64,000 bases of DNA from Methanolobus sp. WCC4 (GTDB lineage Archaea > Halobacteriota > Methanosarcinia > Methanosarcinales > Methanosarcinaceae), in NCBI RefSeq assembly GCF_038022665.1, contig NZ_CP150629.1, positions 1,098,480-1,162,479 of the forward strand, in the 5' to 3' direction. A model generated the notes under the pieces. The model did not search any database. It was given only the letters and a program-made list of their open reading frames with translations, and was not told where the DNA came from. Positions 1 through 64,000 of this stretch are shown one piece after another. Each line of letters begins with the position of its first letter. Positions within the stretch are counted from its first letter, which is position 1. The position numbers and the translations under genes were made by a program.

Positions 1-990
1 TCCGATGAGGATGTAAGTGATACATTCTCTTATAAGGCACTGGACCTGCCTTCGAATGCATCATTTGACGAGTCATCAGGTTCATTTGAATGGACTCCCT
101 CCAGTGATGACATCGGTGATTATTCAGTTAGTTTCTATGTAAGCGACAGTTCTCATGAGGACTATGAGACCGTTTCAATAACTGTCACTGAGACTTCATC
201 TTCCTCATCCAGCACGACTTCCAGCTCAAGCAGTGGTGGTGGAGGGGGCGGTGGTTCCATGACTACTGGTGAACCTTACAAGAACGTTGCCTTCAAGGAC
301 TATGTATTGAGACCGGTCATCAGGGATACTGAAACAGTGTTCTCATTCAATAAGGATGAGAATAGTATAACTTCGATAAGTTTCACATCCATGCGCAATG
401 CAGGTCAGATAAAAGCAATGGTAGAGATGTTAAAAGGAACCTCATCTCTGGTTGATGGTGAGGCACCAGGGACGGTTTACAGGAACCTTAACATATGGGT
501 TGGGGACTCGAAGTTCTCTTCCGACACTCTTTCTGACATTATCATCAAATTCAAGATCGAAAGCTCCTGGTTCGATCCTGATGACCACGACCCGGAACTG
601 ATAGAGTTGTACAGGTATCATGATGGTTCATGGAACCCATTGGAAACCTCTCTTACAGGCGAGGATGATGAATACTTCTATTATGAAGCAGAAACATCAG
701 GATTCTCATCATTTGCTATCCTCGTTCCTCCCGAGATCAAGGAGATATCGATGGCAGAAGAGGATTCAACTATCGACGGGACAATGATGTCTCTGGATGA
801 TGAGATGCCTGAGGGTGAAAGCGTTCAGCCTGCTTCACAGGATAGTAAAAGGTCCATTTTACTGCTCTTTGTGATAGCTATCATCGGCTCATTCGTATTT
901 CTGGGATATAGATACAGATTCTACTATGATGAGCTATACAAGCAGATCGCCAATCCGGACGGTAAGCGTTACAGACGCATTAAAAGGTAA
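1..990 (+). CDS. PGF-pre-PGF domain surface protein, 3' part
   Basis: The reading frame is open from base 1, so the N-terminus lies outside the window. About 85 visible residues upstream of the methionine at 259 resemble an Ig/cadherin-like repeat (the segment FEWTPSSDDIGDYSVSF is typical of He_PIG domains). A Ser/Thr-rich linker and a run of glycines follow. The region encoded from about 280 to 735 matches the PGF-pre-PGF domain of archaeal surface proteins, ending in the usual YEAETSGFSSFAI. A single membrane helix (SILLLFVIAIIGSFVFLGY) and a short basic tail close the protein. I infer a membrane-anchored cell-envelope protein with an extracellular N-terminal part; its ligand is unknown. 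Confidence 0.85.
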   Translation, partial: SDEDVSDTFSYKALDLPSNASFDESSGSFEWTPSSDDIGDYSVSFYVSDSSHEDYETVSITVTETSSSSSSTTSSSSSGGGGGGGSMTTGEPYKNVAFKDYVLRPVIRDTETVFSFNKDENSITSISFTSMRNAGQIKAMVEMLKGTSSLVDGEAPGTVYRNLNIWVGDSKFSSDTLSDIIIKFKIESSWFDPDDHDPELIELYRYHDGSWNPLETSLTGEDDEYFYYEAETSGFSSFAILVPPEIKEISMAEEDSTIDGTMMSLDDEMPEGESVQPASQDSKRSILLLFVIAIIGSFVFLGYRYRFYYDELYKQIANPDGKRYRRIKR

Positions 991-1118
991 CATGCTATAG
1001 TTTATACGTGATATCTTTTTTACGATAGGATAATTTTCATATTTGGGCTCAACATCCCTTACTTTTATCTATCATCGAACTGTATTGATAATAAGGGAAA
1101 ATTTACAGGGAGAAATAC

Positions 1119-3212
1119 ATGCTGGAAAGAATGTTCAGTCCTAATTCAGTAGCGGTTATCGGTGCTTCCAGAAAAGAGGGTAAAGTAGGAAGGGCCGTAC
1201 TTGAGAATCTCATGCAGAACAGTGAGCTCATCATTATACCAATAAATCCGGGTGCAGATGAGATACTGGGTCTGCCTTGCTATCACAACATAATGGATGT
1301 TCCGGATGATAAAAAGCCTGAAATGGCAGTTATCGTGGTTCCGGCAAAGTTCGTACCTCAGGCTATAGATGAATGCGGGCAGGCAGGTGTGAGCAATGTG
1401 ATAGTGATCTCCGCCGGCTTCAAAGAGGCTGGCGTGGAGGGTGCACGTCTTGAACGTGAATGTATCTCCCTTTGTGAACAGTACGGCATCGATATGATCG
1501 GTCCTAACTGTCTTGGTATCATTGACACCGCATCAGGTATCAATGCATCATTTGCAGCCAACATGGCCTACGAGGGCAATATAGCAATGATGTCACAGTC
1601 CGGTGCAATATGCACGGTAACACTTGACTGGGCAGAGAGGATCGGTGTGGGTTTCTCGAAGTTCATAAGTCTGGGTAACAAAGCCGTCCTTGCGGAGAAC
1701 GATTTCCTGAGAATGTTCGAAGAGGATGATACAACTGCTGTCATAGCAGCCTATCTTGAAGGGGTCAAGGACGGGCCTGAGTTCATAAAGATAGCACAAC
1801 GTGTTTCCCGGTCAAAACCTATCATAATCGTAAAATCGGGGCGTACTTCCGTTGGTTCCAGGGCGGTATCATCTCATACCGGTACACTTGCAGGTTCGGA
1901 TGCTGCCTACAACGCAGGTTTTAAGCAGGGAGGTGTCATCAGAGCTGATTCCCTTGAGGAAATGCTCGACTACAGCCGTGCTTTCTCTGTCTGTCCTTTG
2001 CCTGAGGGCAGGAATATCGCTATCGTAACAAATGCAGGTGGTCTTGGTATCCTGACAGCAGATGCGTGTTCCAATGCCGGACTCTCCATAGCCTCATTTG
2101 AAGAATCCACAGTTGAGCGTTTGAGGGAGAAATTACCTCCGGCAGCAAATTTCTATGACCCGGTGGACGTTCTCGGGGATGCCGGTGCGGACCTGTACGA
2201 GCATGCCCTTGATGTTGTCCTTGAGGATATCAATGTCAATGGTATCATTGTCCTTGTCTCGCCCCAGTCCATGACAGACGTTCCTGGAATCGCTGAAACT
2301 GTGGCAAAGAAGATACAGCAGTCGAAGAAACCCATACTCTGTAACTTTGCAGGTGGCAGCAGGATAGCTGCAGGCGAGGGAGTACTCAACAGCTATGGCA
2401 TACCCAATTACTCCTCATCCGAAAGGGCAGTTGCAAGTATGAATGCCCTTTGTAACTATTTCACGATAAAGAACCGCAAACAGGAAGATCCTGAAAAACT
2501 GAAATGCAATAAGGAAGCTGCCCGTTCCTTCATAGATTCCGCCTCTGCTGGAAAAAGGAGGACGCATGGCCTTGAGTCACTTGATATACTCAAAGCATAT
2601 GATATCCCGGTGGTGGATTCAAGGATCGCAAAGACACTTCCTGAAGCGATAAAGGCAGCAGAGGATATGGGATATCCTGTTGTCATGAAGATCCTGTCAC
2701 CTGATATATCCCACAAGACAGATGTGGGTGGTATCCGTCTGAACCTTAAACATGCGGATGATGTTGAACGTGCCTATAATTCCATGATGTCCGATGTGAG
2801 ACACTACATGCCCGATGCTGCGGTCACAGGTGTACAGCTCCAGAAGATGGTAAGCGGAGGAAAGGAGGTCATCATCGGAATGGACAGGGACCCGCAGTTC
2901 GGTCCGTTGCTCATGTTCGGTCTTGGAGGAACGTATGTTGAGTTCCTGAAGGACGTATCATTTGCTGTAGCTCCCATCAGTGCTTCAGAGGCAAGACATA
3001 TGGTCTCATCGATCAAGACCTATCCACTTATCGCAGGTGTAAGAGGAGAGGCGGCATCGGATATTGATTCTATAATACAGACATTGCTGAAGGTATCACA
3101 ACTTGTCACGGATTTCCCGGAGATACTGGAATTCGAGATCAATCCCTTAATGGTCATGCCTGAGGGTCAGGGTTGTGTTGCAATGGATATCAGGTTCACG
3201 CTGGATAGTTAA
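1119..3212 (+). CDS. acd: Acetate-CoA ligase (ADP-forming), fused alpha-beta
   Basis: Converts acetyl-CoA (or another acyl-CoA) + ADP + Pi to the acid + CoA + ATP, or the reverse. The 697-aa chain has the single-chain alpha-beta layout. It has a Rossmann CoA-binding domain (NSVAVIGAS at residues 8-16), then ligase-CoA domains with SQSG and the phosphohistidine motif SSHTGTLAG (His253). An ATP-grasp beta part from about residue 480 carries a second conserved histidine in SHKTDVGG (His532). A GGGAG ribosome-binding site precedes the ATG. The next gene starts 22 bases downstream, so the two are probably one operon. The substrate cannot be fixed from sequence; acetate is the usual assignment. Conversion in either direction would sit beside AMP-forming Acs, encoded convergently nearby. 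Confidence 0.93.
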   Translation: MLERMFSPNSVAVIGASRKEGKVGRAVLENLMQNSELIIIPINPGADEILGLPCYHNIMDVPDDKKPEMAVIVVPAKFVPQAIDECGQAGVSNVIVISAGFKEAGVEGARLERECISLCEQYGIDMIGPNCLGIIDTASGINASFAANMAYEGNIAMMSQSGAICTVTLDWAERIGVGFSKFISLGNKAVLAENDFLRMFEEDDTTAVIAAYLEGVKDGPEFIKIAQRVSRSKPIIIVKSGRTSVGSRAVSSHTGTLAGSDAAYNAGFKQGGVIRADSLEEMLDYSRAFSVCPLPEGRNIAIVTNAGGLGILTADACSNAGLSIASFEESTVERLREKLPPAANFYDPVDVLGDAGADLYEHALDVVLEDINVNGIIVLVSPQSMTDVPGIAETVAKKIQQSKKPILCNFAGGSRIAAGEGVLNSYGIPNYSSSERAVASMNALCNYFTIKNRKQEDPEKLKCNKEAARSFIDSASAGKRRTHGLESLDILKAYDIPVVDSRIAKTLPEAIKAAEDMGYPVVMKILSPDISHKTDVGGIRLNLKHADDVERAYNSMMSDVRHYMPDAAVTGVQLQKMVSGGKEVIIGMDRDPQFGPLLMFGLGGTYVEFLKDVSFAVAPISASEARHMVSSIKTYPLIAGVRGEAASDIDSIIQTLLKVSQLVTDFPEILEFEINPLMVMPEGQGCVAMDIRFTLDS

Positions 3213-3234
3213 ATGAGGATAAGGAGAGGATAGT

Positions 3235-4314
3235 ATGGCTTCAATATTGATCAGTTCATCAGAAGAGTACTCTGGTAAGAGTTCTATTTGTATGGGTCTG
3301 GGGAAGATATTCCAGGAAAGTGGTCTGAAAGTGGGCTACATGAAACCGGTGGGAAATCTCCTCATAGATGTACATGGTTCACTTACGGATGAGGATTCTG
3401 AAGGTATCAGGAAATTACTTGGTATAGGAGATCCGGCAAAGTATATAACACCGATCCATCTCACTGACAGTCTCATAGACGATGCCCTCAAGGGTGTGGA
3501 AAAGGACCTTGATAAGAGGCTCACAGAGGCATATTCAGTGGTGTCTGAGGATAAGGATGTCCTCCTCATAGAAGGCACCGGAGGAATCGGTGGCGGTTCG
3601 ATGTATGGTCTTTCTGACCCCGAGATCGCTGCAAAGCTTGACACTAAGATGCTCCTTGTTACACGTTTCGATTCAATTTCTGCAGTTGACAGGATACTGT
3701 GTGATATCCGTATCATTGGCAACGATGACATGCTCACAGGCCTGATACTCAATGAGGTTCCGTTGAGCATGGCTGACAGGGTGAACGATATAGTTGTTCC
3801 TTTCCTTGAGAAGAAGGGAATAAAGGTATTCGGCATAATACATGAGGATGACACTCTGCGTTCGGTATTTATCTCGGAGATCGTTGATGATCTTCATGCA
3901 GAGGTCCTTGTGGCACCTGACAAACTGGACCAGCTTGTAGAGCATTATCTTGTCGGTGCCATGGAGGTAGGCTCTGCGATAAAATACTTCAGACGCCAGC
4001 CTAACAGTGCAGTTATCACTGGTGGTGACAGGGCAGATCTCCAGATGGCTGCTATCGAATCACGTGTGAAATGCCTTATTCTCACTGGTAATATGCGTCC
4101 AAGCGGAGCTGTCCTTGCAAGTGCAGAGGAGGCAGGGATCCCTGTTATACTCGTTCGCGGAGATACCATGAACACCATTGAAAGGATGGAGAACCTGATC
4201 GGCCATGCTCACATAAAACAACAGGTCAAGCTTGACAGGGTGGTGGAGCTTCTGCGGAACCATCTCGATATACCTGCGATCGCAGAGAGCATTGGTATAG
4301 AATTGAAGGTATGA
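3235..4314 (+). CDS. P-loop (BioD-like) protein with DRTGG domain
   Basis: The 359-aa cytosolic protein has an N-terminal AAA_26/BioD-like P-loop fold (SGKSS near residue 14, then YMKPVGN and LLIEGTGG). A C-terminal DRTGG domain lies at about residues 220-330 (SAVITGGDRADLQMAA and the following LILTGN). This is the architecture of the N-terminal regulatory half of long phosphotransacetylases, but no acetyltransferase domain follows. The gene directly follows the ADP-forming synthetase with its own strong ribosome-binding site (GGAGAGG). From this pairing I infer a regulatory or accessory role in acetyl-CoA/acetate metabolism; no catalytic activity can be assigned. Confidence 0.8.
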   Translation: MASILISSSEEYSGKSSICMGLGKIFQESGLKVGYMKPVGNLLIDVHGSLTDEDSEGIRKLLGIGDPAKYITPIHLTDSLIDDALKGVEKDLDKRLTEAYSVVSEDKDVLLIEGTGGIGGGSMYGLSDPEIAAKLDTKMLLVTRFDSISAVDRILCDIRIIGNDDMLTGLILNEVPLSMADRVNDIVVPFLEKKGIKVFGIIHEDDTLRSVFISEIVDDLHAEVLVAPDKLDQLVEHYLVGAMEVGSAIKYFRRQPNSAVITGGDRADLQMAAIESRVKCLILTGNMRPSGAVLASAEEAGIPVILVRGDTMNTIERMENLIGHAHIKQQVKLDRVVELLRNHLDIPAIAESIGIELKV

Positions 4315-4382
4315 TTCGGGTATAGAATAAAAAAATAATAGGAGGAGTTATCCTCTCCTTCCTTCTGATCATTTATCCGGAC
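4315..4382. terminator. Convergent intergenic terminator region
   Basis: The 68 bases between the converging DRTGG and acs genes hold an imperfect inverted repeat (AGGAGGA, then ATCCTCTCCT) beside an A-rich tract on the left and a pyrimidine-rich tract on the right. It could end transcription from either side. This is a sequence-pattern call only. Confidence 0.4.
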
Positions 4383-6329
4383 TTATGGCTGTGATTCCAG
4401 TTCTCTGGTCCTCTCTTTTAACATGTCGACCACAGCAGGGTCCTGCAGTGTGGTCACATCCCCGGGATCCTTATTGTTGGCAATAGCTTTGAGAACCCTT
4501 CTCATGATCTTGCCACTTCTGGTCTTTGGGAGATCATCAGAGAATATTATTTGTTTTGGACGTGCAAAGGGTCCAATGTTCTTCACAGCATATTGGTTGA
4601 GTTCTTTTTTGAGTTCCTCATTTTCCTCTTCACCCAGCTTTAGTGTGACATAGCAGTAGATGACCTCTCCCTTGAGTTCATCCTTCTTTCCTACTACGCC
4701 GGCTTCGGCAACAGATGGATGTGATACCATGATGCTCTCGAACTCTGCACTTCCGATACGATGTCCTGCAACTTTGATGACATCGTCAACACGACCTATG
4801 ATCCAGAAATAACCATCATCATCCCTTTTTGCACCATCGCCTGCGAAATATGTCTTTTTATCCCATTTGCTCCAGTATGTTTCGATGAAACGTTCCTCGT
4901 TTCCAAATACTGTACGGACCATGCTTGGCCAGGGTTCCAGTATGGCCAGGACCCCATCTTCCCCCGGTGCAGTCTCGTTCCCGTTATCATCCAGAACGGC
5001 TGCTGTTATTCCGGGAAATGCCATTGTCGCACTTCCTGGTTTTGTGGTTGTGACTCCCGGAAGCGGTGATATCATTATCATACCGGTTTCGGTCTGCCAC
5101 CATGTATCGACTATGGGGCATCTTCCCATTCCGATGTTCTTATGATACCATTTCCATGCTTCCGGATTGATTGGTTCACCTACCGAACCGAGGAGCCTGA
5201 GTGATGAGATATCATGCATCTGAGTCCACGATGTTCCCCATTTCATGAATGTCCTGATGGCTGTAGGTGCGGTGTAAAGTATCGTGACCTTGTGTCTTTC
5301 GATAATGTCCCAGTACCTGTCCTTGTCAGGATAATCAGGAGCACCTTCGTAGGTGAGAAGTGTGGCACCATTGGAAAGTGGTCCGTAGACGATGTATGAG
5401 TGTCCGGTTATCCACCCGGCATCCGCTGTACACCAGTAGATGTCATCTTCCTTAAGGTCGAATACGAACTTTGACGTGGTATGAGTGGCCACCATATAAC
5501 CGCCGGTTGTGTGGACTATACCCTTTGGTGTACCTGTAGTGCCGCTGGTATACATCAGGAACAGCATATCCTCTGAGTCCATTATCTCCGGTTCACAAGA
5601 GGTAGCAGCGTCTTTCATGACATCGTGCCACCAGACATCTCTCCCCTCTTTCATGGAAATATCACTACCACTGTTCTTAACAACGATGACCCTTTCCAGA
5701 AGATCAATGGAGCTGATCCCCTCATCTACCTTGTTCTTCTGCTCAACGACCTTTCCCCTGCGTGAGTAACCGTCACAGGTTATAAGGAGTCGACTGTTGG
5801 CGTTATCGATGCGTGTGGCAAGGGAATCACCGGAGAATGCTGCAAACACTACACTATGTGGTGCTCCTATGCGGGCACATGCAAGCATTGCTATGATGAC
5901 CTCAGGTATCATTGGAAGATATATGGTAACGATCTCCCCTTTTCTGACCCCGGAATCCTTCAGGACATTCGCAAGTTTACAGACCTCATCCAGCAGTTCC
6001 TGATAGGTATATTTGCGAATCTCTCCATTCTCCCCTTCCCACAGCAGGGCTATCTTGTCTGCACGCTTCTCAAGGTTTACGTCAAGACAGTTGTAACATG
6101 CATTGAGCTTACCACCGAGGAACCATTTCGAGTGAGGAGGTTCCCATTCCAGTACTTTGTCCCATTGTTTGTACCAGTGAATATTGTTCGCATTCTGCTC
6201 CCAGAATCCTTCAGGGTCTTCTTCAGCTTTCCTGTAGATATCAGGGTCATTGGCGACAGCATTTTCTGAGAACTTTTCCGATGGTTCGAATCCATCAATA
6301 TCTTTTCGAGCTCCTGTTCTTTCTCCCAT
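4383..6329 (-). CDS. acs: Acetyl-CoA synthetase (AMP-forming)
   Basis: Activates acetate with ATP and CoA to acetyl-CoA, AMP and PPi. All core motifs of the adenylate-forming family are present: the phosphate-binding loop YTSGTTGTPKG, the hinge/A8 motif GRVDDVIKVAGHRIG and the C-terminal catalytic lysine in PKTRSGKIMRRVLK. Length is typical (about 648 aa). The frame can be extended to a TTG at 6377, but I chose the ATG at 6329, which gives MGERTGARKD and removes a 16-residue tail unlike the family. The gene converges on the ADP-forming synthetase operon, so the locus holds both energy-saving and high-affinity acetate-activating routes. Confidence 0.93.
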   Translation of the reverse strand: MGERTGARKDIDGFEPSEKFSENAVANDPDIYRKAEEDPEGFWEQNANNIHWYKQWDKVLEWEPPHSKWFLGGKLNACYNCLDVNLEKRADKIALLWEGENGEIRKYTYQELLDEVCKLANVLKDSGVRKGEIVTIYLPMIPEVIIAMLACARIGAPHSVVFAAFSGDSLATRIDNANSRLLITCDGYSRRGKVVEQKNKVDEGISSIDLLERVIVVKNSGSDISMKEGRDVWWHDVMKDAATSCEPEIMDSEDMLFLMYTSGTTGTPKGIVHTTGGYMVATHTTSKFVFDLKEDDIYWCTADAGWITGHSYIVYGPLSNGATLLTYEGAPDYPDKDRYWDIIERHKVTILYTAPTAIRTFMKWGTSWTQMHDISSLRLLGSVGEPINPEAWKWYHKNIGMGRCPIVDTWWQTETGMIMISPLPGVTTTKPGSATMAFPGITAAVLDDNGNETAPGEDGVLAILEPWPSMVRTVFGNEERFIETYWSKWDKKTYFAGDGAKRDDDGYFWIIGRVDDVIKVAGHRIGSAEFESIMVSHPSVAEAGVVGKKDELKGEVIYCYVTLKLGEEENEELKKELNQYAVKNIGPFARPKQIIFSDDLPKTRSGKIMRRVLKAIANNKDPGDVTTLQDPAVVDMLKERTRELESQP

Positions 6330-6429
6330 AGTAGCACCCGCATGAACGAAAAGGTCACTGTTATAGAATTGTATCAATTTGTTTATATCGTTTGTTATGC
6401 ATCCCGGCTGCGACAGAGGAGACAGTTAA

Positions 6430-6491
6430 CCGGTAATTAAGAGGAGAATAAAAAAGAAAGTATCAGGGATACTATATCTATACCCTGATCA
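6430..6491 (-). terminator. Hairpin terminator behind the flavoprotein gene
   Basis: Read on the minus strand, an inverted repeat (ATCAGGG pairing with CCCTGAT) follows the flavoprotein stop codon. It is followed by a T-rich stretch (CTTTCTTTTTTATTC). This is the pattern of an intrinsic terminator. Confidence 0.55.
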
Positions 6492-6509
6492 TCGGTAAAA
6501 ATGGATTAC

Positions 6510-7073
6510 TTATTTTTTCATCATTTCAAGGACATCACAGACCTTGTTGATGGTGTCAACTGCGGTCTTCATGCCTTCCTCATCCTCTGCAGCAGGCTTC
6601 TTGAGAATACCGCCGAAGTGTCCGCCATCTCCTACGATTATCATGCCGTGGATATGCATCCATTCGTGTATGGTCTGGATGGTCTTCTCCTGGCCGCCGT
6701 TCCTTGAACCTCCGATGGCCATTGCTGCACCGAGCTTGTTGCTGAGCTTGAATCCCTGTCTTCTGTGAACGACACTCCTGTCGCAAAGGGCTTTAAGCTG
6801 TGCTGTCATTGTTCCGAAGTACACTGGTGAGGATACTACGATCGCATCAGCCTCTACGAGTTTGTCATATACTGGCTGCATGTCGTCGTCGATAACACAT
6901 GGTTCACCTTTTGCACAAACCCCGCAGGCAGTACATGGTGCTATCTTTGATGATGAGAGGAACACAGCATCGGTCTCAAAACCTCTTTTTTCTGCTATGT
7001 CCAGCAGTTCCTTTATCAATGTATCATTGTTCTGTCCGGGTTTAGGACTTCCTGATATTCCGAGTATCTTCAT
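6510..7073 (-). CDS. Iron-sulfur flavoprotein (Isf family)
   Basis: An FMN-dependent electron-transfer protein of 187 aa with the flavodoxin-like fold. The phosphate loop is GISGSPKPGQNND at residues 5-17. A compact cysteine cluster, Cys47-x2-Cys50-x2-Cys53-x5-Cys59, is the signature of the [4Fe-4S] site of methanogen Isf proteins. Isf takes electrons from ferredoxin and is linked to reduction of oxygen and peroxide. The C-terminal helix ends MMKK. The gene is monocistronic by context, with a hairpin terminator behind it. The electron partner here is inferred from the family. Confidence 0.87.
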   Translation of the reverse strand: MKILGISGSPKPGQNNDTLIKELLDIAEKRGFETDAVFLSSSKIAPCTACGVCAKGEPCVIDDDMQPVYDKLVEADAIVVSSPVYFGTMTAQLKALCDRSVVHRRQGFKLSNKLGAAMAIGGSRNGGQEKTIQTIHEWMHIHGMIIVGDGGHFGGILKKPAAEDEEGMKTAVDTINKVCDVLEMMKK

Positions 7074-7256
7074 ATGATCACCAGTCTGGAATTGTAAGCA
7101 AGGGATATTAGTTTTTGGCTTCGGCTGCCTTATGGAAAAGGTATAATAAGATTAGTTCATTATGACAAAAAATTAAACTACCTATATCATCTATATTTAT
7201 ATAGCATTTATATATTGATCAATGGTCATTCAGGTTAAAGAAGCGGTGATGGAATT

Positions 7257-8489
7257 TTGACTACCAGGGACTATCTTACTATTGATGATTTTGATATTGA
7301 CGGAAAAACCATACTTGTGCGAGTGGACCTTAACACTCCAATGGACCCGGACGGAAACATTCTCGACGACATGAGAATAAAGAGTCACATACCTACTATC
7401 AAGGACCTTGATGATGCAAAGGTCGTACTTCTAGCACACCAGAGCAGGGCAGGAAAGAACGATTTTACCACAATGAAGCCCCATTCACAACGTATGTCCC
7501 AGTATCTTGGTAAGGACGTGAAGTACATTGATGATATATTCGGTACATATGCACGTAATTCAATTGCTTCCATGGAGAAAGGGGACGTTATCCTGCTTGA
7601 GAATGTCAGGTTCTACTCCGAGGAAAGTATAAAAAGACCTGCTTCCGATCATGCAGGTACTCACATGGTCCGTAAGCTGTCTCCGCTGATAGACATCTTT
7701 CTGAATGATGCATTTGCGGTCTCTCACAGAAGCCATCTTTCCATCATGGGCTTCACCGAGACACTCCCTACCGGAGCAGGCAGGGTAATGCAGAAAGAGA
7801 TAACCTCTCTTGACAGGGGTATAAAGGGTGGTGAAAGACCATGCATCTTCGTTCTTGGTGGTGCAAAGGTGGATGACTCCCTCAAGGTCGCAGAGAACGT
7901 TCTGATAAACGGTGGTGCTGACAGGGTGCTGGTTACCGGTGTTGTTGCGAATGTCATGCTTGCGGCATCTGGTGTCGACATCGGAAAGGCGAATCTCGAT
8001 TTCATAGAGTCACAGGGTTATACGGACCAGATCGAGAGAGGAAAACAGGTTCTTGAGAAGTTCAACGGTAAGATCGGTCTTCCTATCGATGTTGCTTTCA
8101 ATGACGGTGGTAAAAGGGTTGATGGAAAGGTCAGTGAACTCCCCGGTGATAACCTTCCTATAAATGACATCGGACTTGAGACCATTGTAGCTTTTTCTGA
8201 AGAGATCAAGAATGCAAAGACCGTTGTCCTTAATGGTCCTGCAGGACTTTCTGAGGTCGATGCTTTTGCACTTGGTACGCATGAGATCATCAAGGCAGCC
8301 GTGGATTCAGAGTATTCGATAGCTGGCGGTGGACACATATCTGCTGAGGTAAGGAACCTTGGTTATGAGGACAAGTTCTCTCATTTGAGTACCGGTGGCG
8401 GTGCCTGTATCGATTATCTTGCAGGTGTGAAGCTTCCCGGTATAGAGGCCCTGAAGACCGCAGCAACACGATACAGACTTAACGGATAA
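7257..8489 (+). CDS. pgk: Phosphoglycerate kinase
   Basis: Interconverts 1,3-bisphosphoglycerate + ADP and 3-phosphoglycerate + ATP in gluconeogenesis/glycolysis. It has the archaeal length (410 aa) and the family motifs VRVDLNTP near the N-terminus, LLENVRFY, LGGAKVDDS, NGPAGLSEVDAF and the C-terminal STGGGACIDYL. The start is probably TTG at 7257, six bases after a GGTGAT ribosome-binding sequence. The nearby ATG at 7249 opens a four-codon dead end in another frame. A TATA-like AT-rich tract lies at 7190-7220. Confidence 0.95.
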   Translation: MTTRDYLTIDDFDIDGKTILVRVDLNTPMDPDGNILDDMRIKSHIPTIKDLDDAKVVLLAHQSRAGKNDFTTMKPHSQRMSQYLGKDVKYIDDIFGTYARNSIASMEKGDVILLENVRFYSEESIKRPASDHAGTHMVRKLSPLIDIFLNDAFAVSHRSHLSIMGFTETLPTGAGRVMQKEITSLDRGIKGGERPCIFVLGGAKVDDSLKVAENVLINGGADRVLVTGVVANVMLAASGVDIGKANLDFIESQGYTDQIERGKQVLEKFNGKIGLPIDVAFNDGGKRVDGKVSELPGDNLPINDIGLETIVAFSEEIKNAKTVVLNGPAGLSEVDAFALGTHEIIKAAVDSEYSIAGGGHISAEVRNLGYEDKFSHLSTGGGACIDYLAGVKLPGIEALKTAATRYRLNG

Positions 8490-8528
8490 GAGACTAACTT
8501 CCTGTAAGGAATAACAGGAGTTTAGTCT

Positions 8529-9164
8529 ATGAGCGAAGGGGTAAAACTACTTTCACATACCGAAGGTCAGGCTGCTGTTCAGCTTGCAAGGGATGCCATT
8601 GAGACGTATCTGAGAACCGGTGAGATGCTGGATGGGTCAGAGATCCAGTTGCCTCCCATATTCAATGAGGTCCGCGGGGTCTTCGTGACACTGACAAAGG
8701 ATGGAGACCTCAGGGGTTGCATCGGCCATCCATATGCCGATTCCCATCTGAGGAACGCAATAGCTGATTCTGCTCTTTCCGCAGCTTTGAGGGATCCGAG
8801 GTTCCCACCGGTGGACATCAAAGAGATCAATGATATAACAGTAGAGGTCACCATACTGACCAGACCGGAACTTATGGATGTTCCTCCAAAGAAGCTACCT
8901 ACGTCCATCAAGATAGGAAGACATGGCCTGATAGTCAAGAGCGGTTACAGGCAGGGTCTGCTTCTGCCACAGGTTGCACCGGAGAATGACTTTGATGAGA
9001 TCGAGTTCCTGAACCATACATGTATGAAGGCAGGGTTGCCCTGTGATGCATGGGCTCAGGGTGCAGAGGTCTATGCCTTTGAAGGACAGATATTCTCCGA
9101 GAAAGAGCCGAATGGTGAGGTCGTTGAAAAGGATTTCAACGACAGGGAATGTTCAGGTGAGTGA
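8529..9164 (+). CDS. AMMECR1 domain protein
   Basis: The 211-aa protein is a full-length member of the AMMECR1 family (TIGR00296). It shows the highly conserved LRGCIGHP near residue 62 and the later LPQVAPEN stretch. The family is universal in archaea and eukaryotes, and its biochemical activity is not established. It starts 40 bases after pgk with GGAG upstream of the ATG, so cotranscription with pgk is possible. Confidence 0.9.
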
Positions 9165-9214
9165 AGCACTCAATTCCTTTTTTGTTTATTTATTTCTCAT
9201 CGGTCATGATATTG

Positions 9215-9643
9215 TCAGAGGTAGTTCTCAAGCACTTTGAGGATACTCTCTATATCCCTTTCAAGTGCTTCAATTGACATTTCCATCATGAGATTGATGA
9301 TACCCTCGTCACCGAATGTCCTGAAATCGGTCTTCAGTCCGAGGACCGGAATTCCCTTTGCATAAGCATATCCCATCTCCCATGCGGTTCCTGAATCCAC
9401 GTCACTGCCACCATCCAGTACCGCCAGTACTATGTCGGACCCGTCAACACCACGAACATCGTTCTCAAAGATGTTTCTCTGCCTGTCCTCCAGTCGACTG
9501 GACTCAGTGTCGGCACCATCCTCCTGTGGCAGGAATACCGAAAAGCCCATTTCCACCAACCTGTCCCTGAGCATTACGTTAAAGTCCCTTTCTGCCTGTG
9601 AAAAAAGAGGGCCTGCCAAGTAGATCTGTTTTTTTCCGTCCAT
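9215..9643 (-). CDS. Nucleoside 2-deoxyribosyltransferase-like protein
   Basis: The 142-aa protein fits the nucleoside 2-deoxyribosyltransferase family. It has the N-terminal YLAGPLFSQAERDFN, the central VDGSDIVLAVLDGGSDVDSG with its acidic pair, and GTAWEMGYAYAKG with the catalytic-type glutamate. The family exchanges or hydrolyses the base of deoxynucleosides or deoxynucleotides; members of the related DNPH1 type hydrolyse dNMPs. Substrate choice cannot be read from sequence. The gene converges on AMMECR1 with a 50-base gap. Confidence 0.85.
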   Translation of the reverse strand: MDGKKQIYLAGPLFSQAERDFNVMLRDRLVEMGFSVFLPQEDGADTESSRLEDRQRNIFENDVRGVDGSDIVLAVLDGGSDVDSGTAWEMGYAYAKGIPVLGLKTDFRTFGDEGIINLMMEMSIEALERDIESILKVLENYL

Positions 9644-9760
9644 TATTATTCCATCCCTTGAATTAAGAGAGATGTATATTGTCAGTCTGGTTAATAATAG
9701 TGTTGTAAGCGGGGTGAAAATAATTCAAAAAAAGTTTTGAGAAACAATATGTCAGGAACC

Positions 9761-12460
9761 TTATCTGGGATTGATCGGTATCTCAAAGGTAAAATTGCTA
9801 CCCTTTCCAGGTTCACTCTTCACTGTTATGTTTCCACCATGAAGCTCTATGAATTTCTTTGTAAGAGCAAGTCCGATCCCGGTACCGCTATATTTGCGTG
9901 CAAAGGACCCATCTATCTGCACGAAGGGTTTGAAAATGCTTTCGATCTTATCTTTTTCGATACCGATCCCTGTATCAATGACGGATACCTGTAGTTTATC
10001 TCCAACATTCTTTGTTTCAATGACAACGGACCCTCCATGATCCGTGAATTTGAGGGCATTGTCAAGAAGATTATGCATTATCTGGGTCAGTTTATACTCA
10101 TCAGCATAGAATACATCAATGGAATCTTTTCTCTTAAAGGACAATTTGATATCCCTGCTGGAAGCCCTCTTTGACATCAACATCATAGTCTCGCTGACAA
10201 AATCCCCGGTTGAGAGGCACTTGAAGGATATATTTTCCAGGTCGTCAATCTCGTACTTAGAGAGGTCCAGTAGTCGGTTGATCAGATCCAATAGGTTCTT
10301 ACCACTGTTGTTTATGTACCTTACGTAGTTCTTTTGTGATTCACTCAAACCTTCCGAAGACTGGTAGAGCAATACGTCTGAGAATCCGATAACTGCTGTT
10401 AAAGGTGTCCTGAGCTCATGTGACATGTTCTTCATGAACTCGCTCTTGATGCGATTTGCATCATCTGATATGATCTTGGAATAAAGCAAAGCTTCCTCTG
10501 CTTTCACCCTTGGTGTGATATCCATCTGCGTACCAACGAAACGCTGAGGAACCCTACTTCTACCTGTCTCAAATGGCTTTCCTTTCAGTGATACCCATAT
10601 CCATTCCCCTGAAGCATGCTTTATCCTGCAGTCAAGATGGAACTCATCTGCCAGTTCGATCGCTTTATCAAATTCAGACATGACTATCTTCCTGTCCTCC
10701 GGATGGATGCGGTCGAAATAGAAGTCCAGATCAGTTGAATAAGTTTCATCATCCATACCAAGTGTAGCGATCATTTGCGGACTCTGATACATTATACTTT
10801 TATTGAGGTCCAGTTCCCATAGACCCAATCCAGAGGTCTCCACTGCAAGTCCCAGCCTTTCCTCACTATCTTTCAGGTTCTTTTCGAACATCTTCCTTTC
10901 AGTGATATCCCCGTTAGTACCTATCATTTTCACAGGTACGCCCTTTTTATCATGTTTCACTATTCCATGGGCTTCTATGAACCGAACATTTCCATCAGCA
11001 CAGATAATACGGAATTCCGAGTTGAACTCTTCCTTTCCTATAACAGCATTATCTATCGCATTTAAGACCTCATTCAGGTCTTCGGGATGGATCATTTCTT
11101 TCCAGGATCCAAAATCTCCGGTGAATTCAGATGGTTCCGTTCCATATATCTCATGTAGCTGCCTGTCCCATATCAGGGTACTTGTAAGCATATCCCACTC
11201 CCATATGCCTATCTTTGCTGCTCTTGTAGCAAGGGTCAATCTCTGGGTCACAGAACGCAGCATCTCTTCTGCGTTGATCCTGTCGGTGATGTCGGTGTGT
11301 ATGGCCAGAAACCCATCGTCGGAAAGTTTAACAGCATCCACTGCCCAGTATCCCTTACAACCATTCTTTCTGACAAAAGGTAACTCTGCTGTAAGACTCC
11401 CTTTCTCTTTAAGCTCATCAGATAATTTTAAAATATGGTCCTTTTCTTCGGCCGGTAAGACATCAAGGACATTCATGGATAATAATTCGTTTCTGGAGTA
11501 ACTGGTGATATTACAGAAAGCTCGATTCACATCAATGTAATATCCTTCTTTGTCAGTTACGATAAGGCCACTTGGTGAGTTATCGACATAGCTGCGGAAC
11601 TTTCTTTCGCTTTCCCTTAATGCTTCCTCAGCTTTCCTTCTCTCCATTTCGGCTGCTGCCCTTGCAGCAAAACTGTTAAGGATGGAATGGGTACTCGTTG
11701 AATGCTCCATAGGCTTTTCATCAAGGATAACAAGCAGACCTATCATTCTTCCTTCACTATCTTTCAGAGGAGTACCCCAATAGCTTTCAGCATTCACCTT
11801 TTTGAGTATCGTATCCCCCGGGAAAAGTGTCTGGATCCCCGACGGATAGAAACAGGGTTCACCAGATGTAAGATCCTCACATGGAGTTCCAATTATATCA
11901 TAAGTGAAATTGTCGGTATGATCGCTATCATCCCACACTGCAACAGTGTGTGCTGTTCTGAGTTCATCGGGGTCCATAGATGCAAGCACTACGGTACGTA
12001 TATTCTGAGAAACTGCTATCTGACGAACAAGGATGCTGAATATATCCTCTTCCGGAGAAACGGCCGTTTCAGCAATTATTCTCAGTGTTTCCTCGGTACT
12101 CTTGCGCTCTGTAATATCAAGGGCTGTGAATGTAACACCATATGAATGATCAGCCTGGTCTATAGGGGTCGAAGATAGCAGGATATCTATAATGCTTCCG
12201 TCTTTTCTCTCCCATTTCGTTTCAACGGTTCCCGTGCCTTTTTCAGCTATCTGTTGATACTTTTCTTTTCCCACATACTCATATTCTTTAGAATTAGGGT
12301 ACAATATGCGGGAACTGGATCCCACAAGTTCATCGTAGCTGTATCCTGTTATTTCGCATAGTCGGGAATTCACTTCTGTAAGTATACGGTTTTTCACAAC
12401 GCCTATTCCAATAGGTGCTGCCCGAAAAACACTTTCCAGTTTTTCCTTACTTTTTACCAT
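9761..12460 (-). CDS. PAS/GAF sensor histidine kinase
   Basis: An 899-aa cytoplasmic signal transducer with no membrane helix. Domains in order: PAS (about 8-118), GAF (about 125-270), PAS (285-395), two PAS_3/PAC modules (405-522 and 535-652), HisKA (672-740) and HATPase_c (785-897). The phospho-acceptor is His681 in NMSHELRTPL. The N box is NLLDNALKFT and the G boxes are DTGIGI and GTGIGLAL. No response regulator gene is adjacent, as is common for methanogen kinases of this type. The ligand is unknown. It is divergent from the PQQ-type dehydrogenase gene, with about 180 bases between. Confidence 0.92.
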   Translation of the reverse strand: MVKSKEKLESVFRAAPIGIGVVKNRILTEVNSRLCEITGYSYDELVGSSSRILYPNSKEYEYVGKEKYQQIAEKGTGTVETKWERKDGSIIDILLSSTPIDQADHSYGVTFTALDITERKSTEETLRIIAETAVSPEEDIFSILVRQIAVSQNIRTVVLASMDPDELRTAHTVAVWDDSDHTDNFTYDIIGTPCEDLTSGEPCFYPSGIQTLFPGDTILKKVNAESYWGTPLKDSEGRMIGLLVILDEKPMEHSTSTHSILNSFAARAAAEMERRKAEEALRESERKFRSYVDNSPSGLIVTDKEGYYIDVNRAFCNITSYSRNELLSMNVLDVLPAEEKDHILKLSDELKEKGSLTAELPFVRKNGCKGYWAVDAVKLSDDGFLAIHTDITDRINAEEMLRSVTQRLTLATRAAKIGIWEWDMLTSTLIWDRQLHEIYGTEPSEFTGDFGSWKEMIHPEDLNEVLNAIDNAVIGKEEFNSEFRIICADGNVRFIEAHGIVKHDKKGVPVKMIGTNGDITERKMFEKNLKDSEERLGLAVETSGLGLWELDLNKSIMYQSPQMIATLGMDDETYSTDLDFYFDRIHPEDRKIVMSEFDKAIELADEFHLDCRIKHASGEWIWVSLKGKPFETGRSRVPQRFVGTQMDITPRVKAEEALLYSKIISDDANRIKSEFMKNMSHELRTPLTAVIGFSDVLLYQSSEGLSESQKNYVRYINNSGKNLLDLINRLLDLSKYEIDDLENISFKCLSTGDFVSETMMLMSKRASSRDIKLSFKRKDSIDVFYADEYKLTQIMHNLLDNALKFTDHGGSVVIETKNVGDKLQVSVIDTGIGIEKDKIESIFKPFVQIDGSFARKYSGTGIGLALTKKFIELHGGNITVKSEPGKGSNFTFEIPINPR

Positions 12461-12643
12461 GGTAAAATCCCAAAATTTGTGCTGGAATACGATATTGATC
12501 TTTATTTTATAAAAGTATTTTTAATTATATCATTGATCTTTAATGTATTGTTCCATGTATTTCGGAGTGATCGACAATTAGTTTCTTCATAATTTCCTGA
12601 AACCTTTTTATGCTACAACTCATAACAATTAACAGGGTTGCAA

Positions 12644-13828
12644 ATGTCACGATTATTGATAGGTCTGAGGATATGGTGGATAGCTGTTGTTTTCATAGTC
12701 ATTGTCCTTCTTGTCGTGTTCTCGGCGAACTATCTCGGCCTGAGGCCAACAGTTGCAGGTCCGGATGTGGAAGGAATAGACCTGCCTCCTGGTTTTGTTA
12801 TTGATGTCTATGCAGATGATCTTGGCAGTACCTTACTTTCTTTTGGTGGTCCTTCTCCGGGACCCCGTATGATGATGATAAAGGATGGCCTGCTCTTCGT
12901 CTCCATCCCCAACAAAGGTCTTGTAGCCGTGCTTCCTGACCGGAACGGGGATGACGTGGCTGATGAAGTGCAGGTATTCATCTCGGACCTGGACTATCCG
13001 CACGGTATCGACCATTATGATGGCTGGTTCTACATAGCAGAGGAAAGCAGGGTCATCAGGGTAAGGGACGATGATAATGACCTTGTTGCAGATGAAGGCA
13101 GTCTGGAAGTGATCATAGACAACCTTCCAACAGGCGGACACTATACAAGGACCGTGAAGGTCCATGATGGTGAACTTTACCTGAGTCTTGGTTCATCGTG
13201 TAATGTCTGCTATGAATCGAATGAGTTGAGGGCAGCTATCTCTAAAAGCCACCTTGACGGCAGCAACCTCACAGTTTTTGCAGAGGGTCTTCGTAATTCG
13301 GTGGGTCTGGCATTCCATCCGGTCACCGGGGAACTATATGCTACGGAGAACGGCAGGGACTGGCTCGGTGATGACCTGCCGCCGGATGAGATAAACCTGA
13401 TAACGGAAGATGGGGATTATGGGTGGCCTGACTGTTATGGTAAGAACATCTATGATACCGAGTTCAATACAGGTGAGTATGCTGGTAATCCGTGTAATGA
13501 TACGGGGATGATCCCGAGCTTTGTGGACCTTCAGGCACATTCGGCACCTCTTGGCCTTACTTTCTATGATGGTGACAGTTTCCCGGAAGAGTATCATGGT
13601 GACCTCTTCGTCTGTTTCCATGGTTCATGGAATCGTCAGGAACCCACCGGTTACAAAGTGGTTAGTATAGACATGGACACCCGTGAGGTCAGTGACTTCG
13701 CAACAGGATGGCTCGGTGCTGCAACGATCAGTGGCAGACCTGTGGATGTCATAGTTGCAGATGACGGCTCACTGTTCGTCAGTGATGACAATGCAGGGAA
13801 GATATACAGGATATATTACACAGGATAA
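12644..13828 (+). CDS. PQQ-type glucose/sorbosone dehydrogenase-like membrane-anchored protein
   Basis: About 395 aa. One N-terminal hydrophobic helix (WWIAVVFIVIVLLVVFSA) probably anchors an extracytoplasmic six-bladed beta-propeller of the GSDH/L-sorbosone dehydrogenase family. Family marks are LPPGFVIDVYADDL at the start of the propeller, YPHGIDHYDGWFYIAE, the GGHYTRTV histidine motif, EGLRNSVGLAFHP and GDYGWPDCYG. A frame extension to TTG at 12638 exists, but the ATG at 12644 follows an ACAGGG sequence. Soluble homologues bind PQQ. A methanogen is not expected to make PQQ, so the cofactor and substrate are open. Confidence 0.82.
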   Translation: MSRLLIGLRIWWIAVVFIVIVLLVVFSANYLGLRPTVAGPDVEGIDLPPGFVIDVYADDLGSTLLSFGGPSPGPRMMMIKDGLLFVSIPNKGLVAVLPDRNGDDVADEVQVFISDLDYPHGIDHYDGWFYIAEESRVIRVRDDDNDLVADEGSLEVIIDNLPTGGHYTRTVKVHDGELYLSLGSSCNVCYESNELRAAISKSHLDGSNLTVFAEGLRNSVGLAFHPVTGELYATENGRDWLGDDLPPDEINLITEDGDYGWPDCYGKNIYDTEFNTGEYAGNPCNDTGMIPSFVDLQAHSAPLGLTFYDGDSFPEEYHGDLFVCFHGSWNRQEPTGYKVVSIDMDTREVSDFATGWLGAATISGRPVDVIVADDGSLFVSDDNAGKIYRIYYTG

Positions 13829-13879
13829 GGATATGTGGCAGACCACGATGCATTGTCCGGGGACACGTGGTCTCTGTAG

Positions 13880-14503
13880 TTACTCTGAATCCTTATCGAT
13901 ATTGTCCATTTCCGTCAAAAGATCATCAACAATGTTTTCAAGTTTCAATATCTGCCTGTAGTAATGTTCAACGATGGCAAGCTCGGAAGCTGAACTTTCC
14001 AATCCTTCCGCTTCATATTTCTCAATGATCTCAGGTAATATCTTTTTAGAGGGGATGATCACATTATCGAATTTAGTCCTCAGGGATTGTGTCCCTATTG
14101 AAACAAGGTTCTTATCAAGGAAAAAGAATGCCTTTTTCGATCCAGGTTTGTTGAAACGTCTGACAACATGGAATTGTGAAAGGTTTTTCATAGCCGTGCT
14201 CACAGCCGACAGACTGTAGCCTGTTTCGATAGCTATCTCCTCAAGTGACATTTCTTCGGTTTCAATGAACAGGGTTCCGATAATTCGTGACGATATCTCA
14301 TCGAAATCCTGTGCCTTCAGGTTCTGGGCTATAAGTTCGATGAAATCGTCTTTTGCATGACCTGAATCTCCGGTTATGACAGATATGTTCTCAGGTTCTC
14401 TTCCTGGTGAGAGAAGAGAGCATCGATGCCCCTTCTTGCAAACCCTTTCATCACCAGGGTGAACAGGTGTCACCCTGGCTACCTTTTTTCCCTTTTTTCC
14501 CAT
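13880..14503 (-). CDS. GbsR/MarR-type winged-helix regulator
   Basis: The 207-aa DNA-binding protein has a winged helix at about residues 70-135 (IGTLFIETEEMSLEEIAIETGYSLSAV is split here by the helix-turn-helix). A C-terminal helical stretch (about 150-205) is probably the dimerisation coiled coil. The arrangement is that of GbsR-like regulators. The N-terminal 45 residues are basic and contain one cysteine pair (Cys22, Cys28). The start ATG is preceded by GAGG at good spacing. It converges on the PQQ-type dehydrogenase. Target genes are not visible from sequence. Confidence 0.8.
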   Translation of the reverse strand: MGKKGKKVARVTPVHPGDERVCKKGHRCSLLSPGREPENISVITGDSGHAKDDFIELIAQNLKAQDFDEISSRIIGTLFIETEEMSLEEIAIETGYSLSAVSTAMKNLSQFHVVRRFNKPGSKKAFFFLDKNLVSIGTQSLRTKFDNVIIPSKKILPEIIEKYEAEGLESSASELAIVEHYYRQILKLENIVDDLLTEMDNIDKDSE

Positions 14504-14616
14504 GGAAATGCCTCATGCATCACCGGTTACTGTAAAATACACGGATAAGCTCTAGATCTAGTGAGGAACTAAAGGGCTATAATGTTTTCTATAGAATTAA
14601 GGGATCTGTATCTTTG

Positions 14617-14898
14617 TTACTCATCTATCATTTTCCATGTATAGTTCAGTCCTGACCCCAGTCTGATAAGAGAGGCAACAAGTATTGCTTCCTCGATCTC
14701 CTCATCTGAAATGCCGGCATCCTTTGCACGTTTTCTATTGGTTGAAAAACATGCATCACAACCAACGGCAACAGCACTTGCAATTGTAAGGAGTTTCTTG
14801 GTTCTGCTGTCAATTGCTCCATCTTCCATGATGGCTTTTTTCATGGAATTGAAACCTATTCTCCTGTCGATCTCATCGATCCTTTCCTGTTTATTCAT
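14617..14898 (-). CDS. AhpD-like carboxymuconolactone decarboxylase family protein
   Basis: The 93-aa protein is a single all-helical CMD/AhpD module with the redox motif CDACFSTNRKRAKDAG near residue 50 (Cys-x2-Cys followed by a downstream basic helix). Small archaeal members are thought to work as thiol-dependent peroxidase partners; this is family inference. Its ATG shares one base with the stop codon of the upstream regulator gene, so the two are translationally coupled. Confidence 0.82.
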   Translation of the reverse strand: MNKQERIDEIDRRIGFNSMKKAIMEDGAIDSRTKKLLTIASAVAVGCDACFSTNRKRAKDAGISDEEIEEAILVASLIRLGSGLNYTWKMIDE

Positions 14899-15233
14899 TA
14901 TTCCTTCCCCGCTACGTTCTCAAGAAAAGCTTCACCTCTTGGTGATATCTGATACATCAGTGGATCACTGTCCTCAACTTTGTCCACATAAAGCGCATTT
15001 TCCAGCATTTCAACATGGAACTTTGCCATAGAACTATTGAGATCTAGCTTTTCCCCTATATCTTCAATACTAACCGAACTATCAAATAGTATCTTAAGGA
15101 TCTGACGACGTGTGGGGTTCTGCATTGTCTGCAGTCCTATCTTATGGTCTTCAGTCGGATTTGCTTTCTTTCTTCCTTCTTTTTCCACTCTTTGGAGCCA
15201 TTCTTCCTTCTTTTGGGAATACTCGCTTTTCAT
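14898..15233 (-). CDS. ArsR-like winged-helix regulator
   Basis: A small DNA-binding protein of about 111 aa. The helix-turn-helix is the segment MQNPTRRQILKILFD followed by VSIEDIGEKLDLNSS and FHVEMLENA, in the style of ArsR/winged-helix regulators of methanogens. A GTG at 15251 would add six residues, but the ATG at 15233 has GGTGA four bases upstream and is preferred. It overlaps the AhpD-like gene, suggesting regulation of that gene. It lacks an obvious metal-binding cysteine pair, so it is probably not an arsenic sensor. Confidence 0.8.
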   Translation of the reverse strand: MKSEYSQKKEEWLQRVEKEGRKKANPTEDHKIGLQTMQNPTRRQILKILFDSSVSIEDIGEKLDLNSSMAKFHVEMLENALYVDKVEDSDPLMYQISPRGEAFLENVAGKE

Positions 15234-15409
15234 TGGTTCACCTTCTGTCACTATACTTATATTTTGTACTTTCAGTATTTACTGAAAATAAGAAACATTA
15301 ACTTATTTATAGTTGTTGTATGGCCAAAGATCCCTTTGTAGAACAGATGTAGCGGATCATTGATGGGAACTACAGGTAATTAATTAAATATGAGAGTCGA
15401 ATATCTTAA

Positions 15410-18400
15410 TTGGATCGATATTTATATCCTACAGTCAATATATGCTACAGGGGTTACATTATCAGCATAAGTACCATCAATTCGGACATCGACCTCATTG
15501 AGGACATGACGCCGGGGAAGTATTTTTCCCTGCTGTACGAGAACACTGAAGAGTTCGTGGATATAGTGGCTGCATTCTTCGAGGCCGGGTTCAGGAACAA
15601 TGAGTGTTGTCTATGGGGTGTTTCCGGTCAGCTTGATCCTGAAAATGCAAAAGATCTCCTGAAAGGTGCAGGGATCGATGTAGAGAAGTATCTGGAGAAC
15701 GGTCAGCTTATGCTGACGAGCTGCAATGAATGCTACATCGCAGGAGAGGGTGCTGTCTCTGAGATGGACCTGGATAAATGGGAGGAGCTTTACAATATTG
15801 CAATAGCTGATGGCTTCGACGGTTTGAGGATAGTTGATAAGTTCACCATCGTAGGTGAAGATGCCTGGGAAAGGTTCGTGGAGTACGAAAAGAAAGCAAT
15901 GGACCTTATCCGGATGAAAGGTCTGGTCGCGATATTTGCCTTTTTAATGGAAGCACGTACAAGGCAGGAGATCATCGAGATCATCGGGATGCATGATGGT
16001 ACTATAATAAAGAAGAATGACAGGTGGACACTGCTCCAGAGTTCCTCATCATGTAAGACCGTCAGGAAAGAGACACAGTTGACTGATGACATGCTTGAGA
16101 ATGTATGGACAGGTGTCTGGGTTGTGGATAAACATGATAATATCATCTACTTCAACAAAGGCATGGAATCCATTTCGGGTCTCAAAAAGAGCGATGTTCT
16201 CGGGAAGAAACTGGTCAGTTTCCTGCCTCCGCATTCAGAGAAAGGCGAACAGGTCTTTGTCGATATCTTCCAGGCAACTAAAGAAAGTCTGACTTCAAGG
16301 AACTATGATATCTTCCCGTTCATCAAACCTGACGGTCAGTTCATATATCACAGCGGATTCCTGCTGCCACTTACAGATGACAATGGCAGCTATGCAGGAA
16401 TGCTGGGAACCGTTGGAAAACTCGTGGAACAGAGTATAGATCACAGGATCCTGAAAGACAGGTTCAGGTCCATTGAGAAACTGGAGGACATCTACAGGAA
16501 CAGTCCTGTTGTCGCTTTCCTGTGGGGTGCTGAGAATGGATGGCCTGTGATATTTGTATCGGAGAACATAAAGCAGTTCGGATATGATCCTGAAGACCTC
16601 ACATCCGGAGGAATGAACTACATAGATATGATCCATCCCGATGACCTGGGATATGTAAGGGAGAATGTTTCCCAGCTAGAGGTTGAAGGCAAGATGTTCT
16701 TCTCAAAGGAATACCGTATCGTCACCAGATCGGAGGAAGTGCGCTGGGTAACGGAGCGGTCCTATCTGATAAGGGATCAGAGTGGTGGTCCTGCGTATTA
16801 TCAGGGCATAATCATCGATATAACTGACAGGAAAAAGGCTGAAGAGACGGCTCTGGATGCTGAGAAGAAATATCGCATGATCTTTGAGAATTCTCCGTTC
16901 GGTGTATTCCATTTCGATGAGAAAGGGATTATTACTCACTGCAATGAAAAGTTCCTAGAGATAATGCAGCTTAAGAGAAAAGAGGATGTGATAGGCTTCA
17001 ACATAATTGCCTCCATCGTAGATGAGAGGATGAGAAAAGCCGTCTCTGATGTTTTCTCAAGGAAGGTCGGTCACTTTGAGGGGGCATACCACACAGTCAC
17101 GACCGATATCACGATCAACATCAAGGCTGATTATAGCCCGAATATAGCGGAAGACGGGACATTTCTAGGAGGTATCGGTGTCTTTGAGGATATATCCGAG
17201 CGTATGAAGGCTGAAGAAAAACTGCAAAAGAGTGAAGCTCTTCTTGCTGAGGTCAGCAGGATCGCCAAAATAGGTGGCTGGGAATTTGATGCGTTGACAG
17301 GCAAGGGAACATGGACACCCGAGATCGCAAAGATCCATGAATTAGATCCTTCAACTCCTACTGATGTTGAACTGGGATTGAGTTTCTACTCACCCGAATC
17401 AAGGGTAATTATTGAAAAGGCTGTCAATGATGCCGTGCAAAAAGGTGAATCCTATGACCTTGAACTGGAAATGATCACAGCTAAAGGCACGCACAAATGG
17501 GTAAGAACGATCGGACATCCGATAATGGAGGATGGCAAGGTTGTGAATGTCACCGGGGCATTGCAGGATATCACCGATCGTAAAATGGCTGAAGAAGCCG
17601 TTCTTGAAGCTGAGAAGAAGTATCGCCTCATCTTTGAGAACTCTCCCCTTGGTATTTTCCATTTCAATGAAGAGGGTGTAGTTACCCATTGTAATGACAA
17701 GTTCCTGCTGATCATAGGCCTGCAGAAGAAAGAGGATGTAATTGGCTTCAATATGGTCACGGGGATAAAGGACAAACTGATGAAGAAAGCCATAGATGAT
17801 GTTTTTTCCCAAAAGGTAGGGCATTATGAAGGCAAATATCATACTGTTCTAAGTGGTAAGGATGTCTATCTCAAGGCTGATTACAGTCCCAACATAGCTG
17901 ATGACGGAACTTTCCTCGGTGGTATTGGTATATTTGGTGACATCTCTGTACGCAAGAAGGCTGAAGAAGGCCTGCGCCTGGATGAATCACGTCTGGAGGC
18001 TCTCTGGAAGATTAACCAGATGTCGGATATCTCATTGAAGGAGATCGCTGATTTCGTGCAGGAGGAGGCTGTCAGGCTGACCCAGAGCAAGATAGGTTAT
18101 GTTGCATTCCTGAATGAGGATGGCAAGACCCTTACTGTGTACTCATGGTCGAAGAACATTATGAAGGAGTGCAGGGTAAAGGGTAAGAAACTGGAGTACT
18201 CCCTTGACGCTACAGGTGTCTGGGGAGAAGCCGTCAGGCAGAAGAAAGCTATCATTGTCAATGATTTCCAGGCTCCCAACCCGCTGAAACATGGTTATCC
18301 AGAAGGTCATATAACGATCAAACGCTACATGGGCATACCCATATTCGATGGCAAGAGAATTGTAGGTGATGCCGGGGTTGCGAACAAGGAAGAAGAATAC

Positions 18401-19258
18401 AATGGTGCCGATGTCAGACAACTGACCTTGTTCATGGAAGGTATGTGGAGGATGATCCAGCGTAAGAGGGCGCAGGACAAGCTGCGTGAATATGCCGATG
18501 AGCTTTCAAGGGCAAATGCCGAACTATCGGCAGCTAACGAGGAACTGAAGTCCCTTGATAAGATGAAGGATGATTTCCTTTCCAATGTCAGTCATGAGTT
18601 CAAAACGCCACTGACCTCGATACAGGGATACAGCCAGTTGATATCAGATGAGACACTGGGCTCTGTGAACGAGCAGCAGAAGAAGGCTGTTGATACTGTC
18701 ATCCGTAATTCGGAGAGGCTTCGCAGGCTTGTGGATTCACTTCTATATCTCAGCAGGGCACAGTCAGGCAAGTTGAACTATTCATTTGATAATATCGACA
18801 TTAAAGATGTCATTGATAATTCCATCCAGGATCTAATACTTCAGGCAGAGAGCAAGAACATCGAGCTTGTGCAGGATGTTTCAGGTGAGCTTCCGTTGTT
18901 GTATGCTGATCGTGATAAGATGATGGATGTCTTTGTCAATCTGATAGACAATGCTGTGAAGTTCACAAAGGATGGTGGCAGGGTTACCGTTTCAGCTCAC
19001 GCTTCCGAGGATTCCATATACATAAAGGTGGAGGATACGGGTATTGGTATCCCGGAGGATAAGATCCCGAAGCTTTTCGAACGCTTCTATCAGGTGGATT
19101 CCTCTGAGAAGAGAAGGTACGGAGGTACGGGACTTGGTCTGTATATCTGTAAGAAGATAGTTGAAGACCATAAGGGGGATATCCATGTCACAAGTGAGGA
19201 AGGAAAAGGAACGACTATGCATATTCGCCTTCCATTGCAGCAGCCGGTCACTGATTGA
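15410..19258 (+). CDS. MEDS-PAS multi-domain sensor histidine kinase
   Basis: A very large cytoplasmic kinase (up to 1282 aa). The N-terminal region from about residue 33 (MTPGKYFSLLYENTEEF) is a MEDS domain (methanogen/methylotroph DcmR sensory). Five PAS modules follow (about 225-335, 365-478, 485-610, 618-735, 745-860), then GAF (868-1015), HisKA with SHEFKTPL (His near 1062) and HATPase_c with DTGIGI and GTGLGLYI. The third and fifth PAS modules are recent duplicates (AEKKYR.IFENSP and ADYSPNIA.DGTFLGGIG in both). The start is uncertain: TTG at 15410, or the ATG at 15506, which matches typical MEDS N-termini. No response regulator is adjacent. Confidence 0.9.
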   Translation: MDRYLYPTVNICYRGYIISISTINSDIDLIEDMTPGKYFSLLYENTEEFVDIVAAFFEAGFRNNECCLWGVSGQLDPENAKDLLKGAGIDVEKYLENGQLMLTSCNECYIAGEGAVSEMDLDKWEELYNIAIADGFDGLRIVDKFTIVGEDAWERFVEYEKKAMDLIRMKGLVAIFAFLMEARTRQEIIEIIGMHDGTIIKKNDRWTLLQSSSSCKTVRKETQLTDDMLENVWTGVWVVDKHDNIIYFNKGMESISGLKKSDVLGKKLVSFLPPHSEKGEQVFVDIFQATKESLTSRNYDIFPFIKPDGQFIYHSGFLLPLTDDNGSYAGMLGTVGKLVEQSIDHRILKDRFRSIEKLEDIYRNSPVVAFLWGAENGWPVIFVSENIKQFGYDPEDLTSGGMNYIDMIHPDDLGYVRENVSQLEVEGKMFFSKEYRIVTRSEEVRWVTERSYLIRDQSGGPAYYQGIIIDITDRKKAEETALDAEKKYRMIFENSPFGVFHFDEKGIITHCNEKFLEIMQLKRKEDVIGFNIIASIVDERMRKAVSDVFSRKVGHFEGAYHTVTTDITINIKADYSPNIAEDGTFLGGIGVFEDISERMKAEEKLQKSEALLAEVSRIAKIGGWEFDALTGKGTWTPEIAKIHELDPSTPTDVELGLSFYSPESRVIIEKAVNDAVQKGESYDLELEMITAKGTHKWVRTIGHPIMEDGKVVNVTGALQDITDRKMAEEAVLEAEKKYRLIFENSPLGIFHFNEEGVVTHCNDKFLLIIGLQKKEDVIGFNMVTGIKDKLMKKAIDDVFSQKVGHYEGKYHTVLSGKDVYLKADYSPNIADDGTFLGGIGIFGDISVRKKAEEGLRLDESRLEALWKINQMSDISLKEIADFVQEEAVRLTQSKIGYVAFLNEDGKTLTVYSWSKNIMKECRVKGKKLEYSLDATGVWGEAVRQKKAIIVNDFQAPNPLKHGYPEGHITIKRYMGIPIFDGKRIVGDAGVANKEEEYNGADVRQLTLFMEGMWRMIQRKRAQDKLREYADELSRANAELSAANEELKSLDKMKDDFLSNVSHEFKTPLTSIQGYSQLISDETLGSVNEQQKKAVDTVIRNSERLRRLVDSLLYLSRAQSGKLNYSFDNIDIKDVIDNSIQDLILQAESKNIELVQDVSGELPLLYADRDKMMDVFVNLIDNAVKFTKDGGRVTVSAHASEDSIYIKVEDTGIGIPEDKIPKLFERFYQVDSSEKRRYGGTGLGLYICKKIVEDHKGDIHVTSEEGKGTTMHIRLPLQQPVTD

Positions 19259-19384
19259 ACGGTAATGATTATTTGTTTGTAATTCCTTTGAGGTATATAT
19301 GTCTGAGACCTGCCATCCTGTCCCGGACAAGACGATCGTTATATTATCCTGTTATTCTTATATCTGCAGATAAATGGTGAAATT

Positions 19385-20437
19385 ATGAAAGTTATAATCA
19401 TAGGCGGTTTTCTTGGTAGCGGTAAAACAACTACTTTAAGGAATCTTGGCAAACATCTGATCGATAAAGGACATAAGATAGCTATAATAGTCAATGAGGT
19501 CGGCGAGGTCGGAGTCGATGGTGAGACCATCTCAAGCAGTGGTCTTGTCACAAAGGAACTTACCAGTGGTTGTATCTGCTGTTCACTGAAGGTCAGTATG
19601 GAGTTCACCCTGCAGACCATAATAGAGGACTACGAACCTGATATGGTTATCATCGAACCTACGGGAATAGCATTCCCGCTTCAGATAAAGGAACATATCG
19701 AACTGATGGACCTGGGTGAAATATCGTTCGCACCTGTGGTCTCCATTGTGGATGCAAGTCGGTTTGGTGCTGAATGGGAGCAGATCCCTAAGTTCATCGA
19801 GAACCAGATAAAGGAGTCTGAGATCGTCTGCATCAATAAGATAGACCTTGTGGACAGTGAGGCAATAGCAGCGTCAACTCAGATGGTGCTGGGGATAAAC
19901 CCTGATGCGATCGTCGTGGAGTTCTCCGCAAAGAATGCTGATGAGAAGTTCGAGAGGTTCATGGACCTGCTGACAGGTGAGAGTGAGATTCACCAGCAGC
20001 GTGAGGACCTTAATTCAATGGAGGTATCAGGTGTTGGTACATATGCCGGTGAGTATTCGATCACCTCAAATGGGATCCATCCTGATAAGGTTACAACCAT
20101 GCTTGTCCATCTGCTAATGGATATCAGGGGAAAGGTCAGGGAGATAAATCCTGACTTTGTGGGTCATATCAAGTTCAGCTTCAAGTTCAGTGAGGGTCTT
20201 ATCAAAGGCAGTCTGACATCTTCTGATGGTGAGCCTGTGGTTGAGATACTTGATGAGATGGGCGATGGCGAAGAACACCTTAAGTTCCTGAGTGCTGTGA
20301 CAAAGGTCCCCAAGGAAGAACTCGTGGATATCGTGGATGGCAGTATCCGTGGAACTCTGGAGAAAGAAGGTCTCACCTTTGAGAAGGTAAGTTCAGAGGT
20401 CTGCGATGAACCGAACATAATAAACCTTGACCTGTAA
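19385..20437 (+). CDS. CobW/COG0523 family G3E GTPase
   Basis: The 350-aa protein is a metallochaperone-type GTPase. It has a Walker A loop GGFLGSGKTTT at residues 7-17, the metal-binding CICC motif (residues about 64-67) in the switch region, the Walker B-like IIEPTGIAFP and the guanine-specificity motif NKID. The C-terminal half after residue 210 is a divergent CobW_C-like region. The DUF2148 gene follows after about 100 bases. Family members deliver Zn, Co or Ni to client enzymes. The metal here is unknown, and I infer that the DUF2148 protein may be a partner. Confidence 0.88.
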   Translation: MKVIIIGGFLGSGKTTTLRNLGKHLIDKGHKIAIIVNEVGEVGVDGETISSSGLVTKELTSGCICCSLKVSMEFTLQTIIEDYEPDMVIIEPTGIAFPLQIKEHIELMDLGEISFAPVVSIVDASRFGAEWEQIPKFIENQIKESEIVCINKIDLVDSEAIAASTQMVLGINPDAIVVEFSAKNADEKFERFMDLLTGESEIHQQREDLNSMEVSGVGTYAGEYSITSNGIHPDKVTTMLVHLLMDIRGKVREINPDFVGHIKFSFKFSEGLIKGSLTSSDGEPVVEILDEMGDGEEHLKFLSAVTKVPKEELVDIVDGSIRGTLEKEGLTFEKVSSEVCDEPNIINLDL

Positions 20438-20543
20438 TAGGCTCCATTTCATGACGGGAAATGCTCTCTATTCCTGTCCGCATCCTTTTTTTGACATTTT
20501 TTTTATCTCAATGGCTAAATATCATTGAAGCCTTTCATTTTCC

Positions 20544-21092
20544 ATGATACAGAATGCTGAACTTGAGGTGATCACATCGCTAGCAAAGACCATCCTTGTA
20601 GCTGCAAGGACCGCACCAAAGGGTAAGGGCGTTGACGATATAGTGACATATCTTCTTCATGATGATGAAAGGATTCAACTTGCGGACAAGATGGATGAGC
20701 TTGGTGGTATCAAGAAGATGAATTTCCTGAAGCGCGATGCGAACAATGTAAGGGATGCTGACTGTCTTGTTCTTATTGGCCTGAAGTCCTCAGGTGCAAC
20801 CTCGCTTAACTGTGGTGCATGTGGTTTTGAGACATGCAAGGACATGCTTGAGCAAAAGAAGGTTAAAGTGGAATTTACCGGACCGCATTGTATGATAAAG
20901 TATGTGGACCTTGGGATTGCTGTGGGTTCTGCAGTTTCGAAGGCAAAGGACCTGTGTATGGATAACAGGGTGCTGTATTCAGCAGGAGCTGCTGCCTGTT
21001 ATTTTGATATGATAGATGCGGATGTTGCAATGGCGGTTCCATTGAGCGTCAAGGGGAAGAATATCTTCTTTGATAGACCACTCACTAAGTGA
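20544..21092 (+). CDS. DUF2148 ferredoxin-like domain protein
   Basis: The 182-aa cytosolic protein matches the DUF2148 family, which has a conserved cysteine cluster (here CGACGFETCKDM near residue 92 and a later GPHCM). It may hold an iron-sulfur cluster; no function is established. The 3' end is notable: the stop codon lies inside the first hairpin of a tandem palindrome array (21072-21235). Position after the CobW-like GTPase gene suggests a joint role in metal or cluster handling (inference). Confidence 0.82.
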   Translation: MIQNAELEVITSLAKTILVAARTAPKGKGVDDIVTYLLHDDERIQLADKMDELGGIKKMNFLKRDANNVRDADCLVLIGLKSSGATSLNCGACGFETCKDMLEQKKVKVEFTGPHCMIKYVDLGIAVGSAVSKAKDLCMDNRVLYSAGAAACYFDMIDADVAMAVPLSVKGKNIFFDRPLTK

Positions 21093-21235
21093 GTGGTCGA
21101 TAGACCGGTTACGAAGTAAACGATTGGCAGGTCACTTATGAAGTGAGTGACCGTTAGACCACTATTAAGTGAGTGGTCGACAGATCATCTACAAAGTAAA
21201 GTGATCATTTGATCGCTAATGAACAGAATGGCGAT
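21072..21235. repeat. Tandem array of six palindromic repeats of about 27 bp
   Basis: Units begin at 21072, 21099, 21126, 21153, 21179 and 21207, each near 27-29 bp and each an imperfect hairpin with a centre near AAGT. Unit 1 is a perfect 10-bp stem with a 3-base loop (GACCACTCAC TAA GTGAGTGGTC, 21076-21098). Units 3 (GGTCACTTATGAAGTGAGTGACC) and 4 (GACCACTATTAAGTGAGTGGTC) keep strong stems; units 2, 5 and 6 have drifted. There are no spacers, so this is not a CRISPR array. Confidence 0.85.
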
Positions 21236-21400
21236 AGTTGATCTAAATAGTAGGTGTATCATGTCGCTTTCAACATAATATTTTATTAAAATAGGATTTT
21301 TGAATATTTTTAATATCAAAAAACTAATATACTTGTGCAATATACTCACATATAAATTTATTATTTATTGTTTGTACTAACGGTCAGGGTTGGATGATTA
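21093..21400. other. Intergenic region with hairpin array and kinase promoter
   Basis: The left half is the hairpin array. The right half (21240-21390) is AT-rich and holds TATA-like sequence (CACATATAAATTT near 21348) suitable for the kinase gene starting at 21401. No further coding sequence is seen. Confidence 0.6.
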
Positions 21401-23296
21401 ATGGGTATGACACAAGGATATGAAAAAAAAGACGATAAACTGCTAGCTGAAGTATTCATGTCCCTGTCTGACAGTATTGCAGTTCTTGACGTAGATGGAA
21501 CGATCATTGCTACAAATCATAAATGGAAAGACTTTACTGCAAAAGGAGATGAAAATAATCTCCGGTCCTGCAGCGAAGGCACTAATTATCTGAAAGTATG
21601 TGGAGGAAGAAGGAGCAAAAGCCCCGTACCTACTCCTGATATGGTTCAGGGAATAGCAGATGTGATCAATGGCAAGTCAAAGATATTTGAGGCAGAACAT
21701 CCCTGTTGCCGTTCAAGTGATGAAAGATGGTGCATGGTCAGAGTAGTGCCTTTGAAGAACACCTTTCCTACCCCTGTTCTTGTATATCACATTGATATCA
21801 CGGAAAAGAAGATAATTGAACGGGAATCCCACAGTTTCCGTGACATGATAGAACAGTCTGCTGATGGTATTATATTTGCGGATAAGGATTTCAAGATCCG
21901 ATATATTAACAGGGCATGTGAGGAACTGTACGGATGGAAACTTGAAGAAGTTATAGGGATGATGCCTGATAAACTGATAGGTGGGGACCTGATATCAGTA
22001 GATAAGCAGCATGAGGTCTATTCCACGATAAGTTCGGGAAAAACATTTTCCGGTGAGAGGGTCAATTACCGTAAGGATGGAACTGCTTTTATCTGCAAGT
22101 TCATGGTATCTCCCCTCTATGCCGAAGATGGGGATATATATGGTTACCTGGGTTCACAAACAGACATCACTGATTATAAAAAGGCAAAGGAAAAGCTACA
22201 GGAAAATGATAAGATGTTCCAGGTCCTGTACGAGAACATGCCTGGTGGAACCCTTATCATAGGAAGGGATTACATCATCAAGGATGTGAACAATCGTACC
22301 TGCGAGATAACCGGATACAAAAGGGAAGAACTTGTAGGTCAGTTGTGTGATATTATATGTCCAAAGGGCTCTGCTTCCAAAAAGTGTCCCATCTGGGAAG
22401 AGGGAAAAGAAGGCTTCATGGGTATGGATACGGCTGTTAAGTGCAAAGATGGAAGAAAGAATCCCATCCTGAAGAATGCAAAGAGAACAGTTTCTGATGA
22501 TGAGATCTATATTCTTGAGAATTTCCAGGACATCTCTGAATTAAAAACGATACAGGAAGAGTTGTTAAACTCTAAGATAGTAGCAGAGGAAGCAAACCGG
22601 GCCAAATCTGATTTTCTTACAACCATGAGTCATGAGTTGCGTACCCCTCTGAATTCCATAATTGGTTTTTCACAGATGCTTGGAGAAAGGAGATTCGGTG
22701 AACTGAACGGAAAGCAGGAGAGGTACGTATCTAACATAGCTACCAGTGGCAAACATCTGCTGAACCTTATTAACAATATTCTTGATATATCCAAAGTCGA
22801 GGCAGGCAAAATGGAACTGATCTGCGAGGAATTCGATGTAACTGAAGTCTTTGAAGACATCGAGAACCTCATCTATCCGTTCTCCTCAAAGAAGGACATC
22901 AATATCTCTATAAATGCACCTTCTGAAAGCCTTTTGATATATGCAGACAAAACGAAGTTCAAGCAGATAATGTACAACCTCCTGAACAATGCTGTCAAAT
23001 TCACACCGTCTGGCGGCTATATCAATGTATCTGCAAATTACATCGACAGTGAACTGCATATCATGGTGGAAGACAACGGTATTGGAATATCGGAATCAAA
23101 TCTGGAATTGATATTCCATCCCTTCAGGCAGATAGATTCTGCAACATCCAGGGAATTCGAGGGAACCGGGCTTGGCCTTGCTCTGGTTAAGAATTTCGTA
23201 GAACTGCACGGTGGCAGGATCCATGTAGAAAGTGAACCGGGAGAAGGTTCCACATTCAAATTTTTCATCAGTGAAGTCAATTGTGTAGACAATTGA
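21401..23296 (+). CDS. PAS sensor histidine kinase
   Basis: The 631-aa cytoplasmic kinase has three PAS modules (about 15-130, 140-260, 270-380), a HisKA helix with the acceptor His411 in TTMSHELRTPL, and HATPase_c (about 505-622) with NLLNNAVKFT, DNGIGI and GTGLGLAL. The first PAS module is cysteine-rich (SCSEGTNYLKVCGG and HPCCRSSDERWCM), a pattern also seen in other sensory boxes that bind unknown ligands. No partner receiver gene is adjacent. Confidence 0.91.
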   Translation: MGMTQGYEKKDDKLLAEVFMSLSDSIAVLDVDGTIIATNHKWKDFTAKGDENNLRSCSEGTNYLKVCGGRRSKSPVPTPDMVQGIADVINGKSKIFEAEHPCCRSSDERWCMVRVVPLKNTFPTPVLVYHIDITEKKIIERESHSFRDMIEQSADGIIFADKDFKIRYINRACEELYGWKLEEVIGMMPDKLIGGDLISVDKQHEVYSTISSGKTFSGERVNYRKDGTAFICKFMVSPLYAEDGDIYGYLGSQTDITDYKKAKEKLQENDKMFQVLYENMPGGTLIIGRDYIIKDVNNRTCEITGYKREELVGQLCDIICPKGSASKKCPIWEEGKEGFMGMDTAVKCKDGRKNPILKNAKRTVSDDEIYILENFQDISELKTIQEELLNSKIVAEEANRAKSDFLTTMSHELRTPLNSIIGFSQMLGERRFGELNGKQERYVSNIATSGKHLLNLINNILDISKVEAGKMELICEEFDVTEVFEDIENLIYPFSSKKDINISINAPSESLLIYADKTKFKQIMYNLLNNAVKFTPSGGYINVSANYIDSELHIMVEDNGIGISESNLELIFHPFRQIDSATSREFEGTGLGLALVKNFVELHGGRIHVESEPGEGSTFKFFISEVNCVDN

Positions 23297-23598
23297 ACGT
23301 GTCTGTTTTACATCCTGTTAGATGGTTGTCGGGTTCCATGTAGATCGATCTGTGCAGGTCGGTATCACTGTCATGTTCAAGGCTTGACAGTGCCGAAAGT
23401 CCGGGATGTTGGTACTGTGCATTTCAAAGTAGCCTATATTTTCATTTGCAGGCTTCATTTTGCCGCTATACTCATCCTTATATATTCTAATCACGGTATT
23501 TCAATTATATTTGAAACATCTTGTGAAACGAAATGTTCATATCCTAATCAAAATAGAATATTCAACAGTTTATAATAGAAATTCAGTGGGGTTGATCT
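23297..23598. other. Intergenic region upstream of acr3
   Basis: Holds a perfect 8-bp hairpin (CACTGTCA/TGACAGTG, 23366-23392), which may terminate the kinase transcript, and an AT-rich promoter zone before acr3. No credible coding sequence is seen. Confidence 0.55.
23477..23516 (+). promoter_or_regulatory. acr3 promoter with candidate operator
   Basis: A TATA-like TTATATATTC at about 23479 is followed, near the expected transcription start, by the perfect inverted repeat TTTCAA-N6-TTGAAA (23499-23516). This placement suits a repressor site of the ArsR type. No arsenic-type regulator gene is adjacent, so the regulator is unassigned. Confidence 0.45.
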
Positions 23599-24777
23599 AT
23601 GGCAAAAGCATGTATAACTAAAGAACCTCAAGGACTTGCCTTCTTTGAGAGATATCTGACCGTTTGGGTGATCCTGTGTATCGTTGCAGGTATCGTGCTC
23701 GGAAAATTCGCTCCCGGAGTAGCTCTTTATCTTGACAGCCTGTCGATATATGTCGACGGTGCACCTGTGGTCTCTATTCCTATAGCTATCTGTCTGTTCT
23801 TCATGATGTATCCTATCATGGTGAAGATCGACTTCGGTGAGGTACTCAAGGCAGGTCAGAACCTGAAACCTGTCGGTCTTACACTATTCATCAACTGGGC
23901 TATCAAGCCTTTTACCATGTACGCGATCTCTATCTTCTTCCTTGGAACACTGTTCCTCGGGTTCATCGGTCCTGAAGCAACGGACCTTGTTAAGATGCCA
24001 TTCGGACTTGACCTTCCCGTTGGTGCAAGCTATGGCGAGGGTACGGTCGTATTGCAGGATGGTGTCAAGATGCTTGAGATCCCTCTCTGGAGAAGTTACC
24101 TTGCAGGATGCATCCTTCTGGGAATCGCCCCCTGTACTGCAATGGTTCTTGTGTGGGGATTCCTTGCACGTGGAAATGACTGCCACACACTTGTGATGGT
24201 TGCGATAAACTCCCTGACCATGCTCTTCCTCTATGGTCCCCTTGGAGGTTTCCTTCTTGGAGTTGGCAAACTTCCGGTTCCCTGGGAGGCACTGGCATTG
24301 TCCATAGGTGTGTATGTGGCACTTCCGCTTGCGGCGGGATACATATCAAGGAAGCTTATCATACGGACGAAAGGTGAGGAGTGGTTCAATACCAGTTTTG
24401 TTCACCTGCTGACCCCTGTTACGATAACAGCACTCCTTGTCACCCTGATACTGCTCTTCAGTTTCAAGGGTGAGACTATACTTGCACAGCCGCTTACGAT
24501 ACTGTGGATCGCTGTTCCACTGTTCATACAGACGGTGTTCATATTCCTGCTGGGATATGTGCTTGCAAAGTTCCTGAAACTGAGCTATGAGAATGCAGCC
24601 CCATCAGCTATGATCGGTGCTTCCAATCACTTTGAGGTCGCGATTGCAACCTCTACTATACTCTTTGGTCTGTCCTCCGGGGCAGCCCTTGCAACGGTTG
24701 TGGGTGTACTTATCGAAGTACCTGTTATGCTCATGCTGGTCAGGTTCTGTCTGCGGACAGAAGGATGGTTCAATTAA
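23599..24777 (+). CDS. acr3: Arsenite efflux transporter Acr3
   Basis: The 392-aa polytopic membrane protein has ten predicted hydrophobic helices. It carries the Acr3 hallmarks [16 protein letters not shown], the cysteine-containing [20 protein letters not shown] on helix 4 (the conserved thiol needed for As(III)) and [13 protein letters not shown] in helix 9. It exports arsenite in exchange for protons. The gene stands alone: neither arsR, arsC nor an arsM-like gene is adjacent. A perfect hairpin overlaps its stop codon. Confidence 0.94.
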
Positions 24778-24808
24778 CCATCCTTTCCATTTTTCTTTTT
24801 TCTTTTCG
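24761..24808 (+). terminator. Intrinsic terminator overlapping the acr3 stop codon
   Basis: A perfect 10-bp stem (AAGGATGGTT/AACCATCCTT, loop CAATT, 24761-24785) spans the TAA stop at 24775-24777. It is followed by a T-rich tract (TTCCATTTTTCTTTTTTC). Confidence 0.75.
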
Positions 24809-25011
24809 GATTCGGGTTATTTGTTACTGTAGTCATCTATTTATTGAATAGAGGCTATGGATAGTCCTACATTTGTTATATATTTCTGTTAAATTCAAAA
24901 AAGTATAACTGGGATGATGGCATACTGGTAGTAAGGGGTGCTGGATATTTCACATACTCTCTATCAATATAGCAGGGAGTATTGTCAGGATATATGAAAT
25001 GGAGAATGTAG

Positions 25012-25470
25012 ATGAAAAATATAGTTATTATTGCAGCGTTATTCCTGATGCTGCTCATGCCGGTTGCAAGTGCTGATATAGTCAGCGACCTTGAGAATGA
25101 TGTAGATGCATATAATGCGAACGTGGATTCCGTTCCATCTTATCTTGTAACTCTTCTGGGTGATGAGACCATTAAGCTTGTAATAGTCGACGATGACGGG
25201 GATGAGGTCTACGTGAAAGCAATTACCGAAGATGCATACATCATGACATTTGAAGAGGTTGACGAGGACGAGGACTTCGGTGCCACCATGGTTGTCGGTG
25301 CTAATGAATTCACGGTCAGAACAGTTCTCAGGTCATCAAGTCCATTGTCAGAGTTCATTGCAGCAAAGGACAATGGTGAGATAGTTGTGGAACCTGTGGG
25401 TGTTACAAGTACGGTGAAGTACACTGTTGCCACTGTGGTAATGGAAGTCACTTCACTGTTCGGATTTTGA
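25012..25470 (+). CDS. Small secreted protein, unknown function
   Basis: The 152-aa protein has an N-terminal signal peptide (MKNIVIIAALFLMLLMPVAS, cleavage likely after ASA). An acidic mature domain follows, with alternating strands rich in Asp, Val and Ile and a short hydrophobic C-terminus (VVMEVTSLFGF). It has no cysteine. I do not recognise the family. A GGAG ribosome-binding site precedes the ATG, and a hairpin (GGATGGT/ACCATCC, 25496-25515) follows the stop. Codon use looks native. Confidence 0.75.
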   Translation: MKNIVIIAALFLMLLMPVASADIVSDLENDVDAYNANVDSVPSYLVTLLGDETIKLVIVDDDGDEVYVKAITEDAYIMTFEEVDEDEDFGATMVVGANEFTVRTVLRSSSPLSEFIAAKDNGEIVVEPVGVTSTVKYTVATVVMEVTSLFGF

Positions 25471-25495
25471 TGAGTCTCATTAACTTTTCTTTAGA

Positions 25496-25515
25496 GGATG
25501 GTCCTTCAACCATCC
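25496..25515 (+). terminator. Hairpin after the small secreted protein gene
   Basis: A 7-bp perfect stem GGATGGT/ACCATCC with a 6-base loop lies 26 bases after the stop codon. No strong T-run follows directly. The stem sequence matches the core of the acr3 terminator. Confidence 0.45.
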
Positions 25516-25562
25516 ATCTATGAACTTTTAATCTCTAACTAAAAAGTCTTAAATCAGAGATT

Positions 25563-26438
25563 TTAATATTTTTTTCTGATTCTAACAATAAACAAAAGGC
25601 TCAAAACCAGCAGAATTGAAGAGAAACCTGGTGATTCTTCAATACATCCCTCTGACCATGCAAAAACAACAGGTACATCACTTATTCCTTCTTCTTCTGC
25701 CTTTTCGTCTATTATCAGGTAAATCTCATCAATTAATGAATTGTTGATCTTTTCCGGTTCATATACGTTGAAATCAACTGTTATGTATCCGTTGATACTT
25801 GTGCCAAAACCAAAAATGGGTCCACCGGACTCGCTAAAATATTTATCTACTTCTTTTGCATTATGGGTGACTTTGGTGAGTTTATCAGTCCACACAATTT
25901 TTTCGCTTGTTCCTTCAATGACAGGAACTATTCCTCTGGTAGTTACCAGCCATGGTTCATTCTGTATTCTCTTAAAAGTTTCAGGTCCATATTCAGGAAA
26001 ATGTAGTTCGTCCTCCTGCCACATAAAAACGACAGGAACTTCGATGATACCTTCCTGTTCTTCACAGTAGCTTTCTATTTTCTGGTAGATCTTATCAAGT
26101 CGTTCCTCATCGATCTCATCCTGATAGTCAGAACTCAAATATACATTTAGCATTCTGTCCCTTGAACCTATTCCTCTAAAGGAACTGTCAAATTCAGATG
26201 TTCCCATCCTGGTGAGATTTAACCAGCAATTCCTAATGGAATTATTCCATTCTTTGTCCATTACATCAGGAAGCTTTCCACGGCATGCAAATATGTCATT
26301 CTCATATCCTTCAAAACATGAATTCGTTCTTAACGCATCTCCGCTATTGTTTTCAACAGCATTGCCAATTGTGGATGCTAAAGTGATGATAATTAAGGCT
26401 AAAATCACTATTTTTTTGATGCTACTTCTCAATTTCAT
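25563..26438 (-). CDS. Secreted protein with PGF-CTERM-like anchor
   Basis: The 291-aa surface protein has a signal peptide (IVILALIIITLASTIGNA). The mature part contains two related units of about 45 residues, each ending in VPVVF.W (one near residue 155, one near residue 258). The C-terminus is SPGF, a hydrophobic helix and RIRKKY, which is the layout of PGF-CTERM archaeosortase substrates. I infer that it is processed and lipid-anchored at the cell surface. The function of the repeated domain is not recognised. A good ribosome-binding site (AGGGAT) precedes the ATG. Confidence 0.78.
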   Translation of the reverse strand: MKLRSSIKKIVILALIIITLASTIGNAVENNSGDALRTNSCFEGYENDIFACRGKLPDVMDKEWNNSIRNCWLNLTRMGTSEFDSSFRGIGSRDRMLNVYLSSDYQDEIDEERLDKIYQKIESYCEEQEGIIEVPVVFMWQEDELHFPEYGPETFKRIQNEPWLVTTRGIVPVIEGTSEKIVWTDKLTKVTHNAKEVDKYFSESGGPIFGFGTSINGYITVDFNVYEPEKINNSLIDEIYLIIDEKAEEEGISDVPVVFAWSEGCIEESPGFSSILLVLSLLFIVRIRKKY

Positions 26439-26869
26439 AATCTATCCCTGTAAATGTTTGATAGTAAATCACGAACATAAAATAAAAAATTTACGTAATA
26501 TTAAAAATATCACTGGAATAAATTGTGCCGGATCTATCAGTAGGTTATGTTTTTTAACAGGCTCTGTATATCTTATTTGGAATGCCGACAGGCTCCATGA
26601 ACGGAGAATGGATAGATGTCCATGGTAATGATGCTTCGAGGCTGATGCCATAAGGGTGTATGACTTTGTGCGTCCTGTGAGGGTATAATTAAGGATAGAT
26701 GATGGCTTGTTCTTCCATCCTTTTATTTTTCTCCACTGATAAAGCGCAACCATTATACCCCTGCAACCACTTCTCTCTCACATATTCGACAAAAATGAAT
26801 TATGTGGAACACTGCAACCTTATGGTAAGGTGCAAATCCTGAAATATCATAGAAAAGTAAGGTATAATC
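26439..26869. other. Intergenic region, no gene recognised
   Basis: AT-rich near 26460-26520 (promoter zone of the divergent surface-protein gene). A weak hairpin (GGAT..ATGATGG/CCATCC) with a T-rich tail lies at 26695-26735. A minus-strand frame at 26469-26753 lacks protein-like composition and a ribosome-binding site, and I do not call it. Confidence 0.5.
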
Positions 26870-27337
26870 ATGGACGTTAAAGATGTAATGAACACTGAAG
26901 TCATCACCTGCTCATCCGAGACCCCTATCAGGGAGGTAGCACAACTCCTGAAGCAAAATAATATCAGTGGGATCCCTGTTGTTGATGAGGGAAAGGTGCT
27001 TGGAATAGTCTCCGAGGGAGATGTCCTCAAGTTGCTTGAGGTCCCTGAACATGGCGGACTCTGGCTTCCAAGTCCTTTCGAGGTCATCGAGGTGCCTATC
27101 CGCGAGCTTCTCAACTGGGAAGAGACCAAGCAAATGCTTGAGGATTTTGGTTCAAAGCCGATCACGGAGATAATGACCAAAGAGGTTTATGCAATAGGTC
27201 CTGATGCTTCCATTGAGGACGCTTCCGCTGTCCTTACGAAACACAAGATAAACCGTCTTCCAGTTGTGGATGAGGATTACAATCTTGTAGGCATCGTCAC
27301 ACGTGGTGACATAATTAGCGGTCTTGGACAATTGTAA
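26870..27337 (+). CDS. Tandem CBS-domain protein
   Basis: The 155-aa cytosolic protein consists of a CBS pair: the first CBS at about residues 8-60 (VITCSSETPIREVAQLLKQN, then GIPVVDEGKVLGIVSEGD) and the second at about 95-150 (VYAIGPDASIEDASAVL, then RLPVVDEDYNLVGIVTRGDI). A 35-residue insert separates them. Such stand-alone pairs bind adenine nucleotides and act as energy sensors. It lies 11 bases upstream of argJ, so it may be cotranscribed with arginine synthesis. Confidence 0.9.
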   Translation: MDVKDVMNTEVITCSSETPIREVAQLLKQNNISGIPVVDEGKVLGIVSEGDVLKLLEVPEHGGLWLPSPFEVIEVPIRELLNWEETKQMLEDFGSKPITEIMTKEVYAIGPDASIEDASAVLTKHKINRLPVVDEDYNLVGIVTRGDIISGLGQL

Positions 27338-27348
27338 GAAGGAATATC

Positions 27349-28533
27349 ATGAAATTCATTGAAGGCGGTATCTGTGCCGTAGAAGGCGTGCGTGCCGGTG
27401 GCATTAAACCCGGTAAGATGGGACTGGCAGTCATACAGGCAGAAGGGAACGCTGCCGGAGTCTACACCAGGAACAAGGTAATCGCAGCTCCACTGGTTGT
27501 AACAAGGGACCATATCTCAAAGACCGGAAAGCTCTCCGGTGTTATCGTGAACAGTGGCAATGCCAATGCTTTCACAGGCGTGCAGGGTCTTGCAGATGCA
27601 CGGATCATGGCGTCATCCCTCGCATCGAAACTTGGTGTTGAGGAGGAACTTATAGGCGTGGCTTCCACAGGTGTCGTTGGGCGTAAACTCGACACAAGCT
27701 GGATAACCACCCATCTGAACGAGGTATTGGACTTAATGGGTGAGGATGCCGATGCAAGTATGAGTGCAGCACGCTCAATCATGACAACCGACACCGTCCC
27801 CAAGGAGATAGCCATCGAGATGGATTCCGGCATCCGCATTGCAGGTATTGCCAAGGGTTCGGGTATGATCGAGCCTAACATGGGTACCATGCTTGGTTTC
27901 GTGTACACCGATGCAGAAGTGGACCCGGATGTATTACAGTCATGTCTCACAGTTGCCGTTGACAAGAGCTTCAACATGATAGTTGTGGATGGTGATACAA
28001 GCACCAACGACATGGTACTTTTGACAGCCACAGGGCAGTCCGGCATAACTCCTGAGATCGCCGACCTTCAGGCAGGTCTTGACCTTGTGCTCACCGAGCT
28101 TGCAAAGATGATAGCCATAGATGGAGAAGGCGCCACAAAACTGATCGAATCCAAGGTCACAGGTGCAGCCACAGAAGAGGATGCCTGTCTAGTGGCCAAA
28201 GCGATAGTCCGTTCCCCTCTGGTGAAATCCGCCATCTTCGGCCAGGACCCCAACTGGGGACGTGTCGTGGTTGCAGCAGGATACTCCGGTGCCGATATGG
28301 ACCAGACGAAGATCTCTCTCTCATTCTCAGCAGGGACCGAGGTCGTCGAACTGGTAAAGGACGGCGAGGTCGTTAAGAACGACGAAGATGCCCTCAAAAG
28401 TCTGAAGTCCATCATGAATCAGGATGAGATATTCATCATAACCGACCTCGGCATGGGTCATGAGAGTGCCACTGCATGGGGCTGTGACCTGACGTACGAT
28501 TATGTCAGGATCAATGCTGAGTATACGACTTGA
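27349..28533 (+). CDS. argJ: Glutamate N-acetyltransferase / ornithine acetyltransferase
   Basis: Transfers acetyl from N-acetylornithine to glutamate in the cyclic arginine pathway. The 394-aa precursor cleaves itself into alpha and beta chains. The cleavage site is visible as PNMGTMLGF at about residue 180, with the nucleophilic threonine after the Gly. The upstream KGSGMIEPN and downstream FNMIVVDGDTSTND are conserved. A clear ribosome-binding site (GAAGGA) is present. Whether it also accepts acetyl-CoA (bifunctional) cannot be read from sequence. A G-rich hairpin and a run of ten T follow at 28545-28580. Confidence 0.95.
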   Translation: MKFIEGGICAVEGVRAGGIKPGKMGLAVIQAEGNAAGVYTRNKVIAAPLVVTRDHISKTGKLSGVIVNSGNANAFTGVQGLADARIMASSLASKLGVEEELIGVASTGVVGRKLDTSWITTHLNEVLDLMGEDADASMSAARSIMTTDTVPKEIAIEMDSGIRIAGIAKGSGMIEPNMGTMLGFVYTDAEVDPDVLQSCLTVAVDKSFNMIVVDGDTSTNDMVLLTATGQSGITPEIADLQAGLDLVLTELAKMIAIDGEGATKLIESKVTGAATEEDACLVAKAIVRSPLVKSAIFGQDPNWGRVVVAAGYSGADMDQTKISLSFSAGTEVVELVKDGEVVKNDEDALKSLKSIMNQDEIFIITDLGMGHESATAWGCDLTYDYVRINAEYTT

Positions 28534-28544
28534 TTTTTGTTTTT

Positions 28545-28580
28545 TAGTGGGGGGAGCAATCCCTCTGTGGTTTTTTTTTT
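28545..28580 (+). terminator. Terminator after argJ
   Basis: A short GGGA/TCCC-cored hairpin (loop GCAA) is followed within a few bases by ten consecutive T. It separates argJ from the inserted WD40-like gene. Confidence 0.6.
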
Positions 28581-28749
28581 GGTTTAGTTCTCTTTTTTCT
28601 ATTCTTTGTTGGATTTGAAACTTGGTCTGAAATTTACTCCCTATGAATAAATCTAAGTACTGTGTATATACTCTGTATAAAATATTGCATCGATGATTCA
28701 TTATTGAACATGGATCTGAGCACAACAATATCGACCAGGACTGGCAACG

Positions 28750-29880
28750 ATGGAACAAAAAGTGAATATTTTTAGGTTAATCAGCACAATAATAATCTTG
28801 ATAGTGCTTTTTCCAGGCGCAAAAGATGCATTCCTTGACATTACTTCCAGTGCCAAGTCATTAGAAGATTTTACTCCTGAAGAGCTACGCGGTGACTATA
28901 AATGGATACGTGAGGTGGATTTGTCTTCTGATGGTAGATATGTTGCTGTTTTATCTTTTCCTGACGAGTCCATAGTTTTGCAAGAAAAAGAAGGAAATGA
29001 GTATTTAGTAAACGATGAAACATCCGGTATGTCAGAACTAAAATTCTCATCCGGCAGCAATTATTTGTTAATAGGTTCAAACAAATATGATCCACAAAAA
29101 AAGGATTATGGCAGTACATATGTGACATTATACAATGTTACAAACAAATCCATAGTCAGAACGCATGAAATGAAAAATAACTATATATCGGATATCGATT
29201 TTTCTCCAGATGAAAGATATTATGCATCTTCTTATAGAAAAGGAGATGATTCTGGAAAATGTACTGTAAATGTGTGGAGTGTAAATTCAGGAGAGATAGT
29301 ACAATCTATTACTAGTGAAAACTATCGAGCACTATCCCTTACTTTTACGCAGGATAGTAAGTATTTAGTTGTAAGTTATGATGGTTCTGGCTATTCTTCA
29401 GGTAGTACAGTGCTCTATAGCATCGATACAGGAGATGTTTACAGGACTTTAAATGAAATTTCCGCTTTCAAATTGCAGCTTTCGGATGACGGCAATATAT
29501 TAGCTGAAGAAAATGCAGATGGCAAAGGGCTTTTAGTCTGGAATACAGACCCTTATAGTAAGATAGCTAGATTTACTGATATCTCCTCACCAAATGATAT
29601 ATCTTTATCTTCTGACGGTAAATATTTTATGGCAATAGATGACTACGCATTGATGATTTGGGATATATCGTCAAAAAAGCAGATTTTGAGGACTAAAGTT
29701 AAAGACTTAGATTATGCTAATAACTTCTATACAGCAAAATTCTCTGGTGATGGTCAACAGATCCTAATCGGACTTGAAGTTTCTGAAGATTCCATATATT
29801 CAATGAATTCAAGGGCTTATAGTGGTAGAATTTTTGCCTATAATTTTACAGAGATAGTGGAAAGCTATGATGAGGGGTAG
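28750..29880 (+). CDS. WD40/YVTN-like beta-propeller membrane protein
   Basis: The 376-aa protein has an N-terminal hydrophobic helix (LISTIIILIVLFPGA; signal or anchor). At least six propeller-like repeats follow, recognisable as SSDGRYVAV, SPDERYYAS, TQDSKYLVV, SDDGNILAE, SSDGKYFMA and SGDGQQILI, several followed by a VW/IW dipeptide. I infer an extracytoplasmic scaffold or binding propeller; the partner is unknown. Its codons are clearly richer in A and T than the flanking argJ and argC genes, which suggests later acquisition. Confidence 0.75.
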   Translation: MEQKVNIFRLISTIIILIVLFPGAKDAFLDITSSAKSLEDFTPEELRGDYKWIREVDLSSDGRYVAVLSFPDESIVLQEKEGNEYLVNDETSGMSELKFSSGSNYLLIGSNKYDPQKKDYGSTYVTLYNVTNKSIVRTHEMKNNYISDIDFSPDERYYASSYRKGDDSGKCTVNVWSVNSGEIVQSITSENYRALSLTFTQDSKYLVVSYDGSGYSSGSTVLYSIDTGDVYRTLNEISAFKLQLSDDGNILAEENADGKGLLVWNTDPYSKIARFTDISSPNDISLSSDGKYFMAIDDYALMIWDISSKKQILRTKVKDLDYANNFYTAKFSGDGQQILIGLEVSEDSIYSMNSRAYSGRIFAYNFTEIVESYDEG

Positions 29881-30090
29881 TTTTCTTTTTAGCTCAGTAG
29901 AATTCCTCATTGAATGCAGAAGTAAAGTTTAAGGAACAGATAATTTCATTTTTTCGGATTGTGCCGGCTTTGCCGGGACCCTCCGGGATGGTTATAGTAA
30001 TTCATGGGAGACAATTTGAGCAGTGTTGTTGGATGTTCAGAGCCGAAATATAGAATAACAATACAATAGTTAGGGTATCTGAGGAAGATA
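29881..30090. other. Intergenic region upstream of argC
   Basis: Contains a small GC-rich hairpin (CCGGC TTT GCCGG near 29964-29976) followed by a second GC-rich inverted stretch, inside an AT-rich context. It may end the upstream transcript. An AT-rich promoter zone with AGGA before argC follows. Confidence 0.45.
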
Positions 30091-31032
30091 ATGTACAAGA
30101 TATACGTGGACGGTCAACACGGAACGACCGGCTTACTGGTTAATGAGCGTCTGGCAAAGCACCCGCAGGTTGAGATACTTGAGATCCCGTATGAGGAGCG
30201 TCATAACAGGGAATTGAGGACTAAGCTGCTCAACGAGGCGGACCTTGTGTTCCTGTGTCTGCCGGATGAGGCGGTCGAGGATACCGTGGGTCTGATCACC
30301 AACCCGAATACAAAGATTATCGATGCATCTACAGCCAACCGTATAAATGAGGCATGGGCTTATGGATTGCCTGAACTCTCTGCCGCACACAGGGAGAAGA
30401 TAACCGGGGCCAGCAAGGTATCAAATCCGGGTTGTCATGCCACGGCTTCCATAGTTGCACTTTTTCCTCTTGTTGAGGAAGGTATCATATCAAAGGATAC
30501 AGCAGTGCCACTGTTTTCCATAACCGGATATACCGGTGGCGGGAAGCAGATGATAGCGACCTATGAGACCACGGAAGAGCGTGCCTATAAGGCTCCAAGG
30601 CAGTATGCTCTGGGACTGACCCACAAGCATGTGCCTGAGGTAATGGTCCACTCCGGTCTTAACGTGAAACCAATGCTTATGCCAGTGGTTTCCAATTTCC
30701 CAAGGGGACTGGCTGTCACATTGCCATTGTCCGTGAAGGATTTGGAAAAAGCTGTGACAAAGGACAGCCTGTATGAGGTTTACCAGAGATATTATGGGGA
30801 TTCCATATTCATCCGTGTTCATGAGGTTGATGAGGCAGATGATCTGGTGGATAATGCCTTCGATGTTCAGGGAAGTAACGATACCAACTATCTGGATTTG
30901 TACATATACGGCAACGAGGAACAGATACAGGTCATATCCCGTCTGGACAATCTCGGTAAAGGCGCATCAGGTGCAGCAATACAGAACATGAATATCATGC
31001 TTGGCATGGATGAGACGACCGGTCTTTTGTGA
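30091..31032 (+). CDS. argC: N-acetyl-gamma-glutamyl-phosphate reductase, short type
   Basis: Reduces N-acetylglutamyl-5-phosphate to the semialdehyde in arginine synthesis. The 313-aa chain has the NAD(P)-binding start VDGQHGTTG, the nucleophile Cys in SNPGCHATA and the ITGYTGGGKQM loop. Length and motifs fit the short AGPR type (TIGR01851 class) rather than the roughly 340-aa long type usual in methanogens. It follows the WD40-like gene and is not directly beside argJ. A good AGGA ribosome-binding site is present. Confidence 0.92.
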   Translation: MYKIYVDGQHGTTGLLVNERLAKHPQVEILEIPYEERHNRELRTKLLNEADLVFLCLPDEAVEDTVGLITNPNTKIIDASTANRINEAWAYGLPELSAAHREKITGASKVSNPGCHATASIVALFPLVEEGIISKDTAVPLFSITGYTGGGKQMIATYETTEERAYKAPRQYALGLTHKHVPEVMVHSGLNVKPMLMPVVSNFPRGLAVTLPLSVKDLEKAVTKDSLYEVYQRYYGDSIFIRVHEVDEADDLVDNAFDVQGSNDTNYLDLYIYGNEEQIQVISRLDNLGKGASGAAIQNMNIMLGMDETTGLL

Positions 31033-31131
31033 GACCGGGAATGATTCATTTTTATTTTATTTGTTTTCTTTTTTCTTCATCCATCGCGTATAAATACTGT
31101 ATAAACATAATTATATCCATTGGGTGAGATA

Positions 31132-32619
31132 ATGGAGATCTCAGATTGGGAGAAACTGTATGATGAGGCAGTCTCAACTGTCAGGGGGCAGCTTGGGAAC
31201 GTGCAGGGAGTGTTCGTGGCGTACAATAGCAATGTGGATGCCATGAAACATATCAGGGAAGAAGAGATAAAGAAGCTCATTGGTATCATTGGTCCTGCTA
31301 AACTTCGGGAGAGGATGATCGAGTATCCCCGGGAGATAAAGGACCCTGTTGATTTCATGGCACGTCTTTTCATAGCCATGAGGGATGGAAAGGCGGCAGA
31401 GGTACCAACCTATACTACCGATATCCATGAATGGCTCATGGATAACCTTGTTTTCGATTCTGCACGGATGGGCGGTCAGGCAGGTATCATATCCAATCTT
31501 CTTGTAACCCTTGGCGTGAAGAACGTCATAACCTATGTACCCTGGCTCTCAAGGGAGCAGGCAGAATATTTTGCGGATTCTCCTGACCTCTGGCACCCCG
31601 CCATGGAGGATGGGAAACTTGTCCTTAAGCATCCTAAGGAAGCCTTCAACCCCGAACAGAAACCCAAGATAAACTGGATTATCGAATTCTCCAGAGGTAT
31701 GAGGTTCCGGTGTGCAGGCGAGGAATTCGAGGTTCCAAGGGATAATCGTCTAATTGTCTCCTCAAGACCCAACTGGATACGTATTGACATGAGCGAAGAG
31801 ATGTATGAGCAGTTATCCGAGATAAGGGAGGATATCGATGGTGCCATACTTGCCGGTTACCAGATGATAAAAGAGGAATACGAGGATGGCAGCACCTATG
31901 CTGATTATGTGAAGAAGGCCGTGGATGTAATAGAGCGACTGAAGGGATGCAACCCTCAGATGCGCATACATGTGGAATTTACATCCATACAGAACAAGGT
32001 TATCCGTAAAGCCATTCTCACAGAAATTGTGAAAAAACATGTCACATCCCTTGGTCTTGATACCGTGGAGGTCGCCAATGCCCTCAACGTGCTTGGATAT
32101 GAGGAACTGGCGTATTCTGTGATAAACAAAGGTGAGGACAGTATCGTTTCACTTTATGAGGGAGCCGTCAGGCTTCTTAAGGAACTCGATCTGCAGAGGG
32201 TCCACATCCATTCACTTGGATATTATATCTGTGTGGTGTCAAAGGACCATCCACTGGATGTAAAAGAACAAAGGGAAGCCCTGCTCTTTGCCTCAGCCCT
32301 TGCAGCAACCCAGGCAACCCTTGGTTCCATCAGTAATATCGATGACATCTCAACAGGTCTTGGTGTCCCGGTCTATGACCAGGGATTCGAGGACCTGATA
32401 GAGCTTGAGAAGTATCTTGTCAGGAGGGGTGTCTGTTCTGCCGAGGATTTCGAAGACGGATGCATCGGCGCACCCGGTCATAACCTGATCATAGTTCCCT
32501 CCAAGGTTGTAAAGGATCCCGTTGCAACGGTGGGGATAGGAGATACAATATCCGCCGGTGCCTTCATTGCCCTGCTGGCAAAGATGCCAAAGGTGAATGT
32601 TTGCAAAGCAATGGAATGA
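31132..32619 (+). CDS. pfkC: ADP-dependent phosphofructokinase/glucokinase
   Basis: Phosphorylates fructose-6-phosphate (and possibly glucose) with ADP as donor in the modified Embden-Meyerhof pathway. It is about 495 aa with a ribokinase-like fold: FVAYNSNVDAMKHI near the N-terminus, the HVEFTS acidic metal site and the catalytic-base motif TVGIGDTISAGAF near the C-terminus. A TTG at 31120 would add four residues; the ATG at 31132 after GGTGAGAT is preferred. It is directly followed by a diverged paralogue, overlapping or nearly so. Confidence 0.92.
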   Translation: MEISDWEKLYDEAVSTVRGQLGNVQGVFVAYNSNVDAMKHIREEEIKKLIGIIGPAKLRERMIEYPREIKDPVDFMARLFIAMRDGKAAEVPTYTTDIHEWLMDNLVFDSARMGGQAGIISNLLVTLGVKNVITYVPWLSREQAEYFADSPDLWHPAMEDGKLVLKHPKEAFNPEQKPKINWIIEFSRGMRFRCAGEEFEVPRDNRLIVSSRPNWIRIDMSEEMYEQLSEIREDIDGAILAGYQMIKEEYEDGSTYADYVKKAVDVIERLKGCNPQMRIHVEFTSIQNKVIRKAILTEIVKKHVTSLGLDTVEVANALNVLGYEELAYSVINKGEDSIVSLYEGAVRLLKELDLQRVHIHSLGYYICVVSKDHPLDVKEQREALLFASALAATQATLGSISNIDDISTGLGVPVYDQGFEDLIELEKYLVRRGVCSAEDFEDGCIGAPGHNLIIVPSKVVKDPVATVGIGDTISAGAFIALLAKMPKVNVCKAME

Positions 32620-32630
32620 TGGAGCAACCT

Positions 32631-33980
32631 ATGAACATTCTATGTGCCTACAATGCTAACATAGATTCCATCTATCACATCGATGGAGAGGAACTTTCAC
32701 GGCTGCTTGCCGATCATCCGGATGTTCAGGAAAAGGTAAGTAAGCCACCAGGTTCCATATCATTGGTGTCCGATGTCCTTGCCGGTATCGTGATATGTAT
32801 GCGTGATGGCACAGGTGCAGAGTGGCTGGTCCATGATAGTGAGGTATTCGACTGGCTGAAGCAGACGTTCCTTGAACGTTCCCTAATGAGGATGGGAGGT
32901 AATATGGGCATCATGTCCAACGTTCTCTCTGAACTCGGGGCTTCGAAGGTGATACCTAATGTCGGCAGCCTGACAGAACTTCAGGCTTCGTTCTTTTCTC
33001 AAAAATCCATCCTTTACCCTCATAATGGAAAGCTGTACAAAAGCAGTGAACTGGGATCGATACTTCAGGGAGATGCTTCATCCCATGAACTCATTCATTT
33101 CGTCTTCGACTTCAAAAAAGGAGATACTTTAACACTTGCAGGTGAAAGGATAGTTGTCCCAAGGGAGAATCGTTTCATAGCAACGTACGACCCTTTGAAC
33201 TTCCGGCTCCATATCGATGAACATTTCCGTGACTATGCTCTGGAACATGCAAAAGAGATGGATGGTGCCATCATTTCCGGTTATCACATGCTTCAGGAGG
33301 ATATGGGGGACTGTGACTACAGAGAAAGACTTGATTCTTCTCTTGAACAGTTGATAAGCTGGAAAAAGGAGAACGATAATTTCCATATCCATGCAGAGTT
33401 CGGAGATTTCTCATCGGAGAACGTAGCATCCTATGCATTCTCAATTCTCTCCCCGGTGGTGGACCGTATAGGTATGAATGAGGACGAACTTGCCACTCTT
33501 GCCCGGATGAACGGTATGGACTCCAAACCAATACTTGCAATGGACCCTGTGGAAATAGCAGAGTCTGCGATAAGCCTCTGTAACGACTTCGGGCTTTGCA
33601 GGATGCTGGTACACACAAGGGAATTCGTGCTTTCTGTCTCATGCATGAAGGATGATGACCCGGAACTCATAGTTGAGGCAATGGACTTCGGGGTGAAGTG
33701 TGCAGCTGCCTTTGCATTTTCCGGCAAACTTGCTGACAGGGAAACCCTGCTGGATATAGCATCAGGGATAAAGGAAAGTGAATTCGGAAGGGATGCTTCA
33801 TCAAGACTGGGAAAGTATCTGGTGGAAAAGCGGGATTGCAGTGGTATATGTGGCCTATTCCGGTCATATCAGTTAAGCATCATCCCGACCCGGATATGTG
33901 CTGAGCCTGTTTCCACCGTAGGACTCGGAGATACTATATCAGCCGCTATTTTTTTAAGGGAGCTTGAACTCAACTCCTGA
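32631..33980 (+). CDS. ADP-dependent sugar kinase paralogue
   Basis: About 449 aa, a diverged relative of the preceding gene and collinear with it: CAYNANIDSIYHI at the N-terminus, HIHAEFGDF for the acidic site and STVGLGDTISAAIF for the base motif. The core active-site residues are kept, so it is probably active, but the sugar-binding part differs. The start is chosen as ATG 32631, six bases after GGAG; ATGs at 32616/32619 overlapping the upstream stop are alternatives. The DNA-glycosylase gene overlaps or touches its 3' end. The substrate is unknown; glucose is possible. Confidence 0.85.
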   Translation: MNILCAYNANIDSIYHIDGEELSRLLADHPDVQEKVSKPPGSISLVSDVLAGIVICMRDGTGAEWLVHDSEVFDWLKQTFLERSLMRMGGNMGIMSNVLSELGASKVIPNVGSLTELQASFFSQKSILYPHNGKLYKSSELGSILQGDASSHELIHFVFDFKKGDTLTLAGERIVVPRENRFIATYDPLNFRLHIDEHFRDYALEHAKEMDGAIISGYHMLQEDMGDCDYRERLDSSLEQLISWKKENDNFHIHAEFGDFSSENVASYAFSILSPVVDRIGMNEDELATLARMNGMDSKPILAMDPVEIAESAISLCNDFGLCRMLVHTREFVLSVSCMKDDDPELIVEAMDFGVKCAAAFAFSGKLADRETLLDIASGIKESEFGRDASSRLGKYLVEKRDCSGICGLFRSYQLSIIPTRICAEPVSTVGLGDTISAAIFLRELELNS

Positions 33981-34818
33981 TATGTACACTCTTTTCTCGG
34001 AGAATTTCAACCTGAACTACACCCTTGACTGTGGTCAGGTGTTCCGCTGGGACTTCATCGATGGCTGGTGGACAGGGGTAGTGAATGGTGATGTCGCAAG
34101 GTTGCAACAGGATCCGGAAAGCGGTGAGGTCGCTGTGGATTCAAAACTACCGAAGGGTTTCTTTGAGAACTATTTCCGTTTTGATGATGACCTTGATTCC
34201 ATCCTTCGGGAGGTAAATAAGGATGGGTTCATGGACGAGGCCATTAACAAGTACATGGGACTTCGTCTTATCAGACAGGACCCATGGGAATGCCTGATAT
34301 CCTATATGCTTGCAACAGCTTGGAGCATCCCGAATATCAAAAGGGCTATCTCCATGATGTGCAGCAACTATGGTGAGGAGATAGAGGATGGCTATTACAG
34401 TTTTCCCGAGCCACACTCACTTGTCCATGCATGCGATGACGACCTGCGGGCCTGCAAACTCGGTTTCAGGGGAGGTCGTGTGATAAAAGCTGCGAGGCAT
34501 GTAGAAGAAGGGAATCTTGTTCTGGATGACCTCTTTGAGGTTGACTATAACGAGGCAAAACAGAGGCTGATGTTCCTTGAAGGCATCGGTGAAAAGGTCG
34601 CTGACTGCATACTTCTCTTTGCCTTCGATAAGATGGAGGCTTTCCCTGTGGACACTCATGTGGAAAAGGTCGTGAAGACTGTCTACGGTGACCATGAGTT
34701 CTTCAACGGTAATGCCACAAAGAGCAAGATCGGTAATTGGGGGCGCATGTATTTCGGGCACTACTGCGGCTATGCACAGCAGTATTTCTTCTATCAGAAA
34801 AGACTTGAAGGTCTTTGA
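33964..34818 (+). CDS. OGG1-type 8-oxoguanine DNA glycosylase/AP lyase
   Basis: A base-excision repair enzyme of about 280 aa. The N-terminal half has the OGG-type LDCGQVFRWDF strand. The helix-hairpin-helix motif reads LEGIGEKVADCILLF and contains the catalytic lysine; the GPD loop reads AFPVDTHVEK with the catalytic aspartate. The start is uncertain: TTG 33964 inside the kinase gene, or ATG 33982 just after the kinase stop. I infer translational coupling with the kinase pair. Confidence 0.9.
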   Translation: MNSTPDMYTLFSENFNLNYTLDCGQVFRWDFIDGWWTGVVNGDVARLQQDPESGEVAVDSKLPKGFFENYFRFDDDLDSILREVNKDGFMDEAINKYMGLRLIRQDPWECLISYMLATAWSIPNIKRAISMMCSNYGEEIEDGYYSFPEPHSLVHACDDDLRACKLGFRGGRVIKAARHVEEGNLVLDDLFEVDYNEAKQRLMFLEGIGEKVADCILLFAFDKMEAFPVDTHVEKVVKTVYGDHEFFNGNATKSKIGNWGRMYFGHYCGYAQQYFFYQKRLEGL

Positions 34819-34867
34819 ATCCTGCTGGGAAAGTCCAGGCCGGAATAATAGGGAATAGGCAGTACTT

Positions 34868-36223
34868 TTACTTTCCCTGTTCCCATTTCCTGAGGAATTT
34901 CCTGAATCCGGGGTCGTTGACCCTGGCTATATCCGTGTTCTCGACAATTGAGAATCCCAGACCGATAGTTTTTCCCAGATGCTTTCCAAGGGAACAATGC
35001 TGTATCCTTCCCTCAAGTAGCTCCTTTGCTGTGGTGAACTTACGTTTTATATCTGCAACGTAGAACCCGTCCTCGATATACAGGGAGAAAAGTTCATCAG
35101 AGCCGAGGTATTTGTCCTTGAAGCCCTTTGCATGGGTGTGTGCCCATACCGGGGGTCCTCTGTGCTTTTTAACAAGCGGGAGCTGGGATGTGGCAAGTTC
35201 TATCAGTATGATCGCCTCTTCATTCACCCAGTATCCTGAATTGAGCACATAGAACTCGTATTCCTCGAAAAGTGCACGGATCGAGTGTTCCATTTTGTCA
35301 AGTTGCGGATAGAGTATATCGTCAACAAGGTCAGGAGGTCTGAAAGAGATTGCAACGAAAGAACTTCTCCTTGATGTGATCATGTCGATGATCTCATTAT
35401 CTGTCATTGCTTCTTTTTGTTTTGGGAAGAAGAAATCTTCTGTCGGCTTTTCTGAATAGGCTCTGGCAGCATCTATGAACCTTGCGAACTGGTTCAGGGA
35501 AAGTGCAGCAGCCACATTCCTTTTAGGGTCTGTTGGGTCGATGACAACAAGTGGGTCATTATGCTTGATGGTCCCATGTTCCAGCATATCGATGCTGAGT
35601 CCCGGTTTCCAGTCGCAGGCGTTCCTGAGGGTGTTACGGAAAGAGCCGTAATGGACTACCAGTAGTTCGGTGAGATATCCTGAGAATCCCTGTGTACGAA
35701 GCTCTGAACCGTAGGTTCCGGTGCCTTTCATGAACTGTTTCATGATGAGCACATCATCCTCACGACCCGGAATGACCATTTTTATGAACTCATTGTGAAA
35801 GGGTGTCCTGTCTACGGCAGATATTATCTCAGATGCCGATTCCACTGAATAACAGGGGACCAGGTCCACATCAAATCCTCCGTACTGCATATTCAAATAT
35901 GGGTGTTCTGCATAGCGTTCCTCTATGTTCTCTCCTTCCTTTGCCACCTTTCTTGCAATAAGGAGGCCGTTGTTCTCCAGATCCTCACGGCTGGTATCTT
36001 CAGGGAATGAGATAAAGATGTCAAGGTCATGGGTGCCGGATATCCAGGTGTCCCTTGCAGCTGATCCTACCAGTTTTGGTGTGATATCGCTGATTCCAAG
36101 GATCCTTGCTGATATGCTGACTTTTTCAAGTAGTTCTGTAGCTACTTCCTCAAGCTTCTTCTTTTCATCAGGACCGGGTTTGATCCTGTCAAGTATCTGT
36201 TCTTCCAGTGTTATTTCTGTCAT
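34868..36223 (-). CDS. cca: CCA-adding tRNA nucleotidyltransferase (class I)
   Basis: Adds or repairs the 3' CCA of tRNA. The 451-aa archaeal class I enzyme shows the nucleotidyltransferase motif GSAARDTWISGTHDLDIFI, with the DxD carboxylates around residue 67. The central and C-terminal domains of the family follow (RGPPVWAH and the tail near residue 390). The tRNA-Ser in this window already encodes its CCA, so repair is one role here. Confidence 0.94.
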   Translation of the reverse strand: MTEITLEEQILDRIKPGPDEKKKLEEVATELLEKVSISARILGISDITPKLVGSAARDTWISGTHDLDIFISFPEDTSREDLENNGLLIARKVAKEGENIEERYAEHPYLNMQYGGFDVDLVPCYSVESASEIISAVDRTPFHNEFIKMVIPGREDDVLIMKQFMKGTGTYGSELRTQGFSGYLTELLVVHYGSFRNTLRNACDWKPGLSIDMLEHGTIKHNDPLVVIDPTDPKRNVAAALSLNQFARFIDAARAYSEKPTEDFFFPKQKEAMTDNEIIDMITSRRSSFVAISFRPPDLVDDILYPQLDKMEHSIRALFEEYEFYVLNSGYWVNEEAIILIELATSQLPLVKKHRGPPVWAHTHAKGFKDKYLGSDELFSLYIEDGFYVADIKRKFTTAKELLEGRIQHCSLGKHLGKTIGLGFSIVENTDIARVNDPGFRKFLRKWEQGK

Positions 36224-36314
36224 GGGTCCAAATCAGGATATTATTTGCAGGTTATAAAAAAGTATTGAACGTAAAAGAGTCGGATCCCTTTGTACAGTGA
36301 AACGAATACGGTGG

Positions 36315-37439
36315 TCAGCAGATGCCGATGTTCTCTTTCTTTATGACGTGGTTATAGTTCTTGTAACCAAGTATATCAGCTATCATATCAGTATGCTGGC
36401 CTTTGACCCTGTCCAGTTCATCGGAGCTGTAGTCTGTGATCCCTTTTGCAAAGATACTGCCTTCGCAAGTGATCTCAACTATCTCTCCTCTGTCGAAGTT
36501 TCCTTGAACACCCGTCACGCCGGAAGGAAGCAGGCTCATGCTGCTGAGAATGGCATCCCTTGCACCGGCATCCACCTCGATGGAGCCGCATGACTTTGAG
36601 AGAAGTATCCAGCGTATCCTGTTCTTGTGCACATCCTGATTGGCAAGGAACAATGTCCCTATCTCTTCACCGGCGAGCACTTTCGTGATCACATTATCAA
36701 TGGCACTGTTCGTTATTATCATGTAGCTGCCTGACATGTGGCATATTCTGGCTGCCTCTATCTTGGTTCTCATCCCGCCGACACCTTTCATGCTTGTGGG
36801 GCTTCCTCCGTAGCTCTCTATCTCAGGAGTGATCTCCTCCACAAGGTTCAGGAGTGTGGCATCATGATTACGTTTAGGGTTCTTGTCATAAAGGCCATCT
36901 ATGTCAGAAAGTATTATCAGGAGGTCCGCTTCCATTTTGCTGGCAACCATTGCGGAAAGCTTGTCATTGTCGCCGAAGGTGGCTTCGATCTCATTTGCGG
37001 ATGTGCTGTCGTTCTCGTTGACAATTGGTATTACACCGTAGCTCAGAAGTGTGGAAATACTGTTCCTGAGGTTTAGATAGGTCAGCCGGTTGGAGAATGA
37101 TTCGTATGTAAGGAGTATCTGAGCGACTTTAAGGTTGTGTTTTGCGAAGGCGTTGCTCCATTCTTGCATAAGGACACTCTGGCCGACGGCGGCACATGCC
37201 TGTCTGACAGGTATCTCTTTTGGTCGTGTGTCAAAGTCCAGTATATCGATACCGATGCCGACGGCTCCCGAGCTTACAAGGATCACCTTCTTTCCCATTT
37301 CATGAAGTCCTGCGACCTGCGCAGCCATGTTCTCCATGAACTGGCGATTGAGGTTACCATCCTCGGTATTGATAGAAGATGTGCCTATCTTTACGACTAT
37401 CTTATTCACATCGCTGAAGAGCTCTTTCCTGTCCGTCAA
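36315..37439 (-). CDS. proB: Glutamate 5-kinase with PUA domain
   Basis: First step of proline synthesis, ATP + glutamate to glutamyl-5-phosphate. The 374-aa protein has an amino-acid kinase domain (VVKIGTSSI near residue 15, VSSGAVGIG, NENDSTSA, LSDIDGLYD). A C-terminal PUA domain begins at about residue 280 (GSIEVDAGARDAIL). The start is TTG at 37439, seven bases after GGAG. proA lies 64 bases upstream in the same direction, making a proA-proB operon. Confidence 0.94.
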   Translation of the reverse strand: MTDRKELFSDVNKIVVKIGTSSINTEDGNLNRQFMENMAAQVAGLHEMGKKVILVSSGAVGIGIDILDFDTRPKEIPVRQACAAVGQSVLMQEWSNAFAKHNLKVAQILLTYESFSNRLTYLNLRNSISTLLSYGVIPIVNENDSTSANEIEATFGDNDKLSAMVASKMEADLLIILSDIDGLYDKNPKRNHDATLLNLVEEITPEIESYGGSPTSMKGVGGMRTKIEAARICHMSGSYMIITNSAIDNVITKVLAGEEIGTLFLANQDVHKNRIRWILLSKSCGSIEVDAGARDAILSSMSLLPSGVTGVQGNFDRGEIVEITCEGSIFAKGITDYSSDELDRVKGQHTDMIADILGYKNYNHVIKKENIGIC

Positions 37440-37503
37440 AGTGATGCTCCTGTTAATCCTGCTGCTTTTACCAGTCCTCTTTCCTCTCCGGCATTTCTTA
37501 CTA

Positions 37504-38859
37504 TCATTTGCCGGAAACTATGTCCGAGGCTTCCTTGTTGAGCTTTCTGTGTGTGAATTTCTTAGCGTCAGGTCCGGCATAGTCTGCGACTTTATCACCA
37601 TTACCTACTAAGATGTACTTGTAGATGAGAAGTCCTTCCATTCCCACAGGACCACGTGCATGGATCTTATTGGTACTGATGCCCACTTCCGCACCTTTTC
37701 CATAGCGGAACCCATCTGCGAATCTTGTGGATGCATTGAGCATGACGCTGGATGAGTCTATGAGGTCGGTGAACTTTTTCTTTTTGAGCTCGTTCTCAGT
37801 AATGATACCATCTGTGTGATGGGAACCGTAGTGGTTGATGTGCTCGATAGCTTCTTCCATTGACTCTACTATCTTTATGGAGAGTGTCAGGTCATTGTAC
37901 TCGGTCTTCCAGTCGTCCTCTGTTGCTCTCAGGATACTCTTGAGGAAGTCGATCTCTTCAAGTATCTTAAAGGACCCTTCGTCACAGCGCATCTCCACAC
38001 CAGCTTCGTCGTACATCCTTGCCATCTTTGGCAGGAATTTATTGGCGATACTCCTGTTAATCAGAAGTGTCTCCATTGCATTACATACGGCAGGGTACTG
38101 TACCTTTGAGTCAAAACAGACCTCGTATGCTTTTGAGAGGTCCGCCTCATCGTCCACATATACGTGGCAGATACCGTCTGCGTGTCCGAGAACAGGAATC
38201 TTTGTGTTGTCCTGCATGTATTTGACGAATGCATTGGATCCTCTTGGGATGAGCAGGTCGATGTATGCATCCATACTGAGGATGTCGTTGACCTCTTCCC
38301 TTGTTTCCATTAACTGGAATGCACCTTTCGGCATTCCGTTTACGGATTCTGCAGCCTCGTTCAGGAGGTCGAAGATCATACGGTTGGAATTGAGTGCTTC
38401 GCTTCCTCCCTTGAATACGGTTGAATTGCCGCTTTTAAGACAGAGGGACATTACCTGTGGCACCACATCAGGACGTGCTTCAAATATGACACCGATAAGT
38501 CCGATCGGACAGCTTACCTGATAGAGCTCGAGTCCCTTATCAAGTTCAAGGGCATCTATGGTCTTACCTACAGGGTCTTCGAGATCGATGACATCACGGA
38601 TACCGTCTATCATTCCGCTTATCTTGCTGTCACTGACCTTGAGCCTGTCCACAAGTGCCTGTGAGAGTTCGCCTTTCCTCTTCAGTTTCTCTGCGGTCTC
38701 AACGTCCTTCTGGTTTGCTTCGAGTATCTTATCGCGATTATTGTCAAGTGCCTGTGCCATTGCCTCAAGAGCCTTGTTCTTAGTGTCCGTGCTGACACTT
38801 GCAAGGATAATGGATGCCTTCTTGGCCTCAATGACCTTTTCTTCAATTTCAGTAACCAT
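37504..38859 (-). CDS. proA: Glutamate-5-semialdehyde dehydrogenase
   Basis: Reduces glutamyl-5-phosphate with NADPH for proline synthesis. The protein is about 451 aa of the aldehyde dehydrogenase superfamily: the NAD(P) region CPIGLIGVIFEARPDV, the catalytic cysteine in VQYPAVCNAMETLL and the C-terminal GPVGMEGLLIYKYI. A GTG four codons upstream (38871) is part of the ribosome-binding sequence AGGTGATT, so ATG 38859 is taken. The first part of this gene and its upstream sequence are duplicated in decayed form near 39450. Confidence 0.95.
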   Translation of the reverse strand: MVTEIEEKVIEAKKASIILASVSTDTKNKALEAMAQALDNNRDKILEANQKDVETAEKLKRKGELSQALVDRLKVSDSKISGMIDGIRDVIDLEDPVGKTIDALELDKGLELYQVSCPIGLIGVIFEARPDVVPQVMSLCLKSGNSTVFKGGSEALNSNRMIFDLLNEAAESVNGMPKGAFQLMETREEVNDILSMDAYIDLLIPRGSNAFVKYMQDNTKIPVLGHADGICHVYVDDEADLSKAYEVCFDSKVQYPAVCNAMETLLINRSIANKFLPKMARMYDEAGVEMRCDEGSFKILEEIDFLKSILRATEDDWKTEYNDLTLSIKIVESMEEAIEHINHYGSHHTDGIITENELKKKKFTDLIDSSSVMLNASTRFADGFRYGKGAEVGISTNKIHARGPVGMEGLLIYKYILVGNGDKVADYAGPDAKKFTHRKLNKEASDIVSGK

Positions 38860-39081
38860 GAAATGAATCACCTGGGTTTCTTAAAAGAGTGATGTTGGAT
38901 CAATTATATAGTATAGAGGTATTGCACATAGTTCTTTGGTTTTATATTTGTCGATTATTCTGTGAATGTCATCATATGTATCTGTTGAACCTTTATCCGG
39001 TTATGTATCTAATTCCAGATGATCATGTCATCCATCCTGTAATGTGTCCCTGCCAGGTCCTAAATTGGGACACACCTATTA

Positions 39082-39180
39082 ATGGCATCTCATGATAATG
39101 AAAATGTATCTTGGAACAAAGGATTAGGTGAATTTTGGAAGGTGGTCTTCGAAAATGTTTCAGACACCTTGCCTGTGTAA
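39082..39180 (+). CDS. Possible small ORF of 32 codons
   Basis: ATG to TAA, with a protein-like sequence containing LGEFWKVVFENVSDTLPV. It lies just after the GTGTCCC/GGGACAC hairpin and has no clear ribosome-binding site. It could be a real micro-protein, a gene remnant or chance. The family is not recognised. Confidence 0.2.
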   Translation: MASHDNENVSWNKGLGEFWKVVFENVSDTLPV

Positions 39181-39359
39181 TGTATCAACAATTATTAATT
39201 TTATATAGAGATAGTGTGTATATATTTTATTATATTATTGAATTGATGGAATACTATTTCACCTTCATTCACAAACCTGCAATAAGGATGATCATAGATG
39301 GCGATGGAATAAAATGAGGGATCTTCTTCGCTGATTGAAAATATGCATAAGGGATTCCT

Positions 39360-39620
39360 GGTATATGAAAGGGAAGCCTTTTTGAGAGAACTCTGCATGA
39401 CAGGAGCTTGCCAGGAAAGTTGTAGGGATCTTCGTTTTTCGGTTCAGGACCTTTTCTTCAATTTCCAGAACCATGAAATGAACCATTTTTTGTATCTTAT
39501 GAGGTGATTCCTGATTATAAATTATGGGATGTTGCACCTTATTATTTTGTTCTATATTTGCCGACCATAGACTTTGGTATCATGATTAGATTCCAATGAT
39601 TTCTTTGATCATTGTGATGT
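39360..39620 (-). pseudogene. Decayed duplicate of the proA 5' end and promoter
   Basis: On the minus strand the segment around 39448-39486 matches the proA translation start almost base for base (GACCTTTTCTTCAATTTC then ACCATGAAATGAA on the plus strand). It encodes MVLEIEEKV where proA has MVTEIEEKV. Homology fades into the coding side (LASS aligned with LASV) and extends 120-140 bases into the upstream side (GTGAT, TTGCAC and TATATTTG blocks in the same order). The frame continues without further proA similarity. It is read as a partial tandem duplication followed by decay. Confidence 0.75.
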
Positions 39621-39847
39621 GTCTATACATGAACCGAAAGCTAGCAATTGATTTTTCCCTATTTATCAGTTTGTGCGAATAAAAGTAATCAGTAATATTG
39701 TTAAGTAATTTATTTCCGAATAGTATATTGTATTTTCTATAATTGTATATATACATTTAGAAAGGTTTATATGTTGCAATCTTCATAATTAATTTTGTAT
39801 AGGTTAGTTGGAATATTTAATTCAACAAAAAAAAGTGGTGGTACTAT

Positions 39848-40630
39848 ATGAATAAAAGGGGTTTAGTAACTTTAATTGGAGCTTTGCTGATCTTCGTTGT
39901 TGCATTTGCAGGACCTGCAGCAGCGAACAGTGGTGATGTACAGGTTAATTATTCGATATCTCCTGATACATTAACGTTAAGTGGGAAGGGTAAATACATT
40001 TCTGTAGAGATATTCAACACAGATCCGCACAATTATAGTGTCAGTGATCTGAATCCGCAGTCAGTTGAACTTATGATCTGTCTGCCATCTGAATGTAATA
40101 TAGGTGGAAGGTGTCAATTTATTGGATTAGGGGAACTTGGTCTTGTCAAATCTCCTGAGATCAATGAAGGACAAAGTGACAACGTAGAAGATGATAAGCT
40201 CGTATTGATGTATAACAGGACTGAATTTTACGAGAAAGAGTTCTCATATGTATGCAATGGAGAATCAACAGAGACTAATGTAAAGGCTTATCTGGAAGAT
40301 GCCTGTGATGTTGATACAAACATTGGTGCGGTCAAGTTCAAGATACAAGGTAACTTCTATAATAATAATGTTTTCAAAGGGAATGCATTTTCAGTTGATG
40401 TCAGGATAAGCGGGGGTGAAGGTTCCGACGGCGGTGGTCATGACGAAGGTGGCTCCGGTGGTAACGGTGGTTCCGGTGGTGAAGGTGGCTGTGATGGAGA
40501 TCATGATGACGGTGGCTGTGATTGCGACCACGATAATGATGTCCCTGAAGCAATCCCGGAATTCCCATCAATTGTTATCCCACTTGTGGCAACAATCGGT
40601 ATGATGTTCGCTTTCCAGCGCAGAAAGTGA
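39848..40630 (+). CDS. PEF-CTERM surface protein
   Basis: The 260-aa exported protein has a signal peptide (LVTLIGALLIFVVAFAGPAAA). A beta-rich middle part has six or more cysteines. A low-complexity region follows at about residues 193-232 made of Gly, Asp, His, Ser and Cys. The C-terminus is IPEFPSIVIPLVATIGMMFAFQRRK, a PEF-CTERM sorting signal. It is probably cut and anchored by an archaeosortase. The His/Asp/Cys-rich stretch looks able to bind divalent metals (inference). No archaeosortase gene is in the window. Confidence 0.85.
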   Translation: MNKRGLVTLIGALLIFVVAFAGPAAANSGDVQVNYSISPDTLTLSGKGKYISVEIFNTDPHNYSVSDLNPQSVELMICLPSECNIGGRCQFIGLGELGLVKSPEINEGQSDNVEDDKLVLMYNRTEFYEKEFSYVCNGESTETNVKAYLEDACDVDTNIGAVKFKIQGNFYNNNVFKGNAFSVDVRISGGEGSDGGGHDEGGSGGNGGSGGEGGCDGDHDDGGCDCDHDNDVPEAIPEFPSIVIPLVATIGMMFAFQRRK

Positions 40631-40794
40631 TGATAACAACTTGAATAAATCTATCACATAATAGTGTCATGAACTTTTGAGAATGAAAAGCTCATGGCCT
40701 TCTTTTTTAGATATCCTTAAAGCGGTTATTTCGCTAAACAGGTTTTTTTTATTATTCGATATGAGTATTTAATAATTAGGGTAAATTCAGGCTA

Positions 40795-40928
40795 TGTAGA
40801 AATCCCCTAGATAATATGAACCACAGATGCACACAGATAAACGCAGGTACAAGTAAAACCAATATCTGTATCATCTGTGTTTATCTGCAGTTCTGGTTCA
40901 AAACTCGTTGAGGTGTAGGATTTCCACA
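40795..40928. mobile_element. MITE-like 134-bp inverted-repeat element
   Basis: The ends form an 11-bp terminal inverted repeat with one mismatch (TGTAGAAATCC at left, GGATTTCCACA at right). Inside, the arms remain imperfectly complementary (TGAACCA/TGGTTCA, and CAGATAAAC against GTTTATCTG), so the element could fold into one long hairpin. There is no coding sequence. The inner CAGATAAACNCAG-type sequence resembles dispersed extragenic repeats known from many prokaryotes. No clear target-site duplication is seen. Confidence 0.55.
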
Positions 40929-40961
40929 GAGCTGTTTTCTTTATTTAATATGCTATCTTCA

Positions 40962-40991
40962 ATTCTAAGTTAAGGATTCTTTACTTAGAGT
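40962..40991. repeat. 30-bp palindromic repeat, copy A
   Basis: Pattern ATTCTAAGTTAAGG-ATTC-TTTACTTAGAGT, an imperfect hairpin. Copies B and C lie at 41002-41031 and 43322-43351. Copies A and C also share the preceding ATGCTATCTTYAAT sequence. Confidence 0.75.
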
Positions 40992-41001
40992 TACAGTTTA
41001 T

Positions 41002-41031
41002 ATTCTAAGCAAAGGTTCCTTTACTTAGAAT
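41002..41031. repeat. 30-bp palindromic repeat, copy B
   Basis: Pattern ATTCTAAGCAAAGGTTCC followed by TTTACTTAGAAT, the best-preserved hairpin of the three copies. It lies ten bases after copy A. Confidence 0.75.
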
Positions 41032-41166
41032 TACCTCTGGCTTGTTAACTTATATTCTCATTCTCAAATGATTCAAGCAAATATCTGGAAGAAGCACTAA
41101 ATATTAATATAATTATATTAATCATGAAAACTTAGGACTGATTTGAATATTTATTATGGTGGATAA

Positions 41167-43041
41167 ATGGCAGATATTGGTGTCAAAAGGGGATATGAGG
41201 TCCTGCCTGACAATAGTGTAAGGTTCGGAATTAGGGTGATCAACAATAGCCCTGCCGCTATTTTAGATGTTGAGATAATTCTCGGTTATCCTGAATCTCT
41301 TTTTAAGTTGCATGATGGAAGGATCCAGAAACTTGGAAACATTCCTCCTGCAAAGGAACGTACTGCTAAATTCGTGCTCAAGCCTCTGGGCTGTGTCCAT
41401 CAGGAATATATTGGAGCAACTGTTCAGTATAACGACCATACATATGAGAAGAATCTGCTTAACATGCGCCGTAAGGAGATTCACTGTGTCTGTCCTTTCC
41501 TGCGGGCAAAGTCCATGAGTAAGGTCCAGTTTCTGCAACTTTCCTCAGCAGGACATTCAACGGAAGCAGGCCTGAACTTCGAAGGTGTTAGTTCGGAGCA
41601 GGTATTATCGTTCCTGATGCAGATCTGCACCAACCGCTTATACAAAGTGGAAGAACGCTTCGTGGACGGCGGGAAGATACTCTATCTTTCAAGTGAATCC
41701 ATTGGTGAGGATGCATATTACTTGCTGACCGTTCTGATAAAGGGGAATCAGGGACAAACTCTGGTGATGCTGCGGGCGGTATCCAATAAGGCCCATGGAT
41801 TACAGGGTTTTTTAAATGAGACCGTTTCCGAACTCAGACATCTTGTAAACACGGTAAAGTCCTCGAGGGAGATCGGTGTCATCAAACATGAGAAGGTTAT
41901 CAATATTATAGATTCAGTTGTTCAGCGCAGCAATTTTTCAGTGGATGGAAGTTCAGGTTCTGCGCATGTGCAGGAAAGCACCGTGCAGAGAAGTGAAATT
42001 ACCTCTTCCTCGGCAAAGGTCAATATTCAGGATAGTGTTGTGCAGCGCACCACTATAATAATGGATAGTGGAAAGAAGGAAGAAGAGGATGAACGCAAAG
42101 CCCTTGGAACCATTCGTCTGAGATCTGCTGAGGAAGCTGAGAGTAAGAGAATGGATGAGGTTTGGTCAAGGATAGAACGTGAGGAGCAAGAGCGTTTACA
42201 CAAAGAACAGGAAGAACAGCAAAGAAGGAAAGAGCAGGAACTCAAAGCCAGGATCGCTGAGAACAAAAGTAAAGAAAAGGTCCTATCAAGGGAACGTGAA
42301 GAACAGGGTAGAATGAAAAAAGCAGATTTCATCAACTCCATTGGCATACAATTCATAGCAATTCCTGCAGGTGAATTCATGATGGGTTCGAATGAATATG
42401 ATGAAGAGAAACCTGTTCACAAAGTAACAATTCCAAAGCCATTCCTGCTTGGTAAATATCCTGTAACTCAGAAAGAATGGTTTGCTGTGATGGGCAGCAA
42501 TCCTTCTCAATTTAAAGGTGATAACAGGCCAGTGGAGAATATTTCATGGAATGATGCACAGGAGTTTGTCAAAAGATTGAACACAAAGGAAGTTACGAAT
42601 AAGTACCGTCTGCCATCAGAGGCCGAGTGGGAGTATGCCTGCAGGGCGGGTACAAATACAAATTATTCCTTCGGAGATAGTGAATCACATATTGGGGATT
42701 ATGCATGGTATGAGGATAATTCAGGACACAAAACCCACCCAGTTGGTCAAAAGAAACCCAATCCTTGTAACCTTTATGATTTGCATGGGAATGTTTGGGA
42801 ATGGGTGCAGGATAATTGGCTTGGTTCCTATGAGGATAGTCTGAAACACGAAAAAAAGAATAAATTGATTTCCAGGTTCTTTGGTAAGAATCGGGAAAAA
42901 GATGATCTTAGTTTGCCCCGGGTCAGACGTGGCGGCGGCTGGATCAACCACGCCAGGAACTGCCGGTCAGCGACTCGCTACAACAGTGATTCGAACAACA
43001 GGTACGGCAGCATCGGTTTCCGTCTCCTCAGGGAAATGTAG
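41167..43041 (+). CDS. FGE/SUMF1 (C-type-lectin-fold) protein with coiled coil
   Basis: The 624-aa protein has an N-terminal domain of unknown fold (1-240). Three degenerate repeats with core DSVVQR follow (249-257, 269-278, 288-297), then a charged coiled coil (305-385). A formylglycine-generating-enzyme domain occupies 393-622 (PAGEFMMGSNE, LPSEAEWEYACRAGT, NLYDLHGNVWEW, RGGGWINHARNCR). Only one cysteine (Cys599) sits in the active-site segment, so sulfatase activation is unlikely and a binding role is more probable. The last 100 coding bases are about 60% G+C, far above the preceding part. They consist largely of NNY codons, as in variable regions of diversity-generating retroelements. Confidence 0.85.
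   Translation: MADIGVKRGYEVLPDNSVRFGIRVINNSPAAILDVEIILGYPESLFKLHDGRIQKLGNIPPAKERTAKFVLKPLGCVHQEYIGATVQYNDHTYEKNLLNMRRKEIHCVCPFLRAKSMSKVQFLQLSSAGHSTEAGLNFEGVSSEQVLSFLMQICTNRLYKVEERFVDGGKILYLSSESIGEDAYYLLTVLIKGNQGQTLVMLRAVSNKAHGLQGFLNETVSELRHLVNTVKSSREIGVIKHEKVINIIDSVVQRSNFSVDGSSGSAHVQESTVQRSEITSSSAKVNIQDSVVQRTTIIMDSGKKEEEDERKALGTIRLRSAEEAESKRMDEVWSRIEREEQERLHKEQEEQQRRKEQELKARIAENKSKEKVLSREREEQGRMKKADFINSIGIQFIAIPAGEFMMGSNEYDEEKPVHKVTIPKPFLLGKYPVTQKEWFAVMGSNPSQFKGDNRPVENISWNDAQEFVKRLNTKEVTNKYRLPSEAEWEYACRAGTNTNYSFGDSESHIGDYAWYEDNSGHKTHPVGQKKPNPCNLYDLHGNVWEWVQDNWLGSYEDSLKHEKKNKLISRFFGKNREKDDLSLPRVRRGGGWINHARNCRSATRYNSDSNNRYGSIGFRLLREM
42928..43026 (+). other. Candidate diversified (DGR-like variable) region
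   Basis: About 99 bases encode residues 588-620. At 14 positions (593-595, 598, 603, 605-608, 610, 611, 613-615) the codons are atc, aac, cac, aac, act, tac, aac, agt, gat, aac, aac, tac, ggc, agc. All can derive from AAC or AAT by changes at adenines only. The segment ends in GGTTTCCGTCTCCTC, a place where IMH-like ends lie in FGE-type targets. No template repeat or reverse transcriptase is in this window. The FGE family also favours such residues without DGR activity. Confidence 0.4.
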
Positions 43042-43321
43042 TCACTTTCGACTTACCTCTTTACAACTTTAATGAAGTATTTGTATGGGAACTCTGCATC
43101 TCATTCCGAACCAGTGCATGCGTAACGGCACAGGTTGGATGTGTAAAACGTTCAAATAATCCATTGCAAGAAAAAGGTATGCTCAGACTATTTTCTATCA
43201 AAAGTGATGAATGATCAGAGGGCTTCCTGGATGAGGTAATATGCAATTTGCTTACTGATACGGATGTCTGGTATACGTTTTCATTTTAATGAAATGATTC
43301 TGCATTTAAATGCTATCTTTA

Positions 43322-43351
43322 ATGCTAAGTAAAGGTTCCTCTACTTAGAAT
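43322..43351. repeat. 30-bp palindromic repeat, copy C
   Basis: Pattern ATGCTAAGTAAAGGTTCC then TCTACTTAGAAT, the same family as copies A and B on the other side of the FGE-fold gene. The preceding ATGCTATCTTTA also matches copy A. Confidence 0.75.
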
Positions 43352-43452
43352 GTCAAAGCGAATTCTAAATAAATCAGATTTACATTCAACATAAAAAAAG
43401 AGAATACTGTGTTTTTCCATCTCAAAAAAGTACAATGTCTGATAAACAGAAT

Positions 43453-43498
43453 GAACGCTGGCTAAAACTGCCAGCGTTCTTGTGGGGGTTTGGGGGTG
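43453..43498 (+). repeat. Perfect hairpin followed by G-rich tract
   Basis: GAACGCTGGC and GCCAGCGTTC form a perfect 10-bp stem around a 7-base loop (43453-43479). Two G5 runs and a GG follow (GTGGGGGTTTGGGGGTGG). There is no T-run, so it is not a standard terminator. Function unknown. Confidence 0.55.
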
Positions 43499-43701
43499 GT
43501 ACTATTTGAAAAATAGTTGCATGCTCCAATATGGTTAGCAGACATATAAACACTTTCATTTCAAATAAAATTGAAGTTCAAGTGGTTATTTTCTCATGTT
43601 GATCTTTCGCTAATCACCATTCTCTGACACATGTTAGCATGTAACAGCCATCTGGATATCTTTATCAATGATCATTTTGTATGACTTGGCAGGAGATCAA
43701 C

Positions 43702-45531
43702 ATGAGCACACGCGAGTATATGCTGGGAAACGTTGCAATTGCACGCGGTATCGTTGAAGGAGGCGGGCAGGTCATATCCGGTTATCCGGGAACACCGTCA
43801 TCAGAGATCATCGGTACACTGGCAGGAATGAAAGAAAGGGATTTTTACGTAGAATGGTCGGTCAATGAGAAGGTTGCACTTGAGGTGGCTGCAGGTGCTG
43901 CAATGACCGGTGTCCGGTCAGTGGTCACAATGAAGCACGTTGGCCTCAATGTAGCAGCAGATCCGTTACTCACCCTTGCCTACACAGGTGTCAAGGGCAG
44001 CATGATCATCATCGTTGCGGACGACCCGTCATGTCATTCATCACAGAACGAGCAGGACACCCGCAGATACTCACAATTCTCACTTATACCATGTCTTGAC
44101 CCCTGCACTCCCCAGGAGGCAAAGGACATGATCCCATACGCCTTTGAATTCTCTAATAAGGTCCAGATGCCTGTTATCTTCAGGCCTACAACACGTATCT
44201 CACACGGGAAATCCGATGTGGAGCTCGGACCCGTGAATGAGACAAGGCCCGCAGCAGAATTCGTCAAGGAACTTGAAAGATGGGTCATGGTCCCGAAGAA
44301 TGCAAGGGTACAGCATCCTCATCTTCTGGAACTGCAAAAGGATATTCTCAACGAGCTTGAGAACTCACCCTGGAACTCCCTGGAACTAAGTGATGGTGCC
44401 AAGGTTGGAGTTATTGCATCTGGCATTGCTTCTGTCTATGCAAAGGAAGCCATCATCAAACAGGGTATCAATGCATCATTCCTCAAGATAGGTACCTATC
44501 CTGTTCCTGAGAACAAGATCCGTACTCTCATGGAGAACTCAGAACGTATCATCATCTTCGAGGAGATGGAGCCTGTTGTTGAGGAACAGGTCAGGATCAT
44601 AGCACAGGAGACTGGCTCGAACGTTGAGGTGATCGGCAAGCTTCAGGGTCCTGTTCCGAGAATATACGAACTGAACACTGACATCTGTTCAGACGTTCTT
44701 GCAGACGTCCTTGAACTTGAAAGGCCGGATGTTCCGGCAGAGGTTGCAGAGGACTTCGATTACGACAGGTGCAGGATCGACCTGCCCATGCGTCCGCCTG
44801 TCATGTGTCCTGGATGTTCTCACAGGTCGACTTTCCATGTCATGAAAAAGGTCTACGGTAAGGATGCTATCTTCCCGAGTGATATCGGCTGCTACACACT
44901 GGGTATCCAGAGCGGTACAGTTGACACGACACTCTGTATGGGTGGAAGTATAACCGTAGCAAGTGGGATGTATCAGGCAGGAGAAAAGAAACCGATCTGC
45001 TGTTCCATTGGTGACTCCACATTCTTCCATACGGGGATGAACGGTCTGCTCAATGCTATCTATAATAAAGCGGACATCACAGTAACTATAGTGGACAACC
45101 GCATAACCGCAATGACCGGTCATCAGCCAAATCCCGGAATGGGTAAGCTTGTAACCGGTGAGGAAACCTCAGAGGTGGATCTGGAAGCATTATGTAAGGG
45201 ACTCGGTGCAGGTTTCGTTGAAACTGCTGACCCATATGACCTCAAGCAGACAGAAGAGGTCTTCAAAAGGGCAAAAGAATACAAAGGAACATCAGTTGTC
45301 ATCACAGAACAACTCTGTGTTATCGATGCAAAACGTTCCGGAATTCGCAGAACACCATTCACAATCGATGCAGAGAAATGTACTGGTTGCAGGCTGTGTG
45401 TGAACCTTGGCTGTCCTGCAATTGAATTCGATACAAATACAAGAAAGGCATCCATCAATGCGATGTGCACCGGCTGCGGAGTATGTGCAGCTTTGTGCAA
45501 GTTCGATGCCATTACGGAGGTGAAGAAATGA
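43702..45531 (+). CDS. iorA: Indolepyruvate:ferredoxin oxidoreductase, alpha subunit
   Basis: Oxidatively decarboxylates aryl pyruvates to aryl-acetyl-CoA with ferredoxin (or the reverse, in aromatic amino-acid synthesis). About 609 aa: a pyrimidine-binding TPP domain at the N-terminus (GYPGTPSSEIIG), a TPP-pyrophosphate domain (GDSTFFHTGMNGLLNA), and a C-terminal ferredoxin domain with two Cys clusters (CTGCRLCVNLGC and CTGCGVCAALC). An upstream ATG at 43681 is in frame, but ATG 43702 with GGAGAT six bases before it is preferred. The stop overlaps the iorB start (ATGA). Confidence 0.95.
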   Translation: MSTREYMLGNVAIARGIVEGGGQVISGYPGTPSSEIIGTLAGMKERDFYVEWSVNEKVALEVAAGAAMTGVRSVVTMKHVGLNVAADPLLTLAYTGVKGSMIIIVADDPSCHSSQNEQDTRRYSQFSLIPCLDPCTPQEAKDMIPYAFEFSNKVQMPVIFRPTTRISHGKSDVELGPVNETRPAAEFVKELERWVMVPKNARVQHPHLLELQKDILNELENSPWNSLELSDGAKVGVIASGIASVYAKEAIIKQGINASFLKIGTYPVPENKIRTLMENSERIIIFEEMEPVVEEQVRIIAQETGSNVEVIGKLQGPVPRIYELNTDICSDVLADVLELERPDVPAEVAEDFDYDRCRIDLPMRPPVMCPGCSHRSTFHVMKKVYGKDAIFPSDIGCYTLGIQSGTVDTTLCMGGSITVASGMYQAGEKKPICCSIGDSTFFHTGMNGLLNAIYNKADITVTIVDNRITAMTGHQPNPGMGKLVTGEETSEVDLEALCKGLGAGFVETADPYDLKQTEEVFKRAKEYKGTSVVITEQLCVIDAKRSGIRRTPFTIDAEKCTGCRLCVNLGCPAIEFDTNTRKASINAMCTGCGVCAALCKFDAITEVKK

Positions 45532-46124
45532 GTTCTGAAGGAATCTCTAAATTCGATCTTGTCATCGCCGGTGTGGGTGGACAGGGTACCATCCTTGCAT
45601 CGGATATCATTGGGAAGGCTGCCGTAAAGGGGAATATGTCCGTACGTGCAGCAGAGACTCACGGTATGGCGCAGCGTGGAGGCTCTGTGGTCAATCACAT
45701 CAGGCTTGGCTGTGAACTGGGTTCCATGATACCAATGAAAGGTGCAGATGTATTGCTGGCGCTCGAACCAAGTGAGGCTCTCAGGTATCTTGAATTCCTT
45801 TCCGACGATGGTACTATTATAGTGAACACAGACCCGATACTTCCGGTAACTGTAACATCAGGGCTCTGTACTTATCCGGATGTCGATGCTATTATCTCAA
45901 AACTGGAAGAAACGCATAAAGTAAAAGCCTTCAATGCAACCGAACTTGCAAAAGAAGCAGGACATCCACAGTCCATGAATGTTGTCATGGTGGGTGCGGT
46001 CTCGAATTACCTGCCAATATCTGTTGATACTATGCTTGAATGTGTGAAGGAACTCGTTCCTCCTAAGACCATCGACATCAATGCAAAGGCCTTCGAGATG
46101 GGCAGGAATATTGCTCAGGAATGA
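45528..46124 (+). CDS. iorB: Indolepyruvate:ferredoxin oxidoreductase, beta subunit
   Basis: About 198 aa, the gamma-type domain of 2-oxoacid oxidoreductases, with VIAGVGGQGTILASD near the N-terminus and ETHGMAQRGGSVVNHIR. It forms the IorAB complex. The ATG at 45528 overlaps the iorA stop in an ATGA junction, showing translational coupling. Confidence 0.94.
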   Translation: MSSEGISKFDLVIAGVGGQGTILASDIIGKAAVKGNMSVRAAETHGMAQRGGSVVNHIRLGCELGSMIPMKGADVLLALEPSEALRYLEFLSDDGTIIVNTDPILPVTVTSGLCTYPDVDAIISKLEETHKVKAFNATELAKEAGHPQSMNVVMVGAVSNYLPISVDTMLECVKELVPPKTIDINAKAFEMGRNIAQE

Positions 46125-46183
46125 TCACTGATCATCCTGAGAATCGTTTTTTGTTGTTTATGTGATGTTCAGGAAAAAGACGA

Positions 46184-46291
46184 TCACAGGTTGATGCCTG
46201 TGATATGTTCCTTTATTTGCTCTCTCATGTCCTCATTGTCCAGGGCAAAATCAATGATCGCTTTAACGTATTTTTCATCAACTGCACTATA
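46184..46291 (-). pseudogene. Possible C-terminal gene remnant
   Basis: A 35-codon minus-strand frame bounded by stops and lacking a start at its beginning. The peptide is amphipathic and protein-like (VDEKYVKAIIDFALDNE, then MREQIKEHITGINL). It reads like the C-terminal helix of a lost gene, but the family is not recognised and chance is possible. Confidence 0.25.
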
Positions 46292-46376
46292 TTAATAGTA
46301 TCAGTTCTATGTTATTCTTGTTGATCAGGTTTGTATCGTGCAAGAGTTCATTCCCATTTCTATTCCTTGCAAAGAC

Positions 46377-46384
46377 TTTATATA
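46377..46384 (+). promoter_or_regulatory. Candidate TATA box of the L3 operon
   Basis: TTTATATA is the best archaeal TATA-like sequence upstream of L3. Transcription would start near 46408. Weaker AT-rich candidates lie nearer the gene (around 46475 and 46526), so leader length is not certain. Confidence 0.4.
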
Positions 46385-46777
46385 TGATCTATTCCTTTTA
46401 TGGCGAAGCGTAGATTCTATAGTGATATAGTGATCTGCTTGTATTAAGATTACAGTGCGAAAAAGTCGGATTTAACATTAAGTATAATTGGGCCTCTTCA
46501 AGAATGCCCGCTTACACAGAATTGTGTTAAAATACTGGGATGTTTGGATCTTTTCGAGATGACCACTCAGTAATGCCCTTGGGCATGCTAGGGTCCGTTG
46601 ATGACTGGAGGAATGTACAGGTTTGGCGTTGAATGCGTATCATGAGGGTACGTGGAGTCCGCCTTATCATGTCCACTTCATTTCAATAGCGGTTCCTGCC
46701 TGACTTTCTTGCGTAAACTGGCCTATGCAAATTGCATGGACCTGCCAGAAAAATATGTGTAAATTAGGAGAATAATA

Positions 46778-47791
46778 ATGGCAAAAGGACACAGACCAAG
46801 ACGAGGATCACTCGCTTTCAGTCCACGCGTAAGAGCAAAAAGCCACATACCAAGGTTTAACTCATGGCCGCAGGCTGCTGGAGAACCAAAGCTCCAGGAC
46901 TTTGCAGGTTATAAGGTAGCTATGACCCATGTGGTAATGATAGATGATGTCAAGAACAGCCTCACAGAAGGTATGGAGATATCAGTTCCTGTAACTGTTG
47001 TAGAGACTCCTGCCGTACGTGTTGCTGCAGTTCGTGCATATGGTAACTCAACACACGGTGAGAAGGCACTTTCTGAAGCATGGGCATCAGATCTTGATGA
47101 GGCTCTTGGGAAGACCACTAACCTTCCTAAGGAATCTAACACTGAAGAGGCTCTTGCAAAGCTCGAGGCTCTTGTGGATGAAGGCAAGGTTTCAGATATC
47201 AAGGTAATCACATACACTTTACCAAAGAAGCTCACTGGTGTTCCAAAGAAGAATGCCGATATCATGGAAACAGCAGTAAGTGGCTCTGACGTAAAGGCAA
47301 AGCTCGAGTATGCAAAGTCCGTACTCGGCGCAGAGATCAAGATAACAGATGTCTTCAACGAAGGCACATTTGTCGATATTGCAGCTATCACTACTGGTAA
47401 GGGTACTCAGGGACCTGTTAAGAGATGGGGCATCAATCTGCAGAAGAACAAGCACTCCCGTCAGGGCAGTCTCAGGCAGATCGGTACACTCGGTCCATGG
47501 CATCCTGCAGTTGTCAGGTGGACAGTACCACAGATGGGCCAGATGGGTTACCACCAGAGGACAGAATACAACAAGCGTATCCTCAAGGTCGGTACAGACG
47601 GCGAAGAGATCACTCCAGAGGGCGGTTTCATCAACTACGGTCTTGTACGCGGAGATTACGTACTCATAAAGGGTAGTATCCCAGGACCTTCAAAGAGGCT
47701 TGTAAGGCTTAGAGATCCAATGAGGTCAAAAGTACCTGCTATGGGTGAACCGGAGATCGTTCACGTAAGCACACAGTCCAAGCAGGGGTGA
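46778..47791 (+). CDS. rpl3: Ribosomal protein L3 (uL3)
   Basis: First gene of the large ribosomal operon. The 337-aa protein is the archaeal/eukaryotic long form, with the basic start [15 protein letters not shown] and the conserved [23 protein letters not shown] and [12 protein letters not shown] segments near the peptidyl-transferase loop. A strong ribosome-binding site (TTAGGAG) precedes the ATG. L4 follows after five bases. Confidence 0.97.
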
Positions 47792-47796
47792 ACTGA

Positions 47797-48558
47797 ATGG
47801 TTACAGCAAAAATTATAGATCTATCAGGAAATGCCAAGGGGGATGTCGATCTTCCAGAGGTGTTTGATGAAGTATACAGACCTGACCTTATCAAAAGAGC
47901 AGTTCTTGCAGCTCAGTCCAACAGGTACCAGCCATATGGTCCAAGGATGTACTCCGGTATGGACACATCAGCTCATTCATGGGGCTCAGGCAGAGGCGCT
48001 GCCCAGATCCCAAGGATCGCTAACGGAAGCCGTGCAGCAAGAGTTCCTCAGGCAGTAGGCGGTAGGAGAGCACATCCACCAAAGCCGGAAGCTGACAGGA
48101 CTGAGAAGGTCAACAAGAAGGAAAGACGTATGGCTATCCGCTCTGCGATCGCTGCAACATCTGATGCAGAGATCGTAAAGGCACGTGGTCACAGGTTCGA
48201 AGCAGAACTTCCACTGGTTGCTGCAAGCGAATTTGAGGATGTCGAGAAGACAAAGGATGTCGTAAGCTTCCTGCAGAACGCAGGTGTCTATGACGACGTA
48301 CTTCGTGCAAAGGACGGAAGGAACATCCGTGCAGGAAAGGGTAAGATACGTGGAAGGAGATTCAAGAACAGAAAGAGTATCCTTATCGTTGCAACATGTG
48401 ACAGCCCGGTAATGAAGGCCGCAAGGAACCTTTCCGGTGTAGATGTCGTATCCGTTGACACACTCAATGCTGAGCTTCTTGCACCAGGTACCCACGCAGG
48501 CAGATTGACCGTATGGACAGAGTCTGCAATATCCGCACTTGGAGGGATGTTCGAATGA
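47797..48558 (+). CDS. rpl4: Ribosomal protein L4 (uL4, L1e type)
   Basis: The 253-aa large-subunit protein has the exit-tunnel loop rich in Arg/Gly ([25 protein letters not shown]) and the archaeal C-terminus [18 protein letters not shown]. The last codons overlap the L23 start (ATGA), indicating coupled translation. Confidence 0.97.
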
Positions 48559-48803
48559 CCGTCATTAAATATCCGTTTATCACTGAAAAAGCAATGATGC
48601 TGCTGGAAGACAACAAACTCCAATTCATTGTTGATTCCCGCGCGAACAAGATGCAGATCAAGGCCGATGTAATGAAGATGTACGGTTTCCCTGTGGAATC
48701 TGTCTGTACAATGAGCACAATGAAAGGTCTGAAGAAGGCTATCGTTACTTTCGAGGGCACAGAGGCAGCTCACGAGATAGCTACAAGGATCGGTCTGATG
48801 TGA
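48555..48803 (+). CDS. rpl23: Ribosomal protein L23 (uL23)
   Basis: The 82-aa exit-site protein starts [18 protein letters not shown], the family's usual N-terminus, with the conserved [17 protein letters not shown] longer frame begins at 48513 inside L4, but the ATG overlapping the L4 stop is the natural start. Confidence 0.96.
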
Positions 48804-48813
48804 GGTGGACTAG

Positions 48814-49527
48814 ATGACAAAGAGAATCATATCACAGAACAGAGGTCGTGGAACCCCTACATACAGGGCTCCATCACACAAGTTCAAGGCTGCACTTAAA
48901 CACCCACGTGTCGATGATGAAGGCACGGTTTATGGTACAGTTATCGAAATTACACACGATCCGGCTCGTTCAGCACCAATTGTCAAAGTTTCATTTGATA
49001 ATGGTGAGGAGCGCCTGATCCTTGCACCTGAAGGTATAGCAGTAGGTGACCAGATCGCTTGCGGAATCTCAGCTGAGATCAAACCCGGTAACATCCTGCC
49101 TCTGGCAGAGATCCCGGAAGGTATCCCTGTCTGTAATGTAGAGTCCAAGCCAAACGATGGCGGACAGTTCGCACGCGCTTCAGGTGCCTATGGAACAGTC
49201 ATTTCCCACGACCGTGGGAAGACAGTTGTGCAGATGCCATCAGGTGAGATGAAGTGGTTGAATCCTAAATGCCGTGCAACGATCGGTATCGTTGCTGGTG
49301 GTGGCAGGGTTGACAGGCCTTTCCTTAAGGCAGGTAAGAAATACCACAAGATGAAGACAAGAGCTGCAAAGTATCCTCGTGTATCAGGTATTGCTATGAA
49401 CGCTATCGATCACCCATTCGGTGGAGGTAACCGTAAGCACCCTGGTAAGCCAACAACCGTTGGAAGGAACGCACCTCCTGGACGTAAGGTAGGTCAGATC
49501 GCAGCACGCAGGACCGGAAAGCGTTAA
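48814..49527 (+). CDS. rpl2: Ribosomal protein L2 (uL2)
   Basis: The 237-aa core large-subunit protein has the archaeal start [20 protein letters not shown]. The C-terminal loop reads [15 protein letters not shown] and contains the conserved histidine near the peptidyl-transferase centre. It follows L23 after ten bases. Confidence 0.97.
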
Positions 49528-49541
49528 CCGGAGGCTAATAC

Positions 49542-49955
49542 ATGGCAAAGAAATCATCATCAAGATTACCAAAACGAAAAGGTGAATATACCTACCGTGG
49601 TAAAACGGTAGCAGAACTCCAGGCTCTGGATGTTGACGAGTTCATCGCATTGTTACCTGCACGTGAACGCCGTACTCTTAAGAGGGGCTACACAGAAGGC
49701 AGGAAGAATGTCGTCCAGCAGCTAAAAGATGGTAAAGACAACTTGAGGACCCACTACAGGGATATCATAATCTTCCCTGAGATGGTCGGCAAGAACGTAG
49801 AAGTATACAATGGCAAGTCATTTGTGGCATTCGAGATCCAGCCGGAAATGATCGGACACAGGTTCGGAGAATTCTCCCCAACCAGACCTAAGGTTTCCCA
49901 CGGAAGCGCTGGTGTAGGAGCAACCCGTTCAAGCAAGTTCGTGCCACTTAAGTAA
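49542..49955 (+). CDS. rps19: Ribosomal protein S19 (uS19)
   Basis: The 137-aa small-subunit head protein has the conserved [20 protein letters not shown] and the C-terminal [13 protein letters not shown]. The length is standard for archaea. GGAGG precedes the ATG. Confidence 0.97.
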
Positions 49956-49965
49956 GGTGAGATAG

Positions 49966-50421
49966 ATGGCAAGAATCGGATATTCAATTGAAATGGACCC
50001 AAAGTCAAGTTCAAAGGCTATGGGTGCTGAGCTTCACATCTCCCCGAAAAAGTCACGTGAACTTGGCAGGGCGATCAAAGGTATGCGTGCCGGTACAGCC
50101 CAGAGATACCTTGAAGATGTCGTGATCATGAAACAGGCAGTTCCTTTCAAGAGGCACACCGATGGTTCAGGACACAGAAAGGGTCCAATGGCAAACGGTA
50201 GATATCCTGTGAAGGTTGCTGAAGCTTTCCTCAAGATCCTTGAGAATGCAAAGAGCAATGCCGAATACAAGGGACTTGACCCTGAGCACATGTACATTGC
50301 ACATGTTGCTGCAAAGCGCGGACGTGTGATCCACGGTATGAGACCAAGGGCTCGCGGACGTGGCAGTCCTAAGAACACAGAGACTGTCAATGTTGAGATT
50401 ATTTTGAATGAGGTGCGCTAA
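49966..50421 (+). CDS. rpl22: Ribosomal protein L22 (uL22)
   Basis: The 151-aa exit-tunnel protein has [15 protein letters not shown], the C-terminal hairpin [18 protein letters not shown] that lines the tunnel, and EIILNEVR at the end. Its stop (TAA) shares a base with the S3 ATG. Confidence 0.97.
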
Positions 50422-51347
50422 TGGCAATAGAGAAGAAATTCGTCCAGGAAGGATATGTAAAGGCCTCAATGGACGAATATTTCGCAAAACAGCTTAGCAG
50501 AGCAGGTTACGGTGGAATGGAGATCAACCGTACCCCAATGGGTACCCAGATCACTGTATATGCTGAAAAGCCAGGCATGGTCATTGGTAAGGCTGGTAAG
50601 GTTATCCGCAAACTCACACGTGACATCGACAGGATGTACGATGTGGACAACCCCCAGATCGATGCTCAGGAAGTTAAAAAGCCAGAGCTCAATGCCCAGA
50701 TGATGGCAAGCCGCCTTGCTTCTTCTATTGAAAGAGGCTGGTATTTCAGAAAGGCCGGTCATAATACCCTCAGGGCTATTATGAACTCAGGCGCTCTGGG
50801 CTGTGAGATAGTTATCTCAGGTAAACTTACAGGTGCAAGGTCAAGGGTTGAGAAGCTCGTTGACGGTTACATCAAACACGCCGGTAAGCCTGCTGAAGAT
50901 ATAGTTGATGAGGGTTTTGCAACAGCTGTCAAGAAGCTGGGAACCCTTGGATGCAAAGTTAGGATCATCCCTCCGGATGCAGTATTGCCTGATGTTTTCG
51001 ACATAAGGGATGTCGTCGAGACCGAAGAGGTCGAGGCTGCAGCTCCAGAAGCTGCAAAGGCTGACATCGCAGAACTTGTTGAGAAGGAATCAGAAGGCGA
51101 GGTTGCAGACGAAGAGGAAGCAGTAGAAGTTGTTGAAGAATCTGTGGAAGCAGAGGTCGCTGAGGAAGCTCCAGCTGAGGAAGTTGAAGAAGAGACCAGT
51201 GAAGAAGCAACTGAAACTGATGATTCAGTTCAGATCGAGGACAACGGAGATGAGCAGAAAAGGCTGGTTGACGGTGTATGGCAGCATAAGCATGATGGCT
51301 ATGACTACTGGCATCCGGTCGCACGCGTCCACAAGGAGGATAAGTAA
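50421..51347 (+). CDS. rps3: Ribosomal protein S3 (uS3) with long acidic tail
   Basis: Residues 1-200 form the normal S3 core with the KH domain ([14 protein letters not shown]). A tail of about 100 residues follows: first a stretch of about 75 residues dominated by Glu, Ala and Val, then a compact aromatic/His segment ([17 protein letters not shown], ending HKEDK). Total 308 aa against about 210-240 in most archaea. The L29 ATG overlaps the stop. Confidence 0.96.
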
Positions 51348-51550
51348 TGGCAATTCTTCGTTTGAACGAGATCAGGGATATGTCCCCTGAAGAAAGGATG
51401 GACGAGCTCGATAAGATGAGGGACGAACTCATCCGTGAACGTGCGCTTTCATCAGCTGGTGGTGCTCCGGATAATCCAGGCAGGATAGGAGAACTCAGGA
51501 AAACCGTCGCCAGGATAAAGACCATCCAGAGGGAAATGAAGGAGATCTGA
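51347..51550 (+). CDS. rpl29: Ribosomal protein L29 (uL29)
   Basis: The 67-aa coiled protein at the tunnel exit has [18 protein letters not shown] and the C-terminal [13 protein letters not shown] helix. No SUI1/eIF1 gene lies between it and the Rpp29 gene, unlike in several other archaea. Confidence 0.96.
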
Positions 51551-51551
51551 T

Positions 51552-51863
51552 TTGGAGATCACTCCTTCTAAACTGGTATTCCATGAACTGATAGGATTGG
51601 AAGTAACAATAACCGATGCTACTAATCCGACATATAACGATATACGCGGCAAAGTGGTTGACGAGACAAAGAACATGATAGTTGTTCAGACAAAGGAAGG
51701 GACAAGGAAAATGGTCCCGAAAAAAGGTTCATCCTTTGTGTTTCAGATACCTGCCCACTTATCCAAAAAGCATGCTGAGAGGTATGTTAAAGTAAATGGG
51801 AACCTTCTGCTCTCACAACCCGAAAGCAGAACAAAGAACATAAGAAAAATACACATGAGGTAA
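51552..51863 (+). CDS. rnp1: RNase P protein component 1 (Rpp29/Pop4)
   Basis: The 103-aa RNA-binding protein of RNase P, which matures tRNA 5' ends. The Sm-like fold is visible ([23 protein letters not shown] split by strands, then [12 protein letters not shown]). It starts with TTG at 51552, one base after the L29 stop. The operon order L29-Rpp29-S17 is typical of Methanosarcinales. Confidence 0.93.
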
Positions 51864-51868
51864 TAATC

Positions 51869-52198
51869 ATGGTTAGAGATATTGGATTGGATGTCCCCGC
51901 CCCTGAAAAGGAGTGTGACGATGTCAATTGTCCTTTCCACGGAACACTTCCGGTTCGCGGACAGGTCCTTGTAGGGACTGTTGTAAGCGACAAGATGGAC
52001 AAGACAGTGGTCATCCAGCGCAGGCATGAGATGCTTATCAAGAAATATCAGAGATATGAGAAGAGGCAGTCAAAGGTCCACGCACACAATCCACCCTGCA
52101 TTGATGCAAAGGTAGGGGATGTTGTGACAGTGGCTGAATGCAGACCTCTTAGCAAGACAAAATCCTATGTAGTCATTAAGGCGGAGGCACAGGAATGA
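51869..52198 (+). CDS. rps17: Ribosomal protein S17 (uS17)
   Basis: The 109-aa archaeal form, with an N-terminal extension containing Cys residues ([10 protein letters not shown]) and the OB-fold body [19 protein letters not shown] and [15 protein letters not shown]. Its stop overlaps the L14 start (ATGA). Confidence 0.96.
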
Positions 52199-52593
52199 GG
52201 GGAATAAGATCCACCGTTCCACGTGCACTCAATGCCGGTGCTAAGATCGACTGCGTGGACAATACAGGTGCACGTGTAGTTGAGATCATCTCCGTAAAGG
52301 GCTACAGAGGTGTAAAGAACAGACACCCAAGGGCTGGTATCGGTAACATGTGCGTGGTCTCCGTGAAGAAAGGAACTCCGGAGATGCGTAAGCAGATCCT
52401 TCTTGCAGTGATAGTTCGCCAGAAGCAGGAATTCCGCCGTCCAGATGGCCTGAGGGTATCCTTCGAGGACAATGCTGTTGTCATTGTCGACAAGGATGGT
52501 ATCCCAAAGGGAACCGACTTTAAGGGTCCGGTTGCAAGGGAAGCAGCAGAAAGGTACCCAAAGATCGGTACAACTGCATCTATGGTAGTATGA
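52195..52593 (+). CDS. rpl14: Ribosomal protein L14 (uL14)
   Basis: The 132-aa protein has the conserved [35 protein letters not shown] and [18 protein letters not shown]. It forms the intersubunit bridge in the 50S. Confidence 0.97.
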
Positions 52594-52603
52594 GGTGTGA
52601 ACA

Positions 52604-52957
52604 ATGGTATCAAATCAACCAAGGAAACAGAGGAAAGCAAGATATACGGCTCCTCTTCACATCAAACAGAAGTACATGGGTGCTCCACTCTCAAAGGACC
52701 TCCGTGAGAAATATGGTTGCCGCAGTGCCAGCGTTGTCGTTGGCGACACTGTGAAATTAATGCGCGGTGACCACGCAGGGACTTCCGGAATGGTAGAAGC
52801 GGTTTCCCTCAAACACGGAACGATCGTTGTAGAAGGCGTAACTGTCTCAAAGGCAGACGGTACAGAGGTTGCAAGACCTGTATACCCTTCAAATGTGATG
52901 ATCACATCCCTTGAAATGAAGGATAAACACAGAGAAGAAGTTATCAGTAACAGGTGA
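52604..52957 (+). CDS. rpl24: Ribosomal protein L24 (uL24)
   Basis: The 117-aa protein has an archaeal N-terminus ([19 protein letters not shown]) and the KOW motif [17 protein letters not shown]. It is an assembly initiator for the large subunit. Confidence 0.96.
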
Positions 52958-52961
52958 TTTT

Positions 52962-53672
52962 GTGGGCAAACATCAGAAAAGAATATCTGTCCCAAACAGC
53001 TGGCAGATATCAAAGAAATCCAATAAATGGATCACAGCAACAAGACCTGGTCCACATAACAAGCAGCAGAGTATTCCTCTTGGTGTAGTCCTCAGGGATA
53101 TGCTTGGTATCGTAGACACCCGTGCAGAGGCAAAACGTGTTCTTTCAGAAGGCAATGTCCTTGTAGACGGTATTGTCAGAAAGGACCTCAGATTCCCTGT
53201 AGGTCTTCTGGATGTAATTACCATCCCTCTCGAGAATGTGGCATATCGCGTGCTACTGGACCGTAAGGGAAGGCTTGAAGTTCATAAGCTTGAAGGCGTA
53301 GATGCTAACAAGCTTTGCAGGATCAATGGAAAGACCGTATTAAAGGGTGGAGTTGTACAGCTTAACCTCAACGACGGTACGAATCTCATTGCTTCCGACG
53401 ATTACAAGACAAAGGATTCACTTATCCTTTCACTGCCTGGCAAGGATGTTGTCAAGCACATCAAGTATAAGGTAGGTAACCTTGCTATGATCGTTGGTGG
53501 AAAGCACACAGGTGAGATCGGTACCATTAAGGAGATCAACACTGTGAGAAGCTCCAAGCACAACACAGTCTTCATTTCCGGTGAATATGACTTCGAGACC
53601 ATCGAGGATTTTGTTGTTGTCATCGGTGAGAAAGAGCCAGAGATCAATCTAGGTGGTGAGGTAGTTGAGTAA
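52962..53672 (+). CDS. rps4e: Ribosomal protein S4e
   Basis: The 236-aa archaeal/eukaryotic protein has a start typical of the family ([13 protein letters not shown]), an S4-like domain ([15 protein letters not shown]) and a C-terminal KOW motif ([16 protein letters not shown]). The start is GTG at 52962, after GGTGA. Confidence 0.96.
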
Positions 53673-54174
53673 TCCAATGAGGACACCTGTAGTAGAAAAG
53701 GTAGTTGTTCACATGGGTGTCGGAGAAAGTGGTCAGCACCTTGTGGATGCTGAAAACATTCTCAGCGAGATCACTGGACAGTCCGTAGTAAGGACATATT
53801 CAAAGAGGACCCTTCCGGCATTTGGTATCAAGAAGAACGAACCAATAGGCTGTAAGGTCACACTCAGGTCCGACCGTGCAGAAGAGTTCCTCAGGACATC
53901 ACTTACTATTGTAGAGAGCAAGCTCAGATCATCCCAGTTCGACAAGTATGGGAACGTTGCCTTTGGTATCGAAGAGCACACTGACTTCCCTGGAATGAAG
54001 TATGATCCTAACATCGGTATCTTTGGAATGGATATCAATGTTGTCGTGAACCGTGCAGGTTACAGGATCAACAAAAGAAGGATAGTCAAGAGAAAGATCC
54101 CAACATCTCACAAGATAACAAAAGAGGATACGATTGCTTTCTTCAAAGACACATACGCAGTGGAGGTAATATAA
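53665..54174 (+). CDS. rpl5: Ribosomal protein L5 (uL5)
   Basis: The 169-aa 5S-rRNA-binding protein has [33 protein letters not shown] and [18 protein letters not shown] at 53665, overlapping the S4e stop with GAGG before it, is the likely start; ATG 53677 is the alternative. Confidence 0.95.
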
Positions 54175-54327
54175 ATGGTACAAACCACAAAGAGCTTTGG
54201 AAGAGGAGCAAGCGAATGCAAGAGATGTGGAAGAAAACAGGGTCTTGTAAGGAAATATGGCATTTACCTTTGCAGGCACTGCTTCCGTGAGGTTGCCCAC
54301 GACATGGGATTCGAAAAGTATGCGTGA
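54175..54327 (+). CDS. rps14: Ribosomal protein S14 (uS14), zinc-binding
   Basis: A 50-aa protein directly after the L5 stop. The zinc ribbon ligands are Cys15, Cys18, Cys33 and Cys36 (CKRC and CRHC). The sequence around them, [16 protein letters not shown] and [13 protein letters not shown], is standard for archaeal S14. Small size makes it easy to miss, but position between L5 and S8 is canonical. Confidence 0.96.
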
Positions 54328-54337
54328 GGTGTAAGAA

Positions 54338-54730
54338 ATGGTATTATTAGATCCGCTTGCTGATGCTCTGTCTACAATAAAGAACGCAGAGGCAATTGGT
54401 AAAGACTCCTGTACTATCAAACCCGCATCAAAACTCATAGGTACCGTATTGAAGGTCATGCAGGACCGTGGATATGTCGGTGAATTCGAGTTTGTTGAGG
54501 ATGGTAAGGCAGGTATTTACAAGGTAGAACTTATTGGTAGGATCAACAAATGTGGTGCTATCAAGCCACGTTATTCAGTGGGTGCTGCTGACTTCGAAAG
54601 ATGGGAAAAGCAGTTCCTTCCAGCAAAGAACTTTGGAACATTGATACTTACAACATCAAAAGGTGTAGTATCACAGTACGAAGCTCGTGAGAATAATGTC
54701 GGTGGACAGTTACTTGCATATGTGTACTGA
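54338..54730 (+). CDS. rps8: Ribosomal protein S8 (uS8)
   Basis: The 130-aa protein has [17 protein letters not shown] at the N-terminus and the C-terminal segments [14 protein letters not shown] and GGQLLAYVY. It binds the central domain of 16S rRNA. Confidence 0.96.
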
Positions 54731-54745
54731 TGGAAGTGATGTCAC

Positions 54746-55279
54746 ATGGCAAAAGAAATAAAGAAAACAATCCCTATCCCTGAAGGTGTGACCGTCACAT
54801 TCCAGGGCCGGCTCCTTACGGTCTCAGGCCCGAAAGGCAAGAGCGAGAGGAGTTTCTGGTATCCAGGTATCATGATAGAGGTCATGGATTCAGAAGTGAC
54901 CGTGGACTCCACGGTTATGAAGAAGACCCAGAAAGCAATGGTCGGAACCTTTGCATCACACATAAGAAACATGATCAAAGGTGTCACCGAGGGATTCGAA
55001 TATCGTATGAAGGTCGTTTACTCTCACTTCCCTATGCAGCTTAAGGTTGAAGGGGACAAGTTGATGATCGGTAATTTCCTTGGAGAGAAAAAGCCAAGGT
55101 CAGCTAACATCCTCGGTGAATCCAAGGTGAAGGCTTCAGGTGACGAGGTTGTTGTAACCGGTATCAACAAAGAGGATGTCGGACAGACAGCAGCTAACAT
55201 CGAGCAGGCAACAAGGATCAAGAGATTCGACCCGCGTGTATTCCAGGACGGAATATACACTGTGGAGAAGATAGTGTAG
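54746..55279 (+). CDS. rpl6: Ribosomal protein L6 (uL6)
   Basis: The 177-aa protein has the twofold repeated fold, with [19 protein letters not shown] and [14 protein letters not shown] in the first half and [19 protein letters not shown] in the second. Confidence 0.96.
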
Positions 55280-55288
55280 GTGATTTGA

Positions 55289-55678
55289 ATGGATGAAAAG
55301 ACTAAACGCCTTTTTAAGGTAAGGAAAGTCCAGAAAGGCAAAAAACCTGCTTTCAAGAGAACAGAAAGCCACAAGTACAAGCGTCTGGATTCTAACTGGA
55401 GACGTCCAAGAGGTCTTCAGGGTAAACAGCGCAAGGGCATCAAGGCCAAGGGTGCTGTCGCACAGGTAGGCTATGGAAGTCCAACCGCTGTAAAAGGTTT
55501 GCACCCATCCGGATATGCAGAGGTCCTTGTATACACGGTCGCACAGCTTGACGATGTCAATGCAGATGTAGAGGCTGTCAGGATAGCTGCAAAGGTCGGC
55601 GGACGAAAGAAGGCTATCATAGAGGCAAAGGCTGCAGAGCTTTCCATAAAGGTCCTCAACCCTACAAGAGGTGAATAA
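55289..55678 (+). CDS. rpl32e: Ribosomal protein L32e
   Basis: The 129-aa archaeal/eukaryotic protein has [21 protein letters not shown] and [16 protein letters not shown] (family signatures). It is located between L6 and L19e as usual in archaea. Confidence 0.96.
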
Positions 55679-55679
55679 G

Positions 55680-56138
55680 ATGACCGATCTGACAAACCAG
55701 AAGAGGATCGCTGCAGCAGTTATGGACTGTGGGGTCAACAGAGTATGGCTCGACCCTGAAGCAGCAGAGGACATTGCAGTGGCTATTACCAGAGCTGACA
55801 TACGTGAGCTCATAGAAGCTGGCAGTATCAAGGCGATCCCTGTAAAGGGAGTAAGCCGTGGACGCGCAAGAGAAAGAGATGCCAAGCGCAAGTACGGTCA
55901 CCGCAAGGGACATGGAAAGAGAAAAGGAAAGAAGGGCGCACGTAATCCCCGTAAAGAGCAGTGGATGAAGAAGATCCGTGCTCTGAGAAAGGAACTTAAA
56001 CAGATGCGTGAAGATGGCTCATTGGACAGGGCAACCTATTGTAAGGTTTACCGCAAGGCAAAGGGTGGAGAATACCGTAGTGTAGCTCACCTTAAGGCAC
56101 ACCTTGAGTCAGCAAAGCTCATTAAGCACGAGGAATGA
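55680..56138 (+). CDS. rpl19e: Ribosomal protein L19e
   Basis: The 152-aa protein has [20 protein letters not shown] and the basic [21 protein letters not shown] 55680 is taken because AGGTG lies six bases before it; a GTG three codons upstream is part of that site. Confidence 0.96.
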
Positions 56139-56140
56139 TC

Positions 56141-56662
56141 ATGGCAACAGGACCCAGATATAAAGTCGCATTCAGACGACGAAGAGAAGGGCGTACTGAT
56201 TACCACCAGAGACTTAGATTGATCCTCTCAAAAGAGGATCGTGTGGTAGTACGCAAGAGCTCAAGGCACATGCAGGTCCAGCTTGTAGCTCCAAAACCTG
56301 AAGGGGATGTTACCCTTTCAGCTGCAATTTCAACAGAACTCAAGAAGTATGGATACGATGCACCAACAGGAAACACAACAGCAGCGTATCTCACCGGTCT
56401 GTTATTCGGTTACAGAGCACTGAGCAAGGGATTGGATTACGGCGTTCTTGATATAGGACTCCAGGCATCATCACCCGGATCACGTGTGTATGCAACCTTA
56501 AAAGGCATCATAGATGCTGGTTTCGAGATTCCTCATGACTCATCTGTCCTTCCTTCAGATGAGAGAGTAAGAGGAGAACACATAGCAGAGTATATGGAAG
56601 ACTCAAATCTGCCTGAACTGTTCGATGCAGTTAAGGAAAAGATCTCTGCAGAGTTCAACTAG
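56141..56662 (+). CDS. rpl18: Ribosomal protein L18 (uL18)
   Basis: A 5S-rRNA-binding protein of about 173 aa: [21 protein letters not shown] at the start region, [18 protein letters not shown]-like helix in the middle (here beginning [11 protein letters not shown]). Two in-frame ATGs occur; the one at 56141 is seven bases after GAGG, while the one at 56135 overlaps the L19e stop. Confidence 0.95.
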
Positions 56663-56670
56663 GTGATTAC

Positions 56671-57306
56671 ATGGCATACGAATATGAAGAGGAATGGGTT
56701 CCACAGACAAGGCTTGGAAAACTCGTTCAAGAAGGGCAGATCACTTCAATGGACGAAGTTATAGAGTCAGGTCTTCCTATCAGAGAATCCAAAATAATCG
56801 ATATCCTGTTACCTGATCTTGAGGATGAGGTTCTTGATATCAACATGGTCCAGAGGATGACTGACTCCGGACGTCGTGTTAAGTTCAGAGCAACTGTAAT
56901 TGTTGGTAACGGAAACGGTTTTGTCGGTCTTGGACAGGCAAAGGACGTTCAGGTCGGCCCTGCTATCAGGAAAGCCATCAGCAATGCAAAGATAAGCATC
57001 ATCAAGGTAAAACGTGGATGCGGTTCATGGGAATGTGCATGCGGTCTTGAGCACACAGTACCTTCACAGGTACGTGGAAAGGCTGGCAGTGTTCTTGTAG
57101 AACTGAAACCTGCACCACGTGGACTCGGCCTTGCTGCCGGGGACACCGCAAGGAAAGTACTCGAGAAGGCAGGTATCAAGGATGTCTGGACAAGGACAGA
57201 AGGTACCACAAGGACAACCCTTAACTTCGCAAAAGCTACATTCCAGGCACTTGAGAACACAGGTGTTGTAAGAATGCCTGCAAACCTGGAGAACAAGGAG
57301 GCTTAA
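56671..57306 (+). CDS. rps5: Ribosomal protein S5 (uS5)
   Basis: The 211-aa protein has an archaeal N-terminus ([17 protein letters not shown]), the double-stranded RNA-binding domain with [15 protein letters not shown]-like text (here [14 protein letters not shown]), and [20 protein letters not shown] in the C-terminal half. It acts in decoding accuracy. Confidence 0.96.
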
Positions 57307-57307
57307 G

Positions 57308-57769
57308 ATGTACGCTTTGGTAAGAGTACGTGGAGACGTGAATGTCAGGGGTACCATAAAGGATACCCTTAAGATGCTTCGTCTGCACAAAGTTAACCAC
57401 TGTGTCATCCTTGCTGACAATCCTCATAATGCAGGAATGATCCAGAAGGTAAAGGACTACGTGGCATACGGAGTCATTGATGCTGACTCACTTGCAGAGA
57501 TGCTCACAAACCGTGGCAGACTTGAAGGCGATGTAAGGCTTACCGAGGAATACGTGGCTGAGAATACAGACTACGATTCCATCAAGGCTCTTGCAGAAGC
57601 TGTCTGTGAGGGTAACGCAACCCTGAAAGATGTTCCAAAGCTCAAGCCGGTATTCAGGCTCCATCCTCCAAGGAAGGGTCACTCCGGTATGAAGAGAACA
57701 GTCCAGCAGGGCGGTGTACTGGGCAACCACGGTGAGGACATCAACAAACTGTTGAAGAAGATGAGGTGA
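57308..57769 (+). CDS. rpl30: Ribosomal protein L30 (uL30)
   Basis: The 153-aa archaeal long form starts [20 protein letters not shown] and has [11 protein letters not shown] and the C-terminal [12 protein letters not shown]. It starts one base after the S5 stop. Confidence 0.96.
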
Positions 57770-57774
57770 TCCCA

Positions 57775-58218
57775 ATGACATCAAAGAAAACCAACACAAA
57801 GAAGTTCAGAGGTTCACGCACATGTGGTGGCGGTACAACCAAGAACAGACGTGGTGCAGGTAACCGTGGTGGAAGGGGTAGATGTGGTGAGAACAAACAC
57901 CATGCAACCCGTGCTCTCCAGCTCGGATACCACCGTGGACACCAGAGAGGATTTACACGTCCATTGAAGGTCCTTAACGATGCTTCCATCGTGAACGTCG
58001 GGGAACTCGATGAACTTGCAGATCAGCTTGTTGATGACGGTTTTGCAGAACTTCAGGATGGCACTTATGTCATCGACCTTGCTGTTCTTGATATAGACAA
58101 GGTACTTGGGTCCGGTAAGGTCTCCAAGAAGCTTTCTATCACAGCAGCTGAATTCTCTGCCAGTGCAAAGGATAAGATCGAAGGTGCAGGTGGATCCTGT
58201 ACTGAGATAGAAGAGTAA
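57775..58218 (+). CDS. rpl15: Ribosomal protein L15 (uL15)
   Basis: The 147-aa protein has the Gly/Arg-rich N-terminus [19 protein letters not shown] and the HKHHATR-like segment (here [11 protein letters not shown]). ATG 57775 follows GAGGTGA. The stop codon forms part of a terminator hairpin that divides the ribosomal genes from secY. Confidence 0.95.
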
Positions 58219-58252
58219 TGCCATCTGGCATTACCTGTTTTATTTTTATTTC
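58216..58252 (+). terminator. Perfect hairpin terminator at the L15 stop
   Basis: TAATGCCATCTGGCATTA is an 8-bp perfect stem with a 2-base loop, beginning at the L15 TAA stop codon. A T-rich tract follows (TTTTATTTTTATTTC). It is probably a partial terminator within the long operon. Confidence 0.75.
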
Positions 58253-58261
58253 TATGCGAAG

Positions 58262-58314
58262 TAAGGCATACATATTTATTAATGTGTAGATCTATTTAGG
58301 TGTACTTTACCTAA
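58262..58314 (+). promoter_or_regulatory. Candidate internal promoter of secY
   Basis: A TATA-like tract CATATTTATT lies at 58271-58280. A 6-bp inverted repeat TTAGGT/ACCTAA (58296-58314) is near the expected start point. It would allow secY-adk expression independent of the ribosomal genes. Confidence 0.4.
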
Positions 58315-58351
58315 CAATTGCATGGATATTTCCATTCAAAGGGTGGAATTA

Positions 58352-59830
58352 ATGAGTCTTAAGGATAGTTTGGAACCAATTTTTAATAAATTGCCTGCGG
58401 TTGCAAGTCCGGAGGGGCACGTCCATTTTAAAAACAAGTTAATGTGGACACTCGGGATTCTTGTGCTCTATTTCGCACTTGCTAATGTACCGCTGTTTGG
58501 ATTGTCAGCGGATTCGATCGACCTGTTCGAATCCTATAGAGCATTTTTTGCCGGAGCTTCGGGTTCCCTGATGCTTCTGGGTATCGGTCCTATTGTTACC
58601 GCATCCATTGTCCTTCAGCTATTGGTCGGTGCTGATGTTATTAAGCTCGACATGTCCAATCCGTCAGACCAGGCGTTCTTCCAGGGCGCTCAGAAGTTCA
58701 TGGTCTTTGTAATGATAGTACTTGAGGCTCTGCCACAGATAGCCGGTGGTTATATCCAGCCTGATGCAGCCCTTGCATCAACATTGGGTGTGGGTCTCGG
58801 AGTGATCACATTCATCATCTTTATACAGATATGCATAGGTGGCATACTGGTACTCTTCATGGATGAGGTAGTTTCAAAATGGGGTATCGGTTCAGGTGTC
58901 GGTCTTTTCATCGTAGCCGGTGTTTCTCAGCAGATCGTGACCGGTCTTTTCAACTGGACCTCTGATTCATCCGGTCTTCCAACCGGTTTCTTCCCTAAGT
59001 GGATCTACATCCTGCAGAATGTGGAAGCAGATTTCCTGTTCTCCGGTGATGGTATCATGTTCATGCTGATAAGCGGTGGAATTCTCGCACTGGTAAGTAC
59101 AGTGGTAATATTCCTGCTTGTCGTCTATGTGGAAAGTACCCGTATCGAGATACCTCTGGCACACAGTGCAGTAAGGGGTGCAAGGGGTAAGTTCCCTGTA
59201 AAGCTTATCTATGCTTCAGTCCTGCCAATGATCCTTGTGAGGGCATTGCAGGCAAACATCCAGATGGTAGGTCTTCTGCTCAGCGGCAGGGGAATCACAT
59301 TCCTTGGTGAGTTCAGTGGTTCGACGCCTATCAATGGGCTTATGTATTATCTGGCTCCTATTCACAGCCCATATGACTGGATACCTTCCCTTGTGAGGGA
59401 ATCATTCACAAGTTATGGCGCTCCTGTGCCAGCCGTCTGGCAGATCGGGCTGCACGTATTGACCGATGCTGTGTTCCTGATAGTAGGAGGTATTGTATTT
59501 GCACTGTTCTGGATCGAAACAACAGGAATGGGTGCAAAACCAACAGCCAAGAAGATATTTAACTCCGGTATGCAGATACCGGGTTTCAGAAGGAACATTG
59601 GAAGTATTGAGAAGGTCATGTTAAGGTACATACCAAAGGTAACAATTATCGGTGGTGCTTTCATTGGTGCACTGACACTTGTCGCAAGTCTGCTTGGTAC
59701 CCTTGGAGGTGCCGGTGGTACTGGACTTTTGCTTACGGTAAGTATCGTATACCGTCTCTATGAGGATATTGCATCCGAGCAGATGATGGAAATGCATCCA
59801 ATGATGAGATCCTTCTTCGGACAGGAATAA
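58352..59830 (+). CDS. secY: Preprotein translocase subunit SecY
   Basis: The channel of the Sec translocon, with ten hydrophobic helices across 492 aa. It has a plug region after helix 1 and the GIGSGVGLFIVAGVSQQI signature of helix 5 (here WGIGSGVGLFIV). The cytoplasmic loop ESTRIEIPLAHSAVRG contacts the ribosome. The frame extends ten residues upstream to ATG 58322, but ATG 58352 after GGTGGA gives the family's start MSLKDSLEPIFNKLP. Confidence 0.95.
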   Translation: MSLKDSLEPIFNKLPAVASPEGHVHFKNKLMWTLGILVLYFALANVPLFGLSADSIDLFESYRAFFAGASGSLMLLGIGPIVTASIVLQLLVGADVIKLDMSNPSDQAFFQGAQKFMVFVMIVLEALPQIAGGYIQPDAALASTLGVGLGVITFIIFIQICIGGILVLFMDEVVSKWGIGSGVGLFIVAGVSQQIVTGLFNWTSDSSGLPTGFFPKWIYILQNVEADFLFSGDGIMFMLISGGILALVSTVVIFLLVVYVESTRIEIPLAHSAVRGARGKFPVKLIYASVLPMILVRALQANIQMVGLLLSGRGITFLGEFSGSTPINGLMYYLAPIHSPYDWIPSLVRESFTSYGAPVPAVWQIGLHVLTDAVFLIVGGIVFALFWIETTGMGAKPTAKKIFNSGMQIPGFRRNIGSIEKVMLRYIPKVTIIGGAFIGALTLVASLLGTLGGAGGTGLLLTVSIVYRLYEDIASEQMMEMHPMMRSFFGQE

Positions 59831-59840
59831 GGTGTTTATC

Positions 59841-60488
59841 ATGAATATTGCATTATTTGGCCCACCGGGTGCTGGTAAAGGCACCCAGGCAAAGGAATTA
59901 TCAAAGAATTATGATATCCCTCACATATCTACAGGTGATATCCTCCGAGCAAATGTCCGTGATGGGACTGAGCTTGGATTGGAAGCAAAACAGTACATGG
60001 ACAAAGGTGAACTTGTCCCTGATGAGGTCCTTATAGGTCTTATCAGGAACAGGCTTACAGAGCCGGATTGTGAGAAGGGTTATCTTCTGGATGGATATCC
60101 AAGGACCATTCCACAGGCTGATGCCCTTAAGGATATCCTTGCTGAGATCAGCAAGCCCCTCAATGCTGTCATCAATATAGAGGTGAATGATGAGGAGCTC
60201 GTCAAGAGACTTGGCGGACGTCGTAGCTGCGCATGTGGTGAAAGCTATCATGTGATGTTCAACCCTCCTGAGAAAGAAGGGGAGTGCAATGCATGTGGTG
60301 CTGAGCTCTATCAGAGGGATGACGACAAGGAAGATGTCATACGCCAGAGACTTGCCGTCTATAACGATAAGACCAAACCATTGATCGATTACTACGACAA
60401 TGCAGGGCTTCTTGTAAATGTTGATGGCGCAGGCGCTGTCGATGCTGTCTTTGCTGATGTCTGTAAGATAATGGATCAGTACAAGTAA
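59841..60488 (+). CDS. adk: Adenylate kinase
   Basis: Interconverts 2 ADP with ATP + AMP. About 215 aa, bacterial-type long form: P-loop FGPPGAGKGT and YLLDGYPRTIPQA. The LID domain has a cysteine-type zinc knuckle (CAC and CNAC; the first pair is spaced by one residue instead of two). ATG 59841 is seven bases after AAGGTG. Confidence 0.95.
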   Translation: MNIALFGPPGAGKGTQAKELSKNYDIPHISTGDILRANVRDGTELGLEAKQYMDKGELVPDEVLIGLIRNRLTEPDCEKGYLLDGYPRTIPQADALKDILAEISKPLNAVINIEVNDEELVKRLGGRRSCACGESYHVMFNPPEKEGECNACGAELYQRDDDKEDVIRQRLAVYNDKTKPLIDYYDNAGLLVNVDGAGAVDAVFADVCKIMDQYK

Positions 60489-60511
60489 ATTCCAAACAAA
60501 GAGGCTATCCC

Positions 60512-61132
60512 TTGGTTACAGAACAATTCAAGAAAAAGCTGGACCAGTTCCTGCTGGCTTTTGGTATTTCCCTTATGATCGGTATCATGATACTTGGTCA
60601 GGATTTCAGAGACTCTCTTGGAAGTTCCATGAGTATCATTATGGATCCACTGGTGACCCTTCTGGGGGCAAGTAATTTCCATGTTGTGCTTTTCATAATG
60701 GCATCTATTACTGCTCTTTACGCTTCACTTATCCAGAAATACACCATTGACTGGGAACTCATGCGTAATACCCAGGAAAGAATGAAGGGATTCCAGAAGG
60801 AATATCGGGAAGCCCAACTTTCTAATAACACAGCCCTTATGAAGAAGATGGATGAAGAACGCAAGGCGATGATGGATGATCAGATGGAGATGTCAAAGCA
60901 GCAGTTCAAGCCGATGGCATACATCAGTATAATATCCCTTCCATTGTTCATGTGGGCTTACTTCTATATCAAAAGCCATGAAGGTGCTTCTCTGGTGTTC
61001 CCGTTCTGGGGAGAACATATACTAACCGACCCTCTGATCGGTCCTTTCCAGTACTGGCTCTTCTGGTATTTCATCGCTTCACTGGCTGTAAGTCAGTTGA
61101 TAAGAAAGGCTCTGGACGTCGGTGGCGTATAA
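60512..61132 (+). CDS. DUF106 membrane insertase-like protein (Oxa1 superfamily)
   Basis: The 206-aa membrane protein has hydrophobic helices near residues 14-30, 48-70, 130-150 and 175-195. A charged coiled coil (KGFQKEYREAQLSNN and MKKMDEERKAMMDDQ) lies between the second and third. This is the layout of archaeal DUF106/Ylp1 proteins, related to YidC, EMC3 and TMCO1. Context beside secY supports a role in membrane-protein insertion. TTG at 60512 is the probable start. Confidence 0.88.
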   Translation: MVTEQFKKKLDQFLLAFGISLMIGIMILGQDFRDSLGSSMSIIMDPLVTLLGASNFHVVLFIMASITALYASLIQKYTIDWELMRNTQERMKGFQKEYREAQLSNNTALMKKMDEERKAMMDDQMEMSKQQFKPMAYISIISLPLFMWAYFYIKSHEGASLVFPFWGEHILTDPLIGPFQYWLFWYFIASLAVSQLIRKALDVGGV

Positions 61133-61133
61133 G

Positions 61134-61661
61134 GTGTTACTGACTATCAGCGGTCTTCCGGGCAGTGGTACTACCACTGTTTCCCGTTTGCTTTCTGAAA
61201 AGTATGGTCTTGAGATGATCTCTGCCGGGGAGGTCTTCCGTTCCCTTGCAAAGGAATATGGTATGACCCTGGCGGAGTTCGGTGAACTGGCTGAATCTGA
61301 CGATAGTATCGACATTAAGATCGATGAACGTCAGAAGGAGATCGCTAACACCCGTGACAATATCATTCTTGAAGGAAGGCTTGCAGGGCATATGGCTGAA
61401 AAGGCCCTTAAGGTCTGGATAAAAGCTTCTGTTGATGTCCGCGTGGAGCGGATAGTCAGCAGGGAAAGCGGCTCTTTTGATGATAAGCTCAATGAGACCG
61501 TCGAACGTGAAGCGTCCGAGGCTCTCCGATACAGGACAATACATGGAATTGATATCAATGACCTCTCAGTCTATGATCTTGTGATCGACTCGGAGGAATG
61601 GGACCAGTTCCAGATAACAAACATTATTTCCTGTGCGATAGATAATAGTTCTTACTTCTGA
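61134..61661 (+). CDS. cmk: Cytidylate kinase (archaeal type)
   Basis: Phosphorylates CMP/dCMP. About 175 aa with the P-loop ISGLPGSGTTTVSRLL, SAGEVFRSLAKE and IILEGRLAGHMA. GTG 61134, just after the DUF106 stop and nine bases after GGTGG, gives an N-terminus like that of relatives; GTG 61122, which overlaps DUF106, is the alternative. Confidence 0.93.
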   Translation: MLLTISGLPGSGTTTVSRLLSEKYGLEMISAGEVFRSLAKEYGMTLAEFGELAESDDSIDIKIDERQKEIANTRDNIILEGRLAGHMAEKALKVWIKASVDVRVERIVSRESGSFDDKLNETVEREASEALRYRTIHGIDINDLSVYDLVIDSEEWDQFQITNIISCAIDNSSYF

Positions 61662-61696
61662 TCACGGATATTTCCTTATATTTCCTGGCGGTCCCT

Positions 61697-62710
61697 ATGA
61701 ACTCCAAAAGCAAACCCGGTATTTTACCTTCTGAACAAAAACGTGAGCTTGTGCACAAAGCAGAGGCCATTACAAGTCCCCTTCATGGATGTTCTCCATA
61801 CGAACGCCCCATCAGGCAATATATTGAGATGGGTGTCGTTAACCTTGACAAACCTGCAGGACCAACAAGTCACGAGGTCACTGCATGGGTCAAGGATATA
61901 CTTGAGCTGAACAGGGCAGGACATTCCGGTTCACTGGATCCTGTTGTGACAGGTGTACTTCCCATAATGCTTGGGAAGGCTACAAAGACCGTTGCAGCTC
62001 TTCGTTTGTCAGGAAAGGAGTACATCTGCCTGATGACACTGCATGAACCTGTTCCTGAGAAGAAGGTACGCAGGGTCTGCAGGGATTTCACAGGTCCGCT
62101 TTTCCAGATGCCACCTATCATCTCTGCTGTTAAACGCGCAGTTCGTGTACGTAAGATCTATTATCTTGAGGTGCTTGATGTAAAGGAAAAGTCGGTCCTT
62201 ATGCGGGTTGGCTGCGAAGCAGGCACTTATATGCGAAAGCTATGTCATGACATTGGTGTTGCACTGGGCTGTGGTGCCCATATGCAGGAGCTTCGCAGGA
62301 CAAAGACCGGTCCGTTCAGGGAGGACACCCTTGTCACTCTCCATGACCTGAAGGATGCCTATGAGTTCTGGAAAGAGGATGGGGATGAATGCTTCCTGCG
62401 GGAGGTTGTCAGGCCAATGGAGGAAGGTCTTGCGCATCTTCCTAAGATCATCATTCGTGATAGTGCGGTGGATGCCGTGTGTCGTGGTGCGGCACTGGCA
62501 GTCCCCGGGATACTCAGTCTTGATAAGAATATCAAAAAGGATGATGAGATTTGTCTCTTTACTTTAAAAGGGGAAGCTGTTGCTCTGTGTAAAGCTATAA
62601 TGGATACCGGGGAAATGCTTGAAAACACCCATGGTATTGTGTCAACAACCGAAAGAGTAATAATGGATGCTGGCACTTATGCGCAAGGCTGGCACAGCAA
62701 GCCAGAATAA
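61697..62710 (+). CDS. cbf5: tRNA/rRNA pseudouridine synthase Cbf5 (TruB family)
   Basis: The catalytic subunit of H/ACA RNPs; in archaea it also makes tRNA pseudouridine-55. The 337-aa protein has an N-terminal archaeal extension, the catalytic motif GHSGSLDPVVTGVLP with the nucleophilic Asp, MPPIISAVKRAVRVRKIY, GTYMRKLCHDIG, and a C-terminal PUA domain (AVCRGAALAVPGI). The tRNA-Ser gene follows 18 bases after the stop. Confidence 0.95.
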   Translation: MNSKSKPGILPSEQKRELVHKAEAITSPLHGCSPYERPIRQYIEMGVVNLDKPAGPTSHEVTAWVKDILELNRAGHSGSLDPVVTGVLPIMLGKATKTVAALRLSGKEYICLMTLHEPVPEKKVRRVCRDFTGPLFQMPPIISAVKRAVRVRKIYYLEVLDVKEKSVLMRVGCEAGTYMRKLCHDIGVALGCGAHMQELRRTKTGPFREDTLVTLHDLKDAYEFWKEDGDECFLREVVRPMEEGLAHLPKIIIRDSAVDAVCRGAALAVPGILSLDKNIKKDDEICLFTLKGEAVALCKAIMDTGEMLENTHGIVSTTERVIMDAGTYAQGWHSKPE

Positions 62711-62728
62711 TCACATCAAAATACGTGT

Positions 62729-62815
62729 GCCGAGATAGTCTAGCGGTAGGGCGCAAGCCTGGAAAGCTTGTGGGGCATCCGCCCCTCGGGAGTTCGAATC
62801 CCCCTCTCGGCGCCA
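62729..62815 (+). tRNA. tRNA-Ser (GGA) with encoded CCA
   Basis: The acceptor stem pairs GCCGAGA with TCTCGGC. The discriminator is G and the CCA is encoded (62813-62815). The anticodon stem CAAGC/GCTTG encloses loop CTGGAAA, anticodon GGA (reads UCC/UCU). A long variable arm (TGGGGCATCCGCCCC) confirms a class II tRNA. The T loop is GTTCGAATC. Confidence 0.97.
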
Positions 62816-62906
62816 CAACTTTTTTTAATCAACTTTTACATTGTCATAGTTGGCAAAAACACCGAACATTCTGTGTTCCGTGATATTCGAATAATGAGGA
62901 TGAACG

Positions 62907-63194
62907 ATGAGCGAAGTAAATGTATTCCACATAAAAGAGAACATGGATGTCAATGATGATGGCAGCACAGATGTAACATGTCCGGAATGTGAGAATGAGA
63001 TAACTGTGGCATTTTCCAATGTTGCTGACGACAGCATGGCACTTATTGAGGCTATAGCATGTCCTGCATGCAACTGTACTCTGGATCAGGTACATCCTTC
63101 CGAAAGCTTGAACAAGAAGATAGCTGACCATGTAGCAAAGGAATTGTTAAAGGGTCTTGAACTTGACCTGGGTAAAGCATTGTCTGAACGCTGA
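62907..63194 (+). CDS. Small zinc-ribbon protein, unknown function
   Basis: The 95-aa protein has two CxxC pairs (CPEC near residue 25 and CPAC near residue 52), forming a likely zinc ribbon, followed by a helical tail. GAGGATG precedes the ATG. It is probably cotranscribed with the GNAT gene ten bases downstream. The function is not recognised. Confidence 0.75.
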   Translation: MSEVNVFHIKENMDVNDDGSTDVTCPECENEITVAFSNVADDSMALIEAIACPACNCTLDQVHPSESLNKKIADHVAKELLKGLELDLGKALSER

Positions 63195-63203
63195 TGGTAC
63201 TTT

Positions 63204-63656
63204 ATGGCGGAAAGCAATTCATCCTATTGTCCCGGTCTCGTATTTAGTGATGATCTGAATGAAGTTGACTGGGAAGAAGCCTCTGTAGTCTTTGAGCGGG
63301 CTCCTCTTGGCAGGAACAAACGTGACCCTGAACAGATTCGCAAAGCCTTTGAGGCAAGTTATGCAGTAGTGACTGTCTCTGATTCAGGTAAGCTTGTGGG
63401 TATGTGTCGCTCTCTTTGCGACGGCCAATATCAGGCAGCAATCTATGACATGGTCCTGTTGCCCGAGTATCAGGGTAAAGGGATTGGAAAAGAAATGCTT
63501 GACCGGCTGTGCGATAAACTGCCTGTAGAGAATATTATCCTGTATTCCGTTCCCGGAAGGGAGGGTTTTTACAGTCGATGCGGGTTTAAGAAAATGCGTA
63601 CAGCAATGGCTAAACTGAATCCTCTTATTTCTGATCCTGAAAATGGCTACCTCTGA
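63204..63656 (+). CDS. GNAT-family N-acetyltransferase
   Basis: The 150-aa protein has the GNAT core: strand VVTVSDSGKLVGMCR, then AIYDMVLLPEYQGKGIGKEM with the acetyl-CoA pyrophosphate loop (QGKGIG), and the C-terminal FYSRCGFKKM. The substrate is unknown. Confidence 0.9.
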   Translation: MAESNSSYCPGLVFSDDLNEVDWEEASVVFERAPLGRNKRDPEQIRKAFEASYAVVTVSDSGKLVGMCRSLCDGQYQAAIYDMVLLPEYQGKGIGKEMLDRLCDKLPVENIILYSVPGREGFYSRCGFKKMRTAMAKLNPLISDPENGYL

Positions 63657-63748
63657 GCACAGGAAAGTATTTATCTAATTAACCTATAGTGAGTGTCCAC
63701 TTGTATTACTATCCACTTCTACACAATAGTGTTAAATACGAAAGATAG

Positions 63749-63756
63749 TATATATA
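63749..63756 (+). promoter_or_regulatory. TATA box of the S13 operon
   Basis: TATATATA flanked by AG and GGCG. Expected transcription start about 25 bases downstream (near 63778), giving a leader of about 95 nt before rps13. Confidence 0.6.
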
Positions 63757-63777
63757 GGCGAGTTATTCTAAAATCTT

Positions 63778-63871
63778 TAGAGTTGCCTGCCTCGTAGTAT
63801 CAATAACGGGGTGTGTCGGGACCTTAGTTCCGAGGCTACAGGACGCTTGGCGTCCCTAAGGAGGAAAAATA
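63778..63871 (+). promoter_or_regulatory. Structured leader of the S13 operon
   Basis: Helix A: GCCTCG (63789-63794) with CGAGGC (63831-63836). Helix B: CCTTAG (63822-63827) with CTAAGG (63856-63861), the latter being part of the ribosome-binding site AAGGAGG (63858-63864). A third perfect hairpin, GGACGC TTG GCGTCC (63841-63855), sits inside helix B. A and B interlock, so they form a pseudoknot or exclude each other. Confidence 0.55.
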
Positions 63872-64000
63872 ATGGCAGACGAAGAAATAAGACACTTAGT
63901 CCGTATCATGAATACTGACCTTCAGGGTAGTCAGCCTGTTATGTATGCGCTGACAGGTATTCGCGGTATAGGACTCAGAACATCAAGGATCATTGTTGAC
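63872..64000 (+). CDS. rps13: Ribosomal protein S13 (uS13), 5' part
   Basis: Starts at ATG 63872, seven bases after a perfect AAGGAGG. The 43 visible codons give [17 protein letters not shown] and the conserved [17 protein letters not shown] helix-two-turn-helix start. The gene runs off the window; in archaea it is followed by S4, S11 and RNA polymerase subunit D. Confidence 0.93.

Follow-up and report, generated by a model that had tools for sequence, protein, structure and literature searches.

A probable orphan target gene of a lost diversity-generating retroelement in Methanolobus sp. WCC4

The gene at 41167-43041 of the window, the 64,000-nucleotide stretch of Methanolobus sp. WCC4 DNA analysed here, is on comparative sequence grounds very probably the orphan target of a lost diversity-generating retroelement (DGR), a relic with a frozen variable region (VR) and not an active target. 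It is homologous to, and syntenic with, the target of a complete DGR in another genome of the genus (G045). Its VR differs from the G045 template repeat (TR) with a bias toward adenines, an HRDC remnant follows it, and reverse transcriptase (RT), TR and Avd are absent from the genome. The sequence-only reading had proposed a DGR target here. This stands for a former target by descent, given the syntenic G045 DGR with its matching template, and falls for a current one, given the deleted core and the lack of a template copy or RT.

Table 1. Positions of the features discussed, in window coordinates
Feature	Position	Strand	Remark
proA-like flanking gene, synteny marker	37504..38871	-	Same flank in G045, G051 and 20 more genomes of the genus; name from sequence
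Palindromic intergenic repeat, not a DGR part	40945..41032		Intergenic
Probable orphan target gene	41167..43041	+	Intact ORF, 624 aa
FGE-sulfatase domain, residues 396-622	42352..43032	+	Pfam PF03781, E=3.4e-46
Probable relic VR	42918..43031	+	Orthologous to the G045 VR; 82% identity to the G045 non-coding TR over 114 bases
Invariant VR 3' end, ATCGGTTTCCGTCTCCTCAG	43012..43031	+	One mismatch to the G045 TR and VR
Retained spacer, target gene to former HRDC gene	43042..43178	+	Aligned to the G045 spacer
HRDC 5' remnant, pseudogene, ends after ~30 codons	43179..43270	+	In-frame TGA at 43212-43214; 92 bases
Deletion junction interval for the rest of HRDC, Avd, RT and TR	43271..43304		Homology to the G045 DGR stops at 43270
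Palindromic intergenic repeat, not a DGR part	43305..43414		Matched past the G045 TR and in relatives lacking a DGR
iorA-like flanking gene, synteny marker	43681..45531	+	Same flank across the genus; name from sequence

The variable region and a complete DGR at the same locus

A blastn search with the window VR segment covered 112 genomes of the family and hit G045 twice, at sites separated by 2.1 kb. The first site is a non-coding TR (RVKRGGSWNNNARNCRSANRNNNNPDNSNNNIGFRLL); the second, the target VR, encodes the C-terminus of an FGE-domain protein of 737 residues. Between the G045 TR and its own VR, 15 of 37 adenines are changed and all 77 other positions are identical, a pattern that reads as a textbook TR-VR pair. 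The genes are arranged in the order proA - target - HRDC - Avd - RT - TR - iorA, with Pfam matches to HRDC (E=5.5e-21), bAvd (1.4e-19) and RVT_1 (2.5e-19), and the RT carries the DGR-type motif IPIGNLTSQ (core GNLTSQ). The window gene occupies the same proA-iorA interval as this complete DGR. The full DGR that a genome of the same genus carries at this locus, and the match of its template to the segment, allow us to conclude from these alignments that 42918-43031 descends from the variable region of a DGR. The invariant 3' end of the VR lies at the position of the initiation-of-mutagenic-homing sequence in DGRs, a role that we presume from other DGRs.

Downstream of the TR, G045 (L035, ~9400-9960, minus strand) has a duplicated iorA start and leader. 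A short iorA fragment is followed by about 0.5 kb and then by the true iorA, and this duplication beside the DGR is a scar of insertion or duplication.

The rise in G+C at the 3' end of the window gene, from which the DGR proposal had started, was confirmed. G+C peaks at 0.626 in 99 bases spanning the VR, the top value in the window (mean 0.451), and GC3 climbs to 0.77-0.79. The codons at the variable sites had been said to end in C or T, and all 13 window codons that face AAC or AAT of the G045 template do so (ATC, AAC, CAC, AAC, ACT, TAC, AAC, AGT, GAT, AAC, TAC, GGC, AGC). Compared with the G045 TR, the window VR differs at 13 of 37 adenines and at 8 of 77 other positions (Fisher p=0.002); these eight cannot be divided into VR drift after the loss and earlier divergence of the TR, because the ancestral TR of the window is gone.

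Codon positions within the VR behaved inversely to those in the rest of the gene. At third positions, identity between the window gene and the G045 target is 82% in the VR, 58% in the N-terminal part and 49% in the FGE scaffold (p=0.001), whereas at first positions it is 68% in the VR and 81-88% elsewhere. This inversion is the product expected of changes at adenines in positions 1 and 2 of AAY codons. For the VR, synonymous divergence (dS) relative to G045 is 0.25, a value based on about 40 codons only, as against 1.16 for the N-terminus and 2.1 for the FGE scaffold. When whole identical codons were counted instead, the VR differed from the remainder of the gene in the same direction, but not significantly (p=0.11).

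Probable loss of the DGR core

Past the stop codon of the target gene, the window aligns with G045 over 229 bases, 43042-43270 (score 68.9, versus 10.9 +/- 1.6 for shuffles). The alignment takes in the spacer and the beginning of an HRDC gene, whose stub (MLRLFSIKSDE*SEGFLDEVICNLLTDTD) matches the G045 protein (MLKIFTIKYEEKSESFPDAAMCNFLADKD) at 15 of 29 residues in one frame. Similarity to G045 resumes at 43305, there with the sequence that follows the TR; a search of the window for retained post-TR sequence gave no similarity (z=0.5). Because homology stops after the HRDC start and the genome has no RT, TR or bAvd, the DGR core appears to have been deleted.

That no template or RT could be seen in the window had been noted correctly, and it holds for the whole genome, a single contig of 2,851,899 bases rated 99.99% complete. 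On this chromosome there was no RVT_1 match at E<=0.01, no match to the G045 DGR RT and no bAvd match; no TR turned up with a 42-base pattern that tolerates changes at adenines and allows up to 3 mismatches, and blastn with the VR and with the TR returned the VR itself only. Of the accessory proteins of a complete DGR, Avd is thus absent, and the HRDC gene beside the target is a stub with a stop codon. The sequence-only reading had named the lack of a template-like copy or a DGR RT as what would speak against an active DGR, and a search of the genome for a second VR copy, a DGR RT and Avd found none.

An RT and TR acting in trans, from another replicon or a mobile element, could in principle keep the gene an active target. 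The gene is open, its VR looks fresh in that third positions are conserved, DGRs with remote targets are known (PMC8144416, PMC4891356), and a plasmid could lie outside the one-contig assembly that our searches covered. We nevertheless consider this very improbable, given a nearly complete genome with no RT, TR or Avd and a broken local HRDC gene. Viral contigs in IMG/VR offered no related target and one distant RT relative (35%), which also speaks against action in trans; a viral origin was rejected on the same result.

The history that we favour, loss of a DGR once present at this locus, would start from the ancestral order target gene - HRDC - Avd - RT - TR - iorA, as kept in G045. In copying the TR, the RT would have put random bases where the template has adenines; exchange of the VR for this copy would have randomised the ligand-facing loops of the FGE/C-type-lectin domain. 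A deletion in the window lineage would have taken most of HRDC and all of Avd, RT and TR, and the HRDC stub would then have gained its in-frame stop, the deletion preceding the stop mutation in the order that we infer. The target gene would have stayed open, with one frozen VR sequence changing by ordinary mutation only.

Two further features had been mentioned in the sequence-only reading, and neither serves as support for a DGR. The repeats flanking the gene were rejected as DGR parts: the palindromic repeat TCTAAGTAAAGG...CCTTTACTTAGA (40961-41032 and 43322-43351) is common to the proA-iorA interval of several relatives, including relatives without a DGR. The hairpin suggested 3' of the stop codon was set aside, as folding of the downstream DNA did not exceed the level of shuffled sequence (z=-0.27).

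Related loci and the target protein

An FGE gene is present in four of the 23 proA-iorA intervals examined in the genus, those of the window, G045, G051 and G054. The G051 gene is VR-like, with differences from the G045 TR at 22 of 33 adenines and 12 of 69 other positions, and its genome has no DGR RT; in the G054 gene no adenine bias is left. The four FGE-bearing genomes are scattered on the tree of the two flanking genes, which suggests repeated loss, transfer, or both. The complete DGR of the locus may have been inherited or brought in, both being compatible with this distribution. The stretch after the VR gene in G051 resembles that after the TR in G045 (z=55). We did not take this as proof of VR-TR recombination, since the part nearest iorA is largely common to DGR-less genomes.

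The same rarity and scatter would fit a target gene that was acquired or copied alone and never stood beside a DGR here. We regard this as very improbable: order and spacing of the target gene and the beginning of HRDC agree with those of the intact G045 DGR, so at least the target and the core start were once together. The HRDC remnant refutes the strict form of this explanation; the target may still have arrived jointly with part of the core. Least credible of all is an ordinary FGE-family gene whose C-terminus came to look like a VR through convergence in composition (Asn/Arg/Ser-rich loops): the RGGSW...CRSA...GFR frame is indeed common to FGE paralogues, but five ordinary paralogues of the same genome differ from the G045 TR at 35-52% of non-adenine sites (window, 12%) and match it at 29-50% of third positions (window, 79%), and the syntenic complete DGR and HRDC remnant already refute this account.

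Orphan VRs and template pairs were also seen at other places in the family. G058 holds a further orphan VR at another locus (15 of 33 adenines and 5 of 69 other positions differ from the G045 TR), and its RTs are of group II type only. Two genomes of another genus contain TR-VR pairs with adenine-only differences: G006 (L037, 9048-9161 and 8599-8712; 21 of 29 adenines and 0 of 82 others) and G007 (L044, TR ~6379-6489, VR ~6055-6165; 16 of 29 and 0 of 82). With the G045 DGR RT as query, only group II-type RTs were found in G006 and none in G007, and no RT lay near either pair. These pairs point to a loss of very recent date, a divergent RT or an RT acting in trans. By eye, the N-terminus (GKKFGIVIGTNEYSDSKIPNLRFAQKDAKEIKNIL) of the VR protein of G006 (L037, 6973-8721) resembles a caspase-like domain fused to the variable FGE domain, for which proposed conflict systems offer a comparison (PMC7159879).

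The protein encoded by the window gene consists of an unassigned N-terminal domain, a charged linker and a C-terminal domain of the FGE/C-type-lectin fold, at whose C-terminus the VR sits. The fold assigned by the sequence-only reading was borne out by the Pfam FGE-sulfatase match (Table 1) and by a sequence search in which TvpA, the Treponema denticola DGR variable protein (2y3c), was the top solved relative (E=6.5e-31). A predicted structure of the domain was too poor (mean pLDDT 56) and was left out of the argument. The first 300 residues are 81% identical to those of the G045 target. The N-terminal domain has paralogues of 39-58% identity in the same genome (G000:C1:443586-444524, 441910-442815 and 725499-726380); because none coincides with the six FGE genes of the genome, this domain appears to be an independent module.

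The scaffold of the gene shows strong purifying selection in comparison with G045 (dN/dS ~0.1), a signal that may mostly be older than the DGR loss. The protein presumably binds a ligand, and it may still be made and useful. We tentatively entertain a domesticated binder, in which the last VR was fixed after loss of the machinery and kept for its one useful specificity, as a possible though rather unlikely outcome. If true, such a frozen binder would be nature's counterpart of a matured antibody that has been made constant.

Comparison with known systems

A complete DGR works through an RT that makes a cDNA in which template adenines are randomised and which then replaces the VR; Avd and HRDC serve it as accessory proteins (PMC10053308, PMC4891356). 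In the literature collection that we searched, no paper joined DGRs with Methanolobus. The related archaeal pair described here presents the same locus as a complete hypermutation cassette in one genome and as a stripped target gene in the other. One can thus follow directly what becomes of a DGR target after machinery loss, whether it decays or keeps a single fixed specificity. The case is also a warning against taking a VR-like signature by itself as proof of an active DGR.

Leftover targets after DGR loss are already known, and the window adds an archaeal case supported by synteny. Treponema denticola strains without the core DGR keep leftover target genes (Nimkulrat et al. 2016, PMC4891356). 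As in the window, their VRs differ from the TR of a relative mostly at adenines, their genomes have no RT or TR, and the system involves an HRDC accessory gene and a C-terminal FGE-type variable domain (TvpA). Unlike them, the window case is archaeal, the complete DGR of its relative lies at the same locus, and the HRDC stub fixes the cut point. In the degenerate DGR loci of Thiohalocapsa PB-PSB1 the machinery is likewise missing or pseudogenised (PMC10907252), whereas each class there keeps one complete locus in the genome and the window genome is without any RT. The archaeal DGRs with C-type-lectin-fold variable proteins share with the window gene an archaeal host and a C-terminal lectin-fold VR (PMC5006420); those were described as complete, in contrast to the probable relic of a methanogen presented here.
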